Shown: piece after piece, positions 1-64,000 of the stretch | Numbering within the stretch: the stretch's first letter is position 1 | Layout: the number at the start of each line of letters is the position of its first letter | Source: Burkholderia seminalis DSM 23518 | GTDB taxonomy: Bacteria > Pseudomonadota > Gammaproteobacteria > Burkholderiales > Burkholderiaceae | DNA: 64,000 nucleotides | NCBI RefSeq assembly: GCF_902832885.1 | Contig: NZ_CADFDK010000009.1 | Span: forward strand, 1 to 64,000 | Reading direction: 5' to 3' | The notes under the pieces: generated by a model | What the model was told of the DNA's origin: nothing | What the model saw: the letters and a program-made list of their open reading frames with translations, nothing else | The model's database searches: none | Position numbers and translations under genes: made by a program

Positions 1-17
1 GGGTGCTGGCCGACTGA
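1..17 (+). CDS. 3' end of an upstream gene (partial)
   Basis: Only the last codons are present: the frame reads Val-Leu-Ala-Asp and stops with TGA at 15-17. The next gene encodes an alpha-E protein, which in related genomes usually follows a circularly permuted ATP-grasp gene. This stub could be the end of such a gene, but that is inference from context only; the visible residues identify nothing. Confidence 0.3.
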
Positions 18-81
18 GCCGGATGCGACCGCGCGCGCCGCAGCCGGCGCGCGAACCGAACGAAGACGGAGTGGACACGAG

Positions 82-1023
82 ATGCTTCTGGGACGTACTG
101 CAAGCGGGCTCTACTGGATGTACCGCTATATCGAGCGCGCGGAGAACATCGCGCGCATCGTCGATGCCGGGTTGCGGATGGCGCTCACGCGCACGTCCGA
201 CGCGCCGGCCGAATGGTCGTCGGTGCTCGTCAGCTCGGGCGCGGACGACGGCTACCGGGAGAAATACGACGCGTATGCGGCCGATACGGTGACCGACTAC
301 CTGCTGCGCGACCGCGACAACCCGTCGAGCGTGCTGTCGTGCATCGAGGCCGCGCGCTCGAACGCGCGGATGGTGCGCACGGCGCTCACGCGCGAGGCGT
401 GGGAAAGCGTGAACGGCGCGTGGCTCGCGCTGCGCCGCGCGCTGGCGCAGCCGGTGCCGGAGAGCGAGCTGCCGGCCGTGCTCGACGAAGTGAAGCGCGA
501 AACCGCGCTGATCCTCGGCAGCTTCTACAGCACGATGCTGCGCAACGAGATCTTCGATTTCGCGCAGATCGGCGCATTCATCGAGCGCGCGGACAACACC
601 GCGCGGATCATCGACGTGAAGTACCACCTGCTGCTGCCGTCGGTGTCGCACGTCGGCACGATCCTCGACAACTACCAGTGGGAGACGATCCTGCGCTGCG
701 TCGCCGCGCACCGTTCGTACCGCTGGGTGTACGACGTGCAGTACAAGCCGATGAACATCGCCGACTACCTTATCCTGAACGGCCGCATGCCGCGTTCGCT
801 GCGTTATTGCTACGGGCGCGTCGTGTCGAGCCTGAACCTGCTTGCAAAGGATTACGGCGTGACACACCCGTGTCACGACACGGCCACGAAGATCCTGCAA
901 ATGCTGTCCGATACCTCGGTCGAGCGGATCTTCAAGAGCGGGCTGCACGAGTTCCTGACCGACTTCATCGGCCGCAACAACAGCCTTGGGCTCGAAATCG
1001 CCCAGGCTTACAACTTCGACTGA
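82..1023 (+). CDS. alpha-E domain protein (DUF403 family)
   Basis: The 313-residue protein is an all-helical alpha-E (DUF403) protein. It opens with a typical LLGRTASGLYWMYRYIERAE stretch and has the repeated ERADNTARIID helix near residues 170-182. The molecular function of the family is unknown. It co-occurs with circularly permuted ATP-grasp ligases and transglutaminase-like proteases in a predicted peptide synthesis or tagging system. The ATG at 82 lies about 10 bases after a GGAG. The transglutaminase-like gene follows after 8 bases, so the two are probably co-transcribed. The same domain reappears as the C-terminal half of the fusion protein at 5674-8322, so the window holds two alpha-E units. 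Confidence 0.9.
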   Translation: MLLGRTASGLYWMYRYIERAENIARIVDAGLRMALTRTSDAPAEWSSVLVSSGADDGYREKYDAYAADTVTDYLLRDRDNPSSVLSCIEAARSNARMVRTALTREAWESVNGAWLALRRALAQPVPESELPAVLDEVKRETALILGSFYSTMLRNEIFDFAQIGAFIERADNTARIIDVKYHLLLPSVSHVGTILDNYQWETILRCVAAHRSYRWVYDVQYKPMNIADYLILNGRMPRSLRYCYGRVVSSLNLLAKDYGVTHPCHDTATKILQMLSDTSVERIFKSGLHEFLTDFIGRNNSLGLEIAQAYNFD

Positions 1024-1031
1024 GACTTGCC

Positions 1032-2009
1032 ATGCGACTCGCCATTCGACACATTTCGCGTTATCAGTTCGACGATCAAGCCACCCATGCGCTGCAACGG
1101 CTGCGGCTGCGCCCGCAGTCGGGCCCCGGGCAGACGGTGCGCGCGTGGCAGGTCACGATCGACGGCGTCGAGCCGTCGCTGTCTTACGCCGACGGGCTCG
1201 GCAACCGGATCGACCTCGTGCGTCACGACCGCGGCGCGAAGGCCGAGATCGTCGTCGTCGCGGCCGGCGTCGTCGAGACGCAGGACCGCGCGGGCATTCT
1301 CGGGAATCCGGAAGGCTATGCGCCGCCGTGGATCTTCGAGCGCGAGACCGCGCTCACGAAGGCGGGCAATACCGTGCGCGAACTCACGGAAGCGCTGCCG
1401 ATCGAGCCGCACGGCCTCGACGCATTGCACTGGCTGATGACGGAAGTGCACGACCGCATCGCGTATGCGCCGAACCTGGCCGCCGACGTGCCTGTCGACG
1501 CGGAAACCGCGCTGCAAAGCGGCGAGGGCACGAGCCGCGACCATGCGCATGCGTTCATCGCGGCCGCGCGCGTGCTGAAGATTCCCGCGCGCTACATCTC
1601 GGGCTACGTGCTCGCCGACAGCGCGATGCAGCGCATCGCCGATGCGAAGCAGAACGCGGGCGACGTCGAGGAGGAGGAAGCGCTCGCGCTGCAGAGCGGC
1701 GAGGGCATGCAGCAGATGCTCGGCGCATCGCATGCCGCGCAATCGCAAGGGCTGCCGCAACCGGCGCTCGGCGCGCAGCCGCAGGCCGCCGCGCTGATGC
1801 AGCAGCCGGCCGGCCATGCATGGGCCGAGGCGTACGTGGAAGGGCTCGGCTGGGTCGGGTTCGATCCGTTCATGAACCGCTGCCCGGACGAGCGCTACGT
1901 GCGCATCGCGGTCGGCCTCGATTATCGCGACGCGCAGCCGGTGACGGGGCTCGGCGCGACGGCCGTCGGCGTCGAGATCAGCGTCGTGCAGTCGCCCGAG
2001 CTCGTCTGA
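1032..2009 (+). CDS. transglutaminase-like protein with altered active site
   Basis: The 325-residue protein has the N-terminal strand domain (MRLAIRHISRYQF) and core fold of bacterial transglutaminase-like proteins, which are usually papain-type cysteine proteases. The expected Cys is absent: the motif reads G-T-S-R-D-H-A-H, with Ser168 where the paralogue at 8316-9341 has Cys227. The His (AGHAW, His262) and Asp (GFDP, Asp278) are kept. A Gln/Ala/Glu-rich insert of about 65 residues separates the nucleophile motif from the His. It may be a non-catalytic paralogue or use Ser. It sits between the alpha-E gene and the large DUF2126 gene, so it probably acts in the same system. Confidence 0.85.
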   Translation: MRLAIRHISRYQFDDQATHALQRLRLRPQSGPGQTVRAWQVTIDGVEPSLSYADGLGNRIDLVRHDRGAKAEIVVVAAGVVETQDRAGILGNPEGYAPPWIFERETALTKAGNTVRELTEALPIEPHGLDALHWLMTEVHDRIAYAPNLAADVPVDAETALQSGEGTSRDHAHAFIAAARVLKIPARYISGYVLADSAMQRIADAKQNAGDVEEEEALALQSGEGMQQMLGASHAAQSQGLPQPALGAQPQAAALMQQPAGHAWAEAYVEGLGWVGFDPFMNRCPDERYVRIAVGLDYRDAQPVTGLGATAVGVEISVVQSPELV

Positions 2010-2102
2010 CCCCGCGCACGCTTTCGCCGAATCCGCCATGCCGGGCCGCCGCGTCGAGTGCGACGCGGCGCGCGCGGCCGGCCCAACCCGAACCGAGTTC
2101 CC

Positions 2103-5100
2103 ATGTCCATCCACGTCGCGCTGCATCACACCACCCGCTATCGCTACGACCGGCTCGTCAACCTCGGCCCGCAGGTCGTGCGGCTGCGGCCCGCGCCGCA
2201 TTGCCGGACGCCGATTCTTGCGTACTCGATGACGGTCGAGCCCGCGCAGCACTTCATCAACTGGCAGCAGGACCCGTTCTCGAACTATCTCGCGCGGCTC
2301 GTGTTTCCGGAGCGCACCGAGCACTTCGAGATCACGATCGATCTCGTCGCCGAGATGTCGGTGTACAACCCGTTCGACTTCTTCCTCGAAGCGAGCGCCG
2401 AGCAATACCCGTTCAGCTATGACGATGCGCTGAAGACCGAGCTCGCGCCGTATCTCGTGTGCGATCCGCAGACGAGCGCGTCGCCGTTGTTCCGTACGTA
2501 TCTCGACGGCGTCGATCGCACGCCGGCCGGCACCGTGAACTTCCTCGTCGCGCTGAACCAGCAGCTTCAGCACGACATCGGCTATCTCGTGCGGATGGAG
2601 CCCGGCGTGCAGACGCCCGAGCAGACGCTCGAGCTCGCGTCCGGCTCGTGCCGCGACAGCGCGTGGCTGCTCGTGCAGCTGTGCCGTCATCTCGGCATCG
2701 CCGCGCGTTTCGTGTCGGGCTACCTGATCCAGCTCACGCCCGACGTGAAGTCGCTCGATGGCCCGAGCGGCACGTCGGTGGACTTCACCGACCTGCACGC
2801 GTGGTGCGAGGTGTACCTCCCGGGCGCCGGCTGGATCGGCTTCGACCCGACGTCGGGCCTGCTCGCGGGCGAAGGGCATATTCCGCTCGCCTGCACGCCG
2901 CAGCCGACGAGCGCCGCGCCGGTCGAAGGGCTGATCGACGAGTGCGAGGTGTCGTTCGAGCACGAGATGACCGTGACGCGCGTGTACGAATCGCCGCGCG
3001 TGACGAAACCGTATACGGAATCGCAGTGGGACGCCGTGCTGGCGCTCGGCACGCAGGTCGACGGCGCGCTGGCGGCCGGCGACGTGCGGCTCACGCAGGG
3101 CGGCGAGCCGACCTTCGTGTCGATCGACGATCGCGACGGCGCCGAGTGGAACACCGATGCGCTCGGCCCGACCAAGCGCGGCTACGCGACCGAACTCGTG
3201 CAGCGGCTGCGCGCCGAGTACGGCGACGGCGGTTTCCTGCATTTCGGGCAGGGCAAGTGGTATCCGGGCGAGCAGCTGCCGCGCTGGGCATTGTCGATCT
3301 TCTGGCGCGCGGACGGCCAGCCCGTGTGGCACGATCCGTCGCTGTTCGCCGACGAGCGCGAGCCGTCCGCGTACACGACCGACGACGCGAAGCGCTTCAT
3401 CGATGCGCTCGCCGCGCGGCTGAACCTGACCGACGAATTCATCCAGCCCGGCTACGAGGATGTCTGGTACTACCTGTGGCGCGAGCGCCGGCTGCCCGTC
3501 AACGTCGATCCGTTCGACTCGCGACTCGACGACGAGCTCGAGCGCGCGCGGCTGCGCAAGGTGTTCGACCAGCAGCTCGACAGCGTGGTCGGCTACGTGC
3601 TGCCGGTCAAGCGCACGGACGATGCACCGGGTCTCGACGGGCCGCGCTGGCAGACGGGGCCGTGGTTCTTCCGCGACGAGCGGATGTATCTCGTGCCGGG
3701 CGATTCGCCGATGGGCTATCGACTGCCGCTCGATTCGCTGCCGTGGGCCTCGCGCGCCGACCATCCGTACCTGGTCGAACGCGATCCGTTCGCGCCGCGC
3801 AGCGCGCTGCCGGACGCCGCCGCGATCCGTGCGCGCTACGCGGGCCCGGCCGACGCGCCGCGCTACCTGTCCGGCGTGCATCGCGAAGCGCCTGCGCAGA
3901 CGGTCATGCAGTGGCGTGACGACGGCACGGCCGCGGGCGGGCGCGCGTCAGCGCACGATCCGCAGCGCCGGCCCGAGCGCTTCGAATCGGCCGCGTGGAT
4001 CACGCGCACCGCGCTGTGCGCCGAGGTGCGCAACGGCATCCTGTACCTGTTCATGCCGCCGCTCGCCGCGCTCGAGGATTATCTCGACCTGCTCGGCGCG
4101 ATCGAGCTGACCGCGCACGCGCTCGGCGTGAAGCTCGTGCTCGAAGGCTATCCGCCGCCGCGCGATGCGCGGCTGAAGCTGCTGCAGGTGACGCCCGATC
4201 CCGGCGTGATCGAGGTGAACATCCATCCGGCCGCGAGCTTCGACGAACTCGTCGACCACACGGAATTCCTGTACGACGCCGCGTGGCAGTCGCGGCTGTG
4301 CAGCGAGAAATTCATGGTCGACGGCCGTCACGTCGGCACGGGCGGCGGCAACCACTTCGTGCTCGGCGGTGCGACGCCGGCCGACAGCCCGTTCCTGCGC
4401 CGCCCGGACCTGCTCGCGAGCCTGATCGCGTACTGGCACAACCATCCGTCGCTGTCGTACCTGTTCTCGGGGCTGTTCATCGGGCCGACGAGCCAGGCAC
4501 CGCGCGTCGACGAGGCGCGCAACGACCAGCTGTACGAACTCGACATCGCGTTCGCCGAGATCCAGCGCAACAAGCTGCTGTTCGGGCAGGACATGCCGCC
4601 GTGGCTCGTCGACCGCGTGCTGCGCAACCTGCTGATCGACGTGACGGGCAACACGCACCGCAGCGAGTTCTGCATCGACAAGCTGTATTCGCCCGATTCG
4701 TCGACCGGCCGGCTCGGCCTGCTCGAGCTGCGTGCGTTCGAGATGCCGCCGCACGCACGGATGAGCATCGTGCAGCAACTGTTGCTGCGCGCCCTGGTCG
4801 CGCGTTTCTGGGCCGCGCCGTACACGACGCCGCTCACGCGCTGGGGCACCGCGCTGCACGACCGCTTCATGCTGCCCGAGTTTCTTCAGATGGATTTCGA
4901 CGATGTGCTGGCCGAACTGCGCGAGGCCGGTTTTGCGTTCGATCCGGCGTGGTTCGCACCGCACTTCGAATTCCGCTTCCCGCTGTTCGGCCAGATCGCG
5001 GTGAACGGCATGCAGCTGTCGTTGCGCGGCGCACTGGAACCGTGGCACGTGATGGGCGAGGAGGGCGCGCCCGGCGGCACGGTCCGTTACGTCGATTCGT

Positions 5101-5516
5101 CGGTCGAACGGCTCGAGGTGCGCGTGACGGGGCTGAACGACAACCGGCACGTCGTGACCGTCAACGGCCGCGCGCTGCCGCTGCAGCCGACCGGCACCGT
5201 CGGCGAGTACGTCGCGGGCGTGCGCTACAAGGCGTGGTCGCCGCCGTCCGCGCTGCATCCGACCATCGGCGTGCATGCGCCGCTCACGTTCGACATCGTC
5301 GATACGTGGCTGCAGCGCTCGCTCGGCGGCTGTCGTTATCACGTCGCGCATCCGGGCGGGCGCAACTACGCGACGTTCCCGGTCAATGCATACGAAGCCG
5401 AGAGCCGCCGGCTCGCACGCTTCGTCGAGATGGGGCATACGCCGGGGCGGATGGATGTCGCGGCTGCCGCGCCGAGCCGCGAATTCCCGTTCACGCTCGA
5501 CTTGCGGCGGCCGTGA
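2103..5516 (+). CDS. large transglutaminase-like / DUF2126 protein
   Basis: The protein is 1137 residues long. Residues 1-300 form a transglutaminase-like domain with intact Cys183 (GSCRDSAW), His232 (LHAWCEV) and Asp248 (GFDPTSG). The rest matches the long DUF2126 region found only in this protein type. DUF2126 has been linked to amidoligase or circularly permuted peptide-ligation systems, but its reaction is not established. The ATG at 2103 was preferred over the in-frame start at 2058 because it begins with MSIHVALHHTTRYRYD, the usual N-terminus of the fold. The 93-base gap to the previous gene and the same strand suggest one transcript. No signal peptide is seen. Confidence 0.9.
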   Translation: MSIHVALHHTTRYRYDRLVNLGPQVVRLRPAPHCRTPILAYSMTVEPAQHFINWQQDPFSNYLARLVFPERTEHFEITIDLVAEMSVYNPFDFFLEASAEQYPFSYDDALKTELAPYLVCDPQTSASPLFRTYLDGVDRTPAGTVNFLVALNQQLQHDIGYLVRMEPGVQTPEQTLELASGSCRDSAWLLVQLCRHLGIAARFVSGYLIQLTPDVKSLDGPSGTSVDFTDLHAWCEVYLPGAGWIGFDPTSGLLAGEGHIPLACTPQPTSAAPVEGLIDECEVSFEHEMTVTRVYESPRVTKPYTESQWDAVLALGTQVDGALAAGDVRLTQGGEPTFVSIDDRDGAEWNTDALGPTKRGYATELVQRLRAEYGDGGFLHFGQGKWYPGEQLPRWALSIFWRADGQPVWHDPSLFADEREPSAYTTDDAKRFIDALAARLNLTDEFIQPGYEDVWYYLWRERRLPVNVDPFDSRLDDELERARLRKVFDQQLDSVVGYVLPVKRTDDAPGLDGPRWQTGPWFFRDERMYLVPGDSPMGYRLPLDSLPWASRADHPYLVERDPFAPRSALPDAAAIRARYAGPADAPRYLSGVHREAPAQTVMQWRDDGTAAGGRASAHDPQRRPERFESAAWITRTALCAEVRNGILYLFMPPLAALEDYLDLLGAIELTAHALGVKLVLEGYPPPRDARLKLLQVTPDPGVIEVNIHPAASFDELVDHTEFLYDAAWQSRLCSEKFMVDGRHVGTGGGNHFVLGGATPADSPFLRRPDLLASLIAYWHNHPSLSYLFSGLFIGPTSQAPRVDEARNDQLYELDIAFAEIQRNKLLFGQDMPPWLVDRVLRNLLIDVTGNTHRSEFCIDKLYSPDSSTGRLGLLELRAFEMPPHARMSIVQQLLLRALVARFWAAPYTTPLTRWGTALHDRFMLPEFLQMDFDDVLAELREAGFAFDPAWFAPHFEFRFPLFGQIAVNGMQLSLRGALEPWHVMGEEGAPGGTVRYVDSSVERLEVRVTGLNDNRHVVTVNGRALPLQPTGTVGEYVAGVRYKAWSPPSALHPTIGVHAPLTFDIVDTWLQRSLGGCRYHVAHPGGRNYATFPVNAYEAESRRLARFVEMGHTPGRMDVAAAAPSREFPFTLDLRRP

Positions 5517-5673
5517 TCCAGTAACGACGGGGCGGACGACGATGCGCGGCTCGCGATCTCCCGGCGGCCTCGCCGGAATGCTAGGATGCGGGCAGATTGC
5601 GGCCGCGCGCCGTGGCTTGCCGCCCCGATGGCGGCGCGCGTGCGCGGCCGCACCCTGACGACGGAACGACATC

Positions 5674-8322
5674 GTGCCGCCCATTGATACCGACCATCTC
5701 GCCGCCCTCGACGCGATGCCCACGCTTTTCGATACCGGCGCGCAGCCGGACGCCGCCGAACTGGCCGCCGCGCTCGCGGCGCCGGCGGCCGCCGGCCGCT
5801 ACGACGAACTGCGCGGCAGCGCGGCCGGCCTGATCGCGCCTGCGCTCGCGCCCGCGTGGCGCAGCTTCTTTACGTCGATCGGCAGCGACGGCGTGGCCGA
5901 TCTCGATCGCCGCGCCGATGCGCTGCACCGGAGCATGCGCGAGAACGGCCTGTTCTACCAGCTGCACGAGCAGCGCGCCGGCGACGGCGCGGCCGGCCCG
6001 TGGTCGCTCGACCTGCTGCCGATGATCGTCACGCCCGACGACTGGGTCGCGATCGAGCGCGGCGTGCTGCAGCGCGTGCGGCTGCTCAACGCGACGCTGG
6101 CCGACCTGTACGGGCCGCAGACCATCCTGCAGCGCGGGCTGCTGCCGCCCGCGCTCGTCACCGGCCACCCCGGCTACCTGCGCGCGATGCGCGGCGCGCG
6201 CGTGCCGGGCGATACCTGGCTGCACGTCGTCGCGTTCGATCTCGCGCGCGGCCCGGACGGGCAGTGGCGGATCGTCGCGCAGCATACGCAGGGCGCGGCC
6301 GGGCTCGGCTACCTGCTCGAAAACCGCCTGATCGTGTCGCGGCTCTTTCCGCGCGGGTTTCGCGGGCTGCGCGTGCAGCGCCTCGCGTCCGCGTATCGCG
6401 CGCTGCTGCAGAGCATGCAGTCGCTCAGCCCGGCCCGCAAGAACTCGCGGATCGTGCTGCTGACGCCGGGGCCGCACAGCGCGACGTATTTCGAACATGC
6501 GTATCTCGCACGCTATCTCGGCCTCACGCTCGTCGAGGGCGGCGACCTGACCGCGCGCGACAACCGCGTCTTCCTGAAGACGCTGCGCGGGCTCGAACCG
6601 GTGCACGGCATCCTGCGGCGCGTCGACGACGCGTGGCTCGATCCGCTCGAACTGCGGCCCGATTCGATGCTCGGCGTGCCGGGGCTGCTGCAGGCCGTGC
6701 GCGCGGGCAACGTGCTGCTCGCGAACGCACCGGGCTCGGGCTTCCTCGAATCGCCGGCGATGCTCGGCTTCATGCCGCGCCTCGCCGAAGCGCTGCTCGG
6801 CGAAACGTTGACGCTGCCGGCCGTGCATTCGTGGTGGTGCGGCGAGGCGGCTGCCTGCGACGATGCGCTGCCGCAGCTTGCGCGCGGCATCGTGAAGGCC
6901 TCCTATCCACCCGAGGTGCAGGCCGGCGGCGCGTTCGAGCCGGTGATCGGCGCACGGCTCACGCAGGCGCAGCTGGCCGCATGGCGCGCCCGGATCCTCG
7001 CGCGGCCCGAACACTACACGGTGCAGGCCGACCTGCCGCTGTCGCAGGCGCCGACCTGGCCGCGGCCCGACACGCCCGAGGGCAACGGCAGCGCACGCAT
7101 CGTGCCGAAGCCGCTGCTGCTGCGCGTGTTCGCGCTCGCCGACGGCGCGCAGCGCTGGCGGCTCCTGCCCGGCGGGCTGTCGCGGGTCGGCACGCGCGAC
7201 ACGCTGTTCAATGCGCCGATGCCGCACGGCGGCAGCACCGTCGATACCTGGGTGATGACCGAGGGCATCGTCGATTCGACGACGCTGCTGCAAACGCACC
7301 TCGGCCCCGACGACCTCGTCGAGCGACCGCGCGCGATCGCGAGCCGTGCGGCCGAGAACCTGTTCTGGCTCGGCCGTTACACCGAACGCGCGACCAACCT
7401 GATGCGCCTCGCGCGCGCCGCGCTCGAAAGGCTGCGCGGCGAAGACGACGTCGACAGCCCCGCGCATCTGGAACTGATCGATACGCTGTGCCGCGACACG
7501 GGCCTGATCGCGGCCGACGCACCGAATGCCGTCGACGCGCCGCGCGCGTTCCAGCATGCGCTTGCGACGTCGCTGACGCGCGGCGCCGATCGCACGTCGG
7601 GCATCGCGTCGTGCCTGTTCGGGATGCGCGGCGCCGCCGCCGCGATCCGCGAACGGCTGTCCAGCGATCAGTGGCGGTTGATCGACGACGCGACGCAACT
7701 GTTCGCGGACAGCGCCGGGCAGCCGGAGGCCGAGGAGCAGATCGGTAACGAGGCGCTGCAGCTGCTGGAGCGCCTCGGCCTGCTGCTCGGCGCGATCACC
7801 GGTGCGCAGACCGACAACATGACGCGCGACGACGGCTGGCGCCTGCTGTCGATCGGCCGGCAGATCGACCGGCTGGACTTCCTGTGCAGCGTGCTGAAGT
7901 TCGCCTTCGAGGAGGGTGTCGTGCACCGGCAGGACGGTTTCGAACTCGTGCTGGAGCTGTTCGACAGCACGATCACGTTCCGCTCGCGTTTCCAGCGCGG
8001 CTTCGACGTCGCGCCGCTGCTGTCGCTCGTCGTGCTCGACACCGACAATCCGCGTTCGCTCGGCTGGGTCGTGCAGGCGCTGCGCGGCCGGCTGACGAAG
8101 GTCGAGCGCAGCGAAGGCTATGCGCTGTCCGAGCTGGCCGAGACGATTCCGGACGTGCCCGCGTGGTCGCTGCACGAACTGTGCGAAACCGTTGACGGCG
8201 GCCGGCACGACAAGCTGCTCGATGCGCTCGATACGACCGTGAAGGCGGTCTGGGAACTGTCGAACCGCATCGGCGAACGCTACTTCAGCCACGTGCGCGA
8301 GGCGGGCAGGACGCTATGGTGA
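5674..8322 (+). CDS. fused circularly permuted ATP-grasp and alpha-E protein
   Basis: This 882-residue fusion has a circularly permuted type-2 ATP-grasp domain (roughly residues 70-500) followed by an alpha-E domain from about residue 555, starting at ENLFWLGRYTERATNLMRLA. ATP-grasp enzymes join a carboxylate to an amine or thiol at the cost of ATP. The fusion joins two partners that are separate genes at the left edge of the window. It starts with GTG at 5674; an ATG alternative in frame is not nearby. The stop overlaps the start of the next transglutaminase gene by seven bases (ATGGTGA), which implies translational coupling. Substrate and product are unknown. Confidence 0.88.
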   Translation: MPPIDTDHLAALDAMPTLFDTGAQPDAAELAAALAAPAAAGRYDELRGSAAGLIAPALAPAWRSFFTSIGSDGVADLDRRADALHRSMRENGLFYQLHEQRAGDGAAGPWSLDLLPMIVTPDDWVAIERGVLQRVRLLNATLADLYGPQTILQRGLLPPALVTGHPGYLRAMRGARVPGDTWLHVVAFDLARGPDGQWRIVAQHTQGAAGLGYLLENRLIVSRLFPRGFRGLRVQRLASAYRALLQSMQSLSPARKNSRIVLLTPGPHSATYFEHAYLARYLGLTLVEGGDLTARDNRVFLKTLRGLEPVHGILRRVDDAWLDPLELRPDSMLGVPGLLQAVRAGNVLLANAPGSGFLESPAMLGFMPRLAEALLGETLTLPAVHSWWCGEAAACDDALPQLARGIVKASYPPEVQAGGAFEPVIGARLTQAQLAAWRARILARPEHYTVQADLPLSQAPTWPRPDTPEGNGSARIVPKPLLLRVFALADGAQRWRLLPGGLSRVGTRDTLFNAPMPHGGSTVDTWVMTEGIVDSTTLLQTHLGPDDLVERPRAIASRAAENLFWLGRYTERATNLMRLARAALERLRGEDDVDSPAHLELIDTLCRDTGLIAADAPNAVDAPRAFQHALATSLTRGADRTSGIASCLFGMRGAAAAIRERLSSDQWRLIDDATQLFADSAGQPEAEEQIGNEALQLLERLGLLLGAITGAQTDNMTRDDGWRLLSIGRQIDRLDFLCSVLKFAFEEGVVHRQDGFELVLELFDSTITFRSRFQRGFDVAPLLSLVVLDTDNPRSLGWVVQALRGRLTKVERSEGYALSELAETIPDVPAWSLHELCETVDGGRHDKLLDALDTTVKAVWELSNRIGERYFSHVREAGRTLW

Positions 8323-9341
8323 CGACGAAAGGCGCGGTGAAGGCGCCGTCCGGTGCAGGCAAGACACGACCGGCAGCCGCGCCGGCCGCCATGGCGCCCG
8401 GCCGGTTGCTGCGTGTCACGCACGACACCGAATACCGTTACGCGGCGCGCGTCGAATCCGCGCAGCACCAGGCACGCCTGCAACCGCTCGTGACGCCGCG
8501 CCAGCAGGTGCTGTCGTTCTCGCTCGACATCGAGCCCGTGCCGGAATCGGTCTGCACGGAGATCGATGCGTTCGGCAACGCGCGCGCGTCGTTCGCACTG
8601 AACCAGCCGCACGACGCGCTGCTCGTGCGCAGCCGCAGCACGGTGCGCGTGACGCCGCCCGTGTGGTCGCTTGGCGCCCGCGGCGAGCCGCCGCCCGCGA
8701 TCGCGCATCCCGACGCAAGGCAGGCGACCGAATGGGAAGCCGTGCGCGACCGCTTGCGGTTTCGTGCGGGGCAGCCTTACGACGCGGCGAGCGAATTCCT
8801 GTTCGTGTCGCCGCACGTCGCCTGCGATCCCGAGCTCGCCGCTTATGCGGCCGCGAGCTTCACGCCGCAACGGCCGCTCGTGCAGGCCGCCTGGGACCTG
8901 ATGCGGCGCGTGCACGCCGATTTCGCCTATACACCGAACAGCACCGACATCACGACGTCGGCGCTCGATGCGCTGCGGTTGCGCAAGGGCGTCTGCCAGG
9001 ATTTCGCGCACGTGATGATCGGCGCGCTGCGCTCGCTCGGGCTGGCCGCGCGTTACGTCAGCGGCTACCTGCTCACGCAGCCGCCGCCCGGGCAACCGCG
9101 GCTGATCGGTGCCGATGCGTCGCATGCGTGGGTCGAGGTGTACGACCCGGCATGGCCCGAGGACAACGGCTGGCTGCAGCTCGATCCGACCAACGACCGC
9201 TCGCCGGGCGACGACTACGTGATGCTGTCGGTCGGTCGCGACTATGCGGACGTCACGCCGCTGCGCGGCGTGATCCGCGGCGGCGGTGCGGATCAGGAGC
9301 TGAAGGTCGGCGTGACGGTCGAGCCGCTCGATGCGCCGTAA
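8316..9341 (+). CDS. transglutaminase-like protein (intact triad)
   Basis: This 341-residue protein has an intact transglutaminase-like core: Cys227 in GVCQDFAH, His270 in ASHAWVEVY and Asp290 in LQLDPTND. The N-terminal strand domain starts near residue 30 (RLLRVTHDTEYRYAAR), preceded by a low-complexity Ala/Pro/Lys leader. It probably cleaves or rearranges peptide bonds made by the ATP-grasp partner, whose gene it overlaps. Compared with the paralogue at 1032-2009 it lacks the long insert and keeps the nucleophile, so it is the more likely active enzyme of the pair. Confidence 0.88.
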   Translation: MVTTKGAVKAPSGAGKTRPAAAPAAMAPGRLLRVTHDTEYRYAARVESAQHQARLQPLVTPRQQVLSFSLDIEPVPESVCTEIDAFGNARASFALNQPHDALLVRSRSTVRVTPPVWSLGARGEPPPAIAHPDARQATEWEAVRDRLRFRAGQPYDAASEFLFVSPHVACDPELAAYAAASFTPQRPLVQAAWDLMRRVHADFAYTPNSTDITTSALDALRLRKGVCQDFAHVMIGALRSLGLAARYVSGYLLTQPPPGQPRLIGADASHAWVEVYDPAWPEDNGWLQLDPTNDRSPGDDYVMLSVGRDYADVTPLRGVIRGGGADQELKVGVTVEPLDAP

Positions 9342-9521
9342 CGCGGGCCTCCCGTGAGGGCGGTTTCCGGTTTAAGTCTTCGTTAATACTGCACGCCTAG
9401 CATGGTGATGCCGGTGGACGGCCCGGACTCCGGTCCGGCGCGCCGGCGGCACGCGCGGGTGCGTCGACGTCACGGCGCCGCGCCGTCGCGCGTCGCCATT
9501 TCCTTGCAACGGCGGCAGACC

Positions 9522-9794
9522 ATGATCAAGCACTTCGACTACACGCTCGGCGGCGAGACGATCTCGCTCTGCGCGAGCTTCGGCGCGGGCCCGGCATTCC
9601 GCCGCGTGCTCGTGAGCCGCGCGGATTCGATGGAGACGCTGGTGGTGCTCGACGCGCGCGGCCTGTCGGGCCTGCTGAAGGTGGCGACCGAAGAACCGGA
9701 GGGGCTGCTCGACGACGCAATCCGCAAGGTCGGCGACGAGCAGCTTGTCGAGCGCGCGATCAGCGGCAGGACGATCGTCGAAGCCGCGCTTTGA
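9522..9794 (+). CDS. small protein of unknown function
   Basis: The 90-residue protein starts MIKHFDYTLGGETISLC and contains no signal peptide or membrane segment. It is mixed strand/helix by eye, with an acidic middle (EEPEGLLDDA) and ends in IVEAAL. I do not recognise a domain. The ATG at 9522 was chosen over the longer frame from 9402 because the upstream part is Arg/Ala-rich, like out-of-frame translation. It lies alone between the transglutaminase cluster and the convergent iminopeptidase gene. Confidence 0.65.
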   Translation: MIKHFDYTLGGETISLCASFGAGPAFRRVLVSRADSMETLVVLDARGLSGLLKVATEEPEGLLDDAIRKVGDEQLVERAISGRTIVEAAL

Positions 9795-9861
9795 TCGCGG
9801 CGGCGCGTAGGCGTGCCGGCAGGCATCGCAGCACGCACTGCGATGCGTTGCACCCTATGGA

Positions 9862-11118
<1,257 letters not shown>

Positions 11119-12270
11119 ATGAACCATCGCGTCACGCAGTTGACCGGGTTGCGCGCCGTCGCGGTCGCGATGGTGGTGGTCGGACACGCCGAACATGTGC
11201 TGCCGGGCGGCTACACGGGCTGGTATGCGCCGTTGCGGCTGATTGCCGACGGCCGGCTCGGGGTCCTGATCTTCTTCGTCCTGAGCGGTTTCCTGATCAC
11301 CAACGTGCTGCGCGCCGAGTTCGCGCGCACCGGCGGCATTGCGTTGACGTCGTTCTACGTGCGTCGCGCGCTGCGGATCTGGCCGGCCTGCTACGTCTAT
11401 CTCGCGGCCGTTGCGGTCGTCGCGTTCGCCGGCTGGTTCGACGTCGATCGCCGGCAGTGGCTGTATGCGGCGCTGCATCTGTGGAATTACTCGGCGTGGT
11501 TCGGGCTGACCGGCGACAACGCGCTGCATCCGGACGGCGCCTGGTATCTCGGTCATTTCTGGTCGCTCGCGCTCGAAGAGCAGTTCTACTGGTTCTGGCC
11601 GCTGCTGTTCGGGTTCGGCATGCGCCGCGCCGGCACGCGCTGGCTGGCCGCGTTGATCCTGATCGTGCCGCTGGTGCGCGCCGTCACGTATTTCGTTGCG
11701 CCGGCGCTGCGCGGGCAACTCGGGATGATGCTTCACACCGGCGTCGATCCGATCCTGATCGGGTGTTATGCGTCGCTCAACCGGGAACGGCTCGAAGCGT
11801 GGATCGGCGCGTGGCGAGGCGAGGCGCGCATCGTGACGGCGATCGTCATCGTCGTGCTGCTCGGCATGCCGCTCGCCGAACACCGGCTCGGCGGCTTCTG
11901 GAACGCGACTTACGGCGTGACGCTCGAAGCCGCGTTGATCGCGATCGTGATCGTCGTGCTGAATTTCCGCGGCGAGTTCTGGTGCGCGCGCTGGCTGCGC
12001 GCGCGGCCGGTCGTGTTCATCGGCACGATCTCGTTCAGTCTGTATCTGTGGCAGCAGCCGTTCGCGAATCCCGATCTGCCGGTCGTGCATGCGTTTCCGC
12101 TCGGCATCGTGTGGGCGCTGCTGGCCGCGACGGCCAGCTACTTCCTCGTCGAGAAACCGTTCCTGCGGTTGAAGGATCGCTATACGGCACGCGAGGCGCG
12201 ACGTGTGCGGGACGATGCGCTGCGGATGCCCGCGTCGGGCGACGGGATCGGGCCGAAGGTGGCGGAGTAG
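11119..12270 (+). CDS. membrane acyltransferase (OafA/YrhL, acyltransferase-3 family)
   Basis: The 383-residue integral membrane protein belongs to the acyltransferase-3 family, which moves acyl groups onto cell-surface sugars or lipids. It starts with QLTGLRAVAVAMVVVGHAEH, the usual first helix with its conserved His. FFVLSGFLIT, SLALEEQFYWFWP and LYLWQQPF follow in the normal order, with about ten hydrophobic segments. No C-terminal SGNH domain is present, so it is the short form. The ATG at 11119 was preferred because the much longer frame upstream overlaps the iminopeptidase gene antisense. Substrate cannot be told from the sequence; neighbours give no glycan context. Confidence 0.9.
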   Translation: MNHRVTQLTGLRAVAVAMVVVGHAEHVLPGGYTGWYAPLRLIADGRLGVLIFFVLSGFLITNVLRAEFARTGGIALTSFYVRRALRIWPACYVYLAAVAVVAFAGWFDVDRRQWLYAALHLWNYSAWFGLTGDNALHPDGAWYLGHFWSLALEEQFYWFWPLLFGFGMRRAGTRWLAALILIVPLVRAVTYFVAPALRGQLGMMLHTGVDPILIGCYASLNRERLEAWIGAWRGEARIVTAIVIVVLLGMPLAEHRLGGFWNATYGVTLEAALIAIVIVVLNFRGEFWCARWLRARPVVFIGTISFSLYLWQQPFANPDLPVVHAFPLGIVWALLAATASYFLVEKPFLRLKDRYTAREARRVRDDALRMPASGDGIGPKVAE

Positions 12271-12292
12271 GCGGGCGCGGGCTGACGCGCCG

Positions 12293-13111
12293 TTACTTGA
12301 AGCGCTGCATCGCGGCGGGCGGATACCAGAAGTTTCGGAACATGTCGATGCCGTATGACTTGCCGTCGTAGCGGACGATCGTGCGTGCGGTGCGCTTGCC
12401 CGTCTCGGCGTATTCGTTGTCCTTGCGTTGGCTCTTCGTGATGCGTGCGGTGATCGACAGGTCTGCGAAGCCGTGGCTGGCGGTCTTTTCGACGGCGATC
12501 GTCATGTGGGCATCCTCGCTGATCGCGTCACCCATGCCGGCACCGCACGCCGCACCTTCGACGCTGACCCAGCCGTAGAGATTGGTGCCGAACACCGGGC
12601 GGATGCGGTTGCCTTCGCGCACCCACAGCGTCAATTCTTCGCTGGCGTCCGCATCCGGACAGCTCGGCCCGCGCGCGCTGCTCGTGAACACGACGCCAAA
12701 TGCGCGGACCTCGGGCGACAGGCGGTACGGCGCCGTATCGATGCGATAGCTGTTCTCGCCGATCTCGGTCGCCGCATCCTCCTGAACCACCGACTTGTCG
12801 GCCGCGACGACCTTGTCGCCCTCGACGAGCGCGACGACCTGCAGCTTGTCGCTTTCGTCCGGATTCTTGCTTTTGGGCAGCGAATCGAACGCGACGGCCG
12901 CGATCGTCGTGCCCGGCGCGTTCGGCATGACCTTGCACGCGGACGCGACGACGAGCCGGTTCGCGTCGCGCGTCGCGATGCGTGCGCTCGCGATGCCGGC
13001 CCAACGGGCGACGGCCGTGACGGCAGCGTCGCTGCAAGGTTGGCTGTCGGCGGCGTGGGCGGTGGGTACGGCGGCGAGCGCCAGCAAGGGAACGAAGTGA
13101 TGGATTCTCAT
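12293..13111 (-). CDS. exported protein of unknown function
   Basis: The 272-residue product has a clear Sec signal peptide (MRIHHFVPLLALAAVPTAHA, cleavage after AHA near residue 20), so it is probably periplasmic. The mature part has four cysteines (CSDAA, ASACKV, PSCPDA, GAACGAG), consistent with two disulfides. No family is recognised. It is convergent with the acyltransferase gene, 22 bases apart, and followed at a distance by the IclR regulator on the same strand. Confidence 0.75.
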   Translation of the reverse strand: MRIHHFVPLLALAAVPTAHAADSQPCSDAAVTAVARWAGIASARIATRDANRLVVASACKVMPNAPGTTIAAVAFDSLPKSKNPDESDKLQVVALVEGDKVVAADKSVVQEDAATEIGENSYRIDTAPYRLSPEVRAFGVVFTSSARGPSCPDADASEELTLWVREGNRIRPVFGTNLYGWVSVEGAACGAGMGDAISEDAHMTIAVEKTASHGFADLSITARITKSQRKDNEYAETGKRTARTIVRYDGKSYGIDMFRNFWYPPAAMQRFK

Positions 13112-13254
13112 GGTCTCGATGAAAAAACGGGTTCTTCCAAGCTCATTCGGGTGCGCGGGGTAGAGCGTCGATTGTCAGCCATGCTCGGCCGCCCGTCGCG
13201 GTCGGCACATCGTCATTCGCGCGTCCGTTCATGCCATTCAGCCTGTCTGGGAGA

Positions 13255-14067
13255 CTACGTTGATGCGCGGGAACGAGCCGCGGGTTGCCGCCGCAATGCT
13301 TCGGCAATATCCGCTGCTGCTTTTTGCAGCTCGGGCACATAGCGGCGAGTGGCATCCTCGAGACTGACGGCGCGTGACAGGAAGGCGACATTGAGACTAG
13401 CGATCACGCGTTCGTCCGCGCTGATCGCGACCGCCACCGCACCGATTTTCGCCTGCGCGGTCCAGTCGCCGTGATTCGATCCGAAACCGTCCTCGCGCAC
13501 CCGTCGGATCAGCTTGCGCACGAGCGCATCGTTTTTCGCGAACGCCTGTTGCTCTTCACCGCCGGCACCGGAGCGCAACAGTTCCAGAATATCCTCGCGC
13601 TCCTCGTCGGGGCACATCGCGAAGTAGGCACGGCCAGCCGCAGTCAGCAAGATAGGCAAACGCCGCCCGACCATCGAGCGATGAAACGACAGCCGGCTGA
13701 AGCGATGTGTCGTCTCGCGGATGATCATTGCGTCGCCGTCGGGTGTGGTCAGATCGGATGGCCACGCGACGCGCTGCAGGAGCTGCCCCATGATCGGCGG
13801 CGCCACGGTGGCGATGCGCTCGGTATCGGTGAAGCCCTCGCTCAAGGAACGTACGGCGAGCGTCAGGCGGAAACTGTCGTCCGACGTGCTGCGGCGCACG
13901 AATCCTTCGTCCATCAAGGTTTCGAGCAGGCGGCGCACCGTGGTGCGATGCAGGCCGGTCAGATCGGCGATCTGCTGGCTCGTTGCACGCCCGTCTTCCA
14001 TCGCATTCAGCGTCCGCAGCACCTGGAGGCCGCGCGCCAGTCCGCGCACGTTCGTGTAGGTTGTCAC
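13255..14067 (-). CDS. mhpR: IclR-family regulator of the mhp operon
   Basis: The 270-residue protein has an N-terminal winged helix (about residues 8-65; ATSQQIADLTGLHRTTVRRL) and a C-terminal IclR effector domain (about 85-255). It is transcribed divergently from mhpA. In E. coli the equivalent MhpR activates the mhp genes when 3-(3-hydroxyphenyl)propionate is present. The promoter and a perfect inverted repeat between the two genes fit that model. The assignment as MhpR rests on family plus position; effector residues were not verified. Confidence 0.88.
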   Translation of the reverse strand: MTTYTNVRGLARGLQVLRTLNAMEDGRATSQQIADLTGLHRTTVRRLLETLMDEGFVRRSTSDDSFRLTLAVRSLSEGFTDTERIATVAPPIMGQLLQRVAWPSDLTTPDGDAMIIRETTHRFSRLSFHRSMVGRRLPILLTAAGRAYFAMCPDEEREDILELLRSGAGGEEQQAFAKNDALVRKLIRRVREDGFGSNHGDWTAQAKIGAVAVAISADERVIASLNVAFLSRAVSLEDATRRYVPELQKAAADIAEALRRQPAARSRAST

Positions 14068-14091
14068 GTAAAAATCCCATTGGAATCAATC

Positions 14092-14110
14092 ATGTGCATT
14101 CTATGCACAT
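14092..14110. promoter_or_regulatory. probable MhpR operator
   Basis: A perfect inverted repeat, ATGTGCAT-TCT-ATGCACAT, lies between the regulator gene and mhpA. Its centre (14101) falls about 58 bases upstream of the start of transcription predicted from the promoter at 14124-14152. This is a typical place for an activator, and matches the position I recall for MhpR in E. coli. It also lies 25 bases from the regulator's own start codon, so autoregulation is possible. Confidence 0.65.
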
Positions 14111-14123
14111 TCCGGAGATTTTG

Positions 14124-14152
14124 TTGAGGGTGTTTTCCGCCCTCCATAAACT
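14124..14152 (+). promoter_or_regulatory. predicted sigma-70 promoter of the mhp operon
   Basis: A -35 box TTGAGG (14124-14129) and a -10 box TAAACT (14147-14152) are separated by exactly 17 bases. Both boxes are off consensus, as expected for a promoter that needs an activator. Transcription would begin near 14159, leaving a leader of about 70 bases with an AGGAG ribosome binding site just before mhpA. Confidence 0.55.
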
Positions 14153-14230
14153 GCGTGCATAAGTTGAACGATCGAGCGCCAGGCGCTTCGTCGGTTCAGC
14201 ACATCGGACAAGCCCAGTCAGGAGACAAGC

Positions 14231-16078
14231 ATGCGCCCCGCCTTTGAACCGGTGGCCGGCAACGGCCGCGCTCATCCTCACGAAACGACACATCGTTCGA
14301 TCGACGCCGATGTCGCCATCATCGGCGCGGGCCCGGTCGGCCTGATGATCGCGAACCTGCTCGGCCTGCAGGGCGTGCGCGTCGTCCTCATCGAGAAGCT
14401 CGCGCAGATCATCGACTATCCGCGGGCGATCGGCCTCGACGACGAAGCGCTGCGCGTATTCCAGTCGGTCGGCCTGGTCGACGAACTGCTTCCGCACACC
14501 ACGCCGAATCACTGGATGCGCTTCACGCTGAAAGGGAAGTGCTTCGCGTCGATCGAGCCGCGCACCGACGAGTTCGGCTGGCCGCGCCGCAATGCGTTCA
14601 TCCAGCCGCTCGCCGATCGGATTCTGTACGGCGGTCTCGAGCGTTTCGGGAATGTGTCGACGCTGCTTGGCCACGGCGTCGACAGCTTCGCGCAGGACGA
14701 GTGCGGTGTGACCATAGAGGCGACAGACGCGCACGGTGCAAAGACGACGATCCGCGCCGCATACATGGTCGGCGCGGACGGCGGCAACAGTTTCGTGCGT
14801 CGCACGCTCGACGTGCCGTTCGAAGGCCGCACGAAGCCGAATCAATGGATCGTGATCGACGTGCGCAACGACCCGATCGGCTCTCCGCATGTCTATCTGC
14901 ATTGCGACGCGCGGCGTCCGTACGTGTCGGCGGCGCTGCCGCACGGGATCCGGCGCTTCGAATTCATGGTGATGCCGGGCGAGACGGAGGAGGAACTGTC
15001 GAAGCCGGAGAACATGGCGGCGTTGGTGCGCGGGGTGGTCGACGATCCCGACAAGGTCGACTACATCCGCCAGCGGGTCTATACGCACAACGCGCGGCTC
15101 GCGAGCACGTTCCGCGTCAAGCGCATCCTGCTCGCGGGAGACGCCGCGCACATCATGCCGGTGTGGCAGGGGCAGGGCTACAACAGCGGCATTCGCGACG
15201 CGAGCAATCTCGGCTGGAAGCTGGCGATGGTCGTGAAAGGCACCGCGCGCGACACGCTGCTCGATACCTACACGATGGAGCGGCGCGCCCATGCACGCTC
15301 GATGATCCACCTCTCGGAAGTCGCGGGCGATATCTTCGCGCCGACGAGCTTCGTCGGATCGAAAGTGCGTGACGCGTTCGTGCGCTGCTTCGATGTGCTG
15401 CCCGCCATGCAGCGCTATTTCGTCGAGATGCGCTTCAAGCCGATGCCGCGCTATGAAGAAGGTGTCGTGCTGCTGGCGCGCCGCGCGCGGTCCGAAGGGC
15501 TGCTCGCGCGCATGATCGCGAAGCGCGGACACGGCGCGTTCGGGCGGCTGGTCGGTCTGATGAGCGAGAAACGTGAATCGCTGATCGGGCGGATGGTGCA
15601 TGGCCGCGATGCGGAGGCTGGCACCCCCGTGGGCCGCATGTTCATCCAGCCGCGCGTGCGTCGCGTGGATGGCAGCATCGTCCGGCTCGACGATGCGATC
15701 GGCAACCGCTTCGCGATCGTGGGATGGGGCTCGGACCCGACGTTCGGCCTGACGCCCGAGGCGCGCCGCATCTGGACCGCGCTTGGGGGGTGTTTCGTGA
15801 TCGCCAAGCCCGACCCGCAGCTCGCGTTCCACGATGACGTGCCCGAAGACGTGATCGCCATTGGCGATGTCGATTCGCGCCTGCGCGACTGGTTCGCGCG
15901 CGTGCCGGAATCGGTCGTGCTGTTGCGGCCCGACCGCTTCGTGGCCGGCATGTGCTCGCCGCAAAGCGTATCGGGTTGCGTGTCGCAGCTTGCGCAAAGG
16001 CTGTCGCTTGCCGTGACGACGGGCGCGACGATCAACGACGCGACGTTCCCGCATGCCGCCGATCTGGTAGGGGCCTGA
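14231..16078 (+). CDS. mhpA: 3-(3-hydroxyphenyl)propionate / 3-hydroxycinnamate hydroxylase
   Basis: This FAD-dependent monooxygenase of the PheA/TfdB type adds the second hydroxyl to the ring, giving the 2,3-dihydroxyphenyl product. The 615-residue protein has the FAD dinucleotide motif [18 protein letters not shown] near residue 25, the [10 protein letters not shown] motif, and the second FAD motif [21 protein letters not shown]. It is longer than the E. coli enzyme (about 554) owing to the C-terminal thioredoxin-like tail. It is the first gene of the operon and is preceded by AGGAGACAAGC. The next gene begins one base after its stop. Confidence 0.95.
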
Positions 16079-16079
16079 A

Positions 16080-17033
16080 ATGCCGATCCATCTCGAATGC
16101 ATGTCGCACTCGCCGCTGCACGGCTACTTCGATCCGGCGCCGGCGGTCGTCGCGGAAGTCGAGCAGGTGCAGCGCGCGGCGCGCGAGCGGGTCGACGCGT
16201 TCGATCCGGAGTTGGTGATCGTGTTCGCGCCTGACCACTACAACGGATTTTTCTACGACGTGATGCCGCAGTTCTGCATCGGCGTGAGCGCGACGGCCAT
16301 CGGCGATTTCGGCAGCGCGGCCGGCCCGTTGCCCGTCGACCGCGATGTGGCGCTCGCGCTTGCCGATGCGACGCTCGCGAGCGATATCGACGTCGCCGTG
16401 TCGTATCGCATGCAGGTCGATCACGGCTGCGCGCAGGCACTCGAGGTACTCACGGGCGGCATCGACCGCTATCCCGTGGTGCCCGTTTTCATCAACTCGG
16501 TCGCGCCGCCGATGGCGTCGTGCCGCCGCGCGCGACTGCTCGGCGATGCGATCGGCCGTACCGTCGCGCGCATGAACCGGCGCGTGTTGCTGATCGGCTC
16601 GGGCGGCATTTCGCATGAGCCGCCGGTGCCGGAAATCGCGGGCGCGGACGATATCGTCGCGGAACGGCTGATCGCTGGGCGCAACCCGTCACCGGCGTCG
16701 CGCGATGCGCGGCAATCCCGTACCGTCGCGGCGGCCAAGGCATTCGCAGCGGGCGACAGCCGCCTGCATCCGCTCAATCCCGCATGGGACCACATGTTTC
16801 TCGAATGGCTCGAACGCGGTGAACTCACCGCAGCCGATGGCCTCACGAACGAAGCGATCACGCGCGATGCAGGCAAGTCCGCGCACGAGATTCGCACGTG
16901 GGTCGCCGCATTCGGTGCACTTGCGGCGAGCGGTCCTTACGCGGCTTCGATCGATTACTACCGCGCGATTCCGGAATGGATCGCCGGCTTCGGCGCGATG
17001 CACGCGCGAGAACAGGCCCTTTCCAGGAGATAG
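16080..17033 (+). CDS. mhpB: 2,3-dihydroxyphenylpropionate 1,2-dioxygenase
   Basis: The class III (LigB-type) extradiol dioxygenase opens the dihydroxylated ring with Fe(II) and O2. The 317-residue protein begins PIHLECMSHSPLHGYFDP, and carries His residues at the iron site (CMSHSPLHG near residue 9, FAPDHYNGFFYD near 50). SGGISHEPPVPEI also matches the family, and the length agrees with E. coli MhpB (314). It starts one base after the mhpA stop and ends four bases before mhpD, so it is translated from the same message. Confidence 0.95.
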   Translation: MPIHLECMSHSPLHGYFDPAPAVVAEVEQVQRAARERVDAFDPELVIVFAPDHYNGFFYDVMPQFCIGVSATAIGDFGSAAGPLPVDRDVALALADATLASDIDVAVSYRMQVDHGCAQALEVLTGGIDRYPVVPVFINSVAPPMASCRRARLLGDAIGRTVARMNRRVLLIGSGGISHEPPVPEIAGADDIVAERLIAGRNPSPASRDARQSRTVAAAKAFAAGDSRLHPLNPAWDHMFLEWLERGELTAADGLTNEAITRDAGKSAHEIRTWVAAFGALAASGPYAASIDYYRAIPEWIAGFGAMHAREQALSRR

Positions 17034-17037
17034 AACC

Positions 17038-17826
17038 ATGTCGGATGACAACAGCATGCTTTCGATGGCCGCGCGCCTGCGTGAAGCGCAGGCCTCGCGC
17101 CGGACGATCGCGCCGCTGCGCGAGACGTGTCCCGAAGGCGACGCGACACTCGCCTACGCGATCCAGCAGATCAACAACGACTTGCGCACGGCGAACGGCG
17201 AGCGCGTCGTCGGCAGGAAGATCGGCCTGACTTCGCCCGCGGTGCAGAAGCAGCTTGGCGTCGATCAGCCCGACTTCGGCGCGTTGTTCGCGTCGATGGC
17301 GTACGGCGACAGCCAGCCGATGCCGCTCGCCTCGTTGATTCAGCCGAAGGTCGAAGCGGAGATCGCGCTCGTGCTCGAACGCGACCTGACCGCCGAAAAA
17401 CACACCTACGCGGATCTGATTTCAGCGACCGCGTATGCGGTGGCCGCGATCGAGGTGGTCGACAGTCGCATCCGCGACTGGGACATCCGGTTTTTCGACA
17501 CTGTCGCGGACAACGCGTCGAGCGCGCTGTTCGTGCTCGGCAGCCGCCCGGTCCTGCTGCGCGATATCGAGCTGACCGCTTGTGCAATGACGCTCACGCA
17601 GGACGGCGAAGTCCTGTCACGCGGCAATGGCGGCGCGTGCCTCGGCAATCCGCTGAATGCGGCGGCGTGGCTCGCGGACCGGATGGTTCGACTCGGCACG
17701 CCGCTGCGCGCGGGCGACATCGTGCTGACGGGCGCGCTTGGCCCGATGGTCGCGGTGAAGGCGGCCGGCACTTATACGGCGCATATCGAAGGGCTCGGCA
17801 GTGTGCGCGCCAGTTTCAGCGAATGA
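17038..17826 (+). CDS. mhpD: 2-keto-4-pentenoate hydratase
   Basis: The 262-residue hydratase adds water to 2-hydroxypenta-2,4-dienoate to give 4-hydroxy-2-oxovalerate. [23 protein letters not shown] and the metal-binding stretch [12 protein letters not shown] are standard for the FAH-like MhpD/DmpE family. The start ATG at 17038 follows the mhpB stop by four bases. A longer frame from 16705 overlaps mhpB and was rejected. Its stop overlaps a possible ATG for mhpF at 17823. Confidence 0.95.
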
Positions 17827-17843
17827 CGGACGGAGACATTCCC

Positions 17844-18791
17844 ATGGCAACAGAGAACACCAGGTGCAAAGCCGCGATCATCGGATCCGGCAACATCGGC
17901 ACCGACCTGATGATCAAGATCATGCGCCGCAGCAGGCATCTCGAAGTCGCGGCGATGGTCGGCATCGATCCTGCCTCGGACGGCCTCGCGCGCGCCGCAA
18001 GGCTCGGGGTGGCGACGACGCATGAAGGCGTGGAAGGGCTGGCGCGCCTGCCCGTGTTCGACGAGATCGACTTCGTGTTCGATGCGACGTCGGCCGGCGC
18101 GCATGTGAAGAACGACGCGTTCCTGCGCGCGCTCAAGCCCGGCATTCGCGTGATCGACCTGACGCCCGCCGCCATCGGCCCGTACTGCGTACCGGTGGTG
18201 AACCTCGACGCGCATCTCGATGCGCCGAACGTGAACATGGTCACGTGCGGCGGACAGGCGACGATTCCAATGGTCGCCGCCGTGTCGCGGGTCGCAAGGG
18301 TGCATTACGCGGAGATCGTCGCATCGATCAGCAGCAAGTCGGCAGGACCCGGCACGCGCGCCAACATCGACGAGTTCACGGAGACGACGTCGAAGGCGAT
18401 CGAAGCGGTCGGCCGCGCCGGCAAGGGCAAGGCGATCATCGTGCTCAACCCGGCCGAGCCTCCGCTGATGATGCGCGACACGGTCTATGTGCTGTCCGAG
18501 GCGGCAGACCGGGCGCTGATCGAAACGTCGGTTGGCGAGATGGCCGCTGCCATCCAGTCCTATGTGCCCGGCTATCGCCTGAAGCAGTCCGTGCAGTTCG
18601 ACGACATCCCCTCCGACGCGCCGTTGCATATTCCCGGACTCGGCCATTTCAGCGGACTGAAGACCTCGATCTTCATCGAAGTGGAAGGCGCGGCCCATTA
18701 TCTGCCGGCCTACGCGGGCAATCTCGACATCATGACTTCCGCCGCGCTGGCAACGGCCGAACGCATGGCCGCGTCGGTTGTGAACGCCTGA
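17844..18791 (+). CDS. mhpF: acylating acetaldehyde dehydrogenase
   Basis: The 315-residue enzyme turns acetaldehyde, CoA and NAD+ into acetyl-CoA. It has the NAD motif [14 protein letters not shown] and the catalytic Cys in [14 protein letters not shown]. It forms a channelling complex with the aldolase encoded by the next gene. The ATG at 17844 has GGAG eight bases upstream and was preferred. An in-frame ATG at 17823 overlaps the mhpD stop (ATGA) and would add seven residues. Confidence 0.95.
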
Positions 18792-18809
18792 AGCAGGGAG
18801 CACCCGATC

Positions 18810-19829
18810 ATGGACAAGAAACTCTATATCTCCGACGTGACGCTGCGCGACGGCATGCACGCGATCCGTCATCAGTATTCGATTCGGAACGTGCAGGACA
18901 TTGCCCGCGCGCTGGACGAGGCGAAGGTCGACAGCATCGAGGTCGCACACGGTGACGGCCTGCAGGGTTCGAGCTTCAACTATGGCTTCGGCGCGCACAG
19001 TGATCTGGAATGGATCGAGGTGGTGGCCGATGTGGTCAAGCACGCGAAAATCGCGACACTGCTGCTGCCCGGCATCGGCACGATCCACGACCTGAAGGCC
19101 GCGTACGACGCGGGCGCGCGTGTCGTCCGTGTCGCGACCCATTGCACGGAAGCGGACATTTCGAAGCAGCACATCGAGTATGCGCGCAGCCTCGGCATGG
19201 ACACCGTCGGCTTTCTGATGATGAGCCACATGACCACGCCTGACCACCTCGCGATTGAGGCGAGGAAGATGGAAAGCTATGGCGCGACCTGCGTGTACGT
19301 GGTCGATTCGGGCGGCGCGATGAACATGCACGACATTCGTGCGCGCTTCAAGGCGCTCAAGGCCGTGCTTCGCCCCGAGACCCACACGGGCATGCATGCC
19401 CATCACAACCTGAGCCTCGGCGTGGCCAACTCGATCGTTGCGGTCGAGGAGGGCTGCGACCGCATCGATGCGAGTCTGGCGGGCATGGGGGCGGGTGCGG
19501 GCAATGCCCCGCTCGAAGTGTTCGTCGCGGCGGCCGAGCGCCTTGGCTGGCATCACGGCACCGATCTATATCGCCTGCTCGACGCGGCCGACGATCTCGT
19601 GCGCCCGTTGCAGGACCGGCCGGTGCGCGTGGACCGCGAAACGCTCGCGCTCGGCTATGCGGGCGTGTATTCGAGCTTCCTGCGGCATGCCGAAATCGCG
19701 GCGAAGAAGTACGGCCTGAAAGCGGTCGACATTCTCGTCGAACTGGGCAAGCGACGCATGGTGGGCGGTCAGGAAGACATGATCGTCGACGTTGCGCTCG
19801 ATCTGAAGAAGCGCGAAGCCAGCGCCTGA
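18810..19829 (+). CDS. mhpE: 4-hydroxy-2-oxovalerate aldolase
   Basis: The 339-residue aldolase splits 4-hydroxy-2-oxovalerate into pyruvate and acetaldehyde. It begins with the family signature [18 protein letters not shown] (metal ligand Asp and catalytic residues) and has the metal-binding HTGMHAHHN. It partners MhpF, whose gene ends 18 bases upstream, and acetaldehyde is normally passed directly between them. Length matches the E. coli protein (337). Confidence 0.95.
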
Positions 19830-19888
19830 ACCACACGCGTATGCCAGGCGCCGTGAAGAGCGCCGCATCGTTCAACCTGGAGACATCA

Positions 19889-21142
19889 ATGAAAACGTCA
19901 ACGGCTTCTCCCCCGCGTGCCGGCGGCGCCATCACCATCGGGCTGTGCCTCGCGGTTGCCCTCCTCGAGGGTCTCGACCTGCAATCCACCGGCGTCGCCG
20001 CGCCGCGCATGGCACACGAGTTCCATCTCGCCGTCGCGCAGCTCGGCTGGGCATTCGGCATCGGCGCGCTCGGCCTGTTGCCGGGTGCGGCGATTGGCGG
20101 CAGGCTCGCGGATCGCATTGGCCGCAAGCGCGTGCTGATGATGTCGGTCGCGCTGTTCGGGATATTTTCGATTGCAACGACTCAGGTGTGGGATCTGCAG
20201 AGCCTGCTCATCGCGCGTTTTCTCACGGGCCTCGGCCTGGGCGCCGCGATGCCGAACCTGATCGCGCTGTGCGCGGAAGCGGCGGCGCCCGGGCGACGCA
20301 GCACGGCGGTCGGTGCGATGTACTGCGGCATGCCGTTCGGTGCGGCGCTCGCGGCAGTGATCGGCATCGTCAGCCCGGGCGCCGAGGGCTGGCGGCACAT
20401 CTTCTATGTCGGCGGGATCGGGCCGCTGCTGACCTTGCCGCTGCTGGCGATTTTCCTGAAGGAGTCGACGTACTTCGTCGCGGCAAGCCGGGGCGCGACC
20501 CGCGAGTCGAAGGACGGCATCGTGCGCGCGCTCTTCAGTGACGGGCGCGCGGCGACGACCCTCTCGCTGTGGATCAGCTATCTGGGGACGCTGATCGTGC
20601 TGTACTTCCTGATGAACTGGCTGCCATCGATGGTGCTCTCGCGCGGCCTCACGCCGGTACAGGCGAGCATCGTGCAGATGATGTTCAACATCGGCGGTGG
20701 CGTCGGCGCAATCGTGATCGCGGGGTTGATGGATCGCATTGGCAAGCGGCCGGTCGTGGTCGGCATGTACACGGGCATCGCGACTGCGTTACTGGCGCTC
20801 GCCAGCGCGACGGGCAGCGTGTCGATGGCATGGGGCGGCCTGCTGGCGGGGCTGTTTCTCGTCGGCACGCAGTCGGTGCTGTATGCGCTCGCCGGTGCAA
20901 CGTATCCGACGCGCGTGCGCGGCACGGGTGTCGGCGCGGCGGTGGCCGTTGGCCGGGTGGGATCGATGGTCGGCCCGCTGATCGCCGGGCAACTGCTGGC
21001 GTTAGGCCAGAGCGCGTCGATGCTCGTGATCTCGAGCATTCCGCTCATCGTGATCGCGGCGCTCGGTGCGCTCACCGTGGTCGCGAAATCTCCGCGCGAG
21101 TCGACCAACGGCTCGCACACCCTTGGAACCGAATCGATCTGA
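19889..21142 (+). CDS. mhpT: MFS transporter, probably for 3-hydroxyphenylpropionate
   Basis: The 417-residue protein has twelve predicted membrane helices and the MFS motif [15 protein letters not shown] after helix 2. It belongs to the aromatic acid/H+ symporter group. Its place between mhpE and mhpC makes uptake of 3-(3-hydroxyphenyl)propionate the likely job. The ATG at 19889 has a TGGAG ribosome binding site seven bases upstream; the frame extends to 19841 but that start has no such site. In E. coli mhpT is the last gene, while here mhpC follows it. Confidence 0.88.
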
Positions 21143-21156
21143 CGAAGGACATCGAC

Positions 21157-22023
21157 ATGACTGACACCGTGATTCATACCGAAGCCGCGACCAGCAAGTA
21201 CATGAACGTGATGGAAGGCGGCAGGGAACTGCGTGTGCACTACAACGACACCGGCGCGGGCGGGCAAGCGCTCGTTCTGCTGCACGGCTCCGGTCCGGGC
21301 GCGAGCGGCTGGGCGAACTTCCATCGCAATGTGGACGCGTTCGCGAATGCGGGTTATCGCGTGATCCTCGTCGACTGTCCCGGCTGGGGCAAGAGCGACT
21401 CGATCGTCTGTACCGGCTCTCGCTCCGACCTCAACGCGCGCGTGCTGAAGGGCGTGCTGGATGCGCTCGGCGTCGAGCGCGCGCATCTCGTCGGCAACTC
21501 GATGGGCGGGCATAGCGCGGTGGCCTTCGCGCTGTCGTATCCCGAGTGCGTCGGCAAGCTGGTGCTGATGGGCGGCGGCACGGGCGGTCCGAGCCAGTTT
21601 GTGCCGATGCCGACCGAAGGCATCAAGCTGCTGCAAGGGTTGTATCGCGCCCCGACGCTCGAGAACCTGAAGAAGATGCTCAATGTGTTCGTCTACGACG
21701 CGAGCACGATGACCGAAGAGCTGATGCAGACGCGGCTCGATAATATGCTCGCGCGGCGCGATCATCTCGAGAATTTCGTGAAGAGTCTGGCGGCCAATCC
21801 GAAGCAGTTTCCGGACTACGGTCACCGACTGAACGAGATTCAGGCGCCGGCGCTCGTGATCTGGGGACGCGATGACCGTTTCGTGCCCATGGATGTCGGG
21901 CTGCGGCTCGTTTGGGGGATGCCGAACGCCGATCTGACCGTGTTCGGGCGCTGCGGGCACTGGGCGCAATGGGAGCACGCGGAGCGATTCAACCGGATGG
22001 TGCTGGAGTTCCTGCACCAATGA
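21157..22023 (+). CDS. mhpC: 2-hydroxy-6-oxonona-2,4-dienedioate hydrolase
   Basis: The 288-residue alpha/beta hydrolase cleaves the ring-fission product into succinate (or fumarate) and 2-hydroxypentadienoate. The nucleophile elbow GNSMGGHSA, the oxyanion motif [12 protein letters not shown], Asp in WGRDDRFVP and His in [10 protein letters not shown] are all present. It starts 14 bases after the transporter. Its position at the end of the operon differs from the E. coli order. No strong terminator for the plus strand was found after it. Confidence 0.94.
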
Positions 22024-22159
22024 CAAAGGGTTGCATCGGTGCTGGCCGTTTGGCGTCCTCGCCCTCCTTTCGACGGGAGGGGGCGGTGCTTTGGAAGCGG
22101 CCGGCGTCGTACGACCGAGATGGGTCGACGCACGACACCCGTGGAATTCCTCGAACCAG

Positions 22160-22181
22160 AAAAAAGGCCCTTGCGGGCCTT
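22160..22181 (-). terminator. Rho-independent terminator of the phosphonate operon
   Basis: A perfect 7-bp stem (AAGGCCC at 22164-22170, GGGCCTT at 22175-22181) with a four-base loop is flanked by a run of A on the plus strand. On the minus strand this gives a stem followed by a run of T, so it ends transcripts coming from phnW, about 25 bases past its stop. It may also slow mhp transcripts from the other side. Confidence 0.8.
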
Positions 22182-22205
22182 CGATCGACGAGAAAGGGCG
22201 GCCGT

Positions 22206-23270
22206 TTAACGCGTCAGCGCCGTAAACCCTTCCAGCAACCGCTCGACGTCAGCCGCCTGAATCGCGCCCATCGTCGAGATCCGGAACAGTTCCTTCGACA
22301 ACCCGCCTTGCCCCGCGTAAATCACGAAGCCGCGCGCCTTCAGCCCGTCGTGCAGCGCTTCGTACGTGACGCCTTGCGGCAGCCGATACGCGCGCAGCAC
22401 GACCGACGACGCGCCTTCCGGCAGCACCAGCGGCATCCCGCGCGCAGCGAGCCCGGCCTGCGCCTGATCGGCGAGCGCCTTGTAATGCGCATGGCGCGCA
22501 CGCCAGCCGCCGGCTTCATCAAATTCGCGCAGCGCCTCGACGAGCGCATAGTACGCATGCACGGACGGCGTAAACGGCGTGTTCCGCTGATCCTGCAGCT
22601 TCGCGAGACGGCCGAGATCGAGATAGTAAGTACGGCTTGCAGCCTTCGCGAGCGCGCGGCGTCGCACGATCACGAACGCCGCGCCAGGCACCCCGTGCAG
22701 GCACTTGTTTGCGGTCGCGGCAACCGCATCGATGTCGCCACCGGCGAAGTCGATCGCTTCCGCGCCGAAGCTGCTGACGCCGTCGACGAGCATCTTCACG
22801 CCGCGCGCGCGGCAGACTTCCGCGATCGCGCCGAGGTCGTTCAGGCGGCCCGTCGTCGTTTCGTGATGGATCACCGCGACGTGCGTGTAGCCGCCCGCGT
22901 CGAGGCGCGCGGCAATCTGCGCGGGATCCGGGGCCTGCATCCATTCATGCTTCAGCACGTCGTGCGCGATGCCGTACTGCGTCGCGATCTGCGTGATCCG
23001 CTCGCCGTACACGCCGTTCTCGATCACGAGCAGCTTGCCGTCCTGCGGCACGAGCGCCGCGATCATGCTTTCGACGGCCGCCGTGCCCGAGCCCGTCATC
23101 AGCACGGCCGTCCATTCGGCCGGGTCGAGTTCGTACGCGGCGACGAGGCGCGCACGCGCCTCATCCTGCAGATCGAAGAATTCGCTTTCGCGGTGGCACA
23201 GATCGGGTTGCAGCAGGCTGCGGCGCACGCGCTCGGTGAGCGTGACCGGGCCGGGGTTCAGCAGCAGCAT
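22206..23270 (-). CDS. phnW: 2-aminoethylphosphonate-pyruvate transaminase
   Basis: The PLP enzyme interconverts phosphonoacetaldehyde and 2-aminoethylphosphonate, with alanine/pyruvate as the partner pair. Residues LLNPGPVTLTERVRRSLL and the lysine region AATANKCLHGVPGAAF are typical. The product is 354 residues from the ATG at 23270; a TTG one codon earlier is also possible. That ATG shares a base with the decarboxylase stop (TGATG), so the two are coupled. With PEP mutase upstream, the reaction here most likely runs towards 2-AEP synthesis, not breakdown; no phosphonatase (phnX) gene is nearby. Confidence 0.93.
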   Translation of the reverse strand: MLLLNPGPVTLTERVRRSLLQPDLCHRESEFFDLQDEARARLVAAYELDPAEWTAVLMTGSGTAAVESMIAALVPQDGKLLVIENGVYGERITQIATQYGIAHDVLKHEWMQAPDPAQIAARLDAGGYTHVAVIHHETTTGRLNDLGAIAEVCRARGVKMLVDGVSSFGAEAIDFAGGDIDAVAATANKCLHGVPGAAFVIVRRRALAKAASRTYYLDLGRLAKLQDQRNTPFTPSVHAYYALVEALREFDEAGGWRARHAHYKALADQAQAGLAARGMPLVLPEGASSVVLRAYRLPQGVTYEALHDGLKARGFVIYAGQGGLSKELFRISTMGAIQAADVERLLEGFTALTR

Positions 23271-24451
23271 CAATGGGCTCCTTCAACGTGTGCTTCGGTC
23301 TGCGTGGCGCCGATGTGCCGCATCAGACGGGTCTTGACCTCGACCGGCGTGACGGTCGGGCGGGGCAGGCCGTCGGGCACGCCCGTGCGGATCGCGACGC
23401 GCACGAACTGGGCGCCGTCGCCCGATGCGGCCAGCGTCGCATCGAGCACGTCGAGCGTGTCGCCTTCGAGCGCCGACGCATAGCCGCATGCGGCCGCGAC
23501 GCCCGCGAACGACACATGCTGCGATACGGTTGCCTGGCCGCCCGTCGATTCGTGCGCGCCGTTGTCGAGCAGCACGTGCGTGAGGTTGGCCGGGCCGTAG
23601 GTGCCGAGCGTCGCGAACACGCCCATGCGCATCAGCGCGGCGCCGTCGCCGTCGACGGCGACCACGCGCAGGTCGGGGCGCGCGAGCGCGAGGCCGAGCG
23701 CGAGCGGCGTCACGCAGCCCATCGAGCCGACCATGTACAACTGGTTCGGGCGATCGTCGAGCGCGTAGAGTTCGCGGCCGCAGAAGCCGGTCGACGCGAG
23801 CACGACGGTCGAATCGACCGGCGTGTGCGCGATCACGCGCCGCAGCGCGTCGTGACGGGTCGGCCATGCATCGGCCGACACGGCGCGCGACGACGATTGC
23901 GCGGCGACATGCGCGCGCGGCTTGGCGGCCGGGTTCGCCTTCAGTTCATACGGCGCGACGCTGCCTTTCTGCATCACGAGCGCGTACGGGCGGCCCGTCG
24001 CGTCCATGTGCGCGATCGCGCGGTCGAGTGCCGGGCCGACCTGTTCGGGGTCGGTCGGGAACGTCTCCCACGGAATCTCCATCGTGTCGAGCATCGCGGG
24101 CGTGATCGGGCCCATCAGCGCATGCTGCGGCTCGTCGGCGACGCCCGGCTGGCCGCGCCACGTGACGATCAGCAGCTGCGGCAGGCGGAACGTCCAGGTC
24201 AGCGACGTGAGCGGGCTCACCGCGTTGCCGAGCCCCGAGTTCTGCATCATCGCGATCCCGCGCTTGCCGCCGAGCGTCGCGCCCGCGATCAGCGCGACCG
24301 CGTCGCCTTCGTTCGCGGCCGACACGTAGTTCAGCGTCGGGTCCTGCAGCACGTAGTTGATGAACGGCGTCAGGTACGAGCAGGGCACGCCCGCGTACCA
24401 GTCGAAGCCGCGTTCGCGCGCGGCCTCGACGAACTGGGCCGCTTCGATCAT
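23270..24451 (-). CDS. aepY: phosphonopyruvate decarboxylase
   Basis: The 393-residue thiamine-diphosphate enzyme turns phosphonopyruvate into phosphonoacetaldehyde, the irreversible step that drives phosphonate synthesis. The N-terminal half has the ligand-binding motifs ([28 protein letters not shown] with the conserved Glu). The C-terminal half has the TPP/Mg motif starting [10 protein letters not shown] and ending at LLDN. The start at 24451 overlaps the end of the PEP mutase gene by four bases (ATGA). It is the same length class as Ppd/Fom2 enzymes. Confidence 0.94.
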
Positions 24452-26133
24452 TGCGCGCCCCCGTTGCCGGCGCCCGGTTCGGACAGCGGCGTCTGGCCGT
24501 GCGCGAAGTCGCCCGCGCGGCGGAAGTCCTCGAGGTCGTTGACCCCGCGCCAGTGGCCGTGCACGTACTGCACCTCAATCTTCTCGCCGGCGGCGATCAG
24601 TTCGTTGAGCAGCGACGGAATGTCGAGCGTGTCGAAATCAGGGCGCGCCTGCAGCGTCGCGAGCATCGCCTTCAGGCGCTCGACACCGGCGCCGCGCACG
24701 TTCAGCAGGCCGATCCAGCGGCCGTGCGGCGTGCCCGCGGCAACGTCGCTCGACACGCGCTGCAGGTAGGTCTTCTGGCCGAACAGGCCGCGATCGTCGG
24801 CGGCCGAGCAGAGGGCGAAGTCGCGCACGCTCTGATTGGTCTCGGTGAGCGACGAATCGACCACCACGCTGAACTCGGCCTCGCTCTCCGCGAGGTCGCG
24901 CACGATGTAGCTGCGGAACAGCAGGTCGCCGTACGAGATCACGGTGTCGCCCGTCAGGCGTTCGGCCGCGCAGGCGAGCGACGCGAGCTCGCCGGTCTGC
25001 GCGTGGCGCTCGTTGACGACGAGCTTGATGCCCGACGTATCGATCGCATCGGCGCGATAGCCGCCAACCACGGTGATGTCGTTCACGCCGTGCGTCTTGA
25101 AGCCGTCGACGAGCCAGCGCAGCAGCGGCTTGCCGGCGACCGGCAGCATGACCTTCGGCTTGTCTTCGGTCACGGCTTCGAGGCCCTTGCCGCGGCTCGC
25201 GGCGAGCACGATCGCGGCATTCGACGCGCGCGACGACGACGACAGGTAGATACGCTCGGCCGCCGAGTACTCGTCGGCGTCCTGCAGGCGGAAGATCTCG
25301 TTGACCGATGCCACGCGGTCCTCGACGTTGATCAGCGTTTCGCTTTCGTGGATCTCGCGCGCGGTCGCCTGCATCGCGGATGCCGACGCGCGGATCAGAT
25401 GATTCGCCCAGATCACGGTGCTGATGCCGGCCTGGCGGAACACGTCGGTCGGCGTGCTGTAGTACTTGGTCGGCACGATCACGAGCGGCGCCTTGCCGCT
25501 CCATTCGCGCGCGAACTGCAGGATCTCGTCCGGGCGCGACAGCTTGCTGTGGATCAGGATCGCGTCGGCGCCGGCTTCCGCATACGCGTTCGCGCGGCGC
25601 AGCGCCTCGTCCATACCCCAGCCGGCGATCAGCGCCTCGACGCGCGCGACGATCGAGAAGTCGGGATCGGTCTGCGAATCCTTGCCGGCCTTGATCTTGC
25701 CGCAGAACTCGTCGATTTCCGCGAGCGGCTGGCGCTCGCCGCCGATGAAGCTGTTCGTCTTCGGGAACTGCTTGTCCTCGATGCACACGCCCGCGATGCC
25801 GCGCTGTTCGAGCTTCTTCACGAGGCGGCGCACGTTGTTGAAGTTGCCGTAGCCGGTGTCGCCGTCGAGCAGGATCGGCAGGTCGCTCGCGTCGGCCATG
25901 AATTCGAGCACGTCGACGACCTGCGTCCAGCTCGCTTCGTTGTTGTCGCGCACGCCGAACTGCGCGGAGATCGCGAGGCCCGACGCCCAGATCCCCTTGA
26001 AGCCGGCTTCGCGGACGATGCGCGCGGACAGGCCGTTGTGCGCTTCCATCAGGAATTCGAGGTCGCTGCTGACGAGCATGCGGCGCAGGCGCGCGCTGCG
26101 CGATTCGGTGAAGTTGGGTTCGCGTGCGTTCAT
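24448..26133 (-). CDS. aepX: PEP mutase fused to a nucleotidyltransferase
   Basis: Residues 1 to about 295 are phosphoenolpyruvate mutase, which rearranges PEP to phosphonopyruvate. The hallmark EDK-x5-NS motif is intact ([10 protein letters not shown], Glu119 to Ser128), separating it from isocitrate lyase relatives. Residues from about 305 to 561 are an NTP-transferase domain ([10 protein letters not shown], then [15 protein letters not shown]), similar to cytidylyltransferases fused to PEP mutase that activate phosphonates as CMP derivatives (the PntC type). The ATG at 26133 overlaps the stop of the upstream LicC-like gene. The longer frame up to 27117 runs antisense-free but crosses other genes and was rejected. 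Confidence 0.93.
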
Positions 26134-26897
26134 CGTGCGGCTCCTGCGGTCGTGCGTTGAATCAGGGGGAGGATGTCTTGGGTCGCGCGGGCGACGTCGT
26201 TCGGGAAGTCGATCTCGATCCACGGCGAGCCGGTGACGTCGGCCACGTCGAACGAATGGCCGCCTTCGAGCAGCAGGTCGCGCACGGCTTCCTCGTGCGG
26301 CAGGTTCGCGCGGCCGCTGTCGACGTAACCCGCGACGATCGTCGCGAGGCGGCGGGCGGTGCCTTCGGTGAAGCGGAAGAAGCCGACCGATTCGCCGATC
26401 GTGTCGTAGTCGAGGTCGACCGCGAGCTGCTTGCGCAGTTCGACCGGCACGCCGTTCTTCAGGCACAGCTTGACGGGCTCGTCGCCGGCCTCGAAGTCGC
26501 GGTCGATCAGCAGGCGGTCGACCGCCTGGTCGGCATCGGCCACCAGCGCATGCAGGATGTTCTCGTCGTACAGCACGTCCGCGTCCATCAGCAGCACGTC
26601 GCCGCCGCGCGTCATCGCATCGGCGACGGTATGCACGGTCAGCACGCTGCCGAGGTCGTAGCGGTCGTTGATCACGATCTCGGCCTGGCGGCCGAGGCGC
26701 TTCATTTCCTGCTCGACCTTCTCGTGCTGAAAGCCGAGCCCGAGCACGATCTCGTCGACGCCCGCGGCGTCGAGTACGCGCAGATGGCGCTCGAGCAGCG
26801 ACACGTCGTCGAAGCGCAGCAGGCACTTCGGGAACTGCGCTTCGGGCGGTTGTTGCAGGCGCAAGCCGAGGCCTGCCGCAAGAATGATGGCTCGCAT
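26130..26897 (-). CDS. LicC-like nucleotidyltransferase
   Basis: This 255-residue protein is a stand-alone NTP transferase with the nucleotide motif [12 protein letters not shown] and the Lys in FPKCLLRF (Lys24). The metal site is in [12 protein letters not shown]. The sequence resembles phosphocholine/phosphonate cytidylyltransferases. The start ATG at 26897 has GGAG nine bases upstream. It is the second nucleotidyltransferase of the operon, alongside the one fused to PEP mutase. It could activate a different head group, or the modified one. Substrate is not determined. Confidence 0.85.
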
Positions 26898-26932
26898 GGG
26901 TTCTCCAACCAAAAAGCCGGCGATCTGAACGA

Positions 26933-27934
26933 TCAGTCGGCGAGCGGCTGCGGCGCACGGCGCCGCTGCCAGTTTCTTTCACTGAAATGCAGATAGAGCA
27001 GCCCGGGCAGGCCGAGCGCGAGTTCGCGCGCGCGCTTCGCGAGCGACAGCGCGAGCGCCGCGTCGGGCGGCAGTCCGACCAGCGGGGCGAGCAGCAGGTA
27101 GCCGCCTTCCTGCGCACCGAGCGAGCCGGGGATCGCGAAGGCCGCGCCGCGGATCGCCTGGCCGACGCTTTCCAGCAGCAGCGCGTCGAGCCAGCTCACC
27201 GGGTGCCCGAGGAAGTGCAGGGCGAGCCACACTTCCGCGGTGCCGACGATCCAGCCGACGAGGCTCAGCGCGAACGTCTTCGCGACCTTCGCGCGATCGC
27301 GGTACAGCGCGCCGACCGCGTCGTCGATCGCATCGGCGCGCGTGGCCAGCGACGACCAGTCGCGCGGGCCGAGCAGCTTCGACGCGAGGCGCAGGCCGCG
27401 GCCGAACAGCCCGCGCCGCTGCGCCGCGTAGAACAGCAACGCAAGCGCGCCGAGCACGCCGGTCGCGATCAGCGCGGGCGTGCGCAGGTGCGCGACCGAC
27501 TCGTGCGTCGCATACAGGCTGAATGCGGCGACGCCGATCAACGCGAAGGCCATTTGGGCAAGCGCCTGCATCGTCGTGCTGACGGTTACGGCCGCCGCCG
27601 CGTCGGCCATTCGCGTGCCGCGCTGCGCGAGGTGGCGCACCATCAGCACGGGGCCGCCGATCTGCCCGGCGGGCAGCAGGCTGTTGACCGATTCGCCGAC
27701 CCAGCGCGCGCGCAGCGCGTTGCCGAGATCGGCACCGGGCTGCCCGCGGCGGAACATGGCGGAGATCGCCGTCGCATCGATCACGAGCGGCACGACATGG
27801 AACGCCGCGACGAGCGCGAGACCCCAGCCGGCCGCGAGGAACGTGGACGCGACCGCGCCGATGCCCTGCCAGGCAAGGAGTGCAATGAAGAGTGCGGTCC
27901 CGAGGGACAGCAGGATGAGGCCCGCGCGCGTCAT
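26933..27934 (-). CDS. flippase-like membrane protein (LPG synthase TM domain family)
   Basis: The 333-residue protein has about eight hydrophobic segments and belongs to the UPF0104/lysylphosphatidylglycerol synthase membrane-domain family, whose better-known members move or modify lipids in the membrane. The motif [23 protein letters not shown] and the later [22 protein letters not shown] are family marks. It has no soluble synthase domain. Its start overlaps the oxygenase stop by four bases. In this operon it may flip or present the phosphonolipid; that role is inference. Confidence 0.82.
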
Positions 27935-28740
27935 GACCCGGTCGTGCGTCGCGTCGCCAGTTGCTTGAACACCTGGCGGAAACCGAAATACGCGATCGCG
28001 TCCTTCATGTTCGAGATGAAGCGCTTCCACGGCCGCATGCCGGGGTTCGTCACGTATTCGAACGTGAGCGACACGCGCATCTCGTTCTGGCCGAGCGGCG
28101 TGATGCGGTGACGCAGCTTGTCGCCGTCGAACAGCACGATGCCGCCGTCGGCGATCTGCACCGAGCCCGGTTCGTCGGCGACGTCCGGGTTGCGCGTGTG
28201 CAGCTCGTAGTCGAGCCGGCACGACGATTCGTCGATCACGCCGATCAGCAGCGTGTAGCGACGGCCATCGTAGTACGACGTGTCGTAATGCCAGCCGATG
28301 TGGTCGCCGGGCTTCGTGTAGTAATACAGCGCGTACGCGTGCGGATCGTCGTCCGGCGACAGCATCAGCTTGTCGCCCGTGACTTTCTCGAGGAAGCCGA
28401 TCAGCGCCTTCGAGCGATAGAGCTCGGCGATGTACGGCGCCTGCTCGTCGATCGTATGACGGCTCACGCTGCCGCCCTGCTTGTGGCCGGGCAGGTAATT
28501 GCGGTTCAGGCCGGCCTGCATCGCGCGGGCGGCGCTCGCGAGTTTCGCGTGCGCGTCGGCGGGCAGGAACGTGTCGAGGTACAGGAACGAGCCCTGGCGC
28601 GTGTAGTCGCCGCGCAGGCGGTCGAGGTCGAGCCGGCCGACGCGGTCGGCCACGGTGCGATCGGGGTCGGCCGCGGCCGCGCGCACGGGCGCGGGGCGTG
28701 CCGGGCTCAGCACGGAGTCGTCGCGCGTGCTAGGAGTCAT
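27931..28740 (-). CDS. Fe(II)/2-oxoglutarate oxygenase, hydroxylase-type metal site
   Basis: The 269-residue protein resembles the HalD/BesD group of Fe(II)/2-oxoglutarate enzymes. The iron triad is readable: His151 and Asp153 in GWHYDTSYYDGRRYT, and His211 in KLRHRITPL, with Arg222 (EMRVSLTF) as the likely 2-oxoglutarate anchor. Halogenases of this group replace the Asp with Gly; here Asp is kept, so hydroxylation is predicted. The gene overlaps both neighbours by four bases and so is firmly part of the phosphonate operon. Possible substrates are 2-AEP, its CMP ester or the lipid; none is proven. Confidence 0.82.
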   Translation of the reverse strand: MTPSTRDDSVLSPARPAPVRAAAADPDRTVADRVGRLDLDRLRGDYTRQGSFLYLDTFLPADAHAKLASAARAMQAGLNRNYLPGHKQGGSVSRHTIDEQAPYIAELYRSKALIGFLEKVTGDKLMLSPDDDPHAYALYYYTKPGDHIGWHYDTSYYDGRRYTLLIGVIDESSCRLDYELHTRNPDVADEPGSVQIADGGIVLFDGDKLRHRITPLGQNEMRVSLTFEYVTNPGMRPWKRFISNMKDAIAYFGFRQVFKQLATRRTTGS

Positions 28741-29419
28741 TTGGAAGCCTGGATTTCGGTTGAATTCTGCGGAGCGTTGCCACGGCGGACGATGCGCCAC
28801 CAGTCGATCACGACCCATGCGGCGAACAGCGGGGCGCCGATCGATGCCGCGAGCAGGAACGGCTCGACGCCGTCGACGAGCGTCACGATCGGCAGCAGGT
28901 ACAGCACGTCTTCGGTTTCGAAGCCGCCTGCGAACGCCTGCTTGGTGCCGGCCTTGCCGGCGATCGATTCGATCCGCATGCGCAGGAAGAAGATCAGCGC
29001 GACGGCCGCACCGGCCACCGCGCCCAGCAGCACCGGCGACGCGGCCATCTGGCCGCCCTGGGCGACGATGCCGAGCCCCATGCTGACGAACAGCGCGACC
29101 GTGACGAGCGCATCGGCCGCGAGATCGTAAAAATGACCGATCATGCTGGACTTGCCGCTGATGCGCGCGAGTTCGCCGTCGGTGTGGTCGACGAAGTTCG
29201 ACAGCACGATCAGGAACGCGCCGGCATTGCTCCAGCCGAAGCCGCCGTGCGCAAGGCACCAGGCACCGGCGAGGCCGATCAGCAGACGAAGGGTAGTCAG
29301 GTGATTCGGGGTGACCGGCGTATCGACGAGCGGTCGGACAAGCGAGCGCGCGAGCCGCGCATCCCAGGTGCGTGGCAGGGGGGGGGCTCGGCGCGTGTGG
29401 CGGTTTTTCTTTGGTCCAT
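28737..29419 (-). CDS. CDP-alcohol phosphatidyltransferase (frame broken at a G tract)
   Basis: The body carries the full family signature D-x2-DG-x2-AR-x8-G-x3-D-x3-D (DHTDGELARISGKSSMIGHF then YDLAAD) and four to six membrane helices. The family joins a CDP- or CMP-activated head group to a lipid alcohol. No start codon exists in this frame near the N-terminus. The only sensible ATG (29419, MDQRKTATRAE) is in another frame, and a run of nine G at 29378-29386 lies between them. One added or two missing G would join the two parts into a protein of about 226-227 residues. This is either a sequence error or a real switch. Confidence 0.78.
29378..29386. repeat. nine-G homopolymer in the phosphatidyltransferase N-terminus
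   Basis: Nine consecutive G on the plus strand (C on the coding strand) sit about eleven codons after the predicted start. In this length the gene is out of frame; seven or ten would restore it. Tracts of this kind cause slipped-strand switching in some bacteria, and are also a common place for sequencing errors. Confidence 0.9.
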
Positions 29420-30081
29420 CGGCGAAATATATACGGAATTGTAATTTGTTGCTTTTTATTCGATCAATGTCCTGACATGCGGGAGTGTTACCGCGTCTTG
29501 CACGTATCGGCCCGCCGAAGCCGGATGCGCGACAGGGCGGCCGATCGGGATGGCAGGCGGCGTCGCCGGGCCCGTCTTCCAGTGTGGTTCGCGTCACGCC
29601 GCTGTCAAGGACGGGCGGGCCTCGCGGGCCGATGCGGCGGAGATTTTCGCGCGCGGCGGCGAGCCGTGCGCAGCGCATGCGACGTTGACGTGCGTCAGGT
29701 CCGGCAAAGCATCGTCGGGCGACAATCGGCCGCGCCGCGACTTCATCGGCCATTGCCGATGTCGGGCGGCGAATTGCAATGGAAATCCGCCGATTGATGC
29801 GCGACGGTTGGCGATCGTCGTCCGGCCATTCGCTCCGATGCTTTCGCGCACCTTTCGGGTGCATCGGGAGGCGCGGATCGACTGTCACAGAACGGTCGTT
29901 CGATACCCGGCATATTCGGTAAGGATCTTTTGCATCCAGCGGACATTTCGCGGCGACGGCCTCTGCGATACTCCGGCCATGCCTGTGGTGCCGGCCGCCC
30001 CGCGCGGCCCCAAGGGCTTCATGTCGCTCAGGAGACACCCCCCGCGACGTCAACGACAGACCCCAGCGTCAGAAACCTGCC
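29420..30081. other. intergenic region between divergent genes
   Basis: About 660 bases between the phosphonate operon and the CoA-transferase gene carry no gene I can support. The stretch from about 29402 to 29465 is strikingly AT-rich, with TATATATT just upstream (on the minus strand) of the predicted start at 29419, and probably holds the operon promoter. The rest is GC-rich with no clear hairpin or repeat. Confidence 0.5.
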
Positions 30082-31596
30082 ATGTCTTCATCACGCATCC
30101 TCGCTCCCGCCCTGCGTTCGCTCGTCCGCACCGCCGACGAAGCCGCCGCGCTGATCCGTCCCGGCATGACCGTCGCCATGAGCGGCTTCACCGGTTCGGG
30201 CTATCCGAAGGCCGTCCCGGCCGCGCTTGCCGCCCATATCGACGCGGCGCACGCGCGCGGCGAGGACTTCCGGATCAACGTGCTGACCGGCGCGTCGACC
30301 GCGCCCGAACTCGACGGCGCGCTCGCCCGCACCAACGGCATCTCGATGCGGCTGCCTTACCAGTCCGACCCGACGCTGCGCGACAAGATCAACGGCGGCG
30401 AAGTCGATTACCAGGACGTCCACCTGAGCCACGTCGCGCAGTACGCATGGTTCGGGCTGTACGGCGATCTCGACGTCGCGATCGTCGAGGTCGCGGGCAT
30501 CCGCGAGGACGGGCTGCTGATCCCGTCCGCGTCGATCGGCAACAACAAGACCTGGCTCGAACGCGCGAAGCACGTGATCCTCGAGGTGAATGCGCGCCAG
30601 CCGCTCGGCCTTGACGGGATGCACGACATCTATTACGGCACCGCGCTGCCGCCGCATCGCAAGCCGATTCCGCTGACGAAGAGCGACGACCGCATCGGCG
30701 AGCCGTACCTGCGCTGCCCGGCCGACAAGATCGTCGCGATCGTCGAGACCGACGCGCCCGATCGCAGCAATGCGTTCTCCGCGCCGGACGCGACGTCGAA
30801 GCAGATCGCGCTGCAACTGATCGACTTCCTGCGCCACGAAGTGAAGCGCGGCCGCCTGCCGGAAAACCTGCTGCCGCTGCAGTCGGGCGTCGGCAACATT
30901 ACGAACGCGGTGCTCGCGGAGCTCAGCTCGGCCGGCTTCTCGAACCTGACGGCCTATACCGAAGTGATCCAGGACGGCATGCTCGACCTGCTCGACGACG
31001 GCACGTTGAGCTTCGCGTCGGCCACCGCGTTGTCGCTGAGCCCGGCCGCCGTGCAGCGCTTCGCCGACGAAATCGCGACGTTCCGCGAAAAGATCGTGCT
31101 GCGCCCGCAGGAGATCAGCAACCATCCGGAGCTCGTGCGCCGCCTCGGCTGCATCGCGATGAACGGGATGATCGAGGCCGACATCTACGGCAACGTGAAC
31201 TCGACGCACGTGATGGGCACGAAGATCCAGAACGGTATCGGCGGCTCGGGCGACTTCGCGCGCAATGGCTATCTGTCGTGCTTCATGTCGGCGAGCACCG
31301 CGAAGGGCGGCGCGATCTCGCGGATCGTGCCGATGGCGAGCCACGTCGACCATACCGAGCACGACGTCGCGGTGGTCGTCACCGAGCAGGGCCTGGCCGA
31401 CCTGCGCGGCCTGTCGCCGAAGCAGCGCGCGCGCAAGATCATCGCGACCTGCGCGCATCCCGACTACCGGCCGATGCTCGAGGACTACTTCGAGCGCGCG
31501 TCGCGCGAGAGCTTCGGCAAGCACACGCCGCACCTGCTCGCCGAGGCGCTGTCGTGGCACGAGCGCTACGTGCGGACCGGCACGATGAAGGTCTGA
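30082..31596 (+). CDS. succinyl-CoA:acetate CoA-transferase / acetyl-CoA hydrolase family
   Basis: The 504-residue protein belongs to the class I CoA-transferases of the Cat1/AarC/Ach1 type, which move CoA between acetate, succinate or propionate. The glutamate that forms the CoA thioester is Glu294 in NLTAYTEVIQDG, and the oxyanion-like loop is in QNGIGGSGDFARNGYLSCFM. Such enzymes are often misnamed acetyl-CoA hydrolase. The gene is single, divergent from the phosphonate operon and ends in a hairpin shared with the convergent efflux gene. The acyl specificity cannot be told from sequence alone. Confidence 0.9.
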   Translation: MSSSRILAPALRSLVRTADEAAALIRPGMTVAMSGFTGSGYPKAVPAALAAHIDAAHARGEDFRINVLTGASTAPELDGALARTNGISMRLPYQSDPTLRDKINGGEVDYQDVHLSHVAQYAWFGLYGDLDVAIVEVAGIREDGLLIPSASIGNNKTWLERAKHVILEVNARQPLGLDGMHDIYYGTALPPHRKPIPLTKSDDRIGEPYLRCPADKIVAIVETDAPDRSNAFSAPDATSKQIALQLIDFLRHEVKRGRLPENLLPLQSGVGNITNAVLAELSSAGFSNLTAYTEVIQDGMLDLLDDGTLSFASATALSLSPAAVQRFADEIATFREKIVLRPQEISNHPELVRRLGCIAMNGMIEADIYGNVNSTHVMGTKIQNGIGGSGDFARNGYLSCFMSASTAKGGAISRIVPMASHVDHTEHDVAVVVTEQGLADLRGLSPKQRARKIIATCAHPDYRPMLEDYFERASRESFGKHTPHLLAEALSWHERYVRTGTMKV

Positions 31597-31606
31597 CGCG
31601 GCGTCG

Positions 31607-31628
31607 GACGGGCGCATGCGCGCCCGTC
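31607..31628. terminator. hairpin between convergent genes
   Basis: A perfect 9-bp stem (GACGGGCGC and GCGCCCGTC, loop ATGC) lies between the stops of the CoA-transferase and the efflux gene, reaching into the latter's stop codon. It lacks a T run on either side, so it may act as a weak bidirectional terminator or with Rho. Confidence 0.5.
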
Positions 31629-33156
31629 AGTCCATCGCCGCGTGCGCGACGTCGACGCTCGCCGTTTTCTGCGGCGGGCGGATCAGCAGCAACAGCGGGA
31701 TCATCAGCAGCGTCGCCACGAACATCAGCTTGAAGTCGTTCAGGTAAGCGATCATCGCCGCCTGCTGGTTGATCGTGCGATCGAGCAGCGCGATGTCGAG
31801 GCGGCTGCCGGCCAGCGCCTGCACGGCCGGGTCGAACGGCGTGATGTGGGTCGCGAGGTCGGCATGCGCGACCTGCGTGTTGCGCGTCATCAGCGTCTGC
31901 ACGATCGAGATGCCGATACTGCTGCCGATGTTGCGCATCAGGCTGTAGGTGGCCGTGCCGTCCGCGCGCAACTCCGGCGGCAGCGTCGAGAACGACAGCG
32001 CGCTCAGCGGCACGAACACGAGCCCCAGCCCGAAGCCCTGGACCACGCCCGGCCACACGATGTCCGATTCGGACAGCACGACCGTGTACTGCATCATCTG
32101 CCATAGCGCGAGCGCGGAAATCGCGAGCCCCGCGAGCAGCAGCATCCGTGCATCCACGTATTTCAGCAGCCTGCCGACGAGCAGCATCGCGATCATCGTG
32201 CCGGCGCCGCTCGGCGCGGTGACGAGGCCCGTCGTCGCGACCGGGTAGCCCATCAGGTTCTGCAGCATCGGCGGCAGCAGGGCGCGCGTCGCGTACAACA
32301 CCGCGCCGACGACGAAGATGAACAGCGTACCCGTCGCGAAGTTCGGGTCGCGCAGCAGCTCCGACTTGAAGAACGATGCCTTGCCGACGGTCGCCGTATG
32401 CACGAGGAAGAACGCGAAGCTGAGCGCCGCGACGAGCGCCTCGATGCGGATCTCGTACGAACCGAACCAGTCGAGCTGTTCGCCGCGGTCGAGCATGGCC
32501 TGGAACGCGCCGATCGCGAGCGCCAGCGTCGCGAAGCCGAACGCATCGAATTTCACGTGCGGGCGCGGCGCGCGTGCCGGCAGGAAGGTCATCACGCCGG
32601 CGAGCGCGAACGCGCCGATCGGCACGTTGATGAAGAACACCCAGCGCCAGTTGTAGCTGTCCGTGAGCCAGCCGCCGAGCGTCGGGCCGAGGATCGGGCC
32701 GACCATCACGCCCATCCCCCAGATCGCCATCGCCTGGCCTTGTTTCTCGCGCGGGTTGATGTCGAGCAGGATCGACTGCGACAGCGGCACCAGCGCGGCG
32801 CCGAACACGCCCTGCAGCAGCCGCGCGCCGACGATCTGCACGAGCGTCTCGGACAGCCCGCACAGCGCCGACGCCACCGTGAAACCCGCGATCGACACGA
32901 TCAGCAGCCGCTTGACGCTCAACCGGTCGGACAGCCAGCCGGTGAGCGGCGTCGCGATCGCCGCGGCGACGATGTAGGAGGTCAGCACCCACGTGATTTC
33001 GTCCTGCGACGCGGACAGCGTGCCCTGCATGTGCGGCAGCGCGACGTTCGCGATCGTGCTGTCGAGGGTCTGGATCAGCGTGGCGAGCATGATCGACAGG
33101 GTCAGCATCGGCCGGTTCAGGGCGGGCGAGGCGGGGGCGTCGGCGGCGGGGTTCAA
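31627..33156 (-). CDS. DHA2-family drug efflux permease (EmrB-like)
   Basis: The 509-residue protein has fourteen predicted membrane segments, the motif GWLSDRLSVKRLLIVSI after helix 2, and motif C-like GPILGPTLGGWLTD, all typical of DHA2 drug/H+ antiporters such as EmrB. No EmrA-type membrane fusion partner or TolC-type channel is adjacent, so it may act alone or with distant partners. A MarR regulator is divergently encoded 135 bases away and shares an operator with it, so induction by MarR ligands is likely. Confidence 0.9.
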   Translation of the reverse strand: MNPAADAPASPALNRPMLTLSIMLATLIQTLDSTIANVALPHMQGTLSASQDEITWVLTSYIVAAAIATPLTGWLSDRLSVKRLLIVSIAGFTVASALCGLSETLVQIVGARLLQGVFGAALVPLSQSILLDINPREKQGQAMAIWGMGVMVGPILGPTLGGWLTDSYNWRWVFFINVPIGAFALAGVMTFLPARAPRPHVKFDAFGFATLALAIGAFQAMLDRGEQLDWFGSYEIRIEALVAALSFAFFLVHTATVGKASFFKSELLRDPNFATGTLFIFVVGAVLYATRALLPPMLQNLMGYPVATTGLVTAPSGAGTMIAMLLVGRLLKYVDARMLLLAGLAISALALWQMMQYTVVLSESDIVWPGVVQGFGLGLVFVPLSALSFSTLPPELRADGTATYSLMRNIGSSIGISIVQTLMTRNTQVAHADLATHITPFDPAVQALAGSRLDIALLDRTINQQAAMIAYLNDFKLMFVATLLMIPLLLLIRPPQKTASVDVAHAAMD

Positions 33157-33211
33157 GCGGGTGTCTCCGTCGGGCGATCGCCGTGGGCGGCGATCCGGTA
33201 TGGTTCAAATT

Positions 33212-33225
33212 ATAAGCATGCTTAT
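33212..33225. promoter_or_regulatory. MarR-type operator
   Basis: A perfect 14-bp palindrome, ATAAGCATGCTTAT, sits in an AT-rich island between the divergent efflux and MarR genes. MarR proteins bind palindromes of about this size. Its placing 55 bases upstream of the efflux start and 66 upstream of marR suits repression of both. Confidence 0.7.
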
Positions 33226-33291
33226 TATAAAGCCACTTATCGCCTGGGAGCGAGCCGCGGCCCGCCGGCGGCTTGACCCTATAATCGGCGG

Positions 33292-33732
33292 ATGGACAAG
33301 ACTTACGAGAACCGGATCGGTTACCTGATCGCCGACGTGGCTCGCCTGAACGGACGCCTGTTCGACCGGCGCGCGAAGCGCATCGGGCTGACGCGGGCAC
33401 AAAGCCGCGTGCTCGCGTACCTGACGTGGAAGGGCGAGATGAACCAGGCGCGGCTGGCCGAATGGCTCGAGATCACGCCGATCTCGCTGACGCGCCTGCT
33501 CGACCGGATGGAAAGCTACGGCTGGATCGAACGCATCGCGAACGACGACGACCGCCGCGCGTTCGTGATCCGGTTGACCGACAAGGCGCGGGAGATCTTT
33601 CCGCAGATGCTCGAAGTGGGCGATACCGTCGCCGACGACGGGCTGCGCGGCTTCACGTCCGACGAGCGCGATACGCTGGTGCGGCTGCTCGGACGCGTGC
33701 GTCACAACCTGATCGATTGCGGCGGGGAGTGA
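33292..33732 (+). CDS. MarR-family regulator
   Basis: The 146-residue protein has the MarR winged helix: KRIGLTRAQSRVLAYL, then MNQARLAEWLEITPISLTRLLDRMES as recognition region, and the wing with the DDRR motif (IANDDDRRAFVIRLTDKARE). MarR dimers release DNA on binding small phenolic or drug-like ligands. Divergence from the efflux gene and the palindrome between them imply it controls that pump and itself. No cysteine is obvious, so a redox mechanism is unlikely. Confidence 0.9.
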   Translation: MDKTYENRIGYLIADVARLNGRLFDRRAKRIGLTRAQSRVLAYLTWKGEMNQARLAEWLEITPISLTRLLDRMESYGWIERIANDDDRRAFVIRLTDKAREIFPQMLEVGDTVADDGLRGFTSDERDTLVRLLGRVRHNLIDCGGE

Positions 33733-33737
33733 CGCGG

Positions 33738-33753
33738 GCGCCCGTTCGGGCGC
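33738..33753 (+). terminator. hairpin after the MarR gene
   Basis: A 6-bp GC stem (GCGCCC and GGGCGC, loop GTTC) begins six bases after the MarR stop. There is no T run, so it is at best a weak or Rho-assisted terminator. Confidence 0.35.
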
Positions 33754-33948
33754 ACCGGCGGCCGGCTGAGCGAGCGCTACCCGGCGCGGCTCGTGTCATG
33801 CCGGGTGTTCAACGGACCGGCACCGCGAGCGCGAACACCGCGACCCAGGGACCCGCCCCGTACGATGGCCGCTGCGTGGCGCGGCGCAATACGGGGCGGT
33901 TTCATGGCGTTTCCGGCTTGCGTTCGCGTAGTCGAGTCACTATCTTGC

Positions 33949-33970
33949 AACTTCAAGTTCACTTGAGGTC
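33949..33970 (+). promoter_or_regulatory. MerR-type operator/promoter overlapping the leader
   Basis: A near-perfect inverted repeat (CTTCAAGT then TC then ACTTGAGG, 7 of 8 paired) ends five bases before the MerR start codon. Repeats of this form are typical MerR-family sites. Lying on the ribosome-binding region, it would let the protein repress its own gene. Confidence 0.55.
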
Positions 33971-33974
33971 AAGC

Positions 33975-34400
33975 ATGAGCTGTCTGGACATTGCCGAGGT
34001 GGCGCGGCGCTCGGGATTGCCCGCGTCGACGCTGCGCTACTACGAGGAAAAAGGGTTGATCGTTCCGGTCGGCCGGCACGGGCTGCGGCGGCAATACGAC
34101 GAATCGGTGCTGGAGCGTCTGGCACTGATCGCGCTCGGCCGCGAGGCCGGTTTCTCGCTCGACGACATCCTCGCGATGGTCGGCACGGACGGCCAGCCCG
34201 CGATCGATCGCGCGAAGCTCGACGGCAAGGCCGACGAACTCGACCGCACGATCCGCCGTCTCGGCGCCGTGCGCGACATGCTGCGGCACGCGGCCGTGTG
34301 CCCGGCGCCGAGCCACCTCGAATGTCCGTCGTTCCGGAAGCTGCTGCGCATCGCCGCGCATCGTCATCCGGCGCGTCGCACGAAGACGGACGGTGCGTAG
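33975..34400 (+). CDS. MerR-family regulator
   Basis: The 141-residue protein opens with the MerR winged helix (MSCLDIAEVARRSGLPASTLRYYEEKGLI), then the GFSLDDILAMV segment and a long dimer helix. Two cysteines near the C-terminus (AAVCPAPSHLECPS) are spaced C-x6-C and could sense metal or redox state, but this does not match the SoxR cluster. No target operon is adjacent other than the downstream membrane protein, three bases after its stop region. The ATG at 33975 was taken; the longer frame from 33426 overlaps the MarR gene. Confidence 0.85.
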   Translation: MSCLDIAEVARRSGLPASTLRYYEEKGLIVPVGRHGLRRQYDESVLERLALIALGREAGFSLDDILAMVGTDGQPAIDRAKLDGKADELDRTIRRLGAVRDMLRHAAVCPAPSHLECPSFRKLLRIAAHRHPARRTKTDGA

Positions 34401-34484
34401 GCCGTGAGCGCGCGCGATGCGCGGGTGGCAGTCGCAGTCCGGCCGAAAGTCGAAAACGAACACGGAAAACAACGGGGTTGCCGC

Positions 34485-35291
34485 GTGTCGATATTGCTCG
34501 TGCCATTGCTTGTGCTTTATGTGCTTCCGGCCGCGTATGCGGCATCGAAGGTCGGGCCGCATTACGGGTTTCTCGCGGGGTGCGCGACGATGGCGGGGGT
34601 GCTGGCGGCGCAGACCATGCTGCTGACGTGGGGCGCCGCGGCGGTGAAACGGCGGCGTGGGGCCGGCGGGCAGCCTGGGGCGACCGTACCGGCCGAACCC
34701 GCCGATGGCCGCGAGGCCGAGCCCGAAGACGAGGCGGGCGACGCGCCCGGCGTGCAGCTTCGATACGGCGAGCATGCGCGATTCAAGCAACTGGTTCTGA
34801 TTGCCGGCGCCGCGCACAGCGGCGTCGCGCGTCGTTTCTACGACAAGGCGAAGCAGGCGATCGAAGCGTTCGTGGAAGTCGAGGCGGGGCGCGACGGTTC
34901 GGGCGCGGCGATGGTGCGGGCGGCCGAACTGGCGCCGGCGGACGGCCTGTCGCCGCCGGCGGACGAAACGCTGACCGTGTTCGTGTCGGACGACGGCGCG
35001 TGGTCGGGGTTTCGCGTGGGCGACGACAGCTTCCGGTTTCGCCACGGTGCGATCACGGGGCTGCGACTCACGATGGTGATGCCGGTTCGCTGGAACGGCG
35101 ACTACATGGTGACGTTCCGGTTCGACGTGCCGAAACGGGGAGCGGTCGGCGCATACGTCACGCATTCGACGTGGTTCGATCTCGGCGTGGCACATGCCGA
35201 ACGCCGGTCACGCGCGCTCATCCGTGCCTGTCGCGAGATCGCGTCCGTGCTCGACGTGGCGTTCGACGTCGACGAAACCTCGGACGACTGA
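34485..35291 (+). CDS. membrane-anchored protein of unknown function
   Basis: The 268-residue product begins with two hydrophobic segments (about residues 2-20 and 28-50), then a charged Arg/Gly/Glu linker, and a soluble domain of about 180 residues with strand-like segments such as ETLTVFVSDDGAWSGFRVGDDSFRF. No family is recognised. The soluble part probably faces the cytoplasm given the RRRR-rich stop after the second helix. GTG at 34485 was chosen; another GTG at 34404 would add 27 residues without clear character. It is convergent with the next gene. Confidence 0.7.
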   Translation: MSILLVPLLVLYVLPAAYAASKVGPHYGFLAGCATMAGVLAAQTMLLTWGAAAVKRRRGAGGQPGATVPAEPADGREAEPEDEAGDAPGVQLRYGEHARFKQLVLIAGAAHSGVARRFYDKAKQAIEAFVEVEAGRDGSGAAMVRAAELAPADGLSPPADETLTVFVSDDGAWSGFRVGDDSFRFRHGAITGLRLTMVMPVRWNGDYMVTFRFDVPKRGAVGAYVTHSTWFDLGVAHAERRSRALIRACREIASVLDVAFDVDETSDD

Positions 35292-35292
35292 C

Positions 35293-36174
35293 TCATCCCG
35301 CGTAATACACGCGGCATTCCATCTCGCGTCCGCGCACGATGCGCTTGCCGACGAGCGAGCCGTACGTTTCGGTGAAGACGGTGCGCTGGTGCTCGCGCTG
35401 CACGGCGTCGTAGAAATAGAGCGAGACCCAGTCCGTCGGGCGGTCGGCCTCCGGCGTGCGCATCGCGGCATGCAGGCTCAGCGCGGTGAAATGCCAGCCG
35501 CCCTTGGTCATGTGCATCACCGGCGGCGGCACATAGCCGTCCGCGTTCAGGCGCCGGTGCGCGAGCGTCGGCAGCATGCCGGCGGCCGCCTTGTGGCGGT
35601 ACTGGCGGTCGATATAGAGCAGCAGTTCGACGGGCGGCTCCGTGCCGGGGCCGGCATGTTGCATGTGACCCTGCCAGCGCCGGCGCCGGCTCAGCACGTC
35701 GTCGAGCGCGGTGCGGATGCCGGCCGCGCGCCGCGGGCCGACCCCCGCGATCGTTTCGAGCTGGCCGTTGCGAGCCGCGCGTTCGAGTTCCTCGAGCGTA
35801 TCGATGTGCAGCAGGTCGTGGATGCGCAGCGCGAGCGCATGGCCGATGCCCGGCACGGCTTCGAACGCGGACGCGCGCTGGGCGTCGCCGCACAGCCGGT
35901 CGAGCTGGCGCCAGCGGCCCGTCACCAGCAACTCGGCGATCGCCTGCGCGACGCCCGTGCCGATTTCGGGCAGCGCGCCGAGCGCGTCGATGCCGCCGGA
36001 TTCGAACACGGTGCGGATATCGCGGTCGAGCGCCTCGACCGTCTCGGCCGACGCGCGGTAGGCGGCGACCCGGTAAGGATTCGCGCCCTGGTCGGCCAGC
36101 CGCTGCGCGGCCTCGCGCAGGCAGGTCGCGATGTGGCGGTTTTCCTCGAACGTTTGGCTGGCGGTCGTCTGCAT
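35293..36174 (-). CDS. helix-hairpin-helix protein with a DNA polymerase X-like N-terminus
   Basis: The 293-residue protein resembles the N-terminal part of bacterial family X DNA polymerases. Residues about 1-185 hold an 8-kDa-like helical domain (NPYRVAAYRASAETVEAL) and helix-hairpin-helix motifs (LPEIGTGVAQAIAELL, VPGIGHALALRIHDLL, IAGVGPRRAAGIRTAL) that bind DNA without sequence preference. There is no polymerase palm domain or PHP nuclease. The last 110 residues (LLLYIDRQYRHKAA onward) form a different domain that I do not recognise. A role in DNA repair is possible but unproven. Confidence 0.78.
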   Translation of the reverse strand: MQTTASQTFEENRHIATCLREAAQRLADQGANPYRVAAYRASAETVEALDRDIRTVFESGGIDALGALPEIGTGVAQAIAELLVTGRWRQLDRLCGDAQRASAFEAVPGIGHALALRIHDLLHIDTLEELERAARNGQLETIAGVGPRRAAGIRTALDDVLSRRRRWQGHMQHAGPGTEPPVELLLYIDRQYRHKAAAGMLPTLAHRRLNADGYVPPPVMHMTKGGWHFTALSLHAAMRTPEADRPTDWVSLYFYDAVQREHQRTVFTETYGSLVGKRIVRGREMECRVYYAG

Positions 36175-36270
36175 GGCGAGGGACCTGGGGAAGCTCAAAC
36201 GGAATGGACGCGGCGAACGATGCGCCGGTCGGCCTTTTCCACCATTGTCGCGGCACGCGACGAAGAAAAC

Positions 36271-36284
36271 TTGATGCACGTCAA
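36271..36284 (-). promoter_or_regulatory. FNR/ANR-like box
   Basis: TTGATGCACGTCAA matches the FNR/ANR consensus TTGAT-N4-ATCAA at nine of ten positions and lies about 97 bases upstream of the helix-hairpin-helix gene. This suggests control by oxygen or nitric oxide. One such site can arise by chance, so confidence is limited. Confidence 0.4.
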
Positions 36285-36356
36285 TGGCAAACGTAGCACA
36301 TGCGCGAAGCGCACGGTCGTGCCGGTTGGCGGCACGACCGTGCGGCGCGGGTGCGC

Positions 36357-37892
36357 TTACGCGTCGAGGAACGACTGCGCGTTCTCGGCCTCGGCTGCCG
36401 TGCGCAGCGCGGCGAGCGCCCGTTTCTCGATCTGCCGCACGCGTTCGCGCGACATGCCCGCGTCCTGCGCGATCGCGTCGTACGTATCGGGCTCGGCGCC
36501 GCCGAGGCCGAACCGCCGGCTCAGCACGTCGGCCTCGGCCGGCGTGACCGACCGGAGCAGCGACCGCACGCAGTCGCGCATGCGGGTGTCGGCCAGTCGC
36601 TCGAACGGGCTGGCCGAGGTTTGATCCTCGATCAGTTCCACGAGCCCGGTGTCCGCGTCGGGCAGCGGCGTGTCGAGCGACACCGGTTCGGCCGGCAGGG
36701 CGAGCACCGCGCGCAGTTTGTCCTCGGCCAGGCCGGTTTCGGCCGCGAGCTCGGCAGGCGTCGCCCGCCGGCCCGTGCGCTGGCGAAAGCGCAGCGCATG
36801 CCGCTGCACGCGCTGGTACTGGTCGCCGACGTGTACCGGCACGCGGATCGTGCGCGAGCGATCGGCAACGGCACGCGTGATCGCCTGACGAATCCACCAG
36901 GTCGCATAGGTCGAGAACTTGAACCCGCGCCGGTATTCGAACTTCTCGATCGCGCGCATCAGGCCGAGGCAACCGTCCTGCACGAGATCGGACAGGTCGA
37001 CGCCGCGGTTCATGTGCTTGCGCGCGATCGACAGCACGAGCCGCAGGTTTGCCTCGAGCATCGCGCGCGTCGCGTCGCGCACTTTCTGCTGGCCGTCGCG
37101 CAGCGCGGCCCCCAATGCCCGCCGCGCGACCGCGTCGAAGCGGGCGGCTTCGCCCGTCGCGGCGTCGTGCGGCGCGGTCGCGAGCGCGTGCACGGCGCGG
37201 CTGGCGTCGTCGATGGCCGGGGCCGCCCATGGCAGCGAACCGAGCAGGGCGGCCATGGCGTTGCGCGCGTCGCGATAGGCGTCGGAACGGAAGCCATGCG
37301 CGTGCAACGCGTCGCGCAACGTCGAGACGGCTGCCTGCAGCACGTCGTAGCGGGCGGGTTCGGACGTGTCGCCGTCTTCGTCCTCAGTCGTGCCGGTGGC
37401 AGCCGCCGCACCCGTTGCCCGGTGGCGCGCAAGCAGCGCGTCGACCGCCGCCGGATACCCCGCGATCGCGTGCAGCACCTGATGGCGCCCCGTCTCGATT
37501 TCGCGGGCGAGCACGATTTCGCCTTCGCGCGTCAGCAGCGGCACCGCCTGCATGCGCCGCATGTAGAGCGCGAGCGGATCGGTCGACGCACTCGTGCCGC
37601 GTGCGAGTTCGCCGAGCATGGCCCGGCCTTCGTCGAGCGTGTCGCGATCGACGTCGACCGGCGCCGCGGCGGCGAACGGTGCGGGCGCGGCCGGCTCGTC
37701 GAGCACGGCGATGCCGATGTCGGCAAGCGCGGCGCGCACGACGTCGAGCGCATCGGGGCTGTCGCTTTCGGGCGGCAGCGCGTCGACGAGGTCGGCGTGT
37801 GTCAGATAACCCTGTTCGCCGGCAAGCGCCAGCAACTGGATGATCGGATCGAGCGGTGTGTCCGCCCGGGAAGTGGGGCGTGGCGTAGTCAT
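36357..37892 (-). CDS. RpoD-like sigma-70 factor (paralogue)
   Basis: The 511-residue protein has sigma-70 regions in order: 1.2 (DPLALYMRRMQAVPLLTREGE), a non-conserved linker, 2.1-2.4 (NLRLVLSIARKHMNRGVDLS through TYATWWIRQAITRAVADRSR), 3 (GRRATPAELAAETGL) and 4.2 (SRERVRQIEKRALAAL). It is shorter than housekeeping RpoD and has a different, acidic/Ala-rich N-terminus. It is probably a secondary group-2 factor. Such RpoD paralogues are common on secondary replicons of Burkholderia. The regulon is unknown. Confidence 0.88.
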   Translation of the reverse strand: MTTPRPTSRADTPLDPIIQLLALAGEQGYLTHADLVDALPPESDSPDALDVVRAALADIGIAVLDEPAAPAPFAAAAPVDVDRDTLDEGRAMLGELARGTSASTDPLALYMRRMQAVPLLTREGEIVLAREIETGRHQVLHAIAGYPAAVDALLARHRATGAAAATGTTEDEDGDTSEPARYDVLQAAVSTLRDALHAHGFRSDAYRDARNAMAALLGSLPWAAPAIDDASRAVHALATAPHDAATGEAARFDAVARRALGAALRDGQQKVRDATRAMLEANLRLVLSIARKHMNRGVDLSDLVQDGCLGLMRAIEKFEYRRGFKFSTYATWWIRQAITRAVADRSRTIRVPVHVGDQYQRVQRHALRFRQRTGRRATPAELAAETGLAEDKLRAVLALPAEPVSLDTPLPDADTGLVELIEDQTSASPFERLADTRMRDCVRSLLRSVTPAEADVLSRRFGLGGAEPDTYDAIAQDAGMSRERVRQIEKRALAALRTAAEAENAQSFLDA

Positions 37893-37998
37893 GTCGATGG
37901 CGGCGCGAGCCGCGTTCCTGTCGGGGCGGGCCGAAGCTCGCCGGTTTGCGGTGGCCGGTTGCTCGCGAACGCTCGTCCGCGCCGGTCAGCCTGACATC

Positions 37999-38031
37999 GT
38001 TCAAGTTGAGGGCATTTGCGCCAACTTCAAC
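37999..38031. promoter_or_regulatory. inverted repeat upstream of the sigma factor gene
   Basis: GTTCAAGTTG and CAACTTCAAC form a 10-bp inverted repeat (one mismatch) with a 13-base spacer, about 107 bases upstream of the sigma factor start. The arms resemble part of the MerR-type repeat at 33949-33970. It may be an operator for the sigma gene. Confidence 0.4.
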
Positions 38032-38185
38032 GTGGGCGCCGCGGACGAGCAGCACACCGCGTGCCCGCGCCATCCGGGCCAGGAAACAAAAAGTAACCGA
38101 TCATACGCGCGGAAATCTGCAGGGGACGTAAGCTAGAGTCAGGCGCGCGCCCGGCGGCGGCGCGCGGATTCTGCCGGAGCACGAG

Positions 38186-38611
38186 ATGAACCCGATTCCC
38201 GCCGCGAGGCCTGCCGTCATCGCGCTGGCCGCGCTGACGCTCGGCGGCTGCTACTACACGAGCCCGTACGGTTATGCGCCTTATTACGCACCGGCGCCCG
38301 CGACGGTGTCACAGCGTGAAATTCCGGTTGCGCCGGCCACGCCCGGTCCGGCCCCTTCCACGGTACCAGCCACCCCGGACTACGTCGAAGCGCCGGCGCC
38401 GGTATATGTCGCGCCGGCCTATGTGCCGGCGCCGTATCCATACTACGCCCCCGCGTATTACCCGGGCTGGTACGGGCCACCCGTCACGATCGGCTTCTGG
38501 GGCCGCTGGGGCGGCGGCGGATACTGGGGCGGGCGCGGCGGCTACTGGCATCGTCCGTGGGGCGGCGGGCATTGGGGTGGCGGCCACTGGGGCGGCGGCC
38601 ATCGGCACTGA
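38186..38611 (+). CDS. Tyr/Gly/Trp-rich lipoprotein
   Basis: The 141-residue product has a lipoprotein signal (hydrophobic stretch, lipobox LGGC with Cys near residue 22). The mature chain is rich in Tyr, Pro and Ala (YAPYYAPAPA, APAYVPAPYPYYAP) and then Gly, Trp and His, ending in HWGGGHWGGGHWGGGHRH-type repeats. His clusters could bind metal. No domain is recognised. The next gene, a secreted SH3-like protein, begins about 40 bases on and has similar composition, so they are probably expressed together at the envelope. Confidence 0.75.
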   Translation: MNPIPAARPAVIALAALTLGGCYYTSPYGYAPYYAPAPATVSQREIPVAPATPGPAPSTVPATPDYVEAPAPVYVAPAYVPAPYPYYAPAYYPGWYGPPVTIGFWGRWGGGGYWGGRGGYWHRPWGGGHWGGGHWGGGHRH

Positions 38612-38654
38612 TCGGCATCGGCCGGCGCGCGGCGGCACCGCGCGGGAGAGCATC

Positions 38655-39467
38655 ATGAGAAATACGTTTGTCCGCAGCCTGTGCGTCGTCCTGGTGGGCC
38701 TGGCGGCCGCGCCGGGCATGGCCGACGCGCAGAGCAGCGCTTACACGAATTCGCCGGCCGAGCTGTTTGCCGGGCCGGCGCCCGATTATCCGGTGGTCGC
38801 GCAGATCCCGCCCGATACCGCGCTGGACGTATTCGGCTGCCTGAGCGATTACTCGTGGTGCGACGTCGCGCTGCCGGGCGTGCGCGGCTGGATCGATGCG
38901 CAGTTGCTCGAATATCCGTACCAGGGCAGCTACGTACCGTTGCTCGAATACGGCGCGATCATCGGGGTCCCGGTGACGGGATTCGCGATCGCCGCGTACT
39001 GGGATCGCTATTACCGGCACCGGCCGTGGTACCACGACCGCGATCGCTGGGCGCATCGTCCGGAGCCGCGGCTCGGCCCCGGCGGCATGCCGCCGGGACA
39101 AGGCCGTCCGCAGCCGGGCGGGCCGATGCAGGGTGCGCCGGGCGGCCCGCCGCCCGTGCACGACGCGCGGCCGTCGGCCGCACGCGGCGGCTGGAACGGC
39201 GCGATTCGCACACCGCCACCGGCAGCGCCGGCGCCTTCACCGATGCCGGGAGGCGCGGGCAACGCGCGTCCCGCCAACCCGCCGCCGGCCGTGGTGCGCC
39301 CGCAGCCCGCGCCGGGTGGCGAGGCGCGGCCGATGCCGCCGCCGGTGCGCCAGGGAGGCGGGGGCGGCGGCGGTTACGCGCGGCCTCAAGGCGGCGGAAA
39401 CGGCGGCGGTAACCACGGCGGCGGAGGCGGCGGGGGCGGTGGCGGCCCCGAGGAATTCCGTCATTGA
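38655..39467 (+). CDS. secreted SH3b-domain protein
   Basis: The 270-residue protein has a Sec signal (MRNTFVRSLCVVLVGLAAAP, cleavage after ADA near residue 25). A bacterial SH3 domain follows at about 28-85 (SPAELFAGPAPDYPVVAQIP through VRGWIDAQLLEY), a fold that often binds peptidoglycan. A short hydrophobic segment and a long Pro/Gly/Arg-rich tail with runs of Gly make up the rest. The tail looks disordered. A terminator-like hairpin follows. The longer frame from 38274 overlaps the lipoprotein gene and was rejected. Confidence 0.8.
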   Translation: MRNTFVRSLCVVLVGLAAAPGMADAQSSAYTNSPAELFAGPAPDYPVVAQIPPDTALDVFGCLSDYSWCDVALPGVRGWIDAQLLEYPYQGSYVPLLEYGAIIGVPVTGFAIAAYWDRYYRHRPWYHDRDRWAHRPEPRLGPGGMPPGQGRPQPGGPMQGAPGGPPPVHDARPSAARGGWNGAIRTPPPAAPAPSPMPGGAGNARPANPPPAVVRPQPAPGGEARPMPPPVRQGGGGGGGYARPQGGGNGGGNHGGGGGGGGGGPEEFRH

Positions 39468-39504
39468 CGTCGCCGGCGCCGCGGATCTCCCCGTGCGCCG
39501 GACG

Positions 39505-39532
39505 AAAAAAAGCCGCTCCGGAGAGCGGCTTT
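39505..39532 (-). terminator. terminator of ilvD
   Basis: A perfect 10-bp stem (AAAGCCGCTC and GAGCGGCTTT, loop CGGA) is preceded on the plus strand by a run of A, which gives stem plus T run on the minus strand. It lies about 60 bases after the ilvD stop and probably also halts transcripts from the SH3 gene. Confidence 0.8.
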
Positions 39533-39593
39533 CGATTCGGGCTTGCGGTCGGTTGCGTGGCCGGCAACCGATCGCCGGCATGCGCCCTTTGCG

Positions 39594-41453
39594 TCAGTCG
39601 TCGAGCAGCGACAGGTCGCGCACGGCGCCCTTGTCGGCCGACATGACCAGTTTCGCGTACGCCTTCAGTGCGGCGGACACCTTGCGCGGACGCGGCTGCG
39701 CCGGCTTCCAGCCCTTCGCGTTCTGCTCCTCGCGGCGGCGCGCCAGTTCCTCGTCCGACACCAGCACGTTGATCGTGCGGTTCGGGATGTCGATGCGGAT
39801 CTTGTCGCCGTCGCGCACGAGGCCGATCGCGCCGCCTGCTGCCGCTTCCGGCGAGCAGTGACCGATCGACAGGCCCGACGTACCGCCCGAGAAGCGGCCG
39901 TCCGTCAGCAGCGCGCAGGCCTTGCCGAGGCCCTTCGACTTGATGTAGCTGGTCGGGTAGAGCATTTCCTGCATGCCGGGGCCGCCCTTCGGGCCTTCGT
40001 AGCGCACGATCACCACGTCGCCGGCCTTGACCTTGTCGTTCAGGATGTTTTCGACTGCCTCATCCTGCGATTCGGTCACATGCGCCGTGCCTTCGAGCAC
40101 GAGGATGCTCTCGTCGACGCCGGCCGTCTTCACCACGCAGCCGTCGAGTGCGATGTTGCCCGTCAATACGGCGAGGCCGCCTTCCTTCGAGAACGCATGC
40201 TCGTACGAGCGGATGCAGCCTTCGGCCCGATCGAGGTCGAGGCTCGGCCAGCGCGTGTTCTGGCTGAACGCGACCTGCGTCGGGATGCCGGCCGGGCCGG
40301 CCTGGTAGAACGTGCGGACCGCTTCGTCCTGCGTGCGGACGATGTCCCACTGGTCGAGCGCGTCCTTCAGCGTCGGCGCGTGGATGGTCGGCACGTCGGT
40401 GTGCAGCTTGCCGGCGCGGTCGAGCTCGCCGAGGATCGCCATGATGCCGCCGGCGCGATGCACGTCCTCGATGTGGTACTTGTTCGTGTTCGGCGCGACC
40501 TTGCACAGCTGCGGCACGACGCGCGACAGGCGGTCGATGTCCTTCATCGTGAAGTCGATGCCGGCTTCCTGCGCGATCGCCAGCAGGTGCAGGATCGTGT
40601 TGGTCGAGCCGCCCATCGCGATGTCGAGCGTCATCGCGTTTTCGAACGCCTTGAAGCCGACCGAGCGCGGCAGCACGCGTTCGTCGTCCTGCTCGTAGTG
40701 CTGGCGCGTCAGTTCGACGATGCGGCGGCCGGCACGCTTGAACAGCTGTTCGCGATCGGCGTGCGTGGCCACCACGGTGCCGTTGCCGGGCAGCGACAGG
40801 CCGAGCGCTTCGGTCAGGCAGTTCATCGAGTTCGCGGTGAACATGCCCGAGCACGAACCGCAGGTCGGGCAGGCCGAGCGTTCGACTTCGGCGACTTCGG
40901 CGTCGGAATACGACGGATCGACCGCGATCACCATCGCGTCGACGAGGTCGAGCTTCTTCACTTCGATGGCCTTGGTGACCGGGTTCGCGAGACGCGTCTT
41001 GCCGGCTTCCATCGGGCCGCCCGACACGAAGATCACCGGAATGTTCAGGCGCATCGCGGCCATCAGCATCCCCGGGGTGATCTTGTCGCAGTTCGAGATG
41101 CACACCATTGCGTCCGCGCAGTGCGCGTTCACCATGTACTCGACCGAGTCGGCGATGATGTCGCGGCTCGGCAGCGAATACAGCATGCCGTCGTGGCCCA
41201 TCGCGATGCCGTCGTCGACCGCGATCGTGTTGAATTCCTTCGCGACGCCGCCGGCGGCTTCGATCTCGCGCGCGACGAGCTGGCCGAGATCCTTCAGGTG
41301 CACGTGCCCGGGCACGAACTGCGTGAACGAGTTGACGACCGCGATGATCGGCTTCGAGAAATCGTCGTCTTTCATGCCGGTGGCGCGCCACAGCGAGCGC
41401 GCACCTGCCATGTTGCGGCCGGCGGTGGAGGTTTTGGAACGGTAAGTGGGCAT
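39594..41453 (-). CDS. ilvD: dihydroxy-acid dehydratase
   Basis: The iron-sulfur enzyme makes 2-oxoisovalerate and 2-oxo-3-methylvalerate in valine and isoleucine synthesis. The 619-residue length fits the family. The cluster cysteines are seen in [14 protein letters not shown] and [19 protein letters not shown]. The C-terminal part has [19 protein letters not shown]. The start at 41453 gives [20 protein letters not shown], the usual N-terminus, so the extension to 41495 was not used. It is a single gene here, away from other ilv genes. Confidence 0.95.
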
Positions 41454-41723
41454 TGTGGTTGCTGAAGAAAGATCGCGGGAAAAGGGTGGAGGCACGGGAA
41501 TAAAGGCCTCTCTCGCGCCCGTGCGAACAACCTCTTGAGCTGCGCCCTGGGCAAACCCGTCAATTATCCCACAGCCGCCGCGGGCGTGGCGGCCATGGGC
41601 CGGCGACGGGCCGGTGCCGCGCGACGGGCGGGGCGGCGGCGTGCTGCCCGCCTGGCCGGTTCGGGAAGCGGCGCAGACGCCTGCGCGTCGACGACGAATG
41701 CGCGCCGCCCCCGCGCCCGGGCG

Positions 41724-42746
41724 TCAGTCGAGCAGCGTCAGGATCTCGTCGTACAGTGCCTTCGGAACCCGCACGCCGTTCGCGATGCTGCGCGCGCGGG
41801 CGTCGAAGCGCCGCTGCGACGGCAGCCGCGCACCCTGCGCGACGATCGACTCGAACATCCGTTCGCCGCGTGCGAGCCCCGCGTCGAGATCGTCGCCGAG
41901 GAACACCTTCGGGTCGAACGCGATCACGAGCTCGCCGTGGCACGGCGTCGCGCCGACGCCTTCGTCGAAATCCATCGATTCGCGGCTCGTCATGTCGCCG
42001 ATCAGCGCGCCGCCGAGCAATTCGACCATCGCCGCGAGCGCCGAGCCCTTGTGGCCGCCGAAGGTGCGCATCGCGCCCTGCAGCGCGGCCTTCGGATCGG
42101 TGGTCGGCCGGCCGTCGGCGTCGATCGCCCAGTGCGACGGAATCGCCTTGCCCTGCTTGGCGTGCAGCTCGATGTCGCCGCGCGCGATCGCGCTCGTCGC
42201 GAAATCGAACACGAACGGCTCGCCGCCCGGGCGCGGCCACGCGAACGCGATCGGATTGGTGCCGAACACGGGTTCGCGGCCGCCTTCCGGTGCGACCCAG
42301 CTATGGCTCGGGTTCATCGCGATGCCGACCAGCCCTTCGGCGGCGATCGCCTCGACTTCGGGCCACAGCGCCGAGAAGTGGTAGCAGTGGTTGATCGTCA
42401 TCGCGGCGATCCCGTGCTGCTTCGCCATCTCGACGAGCACCGGCAGCCCGGTTTCGAAGCTCAGCAGCGAGAAGCCGCGATGCGCGTCGACGGAGACGAT
42501 CGACGACGACAGCTTGCGCAGCGTCGGCACGGCTTGCGGATCGACCTTGCCCTTTTTCAGCGAGCGCACGCAGACGAGCAGCCGGTACACGCCGTGCGAA
42601 TGGCACTCGTCGCGCTGGCCTTGCGTGATCACGCTGGCGATGGCCCGCGCATGCGCGTCGGACATCCCGTGGTGCGTCAGCACGCGCAGCGCGAGCGCAT
42701 GGACTTCAGCGAGCGACAGGACGACTTCGGCGGTTTGCTCAGTCAT
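41724..42746 (-). CDS. Ldh-family reductase, probable delta1-pyrroline-2-carboxylate reductase
   Basis: The 340-residue protein belongs to the malate/L-lactate dehydrogenase (Ldh2) family, whose members include DpkA and the LhpD-type reductases of cyclic imino acids. [10 protein letters not shown] near residue 47 holds the catalytic His, and [16 protein letters not shown] and [12 protein letters not shown] are conserved. Lying in the hydroxyproline cluster, it probably reduces pyrroline-2-carboxylate to L-proline with NAD(P)H. Its start overlaps the aldehyde dehydrogenase stop by eight bases. Confidence 0.85.
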
Positions 42747-44331
42747 GATTCACCTCGCGCGGCGCGGGCACGCCGTCGATGCGCTGCGGCACGTGCAGCG
42801 GATTGCCGTCGCGCAGCGCGTCCGGCAGCAGCGCATCCGGCAGGTCCTGGTACGACACCGGGCGCAGGAAGCGCTCGATCGCGCGTGCGCCGACGGACGT
42901 CGTGCGCGTGTCGGACGTCGCCGGGAACGGGCCGCCGTGCACCATCGCGTGGCCGACCTCGACGCCCGTGCCGAAGCCGTTGACGAGAATGCGGCCGGCC
43001 TTGCGTTCGAGCGTCGGGCGCAGCGCGGCGAACAGCGCCGCGTCGCCGTCGGCCAGGTGCGCGGCGATCGTCAATTGGCCTTCGAGCGACTTCAGCACGC
43101 GATGCAGCGTATCGGCATCCGCGCAGCGGACGATCAGCGATGCGGGACCGAACACTTCGTCGCGCAGTTCAGGGTGCGCGATGAACGCGTCGGCCGAGGT
43201 CGCGAACAGCGCCGCACGGGCCTGATGGCGGCCGCCTTCCACGCCTTCGGCCAGCAGCTCGACCGCATCGTGATGGCGTAGCGCCGCGACGCCTTGCGCA
43301 TAGCTCGCATGAATGGGCGGCGTCAGCATCGTCTGTGCGGCCGCCGTGCGCACGGCATCGGCCGCCGCGGCTTCGAACGCGCGCAGCGCGGGGCCGTCGA
43401 CGGCGAGCACCAGGCCGGGGTTCGTGCAGAACTGGCCGGCGCCGAGCGTGAGCGATGCGACGAATTGCGGCGCGATCGTTTCGTGGCGCGCCTCGAGCGC
43501 GGCGGGGCACAGCAGCACGGGATTGATCGAGCTCATTTCCGCATAGACCGGAATCGGCTCGGGGCGCGCGGCCGCGATATGCATCAGCGCGACGCCGCCG
43601 CGGCGCGAGCCGGTGAAGCCGACGGCCTTGATGCGCGGATCGGCGACGAGCGCCTGGCCGATCTCGCGCGATGCGTCGAACAGCAGCGAGAACACGCCGG
43701 CCGGCATCCCGCATTCGCGGGCGGCCTGCTGGATCGCGCGGCCAACGCGTTCCGACGTGCCCGGATGCGCGGAATGGGCCTTCACGATCACCGGGCAGCC
43801 GGCCGCGAGCGCCGACGCCGTATCGCCGCCGGCGACCGAGAACGCGAGCGGGAAGTTCGACGCGCCGAACACGGCGACGGGCCCCACCGCGACGTTGCGC
43901 AGCCGCAGGTCGACACGCGGCAGCGGCTTGCGCTCGGGGCGCGCCGGATCGATCCGCGCGTCGAGAAACCCGCCGTCGCGCACGAGCGACGCGAACAGCG
44001 CGAGCTGGCCGACCGTGCGGCCGCGTTCGCCTTCGACGCGTGCGCGCGGCAGCCCCGTCTCGATGACGCAACGCTCGATCAGGTCGTCGCCGAGCGCCAT
44101 GATGTGGCGGCCGATCGCGTCGAGAAACGCGGCGCGGGCGTCGAGCGACGTTTCGCGATAGATGTCGAACGCGTCGTCGGCGAGCGCGCAGGCCGTCTCC
44201 AGGTCGTGCAGGCTCGCGCCGCCGAAAGCCGGTTCGAGCGGTTCGCCGGTGGCGGCGGCGATCGCGTGGAGGGTGCCGTTCTGTCCGGTGACGGCGGACT
44301 GGCCGATCAGCAGTTGACCTGTGAGTTGCAT
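42739..44331 (-). CDS. 2-oxoglutarate semialdehyde dehydrogenase
   Basis: The 530-residue aldehyde dehydrogenase oxidises 2,5-dioxopentanoate to 2-oxoglutarate, the last step of hydroxyproline breakdown. The catalytic Cys is in [16 protein letters not shown], and the Glu in [32 protein letters not shown] is the variant nucleotide-loop typical of the ketoglutarate semialdehyde (KgsaDH type III) group. The gene sits between the reductase and the permease of the same cluster, which supports the substrate call. Confidence 0.88.
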
Positions 44332-44406
44332 GGTTTTCCTCGGAAAAAGCAGGGACCGGGCGTGGTGCGCCCGGCCGCGGGGAGCATGGAAAAGGGCGCG
44401 GGCGCG

Positions 44407-46032
44407 TCAGTCCTCGTCGTCGTCGAGCCGCAGCTTGTCGGCACGCACGCCGGTGCGGGCGCCCCAGTAGTAGATGACGAGCGCGACGGCCGCGACGACG
44501 GCCGTGTCGTACGGATGCGCGAGGCGGCCCGTGCCGCCGAAGCCGCCGAGATACGACAGCACGATCATCGCGGCATAGAACGCGATCAGCCACGCCGACG
44601 AGCGCACTTGCTCGGCGAGGCTCAGGTGCGCGGTCGGCACCCAGCGGCGGCACGCGAGATAGATGACGAACATCGCGATCTGCAGGCCCAGCAGCCAGGA
44701 CACGGTGCTCCAGCCCGACCAGTAGACGATCAGCGCGGCGATCACGAACGAAGCGGGGCCGGTGAGGCCGAATGCGCTCGCACGGAACGGCCGCGGCAGG
44801 TCGGGCGCGGTGCGGCGCAGCGCGGCGACCGAGACCGGCGCGACCGCATAGCTCAGCACGAGCGCGGCCGATACGATGTTGATCAGCGCTTCCCACGACG
44901 GAAACGGCAGCGTCCAGAAGATCGCGAGGCCGAAGGTGAGCCACAGGCCCGCACGCGGGATGCCCGACGCTTCGTCGACGCGCGTGAACACCTTGAAGAA
45001 CGTGCCCGTCTTCGCCCAGCCGTAGACGACACGCGGCGTCGCGTTCATGTAGATGTTGCCGCAGCCGCTCGGCGAGATCATCGCGTCGGCGACGACCATC
45101 ACCGCGAGCCAGCCGACGCCGAGCGCGAGCGCGATGTCGCGGTACGGCAGCGAGAACGCCTTGCTTACGTCGTGCCAGCCGGCGGCGAGCATCGCCGTGG
45201 GAATGCTGCCGATGAACGCGAGCTGCAGCAGCACGTAGATCAGTGTCGACAGCAGGATCGACAGGATCAGCGCGATCGGGATCGTGCGCTGCGGATTGCG
45301 CACCTCGCTCGCGACCGACACGATCGGCGTGAGCCCGAGGTACGCGAAGATGATGCCGCCGGCGGACACGGCCATCTCGATGCCCGGCATGCCGAACGGC
45401 GCGAAGCCTTGCACGGTCAGGTTCGCGGGCTTGAAGAACGTGAACAGCACGCCGATCACCGCGAGCGGCACGATGAACTTGAAGATGCTGATGATGTTGT
45501 TCGCCTTCGCGAACGTCTTCACGCTCGAATAGTTCAGGTAAAAGAAGAAGCAGAGCAGCGCGGCCTGCACGAGCCAGCCGAGCGTCGTCGGGTCGCTCGA
45601 GCCTTCGGCCGTCAGGCCCGGAAACCACGCGGCCGCGTACTGGCGCGCGGCGACGACTTCGATCGCGATCAGGCTCGAAAAGGCGATCAGCGTGATGAAG
45701 CCCATCAGGTAGCCGAGCAGCGGGCCGTGCGAGAACACCGGATAACGCACGACGCCGCCGGCGCGCGGCAGCGCGGCGCCGAGTTCGCAGTAGACGATGC
45801 CGAGCAGCAGCACCGCGAAGCCGCCGAGCAGCCACGAGAAGATGCCGGCCGGGCCCGCGATCGTCGACACGTGACTCGCGGCGAACAGCCACCCCGAACC
45901 GAAAATGGCGCCGAGACCGATGAACGTGAGATCGGTCAGCGACAGCTGTTTCTTGAATTTGCCGTGACCCGCGTCGGGGGCCGCGGAACGGGAAAGCGGG
46001 ACAGACGGGTGAGCGTTGCCTTGGCCTGGCAT
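44407..46032 (-). CDS. APC-family amino acid permease, probably for hydroxyproline
   Basis: The 541-residue permease has twelve or more membrane helices and the APC opening LSLTDLTFIGLGAIFGSGWLF. It starts at 46032 with GGAG nine bases upstream; the frame up to 46185 has no such site. It lies between hydroxyproline genes, so hydroxyproline or proline uptake is the likely job, though specificity is inferred from context only. The C-terminus is acidic (DKLRLDDDED). Confidence 0.85.
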   Translation of the reverse strand: MPGQGNAHPSVPLSRSAAPDAGHGKFKKQLSLTDLTFIGLGAIFGSGWLFAASHVSTIAGPAGIFSWLLGGFAVLLLGIVYCELGAALPRAGGVVRYPVFSHGPLLGYLMGFITLIAFSSLIAIEVVAARQYAAAWFPGLTAEGSSDPTTLGWLVQAALLCFFFYLNYSSVKTFAKANNIISIFKFIVPLAVIGVLFTFFKPANLTVQGFAPFGMPGIEMAVSAGGIIFAYLGLTPIVSVASEVRNPQRTIPIALILSILLSTLIYVLLQLAFIGSIPTAMLAAGWHDVSKAFSLPYRDIALALGVGWLAVMVVADAMISPSGCGNIYMNATPRVVYGWAKTGTFFKVFTRVDEASGIPRAGLWLTFGLAIFWTLPFPSWEALINIVSAALVLSYAVAPVSVAALRRTAPDLPRPFRASAFGLTGPASFVIAALIVYWSGWSTVSWLLGLQIAMFVIYLACRRWVPTAHLSLAEQVRSSAWLIAFYAAMIVLSYLGGFGGTGRLAHPYDTAVVAAVALVIYYWGARTGVRADKLRLDDDED

Positions 46033-46261
46033 GGGCTTGTCTCCTGGGGGGAAGGGCGGTGCCGGCGCGAGCCGCGCGCGCTCCGACGGAGCAGCGCGCA
46101 CGCCGGCCGGCCGGCGTCGCCCGGTTCGAACGACCGGGGCGGGCCGCGGGCCGTTCACGTGCGGCGCGGGCGGGCGCCGGCGCAAACGGGCCCGCGGGCC
46201 AATGCCGGACCGGAGGCGGCGTGCGGCCTGGGAAGCCTGCGTGCCGCCGCGGAGGCGTCGA

Positions 46262-47182
46262 TCAGAGACCGACGTCGGGCAGTGCCGGGCGCGTGTCGAG
46301 CGCCTTCGCGACGATCGCCTTCACTTCGGCGAGCGTGTCGCCCTGCAGCGCGAGGCGCGGCGGACGCGTGATCGCGCTGCCGCGGCCGACCAGTTCTTCG
46401 CACAGCTTGATGCACTGCACGAGGTCGGGGCGGGCATCGAGGTGCAGCAGCGGCATGAACCAGCGGTACAGCGCGAGCGCTTCGTCGAAACGCTTTTGCT
46501 TCGCGAGGCGGAACAGCGTCTCGCCTTCCTTCGGGAACGCGTTCGACATGCCCGACACCCAGCCTTCGGCGCCGACCGCGATGCTCTCGACCACGACGTC
46601 GTCGAGGCCCGCGAACAGCACGAAGCGATCGCCGACCGCGTTGCGCAGGTCGATGAAGCGGCGCGTATCGCCCGACGAATCCTTGAAGCAGACGATGTTC
46701 TCGCAATCCTGCAGCGCGATCAGCACGTCGGGCGTCACGTCGTTCTTGTAGATCGGCGGGTTGTTGTAGACCATCACCGGCAGGTCGGTGCTCGTAGCGA
46801 CCGCGCGGAAGTGCGCGGCGGTTTCGTGCGGCTTCGCCGAGTACACGAGCGCGGGCATCACCATCACGCCGTCGACGCCGACGCGCTGCGCTTCGCGCAC
46901 CGTGTTGCGCGCGAATTCGGTGGTGAATTCGGCGATGCCGGCGATCACCGGGATCTTGCCGCCGGCCGCGTCGCGCGCGGCCTCGATTACCTGGAGCTTC
47001 TCGCTCGTCGACAGCGACGTGTTTTCGCCGACCGTGCCGCAGACCACGAGGCCCGACACGCCGTCGTTCACCAGGTTCTTGACCACGCGGTGCGTGGCGT
47101 CGATGTCGAGGGAAAAGTCCGGCTTGAACTGGGTGCTGACGGCCGGGAAAACCCCGGTCCACTGAATGGCTTTGCGGCTCAC
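46262..47182 (-). CDS. lhpC: delta1-pyrroline-4-hydroxy-2-carboxylate deaminase (DHDPS family)
   Basis: The 306-residue TIM barrel belongs to the dihydrodipicolinate synthase family. The Schiff-base Lys167 (IVCFKDSSGDTRR) and Tyr139 (VMVYNNPPIYKND) are present, with GTVGENTSLS as the substrate loop. In this cluster it should turn pyrroline-hydroxycarboxylate into 2-oxoglutarate semialdehyde and ammonia. It is divergent from the epimerase gene, sharing a 248-base promoter region. Confidence 0.88.
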   Translation of the reverse strand: MSRKAIQWTGVFPAVSTQFKPDFSLDIDATHRVVKNLVNDGVSGLVVCGTVGENTSLSTSEKLQVIEAARDAAGGKIPVIAGIAEFTTEFARNTVREAQRVGVDGVMVMPALVYSAKPHETAAHFRAVATSTDLPVMVYNNPPIYKNDVTPDVLIALQDCENIVCFKDSSGDTRRFIDLRNAVGDRFVLFAGLDDVVVESIAVGAEGWVSGMSNAFPKEGETLFRLAKQKRFDEALALYRWFMPLLHLDARPDLVQCIKLCEELVGRGSAITRPPRLALQGDTLAEVKAIVAKALDTRPALPDVGL

Positions 47183-47430
47183 TGAAATCTCCTACGTTCG
47201 TATCGGTCGGCCGACAGGGGTGTCGGTGTGGCAACCAGTATCGCCGCGCAAACGCCCATCACGCTTGAGTCGTATCGCGGAGCAAAATGACGAAATCGGC
47301 ACAGCGGCCGGCAGGGGCGCGAGGGGCGCGCCGCACTATGCCGATTTCGTCGTCGTCCTCATCGAAAAGCCACAAGCGGACGGACGCGCGACGGAGGAAG
47401 CTATGCTCCTTTCCCCACTTCGGACGGCTC

Positions 47431-48366
47431 ATGATGAAGCGCATCCAGATCATCGATTCGCACACGGGCGGCGAACCCACTCGGCTCGTCGTGTCCGGTT
47501 TCCCGTCGCTCGGCAGCGGCACGATGGCCGAGCGCCGCGACGTGCTCGCGCGCGAGCACGACCGTTACCGCACCGCGTGCATCCTCGAGCCGCGCGGCAG
47601 CGACGTGCTGGTCGGCGCGCTGCTGTGCGAACCCGTGTCGCCGGATGCGGCGGCCGGCGTGATCTTCTTCAACAATAGCGGCTATCTCGGGATGTGCGGG
47701 CACGGCACGATCGGCGTCGTGCGCACGCTGCATCACATGGGCCGCATCGCACCCGGCGTGCACCGGATCGAGACGCCCGTCGGCACCGTCGAGGCGACGC
47801 TGCACGACGACCTGTCGGTCAGCGTGCGCAACGTGCCCGCGTATCGCCATGCGCAGGGCGTCGCGCTCGACGTGCCGGGATATGGCCCCGTGAAGGGCGA
47901 CATCGCGTGGGGCGGCAACTGGTTCTTCCTGATCAGCGACCACGGGCAGCGCGTCGCCGGCGACAACGTCGCGGCGCTCACCGCGTACGCGTCGGCCGTG
48001 CGCGAAGGGCTCGAACGCGCGGGCATCACCGGCGCGAACGGCGGCGAGATCGACCACATCGAGCTGTTCGCCGACGATCCCGAGCACGACAGCCGCAGCT
48101 TCGTGCTGTGCCCGGGCCTCGCGTACGACCGTTCGCCGTGCGGCACCGGCACCAGCGCGAAGCTCGCGTGCCTCGCGGCCGACGGCAAGCTCGCGCCGGG
48201 CGCCGTGTGGCGGCAGGCGAGCGTGATCGGCAGCGTGTTCCACGCCAGCTACGAGCAGGCCGACGGCGGCATCGTCCCGACGATTCGCGGCAGCGCGCAC
48301 CTGAGCGCCGAAGCGACGCTGCTGATCGAGGAAGACGATCCGTTCGGCTGGGGCATCGGGTCGTGA
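47431..48366 (+). CDS. lhpA: 4-hydroxyproline 2-epimerase
   Basis: The 311-residue protein of the proline racemase family turns trans-4-hydroxy-L-proline into cis-4-hydroxy-D-proline. Both catalytic cysteines are present: Cys89 in [12 protein letters not shown] and Cys237 in [12 protein letters not shown], the two-Cys form of racemase or epimerase (not the Ser/Thr dehydratase form). It starts at 47431 or at the adjacent ATG 47434. The next gene overlaps its stop (GTGA). Confidence 0.93.
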
Positions 48367-49490
48367 GCGACACGAAGACCGACGTCGTCGTGATCGGCGC
48401 CGGCATCGTCGGCGCGGCGTGCGCGCACGAACTCGCCCAGCGCGGGCTGCGCGTGCTGGTCGTCGACGATGCGAGCGGCGGCGCGACCGGGGCGGGCATG
48501 GGCCACCTCGTCGCGATGGACGACAACGCGGCCGAGCTTGCGCTGAGCCATTACTCGATCGAACTGTGGCAGGCGTTGAGCGGCGAGATGCCCGAAGGCT
48601 GCGCGTACCGTGATTGCGGCACGCTGTGGCTCGCGGCCGATGCGCACGAGATGGATCTGGCACGCGCGAAGCAGGCGACGCTTGCCGCGCACGGCGTGGC
48701 CGGCGAGTTGATCGACGCGGCGACGCTCGCGCGACTGGAGCCGATGCTGCGCACGGGGCTCGGCGGTGCGCTGAAGGTTCCGGGCGACGCGATTCTCTAC
48801 GCGCCGGTGACCGCGACCTGGCTGTTGCAGCGCGCACCGCGCATCACGTTGCGCCGCGACCGGGCCGTCGCCGTCGACGGGCCGAGCGTGACGCTCGCGA
48901 GCGGCGACACGCTGCGCGCGGAGCGTGTGGTGGTCGCGAACGGCGTTGCGGCGCGCACGCTGCTGCCCGAGTTGCCGCTGCGCCCGAAAAAGGGCCATCT
49001 GCTGATTACCGATCGCTATCCGGGCCACGTGTCGCACCAGCTCGTCGAGCTCGGTTATGCGGCAAGCGCGCATGCGAGCGACGGCACGTCGGTCGCGTTC
49101 AACGTGCAGCCGCGGCCGACCGGCCAGTTGCTGATCGGCTCGTCGCGCCAGTTCGACACCGAGGATGCGCGTGTCGAGCCGCCCGTGCTCGCGCGGATGC
49201 TGCGCCGCGCGGTGGGCTACCTGCCCGGTCTGGCCGACCTGAACGGCATCCGATCGTGGACGGGCTTCCGTTCCGCGAGCCCCGACGGCCTGCCGTTGCT
49301 CGGCGAGCACCCGGCGCGCCCGGGCGTGTGGCTCGCGGTCGGGCACGAAGGGCTCGGCGTGACGACCGCGCCGGGCAGCGCGCGGCTCGTCGCCGCGCTG
49401 ATGGCCGGCGAGCGGCCGCCGATCGATGTCGAACCGTATTTGCCGGGACGTTTCCTGACGACGTCCCCCGTAGCCGGAGCGCTTTCATGA
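48363..49490 (+). CDS. lhpB: D-hydroxyproline dehydrogenase, FAD subunit
   Basis: The 375-residue FAD-dependent DAO-type oxidoreductase has the motif [21 protein letters not shown]. With the following two genes it fits the three-part D-hydroxyproline dehydrogenase: this large subunit, a [2Fe-2S] protein and an FAD/NAD reductase. It should oxidise cis-4-hydroxy-D-proline to pyrroline-4-hydroxy-2-carboxylate. The start is GTG at 48363, overlapping the epimerase stop; its own stop overlaps the next ATG. Confidence 0.9.
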
Positions 49491-49720
49491 TCATTCACCT
49501 GGACGGCCGCGCGCTGACGGTGGCCGACGGCGCGACCGTCGCGGCCGCCGTCGCGGCGAGCGGCGACGACACGACCCGCGTGTCGTGCACGGGCGCGGCG
49601 CGTGCGCCGTTTTGCGGGATGGGCATCTGCCAGGAATGCCGGATGACGATCGACGGCCGGCGCCGGCTGGCTTGCCAGACGCTGTGCCGTGACGGGATGC
49701 AGGTGGAGCGTACGCGATGA
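49487..49720 (+). CDS. D-hydroxyproline dehydrogenase, [2Fe-2S] subunit
   Basis: This 77-residue ferredoxin-like protein has the plant-type cluster motif CGMGICQEC (Cys43, Cys48, Cys51) and Cys63 (LACQT). Two further cysteines are at 34 and 67. It passes electrons between the FAD subunits. Its ATG at 49487 overlaps the previous stop (ATGA), and its stop overlaps the next ATG, so the three subunits are made together. Confidence 0.9.
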   Translation: MIIHLDGRALTVADGATVAAAVAASGDDTTRVSCTGAARAPFCGMGICQECRMTIDGRRRLACQTLCRDGMQVERTR

Positions 49721-50985
49721 AACAGGAACGACTGAGCGTCGACGTCGCGATCGTCGGCGCGGGCCCGGCCGGGTTGTCGGCCGCACGGGCCGCCGCGCAA
49801 GGCGGCGCGACGGTCGCGATCGTCGACGACAATCCGCGCGCGGGCGGGCAGATCTGGCGGCAAGGGGCGGCGGCCGCGCCGGTGCCGGCCGCCGCCGAAC
49901 GGCTCGCCGTGCTGCGGCAACCGAACGTCACGCATCTCGCGGCGACGCGCATCGTCGCCGAAACGCAGCCGGGCACGCTGCTGCTCGAGGACGACGAACG
50001 CGGGCTGCTGCTCGATTTCCGGACGCTGATTCTTTGCTGCGGCGCGCGTGAGCTGCTGCTGCCGTTTCCGGGCTGGACGCTGCCGGGCGTCACCGGTGCG
50101 GGCGGTTTGCAGGCGCTGATCAAGTACGGCCTCGACGTGCGCGGGCAGCGCACGGTCGTCGCAGGCAGCGGGCCGCTGCTGCTGGCGAGCGCGGCGACGG
50201 CCCGCCAGGCCGGCGCGCGTGTGTCGCACGTGCTCGAACAGGCCGCATGGGGCGACGTGGCCGGTTTCGGCGCGGGATTGTGGCGCTGGCCGTCGAAGCT
50301 CGCGCAGGCCGCGAAGCTCGTCACGGCCGTGTACCGGCCCGATGCGCACGTCGTCGAGGCGTTCGGCGACACGCGGCTCGAACGTGTACGGATCCGTCAG
50401 GGCGATCGCGCGTTCGACGTCGACTGCGACCGGCTCGCGTGCGGTTTCGGCCTCGTGCCGAATACGGTGCTGCCGAGCCATCTCGGCTGCCGGATCGAGA
50501 ACGGCGCGGTGGCGGTCGATGCGCACCAGCGGACGAGCCGCGACGGCTGCTTCGCGGCCGGCGAGTGCACGGGCGTCGGCGGCAGCGAACTCGCGATGGT
50601 CGAAGGCGAGATCGCCGGGCTGGCGGCGACCGGGCAGACGGCGCAACTGGCCGCGCGCGTCGCACGGCGCGCGCACTGGCAGGCTTTTGCGGATGCCGTG
50701 CGCGCGCGCTTTGCGATCCGCGAGCCGGTTCGCCGGCTCGCGCGGCCGGAGACGCTGCTGTGCCGCTGCGAGGATGTGCGTTTCGGCGCCGTCGCGCAGG
50801 CGCCCGGCTGGACGGCTGCGAAGCTGCAGTCGCGTTGCGGGATGGGGGCGTGCCAGGGCCGCGTATGCGGCGCGGCCGCGCAGGCGCTGTTCGGCTGGAC
50901 GCCGCCGGTGCCGCGCACGCCGCTCGTGCCCGCGCGGGTCGGTACGCTGATGCTCGACGGCACGGCGTCCTGCGACGGCGCGTGA
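49717..50985 (+). CDS. D-hydroxyproline dehydrogenase, FAD/NAD subunit
   Basis: The 422-residue oxidoreductase has the FAD motif VAIVGAGPAGLSAARAAA and a second nucleotide motif TVVAGSGPLLLASAATA. It ends in a BFD-like [2Fe-2S] region with cysteines in LLCRCEDV and SRCGMGACQGRVCG. This is the usual shape of the reductase subunit of three-part amino acid dehydrogenases (compare HcnB, OoxA). It follows the ferredoxin-like gene with a four-base overlap and is last in the operon. Confidence 0.9.
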   Translation: MKQERLSVDVAIVGAGPAGLSAARAAAQGGATVAIVDDNPRAGGQIWRQGAAAAPVPAAAERLAVLRQPNVTHLAATRIVAETQPGTLLLEDDERGLLLDFRTLILCCGARELLLPFPGWTLPGVTGAGGLQALIKYGLDVRGQRTVVAGSGPLLLASAATARQAGARVSHVLEQAAWGDVAGFGAGLWRWPSKLAQAAKLVTAVYRPDAHVVEAFGDTRLERVRIRQGDRAFDVDCDRLACGFGLVPNTVLPSHLGCRIENGAVAVDAHQRTSRDGCFAAGECTGVGGSELAMVEGEIAGLAATGQTAQLAARVARRAHWQAFADAVRARFAIREPVRRLARPETLLCRCEDVRFGAVAQAPGWTAAKLQSRCGMGACQGRVCGAAAQALFGWTPPVPRTPLVPARVGTLMLDGTASCDGA

Positions 50986-50996
50986 CGCTGCGCGTC

Positions 50997-51026
50997 GGGG
51001 TGGCCCGGTTCGCGCCGGGCCGCCCC
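50997..51026 (+). terminator. hairpin after the hydroxyproline operon
   Basis: A long GC stem (GGGG-T-GGCCCGG pairing with CCGGGCC-G-CCCC, loop TTCGCG) begins 12 bases past the last stop. It lacks a T run but is stable and in the right place for a terminator. Confidence 0.55.
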
Positions 51027-51181
51027 GATTACTCGACCTTCACTTTCTCCCATCCGCCGACTTGCGGCGCCGCACGGGCGCGCAGGCACTCGATCGTGGT
51101 TCCGTGCTTTCTGATCGTTGCGATCGACGGGTTCGATACCGGTAAAGGTGTATGGCGAGGGTGTTAGCAGGCACGCGGTAG

Positions 51182-51209
51182 GTGTCAATAGTATATAGAT
51201 CGATATAAT
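51182..51209 (+). promoter_or_regulatory. AT-rich promoter/operator of the ArsR-type regulator
   Basis: The -10 box TATAAT (51204-51209) is at consensus, with GTGTCA (51182-51187) as a possible -35 at 16 bases. The AT-rich stretch between, TATATAGATCGATATAAT, is close to palindromic and is the likely binding site of the ArsR-type repressor encoded 30 bases downstream. Confidence 0.55.
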
Positions 51210-51238
51210 ATTGGCTCTTTAATTGATGTCCTGCCTCG

Positions 51239-51589
51239 ATGAACGACGCGCTTCCCGCCGGGCTGCCCGAGCCCGATCAGATGCGCGCCGCCGCGGAATC
51301 GGCGTGCGCGCTCCTCAAGGTGCTGTCGAATCCCGACCGGCTGCTGCTGCTGTGCGAACTGTCGCAGGGCGAGCGCTGCGTCGGCGATCTCGAAACGCGG
51401 CTGGACATCCGCCAGCCGACGCTGTCCCAGCAACTCGGCGTGTTGCGGGACAACGCGCTGGTCCGGACGCGCCGCGACGGCAAGAACATTCACTATTCGC
51501 TCGACAGCCCGGCCGCGATCGCGGTGATGGGCGTGCTGTACGAGCAGTTCTGCGGTGCGGCCGCGAAGGAGAAGCGCGATGCAGCTTGA
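51239..51589 (+). CDS. ArsR/SmtB-family repressor, probable persulfide sensor (BigR-like)
   Basis: The 116-residue winged-helix protein has the ArsR core (SNPDRLLLLCELSQGERCVGDLETRL, then RQPTLSQQLGVLRDNALV). Cys39 in helix 2 and Cys105 near the C-terminus match the pair used by BigR/SqrR-type sensors to form tri- or tetrasulfide links with sulfane sulfur. Cys23 and Cys47 are extra. The following two genes are sulfur-transport proteins, which fits. It lacks the CxCxxC metal motif of ArsR. Confidence 0.83.
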   Translation: MNDALPAGLPEPDQMRAAAESACALLKVLSNPDRLLLLCELSQGERCVGDLETRLDIRQPTLSQQLGVLRDNALVRTRRDGKNIHYSLDSPAAIAVMGVLYEQFCGAAAKEKRDAA

Positions 51590-52013
51590 TGCGCTTCATT
51601 TCACGCCATGGCTGTCGCTGGCCGGCGGCGCGCTGATCGGGCTCGCGGCCGCGTGGCTCGTCGCGTTCAACGGCCGGATCGCCGGCATCAGCGGCATCGT
51701 CGGCGGCCTGTTGACGGCGGGTTCGGGGGAGCGCGGCTGGCGTATCGCGTTCGTCGGCGGATTGATCGTCGCGCCAGTCGTGATGCACGTCGTCGGCGCC
51801 GGGCTGACGCCGCAGGTCGACGCCGGCTGGCCCGAACTGCTGGCGGCCGGCCTGCTGGTCGGAATCGGCACGCGGTACGCGGGCGGCTGCACGAGCGGCC
51901 ACGGTGTGTGCGGGATGTCGCGCGGCGCGCTGCGGTCGGTGGTCGCGACGGCGACCTTCATGGCCGCGGGTTTCGCGACCGTCTTCGTGCGGCTGCACGT
52001 GCTGGGAGGCTGA
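51579..52013 (+). CDS. YeeE/YedE-family sulfur-compound transporter, first half
   Basis: The 144-residue membrane protein has four hydrophobic segments and the family motif RYAGGCTSGHGVCGMSRG with its two cysteines, known from thiosulfate importer YeeE as the sites that handle sulfur. It overlaps the repressor gene by eleven bases and has a GGAG eight bases upstream. With the next gene it forms a split two-protein pair like PmpA/PmpB. Confidence 0.88.
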   Translation: MQLDALHFTPWLSLAGGALIGLAAAWLVAFNGRIAGISGIVGGLLTAGSGERGWRIAFVGGLIVAPVVMHVVGAGLTPQVDAGWPELLAAGLLVGIGTRYAGGCTSGHGVCGMSRGALRSVVATATFMAAGFATVFVRLHVLGG

Positions 52014-52014
52014 C

Positions 52015-52437
52015 ATGCAGGCAGCATTCGCGTTTCTGGCCGGCCTGCTGTTCGGCGTCGGCCTCATCGTGTCGGGCATGGCCAATCCGCAGAAGGTGCT
52101 CGGTTTTCTCGACCTGGCGGGCCGCTGGGATCCGTCGCTCGCGTTCGTGATGGCCGGCGCGACGGGCGTGGCCGTGTTCGCGTTCGCGTGGGCGAAGCGC
52201 CGGACACGGTCGTGGCTCGGCCTGCCGATCCGGTTGCCGGCGCTGCGCGCGATCACCGTGCGCCTGGTCGCAGGCAGTGCGGTGTTCGGTATCGGCTGGG
52301 GGATGGCGGGGTTCTGTCCGGGGCCCGCGATCGTGTCGATCGGCTTCGGGTCGGTCAAGGGGATCGCGTTCGTCGTCGCGATGCTGGCCGGGATGGCGAT
52401 GTTCGAATGGGTCGAGCGCCGCCGGAACGGCCATTGA
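52015..52437 (+). CDS. YeeE/YedE-family sulfur-compound transporter, second half (DUF6691)
   Basis: The 140-residue membrane protein has GLIVSGMANPQKVLGFLDLAG, and GWGMAGFCPGPAIVSIG with one conserved Cys, both typical of the second half of the split YeeE/YedE pair. It starts one base after the previous stop. Together they probably carry thiosulfate or another sulfur compound across the inner membrane under control of the repressor. Confidence 0.88.
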   Translation: MQAAFAFLAGLLFGVGLIVSGMANPQKVLGFLDLAGRWDPSLAFVMAGATGVAVFAFAWAKRRTRSWLGLPIRLPALRAITVRLVAGSAVFGIGWGMAGFCPGPAIVSIGFGSVKGIAFVVAMLAGMAMFEWVERRRNGH

Positions 52438-52566
52438 TGTGGCCGCCGCCGCATGCCGGGCAGGTTGCGGCGGTCGCAAGGCGGCATGGAGCCGAACGCG
52501 TCCTTCGGTCGGCTGCGATGATGGGGGATCTGCCAACCGCGTATCGAGGCGGGGCAGGTTCCGATA

Positions 52567-52917
52567 TCAGGAATGCTCGCGCACGTGACGGCCACCACGC
52601 ACTCGCCCGGACAGCCGGCGCAGGAGCCCGCGCCACGCCGCGCGCAAGCCTCGCGGGCTCGAAGGCGCCACGACCGTCGTACTGACCGCGCCGGCCCCGC
52701 CGGCCGACAACGCCACGTGGCCGGCCGTGTCGAACGTCAGACACTCGCCTTCGTCGAGCACGCGACGGATGTATTGCGGCGCGTCGGGCAGCCACTCGAG
52801 CCCGCCGTGACGCAACGTGACCGCGAGCGCGCCGTCCAGCACGATCACCTGGCTGCCCTTGTCGAACCACGCAAAGTGGCTTTGTCCTGCGTCGAGCCGG
52901 ATGTGTTGCGTCCGCAT
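52567..52917 (-). CDS. DUF2917-domain protein
   Basis: The 116-residue protein matches the DUF2917 family: a small cupin-like strand region (SHFAWFDKGSQVIVLDGALAVTLRHGG, LDEGECLTFDTAGHVAL) and an Arg-rich tail. Function is unknown. It is convergent with the sulfur genes and divergent from the MocR regulator, with about 200 bases of promoter region between. Confidence 0.7.
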   Translation of the reverse strand: MRTQHIRLDAGQSHFAWFDKGSQVIVLDGALAVTLRHGGLEWLPDAPQYIRRVLDEGECLTFDTAGHVALSAGGAGAVSTTVVAPSSPRGLRAAWRGLLRRLSGRVRGGRHVREHS

Positions 52918-53120
52918 GGCGATTCCTTTTTCCCGGTTGCGCGGCCTCGCGATGGCGAAGCGATTGCGTGCAGTCAGGTTAGGGAAACGGGCGCAGTCGC
53001 GACAGATTCAGGGGACGGGAATCTGTTGCGGTGCAAGCGTCGATTTCGTACGGCTGTATCGGCGGTTTTTTCGCGGATCTGTATCTGGCGCGCGCTGGGC
53101 CGCGCGGGCACGATCGTTCG

Positions 53121-54740
53121 ATGACGCCTTTCACCGACACTTCCCGTACGCCATTACCGCTGGGCGGCGAGCCGCTTTACGAACGGCTCGCCGAGCATTA
53201 CCGGCGCATCATCGCGGCCGGCACGCTGTCGCCCGGCGACCGGATGCCGTCGGTGCGTGCGTTCATGGCGCAGCACGGCGTGAGCCTGTCGACCGCCACG
53301 CAGACGTATCGGCGGCTCGAGGATACGGGCTGGTGCGAGGCGAGGCCGCGGTCGGGCTACTTTGTGCGGCGCCGCGCGGCGGCCACGCTCGCCATGCTGC
53401 CGGAAAGCGACGGGCCGCCGTTGCGCGTCGAGCCGCCGTTCGCGGGCCTGCACGAACGCGTGTCGCGCGTGATCGATCGCGCGAACACGGTGCCCGACGC
53501 GTTGAATTTCGGCGGCGCATCTGCGCTCGCCACGTTGTATCCGGCCGAGCGCCTGCAGGCTCTGGCCATCCGGCTGCTGCGGCGCAAACCCACGTTGCTC
53601 ACCGACGCGGGGCCTGTCGGCGGTTCGCCCGAATTCCGGCAGACGATGGCCAAACGCGCGCTGTCGTATGGCGTGACGGTGACGCCGGACGACGTGATGT
53701 CGACGAGCGGTGGCGTCGATGCCGTGAATCTCGCGTTGCGCGCGGTGGCGCGCCCCGGCGACACGATCGCGATCGAATCGCCGGCCTTTTTCGGTCTGAT
53801 CCAGCTGCTCGAAAGCCTTGGCCTGCGTGCGCTGGAAATCCCGGCGAGCCCGACGACCGGGTTATCGATCGAGGCGCTCGAAGTGGCGCTGACCGTGTAT
53901 CCGGATATTCGGGCCGTGGTCGTCGTGCCGAACCTGCAGAACCCGCTCGGTTGCGTGATGCCCGACGACCGCAAGGCCGCGCTCGTCGCGCTGTGCTCGC
54001 GCCAAGGCGTGGCCGTGATCGAGGACGAGCCGTATCGCGAGCTCGTCGAAGCGCCCTGGCCGGTCAAGCCGGTCAAGGCATGGGACCGCGACGGCACGGT
54101 GATCTACTGCCCGTCGCTCAACAAGGTGCTGGCTCCCGGGATGCGGCTCGGCTGGATGAGTGCGGGACGCTGGCATGCGCGCGTGAGGATGCTGAAGTTC
54201 GCGCATAGTCGGCACAACGCCGCGCTGTTGCAGGCCGTGGCGGCCGAATTCGTCGGCTCGGGTGCGTTCGACCGCCATCTGCATCGCTTTCGTGAGCAAC
54301 TGCGTGTGCAGCGCGACGTGACGATCGACGCGATCGCACGACATTTCCCGGCCGGCACACGGATGAACCAGCCGCTGGGCGGGATGCTGCTGTGGATCGC
54401 CTTGCCGGACGGCGTGCGCTCCGAGGCGCTGTTCGATGCCGCGCTGGCGCGCGGGATCAGGATCGCGCCCGGGTCGATCTTCTCGAATTCCGACCGCTTC
54501 GACGGCTATATCCGGCTGGCCTGCACGCGCGTGTTCGATGCGGCGCACGAAGCGGCGTTCGAAACGCTCGGCCGCCTCGTCCGGGGGGGGCCACGGCGGC
54601 AGCATAGGCGCGGCGGCAACCGGCCGGACTGGCGAATACGCGAGCCCTCCGGCTTGCCGAGACGCCGCAGTGGCAAGCCGCCGCCATTTCATCGGCTGGC
54701 CGAATGTGTGGCGAGGTGCTGGCGGATCAGCGACAGGTAG
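53121..54740 (+). CDS. MocR-family regulator (GntR helix plus aminotransferase)
   Basis: The N-terminal GntR winged helix (LYERLAEHYRRIIAAGTLSP through TATQTYRRLEDTGW) is joined to a class I aminotransferase-like domain that binds PLP, with the Schiff-base Lys in CPSLNKVLAPGMRLGWM. The target is unknown. The C-terminus is suspicious: after a run of eight G (54583-54590) the frame runs on into 50 Arg-rich residues that overlap the convergent small gene. One extra or two fewer G would give a stop at 54607 and a 495-residue protein of normal size. Confidence 0.82.
   Translation: MTPFTDTSRTPLPLGGEPLYERLAEHYRRIIAAGTLSPGDRMPSVRAFMAQHGVSLSTATQTYRRLEDTGWCEARPRSGYFVRRRAAATLAMLPESDGPPLRVEPPFAGLHERVSRVIDRANTVPDALNFGGASALATLYPAERLQALAIRLLRRKPTLLTDAGPVGGSPEFRQTMAKRALSYGVTVTPDDVMSTSGGVDAVNLALRAVARPGDTIAIESPAFFGLIQLLESLGLRALEIPASPTTGLSIEALEVALTVYPDIRAVVVVPNLQNPLGCVMPDDRKAALVALCSRQGVAVIEDEPYRELVEAPWPVKPVKAWDRDGTVIYCPSLNKVLAPGMRLGWMSAGRWHARVRMLKFAHSRHNAALLQAVAAEFVGSGAFDRHLHRFREQLRVQRDVTIDAIARHFPAGTRMNQPLGGMLLWIALPDGVRSEALFDAALARGIRIAPGSIFSNSDRFDGYIRLACTRVFDAAHEAAFETLGRLVRGGPRRQHRRGGNRPDWRIREPSGLPRRRSGKPPPFHRLAECVARCWRISDR
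54583..54590. repeat. eight-G homopolymer near the MocR C-terminus
   Basis: Eight G in a row. The frame downstream gives an unlikely Arg-rich tail, and a natural stop (TAG at 54605-54607) is in the frame that would result from one more or two fewer G. Probably a sequencing error or strain variation. Confidence 0.85.
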
Positions 54741-54964
54741 CGATCGCCGACCGAGAAATCGCGTGCGGCGCGCGGCCGGTCGGCCTGACGCAGCGTGGCC
54801 GGCGCGCTCATGCCCAGATACCGGCACACGGCGGACGGAAAGGGCTTGCGCGTATGCCCGAGCTGGCGAGCCGCGCGCTCGACGCGGGCATCGCCGACCT
54901 GGGCGCGAAGCCATGCCAGCACTTGGCGATCGGCTTCGTTGACGATACGGACCAGATGTTCCAT
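54689..54964 (-). CDS. small protein under tandem LexA boxes
   Basis: The 91-residue protein starts MEHLVRIVNEADRQVLAWLR and is mostly helical and basic, with KPFPSAVCRYLGM in the middle. No membrane segment, signal or known domain is seen. The ATG at 54964 has GAGG about seven bases upstream; a GTG at 54976 would add four residues. Two overlapping LexA-type boxes lie directly upstream, so it should be induced by DNA damage. The role is unknown. Confidence 0.75.
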   Translation of the reverse strand: MEHLVRIVNEADRQVLAWLRAQVGDARVERAARQLGHTRKPFPSAVCRYLGMSAPATLRQADRPRAARDFSVGDRYLSLIRQHLATHSASR

Positions 54965-54973
54965 CTCGCACCT

Positions 54974-54993
54974 CACTGTTCATAAATACAGTA
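54974..54993. promoter_or_regulatory. LexA box (proximal)
   Basis: Read on the minus strand this is TACTGTATTTATGAACAGTG, which has the full LexA core CTGT-N8-ACAG. It lies ten bases before the start of the small gene at 54689-54964, on its promoter/leader, so LexA would block transcription. Confidence 0.75.
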
Positions 54994-55011
54994 CTGTAAA
55001 TATAACCAGTG
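54992..55011. promoter_or_regulatory. LexA box (distal)
   Basis: TACTGTAAATATAACCAGTG on the plus strand has CTG-N10-CAG and differs from the CTGT-N8-ACAG core by one base. It shares two bases with the proximal box, giving a tandem pair. Confidence 0.6.
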
Positions 55012-55061
55012 TTTGCGGTGACCGCAAGCGGGTGCGCGTGCGATTGGCCGTCCGGCCAGGG

Positions 55062-56447
55062 TCAACGCGCTGGCGCGGCGGTACGCGTCATCCGGGCAGC
55101 GGGCGCCTGGGCGGCCGCGACCGCCGTGTAGCGCGCGTCGGTCAGCGCGCCGAGGAACGCGACGATGTCGTCGATTTCCGCATCGGTCAGCGCGGGCGGC
55201 GTGCCGGGCCGGCGGTTCATCGGCGTCGAGTTGACGTTGATGTTGACGCGATAGGCGGCCGGCACGTCGTCGAACCTGTTGGCGCCGTGATACCAGAAGC
55301 CGGGATCGGTCGAGCGCGTGTTGTAGAACGCGACCGCGTCGCGCAGTGTCGTGAACACGCCGTTGTGCATGAACGTCTGCTTGACCGCGACGTTGCGCAG
55401 CCCCGGCGTGCGCAGGTAGCCGCACCACTGCGTCGGCTCGGGCCAGCGCAGCCGACGGGCGGTGTCGCACAGCCCGTTGTCGAAATGGCGCGGGTCGCGG
55501 TTCGCCGGCAGCGCGCGGTTACGCGGCACCGCGATTGCGTCGTAGCCGAAATCGGTGAACAGCGAGCGTTCCGGGCGGCTCGACGTATCCGACAGCGTAT
55601 GGCAGGTCATGCAGTTGCCCTTGTCCGGATTCCGGAACAGCGCGAGGCCGCGCATCTCGGCTGGCGCCAGCGGCGTGCGCGTGCGCAGGAACGCGTCGAA
55701 GCGCGACGTGAACGGCGCCATCTCGTCGCTCTGCAGATAGGCCTCGACGGCCGAACCCAGCGCGCGCACCAGTTGCCCGGGATCGCGCCGCACCGGCGCG
55801 CCGAAGCGCGCGGCGAGATCGGCCGCGAGTTCCGTCGCGTTGACCTTGCGCAGCAGCGCGGCCGGCGACCGGTTGTTCATCTCGTTCGGATCGAACAGCG
55901 GCCCGCGAATCTGCTCGGCGAGCGTATCCGCGCGGCCGTCACCGAACAGGCCGCCGAACGGCGACGGCGCGGGCGCATCGTCGTCCTGGTAGAAGTGGCG
56001 GCGCGGCACGTAGCGCACGTAGAGCAGGGACGGCGCGTTGCGCTGGCTGAAGCGCCCGGGCCGGCTGCCTTCCGGCACGCCGGGCCCGGCGAGCGACGCG
56101 GCCGACAGCGTCGGCGCGAATGCGCGGCCCGGATCGTGGCAGCCCGCGCACGACAGGCCGCGCGGCTCGGACAGCCGCGGGTCGAAGAAGATCCGCCGGC
56201 CGAGCGCGACGAGCGTCGGGTCGGGCGCGAAGCGCGCGGCGGCCGTATCGATCTTGCCGGTCACCTGCGGCGTGCCGGTGCCGATCGTGTCGACGACGCG
56301 CGACGGCGGCGCACCCGGGAGCAGTACCGTTTCGGCCGGCGCGGCATGGGCCGCGAGCGTCAGGCCGGCGAGCACGGCGACGGAAAGCGTGTGCAGCGCC
56401 TGCCGGCCGCGCACCACGCGGCCGTTACGTCGGACGGCTTCACTCAC
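55062..56447 (-). CDS. di-heme cytochrome c peroxidase family protein
   Basis: The 461-residue protein has a signal peptide (LSVAVLAGLTLAAHA, cleaved near residue 35) and two heme c motifs, CAGCH and CMTCH, in the order of bacterial cytochrome c peroxidase/MauG relatives. It probably acts in the periplasm, reducing peroxide or modifying a partner. It starts with GTG at 56447, overlapping the stop of the phosphoesterase gene (GTGA). MauG-type versus peroxidase-type was not settled. Confidence 0.88.
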   Translation of the reverse strand: MSEAVRRNGRVVRGRQALHTLSVAVLAGLTLAAHAAPAETVLLPGAPPSRVVDTIGTGTPQVTGKIDTAAARFAPDPTLVALGRRIFFDPRLSEPRGLSCAGCHDPGRAFAPTLSAASLAGPGVPEGSRPGRFSQRNAPSLLYVRYVPRRHFYQDDDAPAPSPFGGLFGDGRADTLAEQIRGPLFDPNEMNNRSPAALLRKVNATELAADLAARFGAPVRRDPGQLVRALGSAVEAYLQSDEMAPFTSRFDAFLRTRTPLAPAEMRGLALFRNPDKGNCMTCHTLSDTSSRPERSLFTDFGYDAIAVPRNRALPANRDPRHFDNGLCDTARRLRWPEPTQWCGYLRTPGLRNVAVKQTFMHNGVFTTLRDAVAFYNTRSTDPGFWYHGANRFDDVPAAYRVNINVNSTPMNRRPGTPPALTDAEIDDIVAFLGALTDARYTAVAAAQAPAARMTRTAAPAR

Positions 56448-57907
56448 GGCGCAATGAACCCCGTCTTGTCGCAGGCGAGCGTCGTGCCGGACTGGTCGCA
56501 CGACGCGAGCAGCTTGCCCGCCGCCGAATACGCATGGAACACCCAGCCCGTCGCGGGCGCCGCGCGGCGCTCCATGATCAGGAAGCCGAAGCTGTTGTTG
56601 TGCGACAGCCGCTCGATCACGGCGCCCGGTGCGGGCGTCAGGCCGGCCGGGAGCGGATCGGGCAGCGCGACGTCGAGGTTGTCGCCGCCGTTGCCGGACA
56701 CGATCGTCGCCGGGTGTCCGGACGAGAAGTTGATCGCCTGGAAGTCGTGCACGTGGCCGTGCAGCGCGACATGCACGCCCGGCGGATAGTACGCCTGCGC
56801 GTTGAGGCTCGACATGACCGACTGCAGGGCGAGGTTGCCCGGCGCGGGCGTGCTGCCGGCGATCGGCGCGAACGCGAGGATCGGATGATGGTTCGTGAAG
56901 ATCGTCGTCGTCATGCCGGCCTTCGACGCGAGCGATGCGACCGTCTGGAACTGCTTCTGGTAAATGCCGAATTGCGCGTCGGTCGTCTTGAGCGGCGTGC
57001 GGCCGACCTTCGCGGTATCGAACACGATCACCTGCGAGCCGCCGCCGAGCGATACCGCGTAGGGTTCCGAATAGTTCGCGTTGTTGTCGTTGGCCGGATC
57101 GTCGCACGAGCGGGCCGCCGCATACGGACGCGGATCGAGGAAGCGGAACCAGCCCTGGCCCGCGCGCGCGCATTCCTCGTGGTTGCCCCGCACGACGACC
57201 CACGGCGCCTTCGCGAGCAGCGGCGCGGCCGGGCGGAACAGGTCGGCCTGCCACGTATCCCAGCCGTAGCCCCACGGGCTGTCCTTGCAGCCGGCGATGT
57301 CCGGCGGGCACGCGTTCTCGCGATAGTGGTAGTCGCCGATGTGCAGGACGAGATCGGGCGACAGCTTCGCGACGCTGGCCGCGATCGTGTTCAGCGGCCA
57401 GACCGTCGCGTCGTTGCACGCCTGCCATGCGTTGTCGGCCTTTTTCATCCGGCAGCCGGTGTCCGCGATGATCGCGATGCGCTGCGGCTGCGCTTTCGGC
57501 AGCGGCAGCGTGCGGCCTGCGACGCTCGCCGCCTGCGCGCCGGCCGGCAGCGTCGTTTCGCAGACGGAGACCGGGAAGCTCGACGGCTTCGAATCGGCCG
57601 GATCGCTGGCGGTCGGCCGCTGGGCCGGCGTTGCGGCGCCCGCGCGCAGCGCCATGCGCGACAGCTTGCCGTCGACGGTCAGTTGCGGGCACAGGGGCTC
57701 GCTGGCCGACGCGGGCGTGTAGTTCGTGATGACGCGCGCGATCGCCTGGTTCGCCTCGCCGATCTCGACCCAGGCGGCCTGGACGTTGGCCGAGGCGCTG
57801 GCCGGATCGTCCGGCGTATCGATGTGATTCGAGCACGCGGCAAGCGCGGCGAGGGCAACAACGGGAGCGCAGCGCACGAGCAGGGTGCGCGTGAGGAATC
57901 GTCGCAT
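56444..57907 (-). CDS. metallophosphoesterase lipoprotein
   Basis: The 487-residue protein has a lipoprotein signal (VALAALAACS). The calcineurin-like motifs follow in order: IADTGC, HIGDYHYRE, VVRGNHEE, TNHHPI and LHGHVHDFQ. In the first block the usual Asp-x-His is replaced by IIADTGC, so the metal site may be unusual. It likely cleaves phosphate esters outside the inner membrane. The overlap with the cytochrome c peroxidase gene suggests joint expression. ATG at 57907 was chosen over a GTG three codons earlier. Confidence 0.85.
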   Translation of the reverse strand: MRRFLTRTLLVRCAPVVALAALAACSNHIDTPDDPASASANVQAAWVEIGEANQAIARVITNYTPASASEPLCPQLTVDGKLSRMALRAGAATPAQRPTASDPADSKPSSFPVSVCETTLPAGAQAASVAGRTLPLPKAQPQRIAIIADTGCRMKKADNAWQACNDATVWPLNTIAASVAKLSPDLVLHIGDYHYRENACPPDIAGCKDSPWGYGWDTWQADLFRPAAPLLAKAPWVVVRGNHEECARAGQGWFRFLDPRPYAAARSCDDPANDNNANYSEPYAVSLGGGSQVIVFDTAKVGRTPLKTTDAQFGIYQKQFQTVASLASKAGMTTTIFTNHHPILAFAPIAGSTPAPGNLALQSVMSSLNAQAYYPPGVHVALHGHVHDFQAINFSSGHPATIVSGNGGDNLDVALPDPLPAGLTPAPGAVIERLSHNNSFGFLIMERRAAPATGWVFHAYSAAGKLLASCDQSGTTLACDKTGFIAP

Positions 57908-58067
57908 GAGAGGCACCGTAGGAAAGCCGTCAACGATACGCAGCGCGAATGTAAGAAATGTGAAAAGCAGGATGCGGCGGCGCGCGCATACCGGCGGGCC
58001 TTGACTTCAAGCCGGCTTGAAGCAGCACAGTCCGGTTCATCATTCACGAACCAGAAGGGAGTCGACG

Positions 58068-58916
58068 ATGGAAACCAGCCGGCCCAACGAAGCGCAGTCC
58101 GCCCTGTGGAACGGCCCGTCGGGGCGCGCGTGGGTCGACGTGCAGGAAACGATCGACCGGATGTTCGCGCCGCTCGAGACGTTGCTTGCGGATGCGGAGG
58201 CCGTGTCACCCGGCAGCAATGTGCTCGACGTCGGCTGCGGCACCGGCGCCGTCACGCTCGCGATCGCGCGGCGGCTCGGCGCGAATGCGCACTGCACGGG
58301 CATCGATATCTCGGCGCGGATGATCGACGCCGCGCGGGCGCGTGCCGAACGCAGCGGCGTGCATGCGCGATTCGTGCGCGCGGACGTGCAGACGCATGCA
58401 TTCGAGCCCGCGAGCGTCGACCTGATCGTGTCGCGCCTCGGCGTGATGTTCTTCGACGACCCGGTCCGGGCGTTCGCGAACCTGCGGCAGGCGGCGCGGC
58501 CGGACGCGCGGATGCGGTTCGTCGCGTGGCGCGGTGCGGCCGACAACCCGTTCATGACGACGGCCGAGCGGGCCGCCGCGCCGCTGCTGCCGAACTTGCC
58601 CGCACGGCAGCCCGGCGCGCCGGGCCAGTTCGCGTTCGGCGACCGGCAGCGGATCGTGGCGGTGCTGGCGGACAGCGGCTGGGCCGACGTGGAGATCGAG
58701 CCGGTCGACAGGGCATGCGTGCTGCCCGCGGCCGCGCTGGACGAGTACATCGCCCGGCTGGGTCCGGTCGGCCTTGCCCTGCTGGAGGCGGACGAAGCTA
58801 CCCGGCGGCGCGTGGTCGACACGGTGCGTGCCGCGTTCGAGCATTACGTGCGCGGCGCCGAGGTGCGCTTCGATGCGGCGTGCTGGCTCGTGACGGCGCG
58901 CGCGCCGTCCGCGTAG
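58068..58916 (+). CDS. class I SAM-dependent methyltransferase
   Basis: The 282-residue protein has the SAM motif I VLDVGCGTGAVTLAIARRLG near residue 45, an acidic end of strand 2 (CTGIDIS) and a motif IV region (DLIVSRLGVMFFDDPVRAF). It begins METSRPNEAQSALWNGPSGRAWVD, a pattern common to small-molecule methyltransferases of this group. AAGGGAG precedes the ATG at 58068. The substrate is unknown; the adjacent genes offer no clue. Confidence 0.88.
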   Translation: METSRPNEAQSALWNGPSGRAWVDVQETIDRMFAPLETLLADAEAVSPGSNVLDVGCGTGAVTLAIARRLGANAHCTGIDISARMIDAARARAERSGVHARFVRADVQTHAFEPASVDLIVSRLGVMFFDDPVRAFANLRQAARPDARMRFVAWRGAADNPFMTTAERAAAPLLPNLPARQPGAPGQFAFGDRQRIVAVLADSGWADVEIEPVDRACVLPAAALDEYIARLGPVGLALLEADEATRRRVVDTVRAAFEHYVRGAEVRFDAACWLVTARAPSA

Positions 58917-59018
58917 CGTGATGGCGATAAAACGGAGCAGCGCGCATCGGTGCCGGCATGGCCCGCTTGCGCGGCGCCGTTCACGCCTGAGGAAACCGCG
59001 CTGCGCGGTGCGTGCGTG

Positions 59019-59330
59019 TCAGGGTTTCCTCGCGCGCAGCATCAGCCACGCGCAACCGCCGGCCACCAGCGCGAGGCCGAGCAGGACCGCCTCGACGCCA
59101 AGCGCGAAACCGGGCGGCATTTCACCGGTGTCGGGCACGGGCGACAGGTTGCCGCCCGTTGCGACGGCGCCGCCCGTCAGCAGTGCCATGCAGACGATCC
59201 AGTAGATCTTGCCGCGTGCTGCGGCCGCGCGGATTCGCCACAGCGCGATGCAGGCGCCGCCGAGATACAGCAGCGCGAGCGTGCCGAGCGCGACGAGGTC
59301 GGCGGAGCGGCTTTGCAGGAGCGCATTCAT
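59019..59330 (-). CDS. small membrane protein next to the BCCT transporter
   Basis: The 103-residue protein has three hydrophobic segments (LVALGTLALLYLGGACIALW, IYWIVCMALLTGGAV, and ALGVEAVLLGLALVAGGCAW). No domain is recognised. The ATG at 59330 has GGAG eight bases upstream, 61 bases after the BCCT stop on the same strand. It is probably co-transcribed with the transporter. Confidence 0.7.
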   Translation of the reverse strand: MNALLQSRSADLVALGTLALLYLGGACIALWRIRAAAARGKIYWIVCMALLTGGAVATGGNLSPVPDTGEMPPGFALGVEAVLLGLALVAGGCAWLMLRARKP

Positions 59331-59391
59331 CGCGACGCTCCGTCGGGCGTGGCCGACCGGTACGGCGAAACGATGCGAGCCGCGTGCGTGC

Positions 59392-61422
59392 TCATTCGGC
59401 CTCCGTCGCATGTCCCGGCGCGCGGCTCAGCAGATGCGTGCGCTTGTCGGCGGCGAGCGACACGTAGCGTTCGTACTGGCGCAGCACGTCGGCGATCACC
59501 TCGTCGCCGCGCAGGTATTCGACGTCGTAGCCGAGCCGGCCGTCCTCGAAGAACGTGACGATCCCGTACACGTGCTCGCGTGCCGCATCGGGCTCGGCCG
59601 CCTCGCGCACGAGAAACGCCGCCGCGGATTTCGCCGTCACGCGCACGCCGTACACGAAGTCGCGATGCTCGGCGGTCGGCACGGTAAGCCGCACCGCATC
59701 GTCGCTGTCGCGCTGCACGTGCGCATCGACGCCGCTCGCGCGCAATTCGGCGGCAACCTTGCGCAGCGCCGGCTCGACCGTTTCCGCGACGAACTGGCGC
59801 GCTTCGGCCTCGGTCGTCTGCCGCAGGATGTGCGTCAACCGATGGCGCCAGTGCTGGCCGGTCCAGAAGCTCGTTGCCGGCGCCACGTCCTGCGAATAGT
59901 GCGCACGATCGGCCGCGAGCCCGCGCCACAGCCCGTAGCACAGCGCGAGCATGATGATCGCGACCGGCAGCGCGGCGATCAGCGTCATCGCCTGCAGCGC
60001 GCCGAGCCCGCCCGCGACGAGCAGCACCGCCGCCGTCACGCCGAGCAGCACGGCCCAGAACAGCCGCTGCCACACGGGCGAGTGTGCGTTGCCGCGGGTC
60101 GCGATCTGGTCGATCACGAAGGCGCCCGAATCGGCGGACGTGACGAAGAACACGGCGATCAGCACGATCGCGGCGATCGACAGCAGTTGCGTCAACGGCA
60201 GGAAATCGAAGAAGCGGAACAGCAGCGCGTCGACGTTGGTGGCCGTTTGCGCAAGCGCGCCGGCCGCGCCGTGCGTATCGAGCCAGATCGCGCTGTTGCC
60301 GAACACGGTCATCCACACGAGGTTGAACGCGGTCGGCACGAGCAGCACGCCGATCACGAACTGGCGGATCGTGCGGCCGCGCGAAATGCGCGCGATGAAC
60401 ATCCCGACGAACGGCGACCACGACACCCACCACGCCCAGTAGAGGATCGTCCAGCCGCCGAACCAGCCTTCCTCGCGCGGCGACGCATACGCGTAAGTGC
60501 GGAACGACAGGTCGACGAGGCTCGACAGGTACTGGCCGACGTTGTCGACGAGCGCGCGGAACAGGAACAGCGTCGGGCCGGCGACGGCCACGAAGGCGAG
60601 CAGCAGGAACGCGAGCAGCAGGTTCAGTTCGGACAGCCGCCGCACACCCTTGTCGAGACCGGTCGCGGCCGACACGCCCGCGAGGATCACGACGACCGCG
60701 ACGAGCCCGATGCGGAATACGTTGCTGCCGGTGTCCCAGCCGCCGACCGTATGCAGGCCCGCGCTCAGCTGCATCACGCCGTAGCCGAGCGTCGTCGCGA
60801 TGCCGGCGACCGTGCCGACCAGCGCGAATGCGTCGACGGTGTGACCGATCCAGCCGTCGATGCGCTCGCGCAGCACCGGATACAGCCCCGAGCGCAGCGT
60901 CAGCGGCAAGTTGTAGCGAAAGCCGAAGTACGCGAGCACGAGCCCCATCAGCCCGTAGATCGCCCACGCATGGAAGCCCCAGTGGAAGAACGTCATCAGC
61001 ATCGCTTCGCGCGCCGCGGCGGGCGTGCCGGGATCGACGGTCGGCGGTTTCAGGAAATGCTGCATCGGCTCGCCGACGCCGAAATACATCAGGCCGATGC
61101 CCATGCCGGCCGCGAACAGCATGGCCGTCCACGATACGAAGCTGAATTCGGGTTCGGCATCGTCGGGACCGAGGCGGATGTTGCCGAAGCCGCTGGCGGC
61201 GATCAGCACGAGAAACACGAGGAAGCCGGTGACGGCGAGCACGTAGAACCAGTCGAAACGTGCGATGACCCACTGCTGGCCGGCGGAGAACAACGCGCCG
61301 GCTTCGCTCGGGTGCAGCGCGCACACGACGAGCAGCGCGCCGATCACGGCGAGCGCGGGCAGGACGACTTGCGGCTTGAACGTCGTGCGGGGCGAGGGAC
61401 GGGAATCCGGCATGGCGGGCAT
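59392..61422 (-). CDS. BCCT-family transporter (BetT-like)
   Basis: The 676-residue transporter belongs to the betaine/choline/carnitine family. Twelve helices cover the first 520 residues, including the signature SPREEGWFGGWTILYWAWWV followed by SWSPFVGMFIARISRGRTIR. A hydrophilic C-terminal domain of about 150 residues follows, as in BetT, where it senses osmotic stress. Choline or glycine betaine uptake is likely; no choline oxidation genes are adjacent. The start could be 61422 or 61413. Confidence 0.92.
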   Translation of the reverse strand: MPAMPDSRPSPRTTFKPQVVLPALAVIGALLVVCALHPSEAGALFSAGQQWVIARFDWFYVLAVTGFLVFLVLIAASGFGNIRLGPDDAEPEFSFVSWTAMLFAAGMGIGLMYFGVGEPMQHFLKPPTVDPGTPAAAREAMLMTFFHWGFHAWAIYGLMGLVLAYFGFRYNLPLTLRSGLYPVLRERIDGWIGHTVDAFALVGTVAGIATTLGYGVMQLSAGLHTVGGWDTGSNVFRIGLVAVVVILAGVSAATGLDKGVRRLSELNLLLAFLLLAFVAVAGPTLFLFRALVDNVGQYLSSLVDLSFRTYAYASPREEGWFGGWTILYWAWWVSWSPFVGMFIARISRGRTIRQFVIGVLLVPTAFNLVWMTVFGNSAIWLDTHGAAGALAQTATNVDALLFRFFDFLPLTQLLSIAAIVLIAVFFVTSADSGAFVIDQIATRGNAHSPVWQRLFWAVLLGVTAAVLLVAGGLGALQAMTLIAALPVAIIMLALCYGLWRGLAADRAHYSQDVAPATSFWTGQHWRHRLTHILRQTTEAEARQFVAETVEPALRKVAAELRASGVDAHVQRDSDDAVRLTVPTAEHRDFVYGVRVTAKSAAAFLVREAAEPDAAREHVYGIVTFFEDGRLGYDVEYLRGDEVIADVLRQYERYVSLAADKRTHLLSRAPGHATEAE

Positions 61423-61719
61423 CCAGTTGTGGGCGCAACGAGGCGCAACGCCGCCCGGCGCGGGTGTCGCGCGTCGGACCCTGATACGGCGTGCGTCGAG
61501 TGTACCGCGGTGTCAGGACTGCAAGAAGGGGCATGCAGAAGGGATTAATCTGACGAATTGTAAGGTATCGGCGCGATCCGGCAAACCTGCGCGGTGGCGC
61601 GGCAGGCGGACGGGACGGGGAACACGGCGCGGCGGCCGGACATCGGGCGCCCGGACGGCGCATGCGGAATGCGCATCGTCCGGGGCGTCGGCAGCGCGCT
61701 GGAGGCGCTGCCGGCAGGT

Positions 61720-62907
61720 TCAGAACGTGACGGCGATGCCGGCCATGCCGACGAACTGGCCGTGCGTGGTCGACGGCGTGAGCTGCTGCGAATCGCCCAC
61801 GATCGGCGCCGCGTCGACGATGTGGCCGGCGCCTTGCGCGCCGAGCGTCTGTCCGCTCGAATGCGTGTACGCCTGCAGCGCATAGAGCGTCGTGCGTTTC
61901 GACAGGCTGTACGACTCCTTCAGCGAGTACTGCTGGTAGCGGGCCGCGCTCGCGACGCCGTTCGCTTTCGACGCGAGCGTGTAAGCGAACGCGCCGGCCA
62001 CCGAGAACGCCGGCGTGAAGCGGTACGCGGCAAGCGCGCCGTAGGTATTGAACACGGCCGTGTCGGTGAATGCCGAGCCGTTGCCGGGCAGGTATTTCAC
62101 GTTCGAATAGTTGAGGCCCATCGTGAGGTCGCCGAGCGTGTAGTTGCCGGCCGCCGCGACCTGTTCGACGGCCTTCGCGGTCAGGTAGCCCTGGTTCAGC
62201 ACGGACACCGCGAAGCTGCCCGACGCCGCGGTGGCCGGGTTCAGGAAGCCGGCCGACGAGCCCGAGCTGTTGATCCGGAGGTAGCCGGCCGCGATCCCGA
62301 CCGGCCCGTTCGCGTAGCGCAGCGCGGCGCTGAACGTGTTGCCCTTGCCGGTCGCGCCGGCGATGCCGCCGAATGCGTACATCGCGCTCGCGGACAGCCC
62401 CGAGAAAATCGGCGACGTATAGGTGACCGAGTTGTTCACGCGGATCGTCGTGTCGAGACCGTCGATGTCGCCCGGATGCGCGCCCGTCGCGCCGGTCAGC
62501 CAGCTGCTCGATGCGTACGGGCCGACGAACAGGAAGTAGGGCGTGTACTGGCGGCCGGCCGTCAGCGTGCCGTAGTGATCGTTGCGCAGGCCGACGAACG
62601 CCTGGCGGTTGAACAGCGTGCCGGCGGCGGCCTGCGCGCCCGTGTTCAGGTTGAAGCCGGACTGCAGGTCGAAGATCGCGTGCGTGCCGCCGCCGAGATC
62701 TTCGTCGCCGCGCAGGCCGAACTTCGACGCATACAGGTTGCCGTCGCGCATGTAGATGTTCGAATGGCCCTGCTGGTTGTTCACGTACGCGATCGAATCG
62801 TCGACGACGCCGTACAGCGTCACGCTGCTCTGCGCGTGGGCGGCGGTCGTGCCGAGCGAGGCGGCCGATAAAATCAGGATTGCATAACGGTTGACGGGTG
62901 CTTTCAT
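61720..62907 (-). CDS. Gram-negative porin
   Basis: The 395-residue outer-membrane porin has a signal peptide (ILILSAASLGTTAAHA), a mature start QSSVTLYGVVDDSIAYV and the C-terminal Phe (GIAVTF) that guides insertion. Burkholderia-type trimeric porins share DLGGGTHAIFDLQSGFN and LRNDHYGTLTAGRQYTPYF. The ATG at 62907 has GGAG seven bases upstream. It may serve uptake for the glycosidase encoded upstream on the same strand. Confidence 0.93.
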   Translation of the reverse strand: MKAPVNRYAILILSAASLGTTAAHAQSSVTLYGVVDDSIAYVNNQQGHSNIYMRDGNLYASKFGLRGDEDLGGGTHAIFDLQSGFNLNTGAQAAAGTLFNRQAFVGLRNDHYGTLTAGRQYTPYFLFVGPYASSSWLTGATGAHPGDIDGLDTTIRVNNSVTYTSPIFSGLSASAMYAFGGIAGATGKGNTFSAALRYANGPVGIAAGYLRINSSGSSAGFLNPATAASGSFAVSVLNQGYLTAKAVEQVAAAGNYTLGDLTMGLNYSNVKYLPGNGSAFTDTAVFNTYGALAAYRFTPAFSVAGAFAYTLASKANGVASAARYQQYSLKESYSLSKRTTLYALQAYTHSSGQTLGAQGAGHIVDAAPIVGDSQQLTPSTTHGQFVGMAGIAVTF

Positions 62908-63013
62908 TGTCGATCTCCAGGTCTCTTCATCTTTCCAACGGGGCGGGAGGCTGGGGTGCCTCCTCTGTGGCGGACGGCGGGCCGCGCGAACGGCCCGCCT
63001 GATCGGGCTTGCG

Positions 63014-64000
63014 TCAGTCGTCGAACGCGACGACGATGCGGCGCCATGCGCCGTCCTGCGCATCCTGCTCGACGCGCGCGCCGCGCACGGCGACGGGGCC
63101 TTGCAGCGACGCCGGCAGCAGGATCTCGACGCGCTCGGCCGGGCGGGCCGGGCGGCCGTCCCAGCGCACCGACACGCCGAGCGCGCCGGATGCCTCGCGG
63201 CCGGTTTCGATCCGCCACAGTCCGTATTCGCCGTCGCGCCAGGCTTCCGTTTCGCCGTCGTCCTCGACGCATTCGCCGGACGCGACGCCGTCCTCGATGC
63301 GCGGCGCGACGAGGAAGCCGCGCGTGTCGCCGCGCGCGCCGAAGTGCTGGGCCGCGACGTTCAGCGGCAGCACGCGGCCTTCGCGCAGCAGCATCACCGG
63401 CGTGTCGAGCGGGGCGGGCAGCGTCACGCTTGCGCCGCCGTCGAACGCCTGCGCGCTCGCGCAGCACATCCAGCGCGCGCCGGACGGCAGGTAAACCGTG
63501 CGCGCCGTCTGGCCGGGATCGACGACCGGCGCGACGAGCAGCGCGTCGCCGAGCATCATGTCGTCGCAGGCGTCGTAGCAGCGCGCATCGCCGGGGAAAT
63601 CGGCGAGGGTCGGTCGCAGCACGGGCTCGTAGCGCGTCGTCGACAGCCACAGCAGGTGGTAGAGGTAGGGCAGCAGCCGGTAGCGCTGCTTGATCAGCGA
63701 CGCGATCTGCGCGGTGATCTCCGGATACATCCACGGCTCGTTGACGGTGCCGTCGTCGTTCCACGAATGGATGCTGAAGCGCGGCATGAAGGTGCCGAAC
63801 TGCACCCAGCGCAGCAGCAGCTCGGGCGACGGCGCGGGGCCGGAGAAGCCGCCGATGTCGTGGCCGATGTTCGACACGCCCGACAGCGCGAGCCCGAGAC
63901 CCATCTTCAGGTTGTAGCGCAGCGTTTCCCATGACGTGTAGTTGTCGCCGGACCAGGTCTGCACGTAGCGCTGCATGCCCGCGCCGCCGGCGCGCGACAC
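63014..64000 (-). CDS. glycoside hydrolase family 31 protein (C-terminal part)
   Basis: Only the last 328 residues lie in the window; the gene continues past 64000. WSGDNYTSWETLRYNLKMGL carries the acid/base Asp of GH31, and SNIGHDIGGFSGP and SRFSIHSWND-like MPRFSIHSWNDDGT are family motifs. After about residue 110 come the beta-sandwich domains. GH31 enzymes are alpha-glucosidases or alpha-xylosidases, and the exact substrate cannot be told. The porin gene follows 106 bases on. Confidence 0.9.
   Translation of the reverse strand: MSRAGGAGMQRYVQTWSGDNYTSWETLRYNLKMGLGLALSGVSNIGHDIGGFSGPAPSPELLLRWVQFGTFMPRFSIHSWNDDGTVNEPWMYPEITAQIASLIKQRYRLLPYLYHLLWLSTTRYEPVLRPTLADFPGDARCYDACDDMMLGDALLVAPVVDPGQTARTVYLPSGARWMCCASAQAFDGGASVTLPAPLDTPVMLLREGRVLPLNVAAQHFGARGDTRGFLVAPRIEDGVASGECVEDDGETEAWRDGEYGLWRIETGREASGALGVSVRWDGRPARPAERVEILLPASLQGPVAVRGARVEQDAQDGAWRRIVVAFDD

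Follow-up and report, generated by a model that had tools for sequence, protein, structure and literature searches.

A conserved seven-gene phosphonate operon of Burkholderia seminalis and its association with hopanoid genes

Which molecule receives the phosphonate when the enzymes of 2-aminoethylphosphonate (AEP) synthesis are encoded together with a CDP-alcohol phosphotransferase and a hopanoid-associated membrane protein? The question is raised by seven genes that all lie on the minus strand of a Burkholderia seminalis DSM 23518 contig, at positions 22206–29419 of the window, i.e., the whole 64-kb stretch of DNA analysed; the last gene ends at 22206 (Table 1). A preliminary description had read them as one operon with five of six junctions overlapping, and both the family matches and the junction map bear this out: the overlaps measure 1–4 nt, and the sixth junction, between the HpnL and NTP2 genes, is a 35-nt gap. 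Eight activities are encoded by the seven genes, because one of the two NTP-transferases is fused to the PEP mutase chain as a second domain. Of 40 loci examined in relatives, 32 have the identical seven genes in identical order; these come from ten genera, L100 being the one among them with broken reading frames. The arrangement is therefore more than chance.

Table 1. Features of the operon and its borders (window positions).
Feature	Position	Strand	Evidence
CDP-alcohol phosphotransferase (PF01066), domain frame	28737..29369	-	Pfam 1.4e-13; motif; profile matches; frame comparison
Fe(II)/2-oxoglutarate (2OG) oxygenase, HalD/BesD-like, H-x-D	27931..28740	-	Pfam HalD 1.1e-12; PDB profile Halogenase D 3.1e-08
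HpnL, flippase-like membrane protein, hopanoid-associated family	26933..27934	-	TIGR03476 8.6e-112; PF03706 8.7e-27
NTP2, stand-alone cytidylyltransferase (NTP_transf_3), probable PntC (CTP:AEP)	26130..26897	-	profile vs 6pd1; signature Arg
PEP mutase with fused C-terminal NTP_transf_3 (about 24448-25236)	24448..26133	-	TIGR02320 4.8e-122
Phosphonopyruvate decarboxylase	23270..24451	-	TIGR03297 5.1e-145
2-Aminoethylphosphonate aminotransferase (PhnW-AepZ)	22206..23273	-	TIGR03301 4.4e-120
Terminator-like hairpin and T-run, 3' of last gene	22163..22182	-	consensus match only
Promoter-like site 5' of operon; stretch conserved in close relatives	29438..29467	-	consensus match only

The transcription signals at the two borders are weak, since counts over the whole region lie near expectation (five terminator-like sites against 4.0 expected, one promoter-like site against 0.4). 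The idea of a leaderless transcript, suggested by a TATATT near the start, was dropped when the promoter-like match was found further upstream. The start of the first gene had been placed at 29419, but in this assembly the ATG at that position does not share a frame with the CDP-alcohol domain, and the assignment does not hold here. A frame break, either genuine or introduced by the assembly, lies in a homopolymer between 29369 and 29419; the corresponding ATG is in frame in all 45 loci of Burkholderia that were compared, among which some genomes count twice, and in other genera the start position of this gene varies.

The three enzymes at the distal end would account for the phosphonate itself. 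The PEP mutase scores 406 bits against a TIGR02320 cut-off of 320 and carries the EDK-x5-NS motif, the decarboxylase scores 483 bits against 313 (TIGR03297), and the aminotransferase, with start candidates at 23270 (ATG) and 23273 (TTG), scores 401 bits against 361 (TIGR03301). These matches, all over cut-off, support the earlier proposal that the three together would make AEP, and family and profile matches likewise support CMP activation and the CDP-alcohol transfer step as predicted reactions.

The preliminary description counted two NTP-transferases. Both are present, but they are not equivalent, and only one has an intact signature. A profile of NTP2 built from 22 sequences matches Treponema denticola PntC (6pd1) over its full length (profile positions 2–250) at 5.2e-37, with the second-best match at 6.5e-18, and the signature arginine (GxGxR) is kept in 82/82 readable loci. 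On this match and this signature, NTP2 is a probable CTP:AEP cytidylyltransferase of the PntC type. In the alignment to PntC, E202 aligns with Glu196, and D105, as in LicC, with Glu104; both PntC glutamates are described as residues for the AEP amine in the PntC study (PMC6697681). The fused domain, by contrast, has the signature arginine in none of the 129 readable loci (132 were matched), while its PK lysine and the metal-associated YGD aspartate are kept in every one of them. Another arginine, R314, lies three places before the signature position in 125/129 and could act as a stand-in for the missing residue. Because the signature arginine is lost, the fused domain was not accepted as a cytidylyltransferase on a par with NTP2.

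On the side of the acceptor, the CDP-alcohol motif D-x2-DG-x2-AR-x8-G-x3-D-x3-D is invariant in all 26 aligned sequences, and family and profile matches agree with the transfer step claimed earlier. The best profile matches are AF2299, IPCT-DIPPS and PIPS, followed by CEPT1. Halogenases of the HalD/BesD type have Gly or Ala in place of the Asp of H-x-D. In our alignment of 25 oxygenase sequences H151 and D153 are invariant, with H211 and R222 nearly so; since the H-x-D...H triad is kept, the enzyme looks like a hydroxylase, in line with the earlier suggestion of a possibly hydroxylated head group.

In family and profile searches, the seven genes gave no match to glycan enzyme families, none to glycosyltransferase or LicD-like families, and none to ligase or peptide-synthesis families. 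Transfer of CMP-AEP onto a glycan (polysaccharide or lipopolysaccharide), which has been suggested for several pnt clusters, is therefore improbable, given that a CDP-alcohol phosphotransferase stands where a glycosyltransferase or LicD-like enzyme would be expected. Still less probable is a secreted, antibiotic-type free phosphonate: Burkholderia does have other clusters for free products, such as that of flavophos (PMC12871164), but this operon is highly conserved and present almost throughout the genus, and it combines a membrane transferase with the lack of any ligase or peptide-synthesis match. The AEP, CMP and CDP-alcohol matches, together with the missing glycan families and the hydroxylase-like oxygenase, make a lipid the best reading of the gene content, and a membrane lipid of some kind is very probably the product.

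Hopanoids, the bacterial counterparts of cholesterol, enter the argument through the genomic company of the operon. Across 299 genomes of the family, counted without correction for ancestry, oxygenase and squalene-hopene cyclase are both present in 178, the cyclase only in 36 and neither in 84. The cyclase as such is widespread (214/299); of the 179 oxygenase-positive genomes, 178 have it, the single exception at that threshold (G040) containing cyclase pieces, one of them at a contig end. Outside the family but in the same order, the cyclase was found in 4/4 PEP-mutase-positive genomes against 19 of about 243 (ancestry likewise not corrected); in the order set of 250 genomes, the seven with a PEP mutase-NTP fusion all fall within the 22 with a cyclase. 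Moreover, the operon adjoins hpn genes in five of eleven genera (g7, g8, g11, g15, g16), and such contiguity recurs in a genome of another family (G412) and in Roseomonas marmotae. No hpn genes occur in the 64-kb window, nor in the few-kb flanks of other Burkholderia loci or of 80 named loci.

This company points to hopanoids as the lipid acceptor or as its partner. The preliminary description proposed a lipid with a C-P bonded head group, which stands as the best reading from the families, but it missed the hopanoid link, because of which an ordinary glycerolipid is only one of two serious options. In that option, (hydroxy)AEP would pass from CMP to diacylglycerol in a Kennedy-like reaction, yielding a C-P analogue of phosphatidylethanolamine, and the hopanoid tie would come from a partnership in the membrane or from an exporter used in common. 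CEPT1 and cholinephosphotransferases are also among the matches of the CDP-alcohol profile (2.2e-05 and weaker), and this gene set, as found in Nostoc II and in a homologous Burkholderia cluster, has been drawn as a phosphonolipid pathway (PMC5987646). On its own, a glycerolipid gives no reason to expect the operon beside hpn clusters in several lineages, or a cyclase in four out of four mutase-positive genomes outside the family; we regard it as possible, well short of an even chance.

HpnL itself belongs to an hpn family. Its score lies over the cut-off (373.5 bits against 195.65 for TIGR03476), and according to a 2025 paper its function is not established and it is absent from those studied alphaproteobacterial genomes that lack hpnH (PMC12583986). 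Among the 36 family genomes with a cyclase and no oxygenase, 33 have HpnL (31 over cut-off), which marks it as a general hopanoid gene that does not track the operon. In two trees the HpnL of the window groups with HpnLs from the operons of other genera, away from the two other HpnLs of its own genome; these trees are a hint only, because the first has three rows judged to be in the wrong frame and six left out as too short, the second has eight rows so judged, and the operon rows do not form one clade in the latter.

The distribution of the AEP-making half adds further detail. PEP mutase is near-universal in Burkholderia (63/65 genomes), and Paraburkholderia xenovorans LB400 (L133) carries it too. 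Of the 299 family genomes, 174 have both oxygenase and mutase, five the oxygenase alone, two the mutase alone and 118 neither. Three g20 genomes (G125, G258, G277) keep the four lipid-side genes apparently intact, although a PEP mutase is missing at 1e-60 and the decarboxylase has no real match, so that the lipid-side half can persist without endogenous AEP. PEP mutase-NTP fusions at about 50% identity occur without a cyclase in four of six tested genomes and with one in two; these six are neutral on the acceptor, because the operon’s CDP-alcohol type is absent from their locus stretches save for one 28% match (L195).

Taken together, we favour reading the operon as part of the hopanoid system, a pathway for phosphonyl tailoring at the membrane, with a hopanoid as acceptor, at a probability of roughly 0.5. 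PEP mutase, decarboxylase and aminotransferase would form AEP, NTP2 would activate it to CMP-AEP, and the 2OG enzyme would hydroxylate either AEP or CMP-AEP. The CDP-alcohol enzyme would then place the phosphonate of CMP-AEP on a lipid hydroxyl, most likely that of a bacteriohopanepolyol, and HpnL would move the product across the membrane. The computed mass gain of a bacteriohopanepolyol is 107.014 for AEP and 123.009 for hydroxy-AEP. The fully specified product, a Burkholderiaceae phosphonohopanoid whose polyol side chain bears a (hydroxy)AEP phosphonate ester, made via CMP-AEP and the CDP-alcohol phosphotransferase and exported by HpnL, is a more tentative proposal, somewhat short of an even chance.

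Hopanoids are the chief molecular fossils left by bacteria, and to our knowledge the characterised phosphonolipids are glycerol- or sphingolipids, not hopanoids. A phosphonohopanoid, if real, would open a new hopanoid class, one whose C-P head group is charged. If the link holds, much of a bacterial family would possess a charged hopanoid or hopanoid-partner lipid that could escape routine hopanoid and phospholipid analyses alike, hpnL would gain a candidate role, and the phosphonate field would gain a lipid pathway with defined steps, together with the caution that an NTP domain fused to PEP mutase is not always a cytidylyltransferase. Even with diacylglycerol as acceptor, the association with hopanoid producers would merit explanation.

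A literature search found no phosphonate hopanoid. The phosphonolipid reading is not new: the homologous Burkholderia cluster was so drawn in BMC Genomics in 2018 (PMC5987646), where the legend of Fig. 7 states that the pathway was adapted from Yu et al. 2013 PNAS. The Nostoc II and Burkholderia clusters described there share CDP-alcohol phosphotransferase, OG-Fe(II) enzyme, NTPT, pepM, ppd, AEPT and hpnL with the present operon, whereas the available part of that article draws no hopanoid tie (the term ‘hopanoid’ is absent by count) and does not discuss the signature of the fused domain. The present analysis adds the near-universality of PEP mutase in the genus, the contrast between the PntC-like NTP2 and the fused domain, and the hopanoid association. 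In Roseomonas, PEP mutase is likewise linked to hopanoid genes, and an ‘undiscovered terpene-phosphonate’ was guessed for PEP mutase–hopene cyclase clusters, with no mechanism given in the available text (PMC8776678). The R. marmotae locus (L203) has NTP, PEP mutase-NTP, Ppd, an HpnL-like gene, AEPT and CDP-alcohol phosphotransferase between hpn genes, but it belongs to a different class, has a different gene order and lacks an annotated 2OG gene. The Pnt pathway of Treponema denticola and Atopobium rimae (PMC6697681) shares Ppm, Ppd, AEPT and CTP:AEP cytidylyltransferase, with one Ppm-fused and one separate NTP domain in each cluster; LicD-like or glycan genes there contrast with the CDP-alcohol phosphotransferase, HpnL and 2OG enzyme here. 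Finally, the pair IPCT-DIPPS/AF2299 (CTP:inositol-1-phosphate cytidylyltransferase plus CDP-alcohol phosphotransferase) has one half similar to NTP2 and the other similar to the CDP-alcohol enzyme, but here the halves are separate genes, the NTP2 match is weaker than that to PntC, and the operon has no inositol gene.

The operon comprises seven co-directional genes, each of which could be given a family by Pfam and NCBIfam. In order of transcription, they encode a CDP-alcohol phosphotransferase, a 2OG-Fe(II) oxygenase, an HpnL-type membrane protein, a stand-alone PntC-like NTP transferase (NTP2), a PEP mutase with a fused NTP-transferase domain, a phosphonopyruvate decarboxylase and a 2-aminoethylphosphonate (AEP) aminotransferase. 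Neighbouring genes overlap by 1–4 nt at five of the six junctions, and a 35-nt gap separates the HpnL and NTP2 genes. A terminator-like hairpin 3' of the last gene and a promoter-like match upstream are both barely above the level of shuffled sequence. The gene calls of the preliminary description stand with corrections, including one to the first gene, whose proposed ATG at 29419 is out of frame with the CDP-alcohol domain in this assembly; the frame of that domain holds no ATG, GTG or TTG in the approximately 140 nt scanned upstream. A comparison of 45 Burkholderia loci, in which some genomes count twice, shows the corresponding ATG in frame at all 45; in other genera the start position varies. 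As the break falls in a homopolymer, it could be either a sequencing error or a real frameshift; relatives have intact copies.

Coordinates of the operon, its flanks and related features
Feature	Location	Strand	Content
Operon	window 29419 to 22206	minus	Seven genes
Frame break	window 29370-29419	minus	Homopolymer between conserved start and CDP-alcohol domain
Flank	window 18810-22023		Aldolase-like protein and MFS-like transporter (both named by eye), hydrolase near BphD family (below cut-off); looks like an adjoining aromatic ring-cleavage pathway
Other flank	window 30082-33156		Succinyl-CoA:acetate CoA-transferase (ScpC family), EmrB-type efflux transporter
NTP2-tail remnant	L189 8080-8235		Ahead of PEP mutase
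NTP2-tail remnant	L193 5583-5684		Ahead of PEP mutase
Distant variant	L195 3650-10521		PEP mutase-NTP, decarboxylase, Fe-dependent alcohol dehydrogenase, PF01467 cytidylyltransferase, CDP-alcohol gene; perhaps a hydroxyethylphosphonate version

Within the genus of the window's genome (7.97 Mb, 55 contigs), 63 of 65 genomes carry one full-length match each to the PEP mutase-NTP fusion (86–100% identity), including G058, where it has an internal stop; among the 65 searched, the gene is in pieces in G025 and missing from G016. Among the best 80 out of 474 candidate stretches, named relatives belong to Burkholderia, Paraburkholderia, Trinickia and Cupriavidus; plasmid records add Mycetohabitans. 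All seven genes occur in identical order at 32 of 40 relatives' loci, which represent ten genera and include L100, where the frames are broken; the other eight are L080 at a contig end, L070 and L103 in the Burkholderiaceae genus g20, L083–L086 in other families and L102 in G016. Across 299 family genomes, the oxygenase was found in 179 (11 of 25 genera) and the mutase in 176 (threshold 1e-60). The two occur together in 174 genomes, the oxygenase without the mutase in 5 and the mutase without the oxygenase in 2; 118 have neither.

In g20 the operon is split, the PEP mutase half being separated from the remaining four genes at 6/6 mutase loci examined, and in G083 these four were located elsewhere. 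The NTP2 remnants in two g20 genomes (L189, L193) are traces of this split; at L190 the decarboxylase is split and only a fragment of the aminotransferase is left. The mutase is retained in 30 of the 34 oxygenase-positive g20 genomes. In G125, G258 and G277 (loci L185, L186 and L187), neither a mutase (threshold 1e-60) nor a genuine decarboxylase match accompanies the apparently intact lipid-side genes for CDP-alcohol phosphotransferase, oxygenase, HpnL and NTP2, so these genomes may use AEP from outside or a different substrate. G194 also lacks the mutase, and its block of these four genes has decayed.

As for AEP activation, Treponema denticola PntC is the top match of a 22-sequence NTP2 profile (full length, 5.2e-37), followed by LicC (6.5e-18), and NTP2 D105 and E202 align with PntC Glu104 and Glu196, the residues described as close to the AEP amine (PMC6697681). 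The signature arginine is present in NTP2 at 82/82 readable loci (85 matched) and in the fused domain at 0/129 (132 matched), loci not being deduplicated and some genomes appearing twice; the lysine and metal aspartate are kept in the fused domain. We infer from these sequences that CMP-AEP is made by NTP2, the fused domain having a different catalytic role or none. In the available text of a 2019 survey, mutase-NTP fusions are classed as nucleotidyl activation, and both PntCs characterised are other than mutase-fused domains (PMC6697681). The oxygenase groups with HalD/BesD, and because H-x-D is kept, hydroxylation would be likelier than halogenation. In two genomes from outside the family (L084 in G401, L086 in G412), the equivalent place is taken by a PhyH-family oxygenase, and the oxygenase of L083 is HalD-type; the oxygenation step can therefore be filled from different families.

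Of the 299 family genomes, 214 have squalene-hopene cyclase; among the 179 with the oxygenase the figure is 178, and the single exception, G040, has cyclase pieces. Among 250 Burkholderiales genomes the cyclase is present in 22, including 7/7 mutase-positive genomes. Fisher/hypergeometric tests, with ancestry ignored, give 5.8e-44 within the family and 2.7e-5 outside it (243 genomes, counted among the matches listed), or 4e-4 with the four mutase-positive genomes outside the family taken as three families. Six more distant genomes with the mutase-NTP fusion have the cyclase in two cases and lack it in four; in their examined stretch none has the operon's CDP-alcohol type, except for one 28% match, so they are no test of the hopanoid link. 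HpnL occurs in 33 of the 36 family genomes with cyclase and without oxygenase.

The association extends to gene neighbourhoods. In G192 (genus g11), G079 and G114 (g16) and G108 (g8), one stretch holds the operon together with dxs, hpnN, hpnM, ispH, hpnH, hpnA, hpnB, hpnG and the cyclase gene, and in G156 (g8) the operon and the same hpn/cyclase set as in G108 lie within about 30 kb. The operon adjoins hpnN and hpnM at g7 and g15 loci, and in G412, from another family, it is surrounded by cyclase, hpnH, hpnN and hpnM. In Roseomonas marmotae, NTP, PEP mutase-NTP, decarboxylase, HpnL-like, aminotransferase and CDP-alcohol genes are flanked by an MMPL transporter and ispH, hpnH and hopanoid phosphorylase. 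Family models confirm the HpnN, IspH, HpnA, HpnB, HpnG, cyclase and HpnH calls; in G412 the matches of HpnN and HpnM fall below cut-off, and HpnM of locus L206 matched no model at 1e-20. No hpn genes were found across the 64 kb of the window, or in the few-kb flanks examined in other Burkholderia, g3, g10, g17, g20, g25 and 80 named loci. The window's genome has two squalene-hopene cyclases, at contigs C7 and C3, and two further HpnL proteins, on C1 (L245) and C4 (L246), 31–32% identical to that of the operon.

What is new here is that the pathway accompanies hopanoid makers, lying within or beside the hopanoid cluster in several genera. On account of this company, a hopanoid is the likeliest acceptor, at about even odds, and diacylglycerol ranks next. 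The CDP-alcohol phosphotransferase has a complete motif, and its closest solved relatives by profile match include enzymes acting on CDP-linked head groups as well as one acting on CDP-diacylglycerol; with such mixed substrates, sequence does not decide the acceptor.

A literature search with subscription journals mostly outside its scope returned, among the matches listed, no tie between the Burkholderia cluster and hopanoids and no report of a phosphonate hopanoid. According to the available text of an Acetobacteraceae survey, PEP mutase is linked with hopene cyclase in several Roseomonas, and its authors propose a terpene-phosphonate yet to be discovered (PMC8776678). The available text of a 2025 hopanoid study leaves hpnL without a function (PMC12583986). 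The inference of a lipid product in the preliminary description holds with corrections, and the phosphonolipid idea is already in print (PMC5987646). In the part of that article consulted (BMC Genomics 2018, Fig. 7), the phosphonolipid pathway of a lichen Nostoc is drawn with a homologous Burkholderia cluster, and its gene set equals that of the window's operon.
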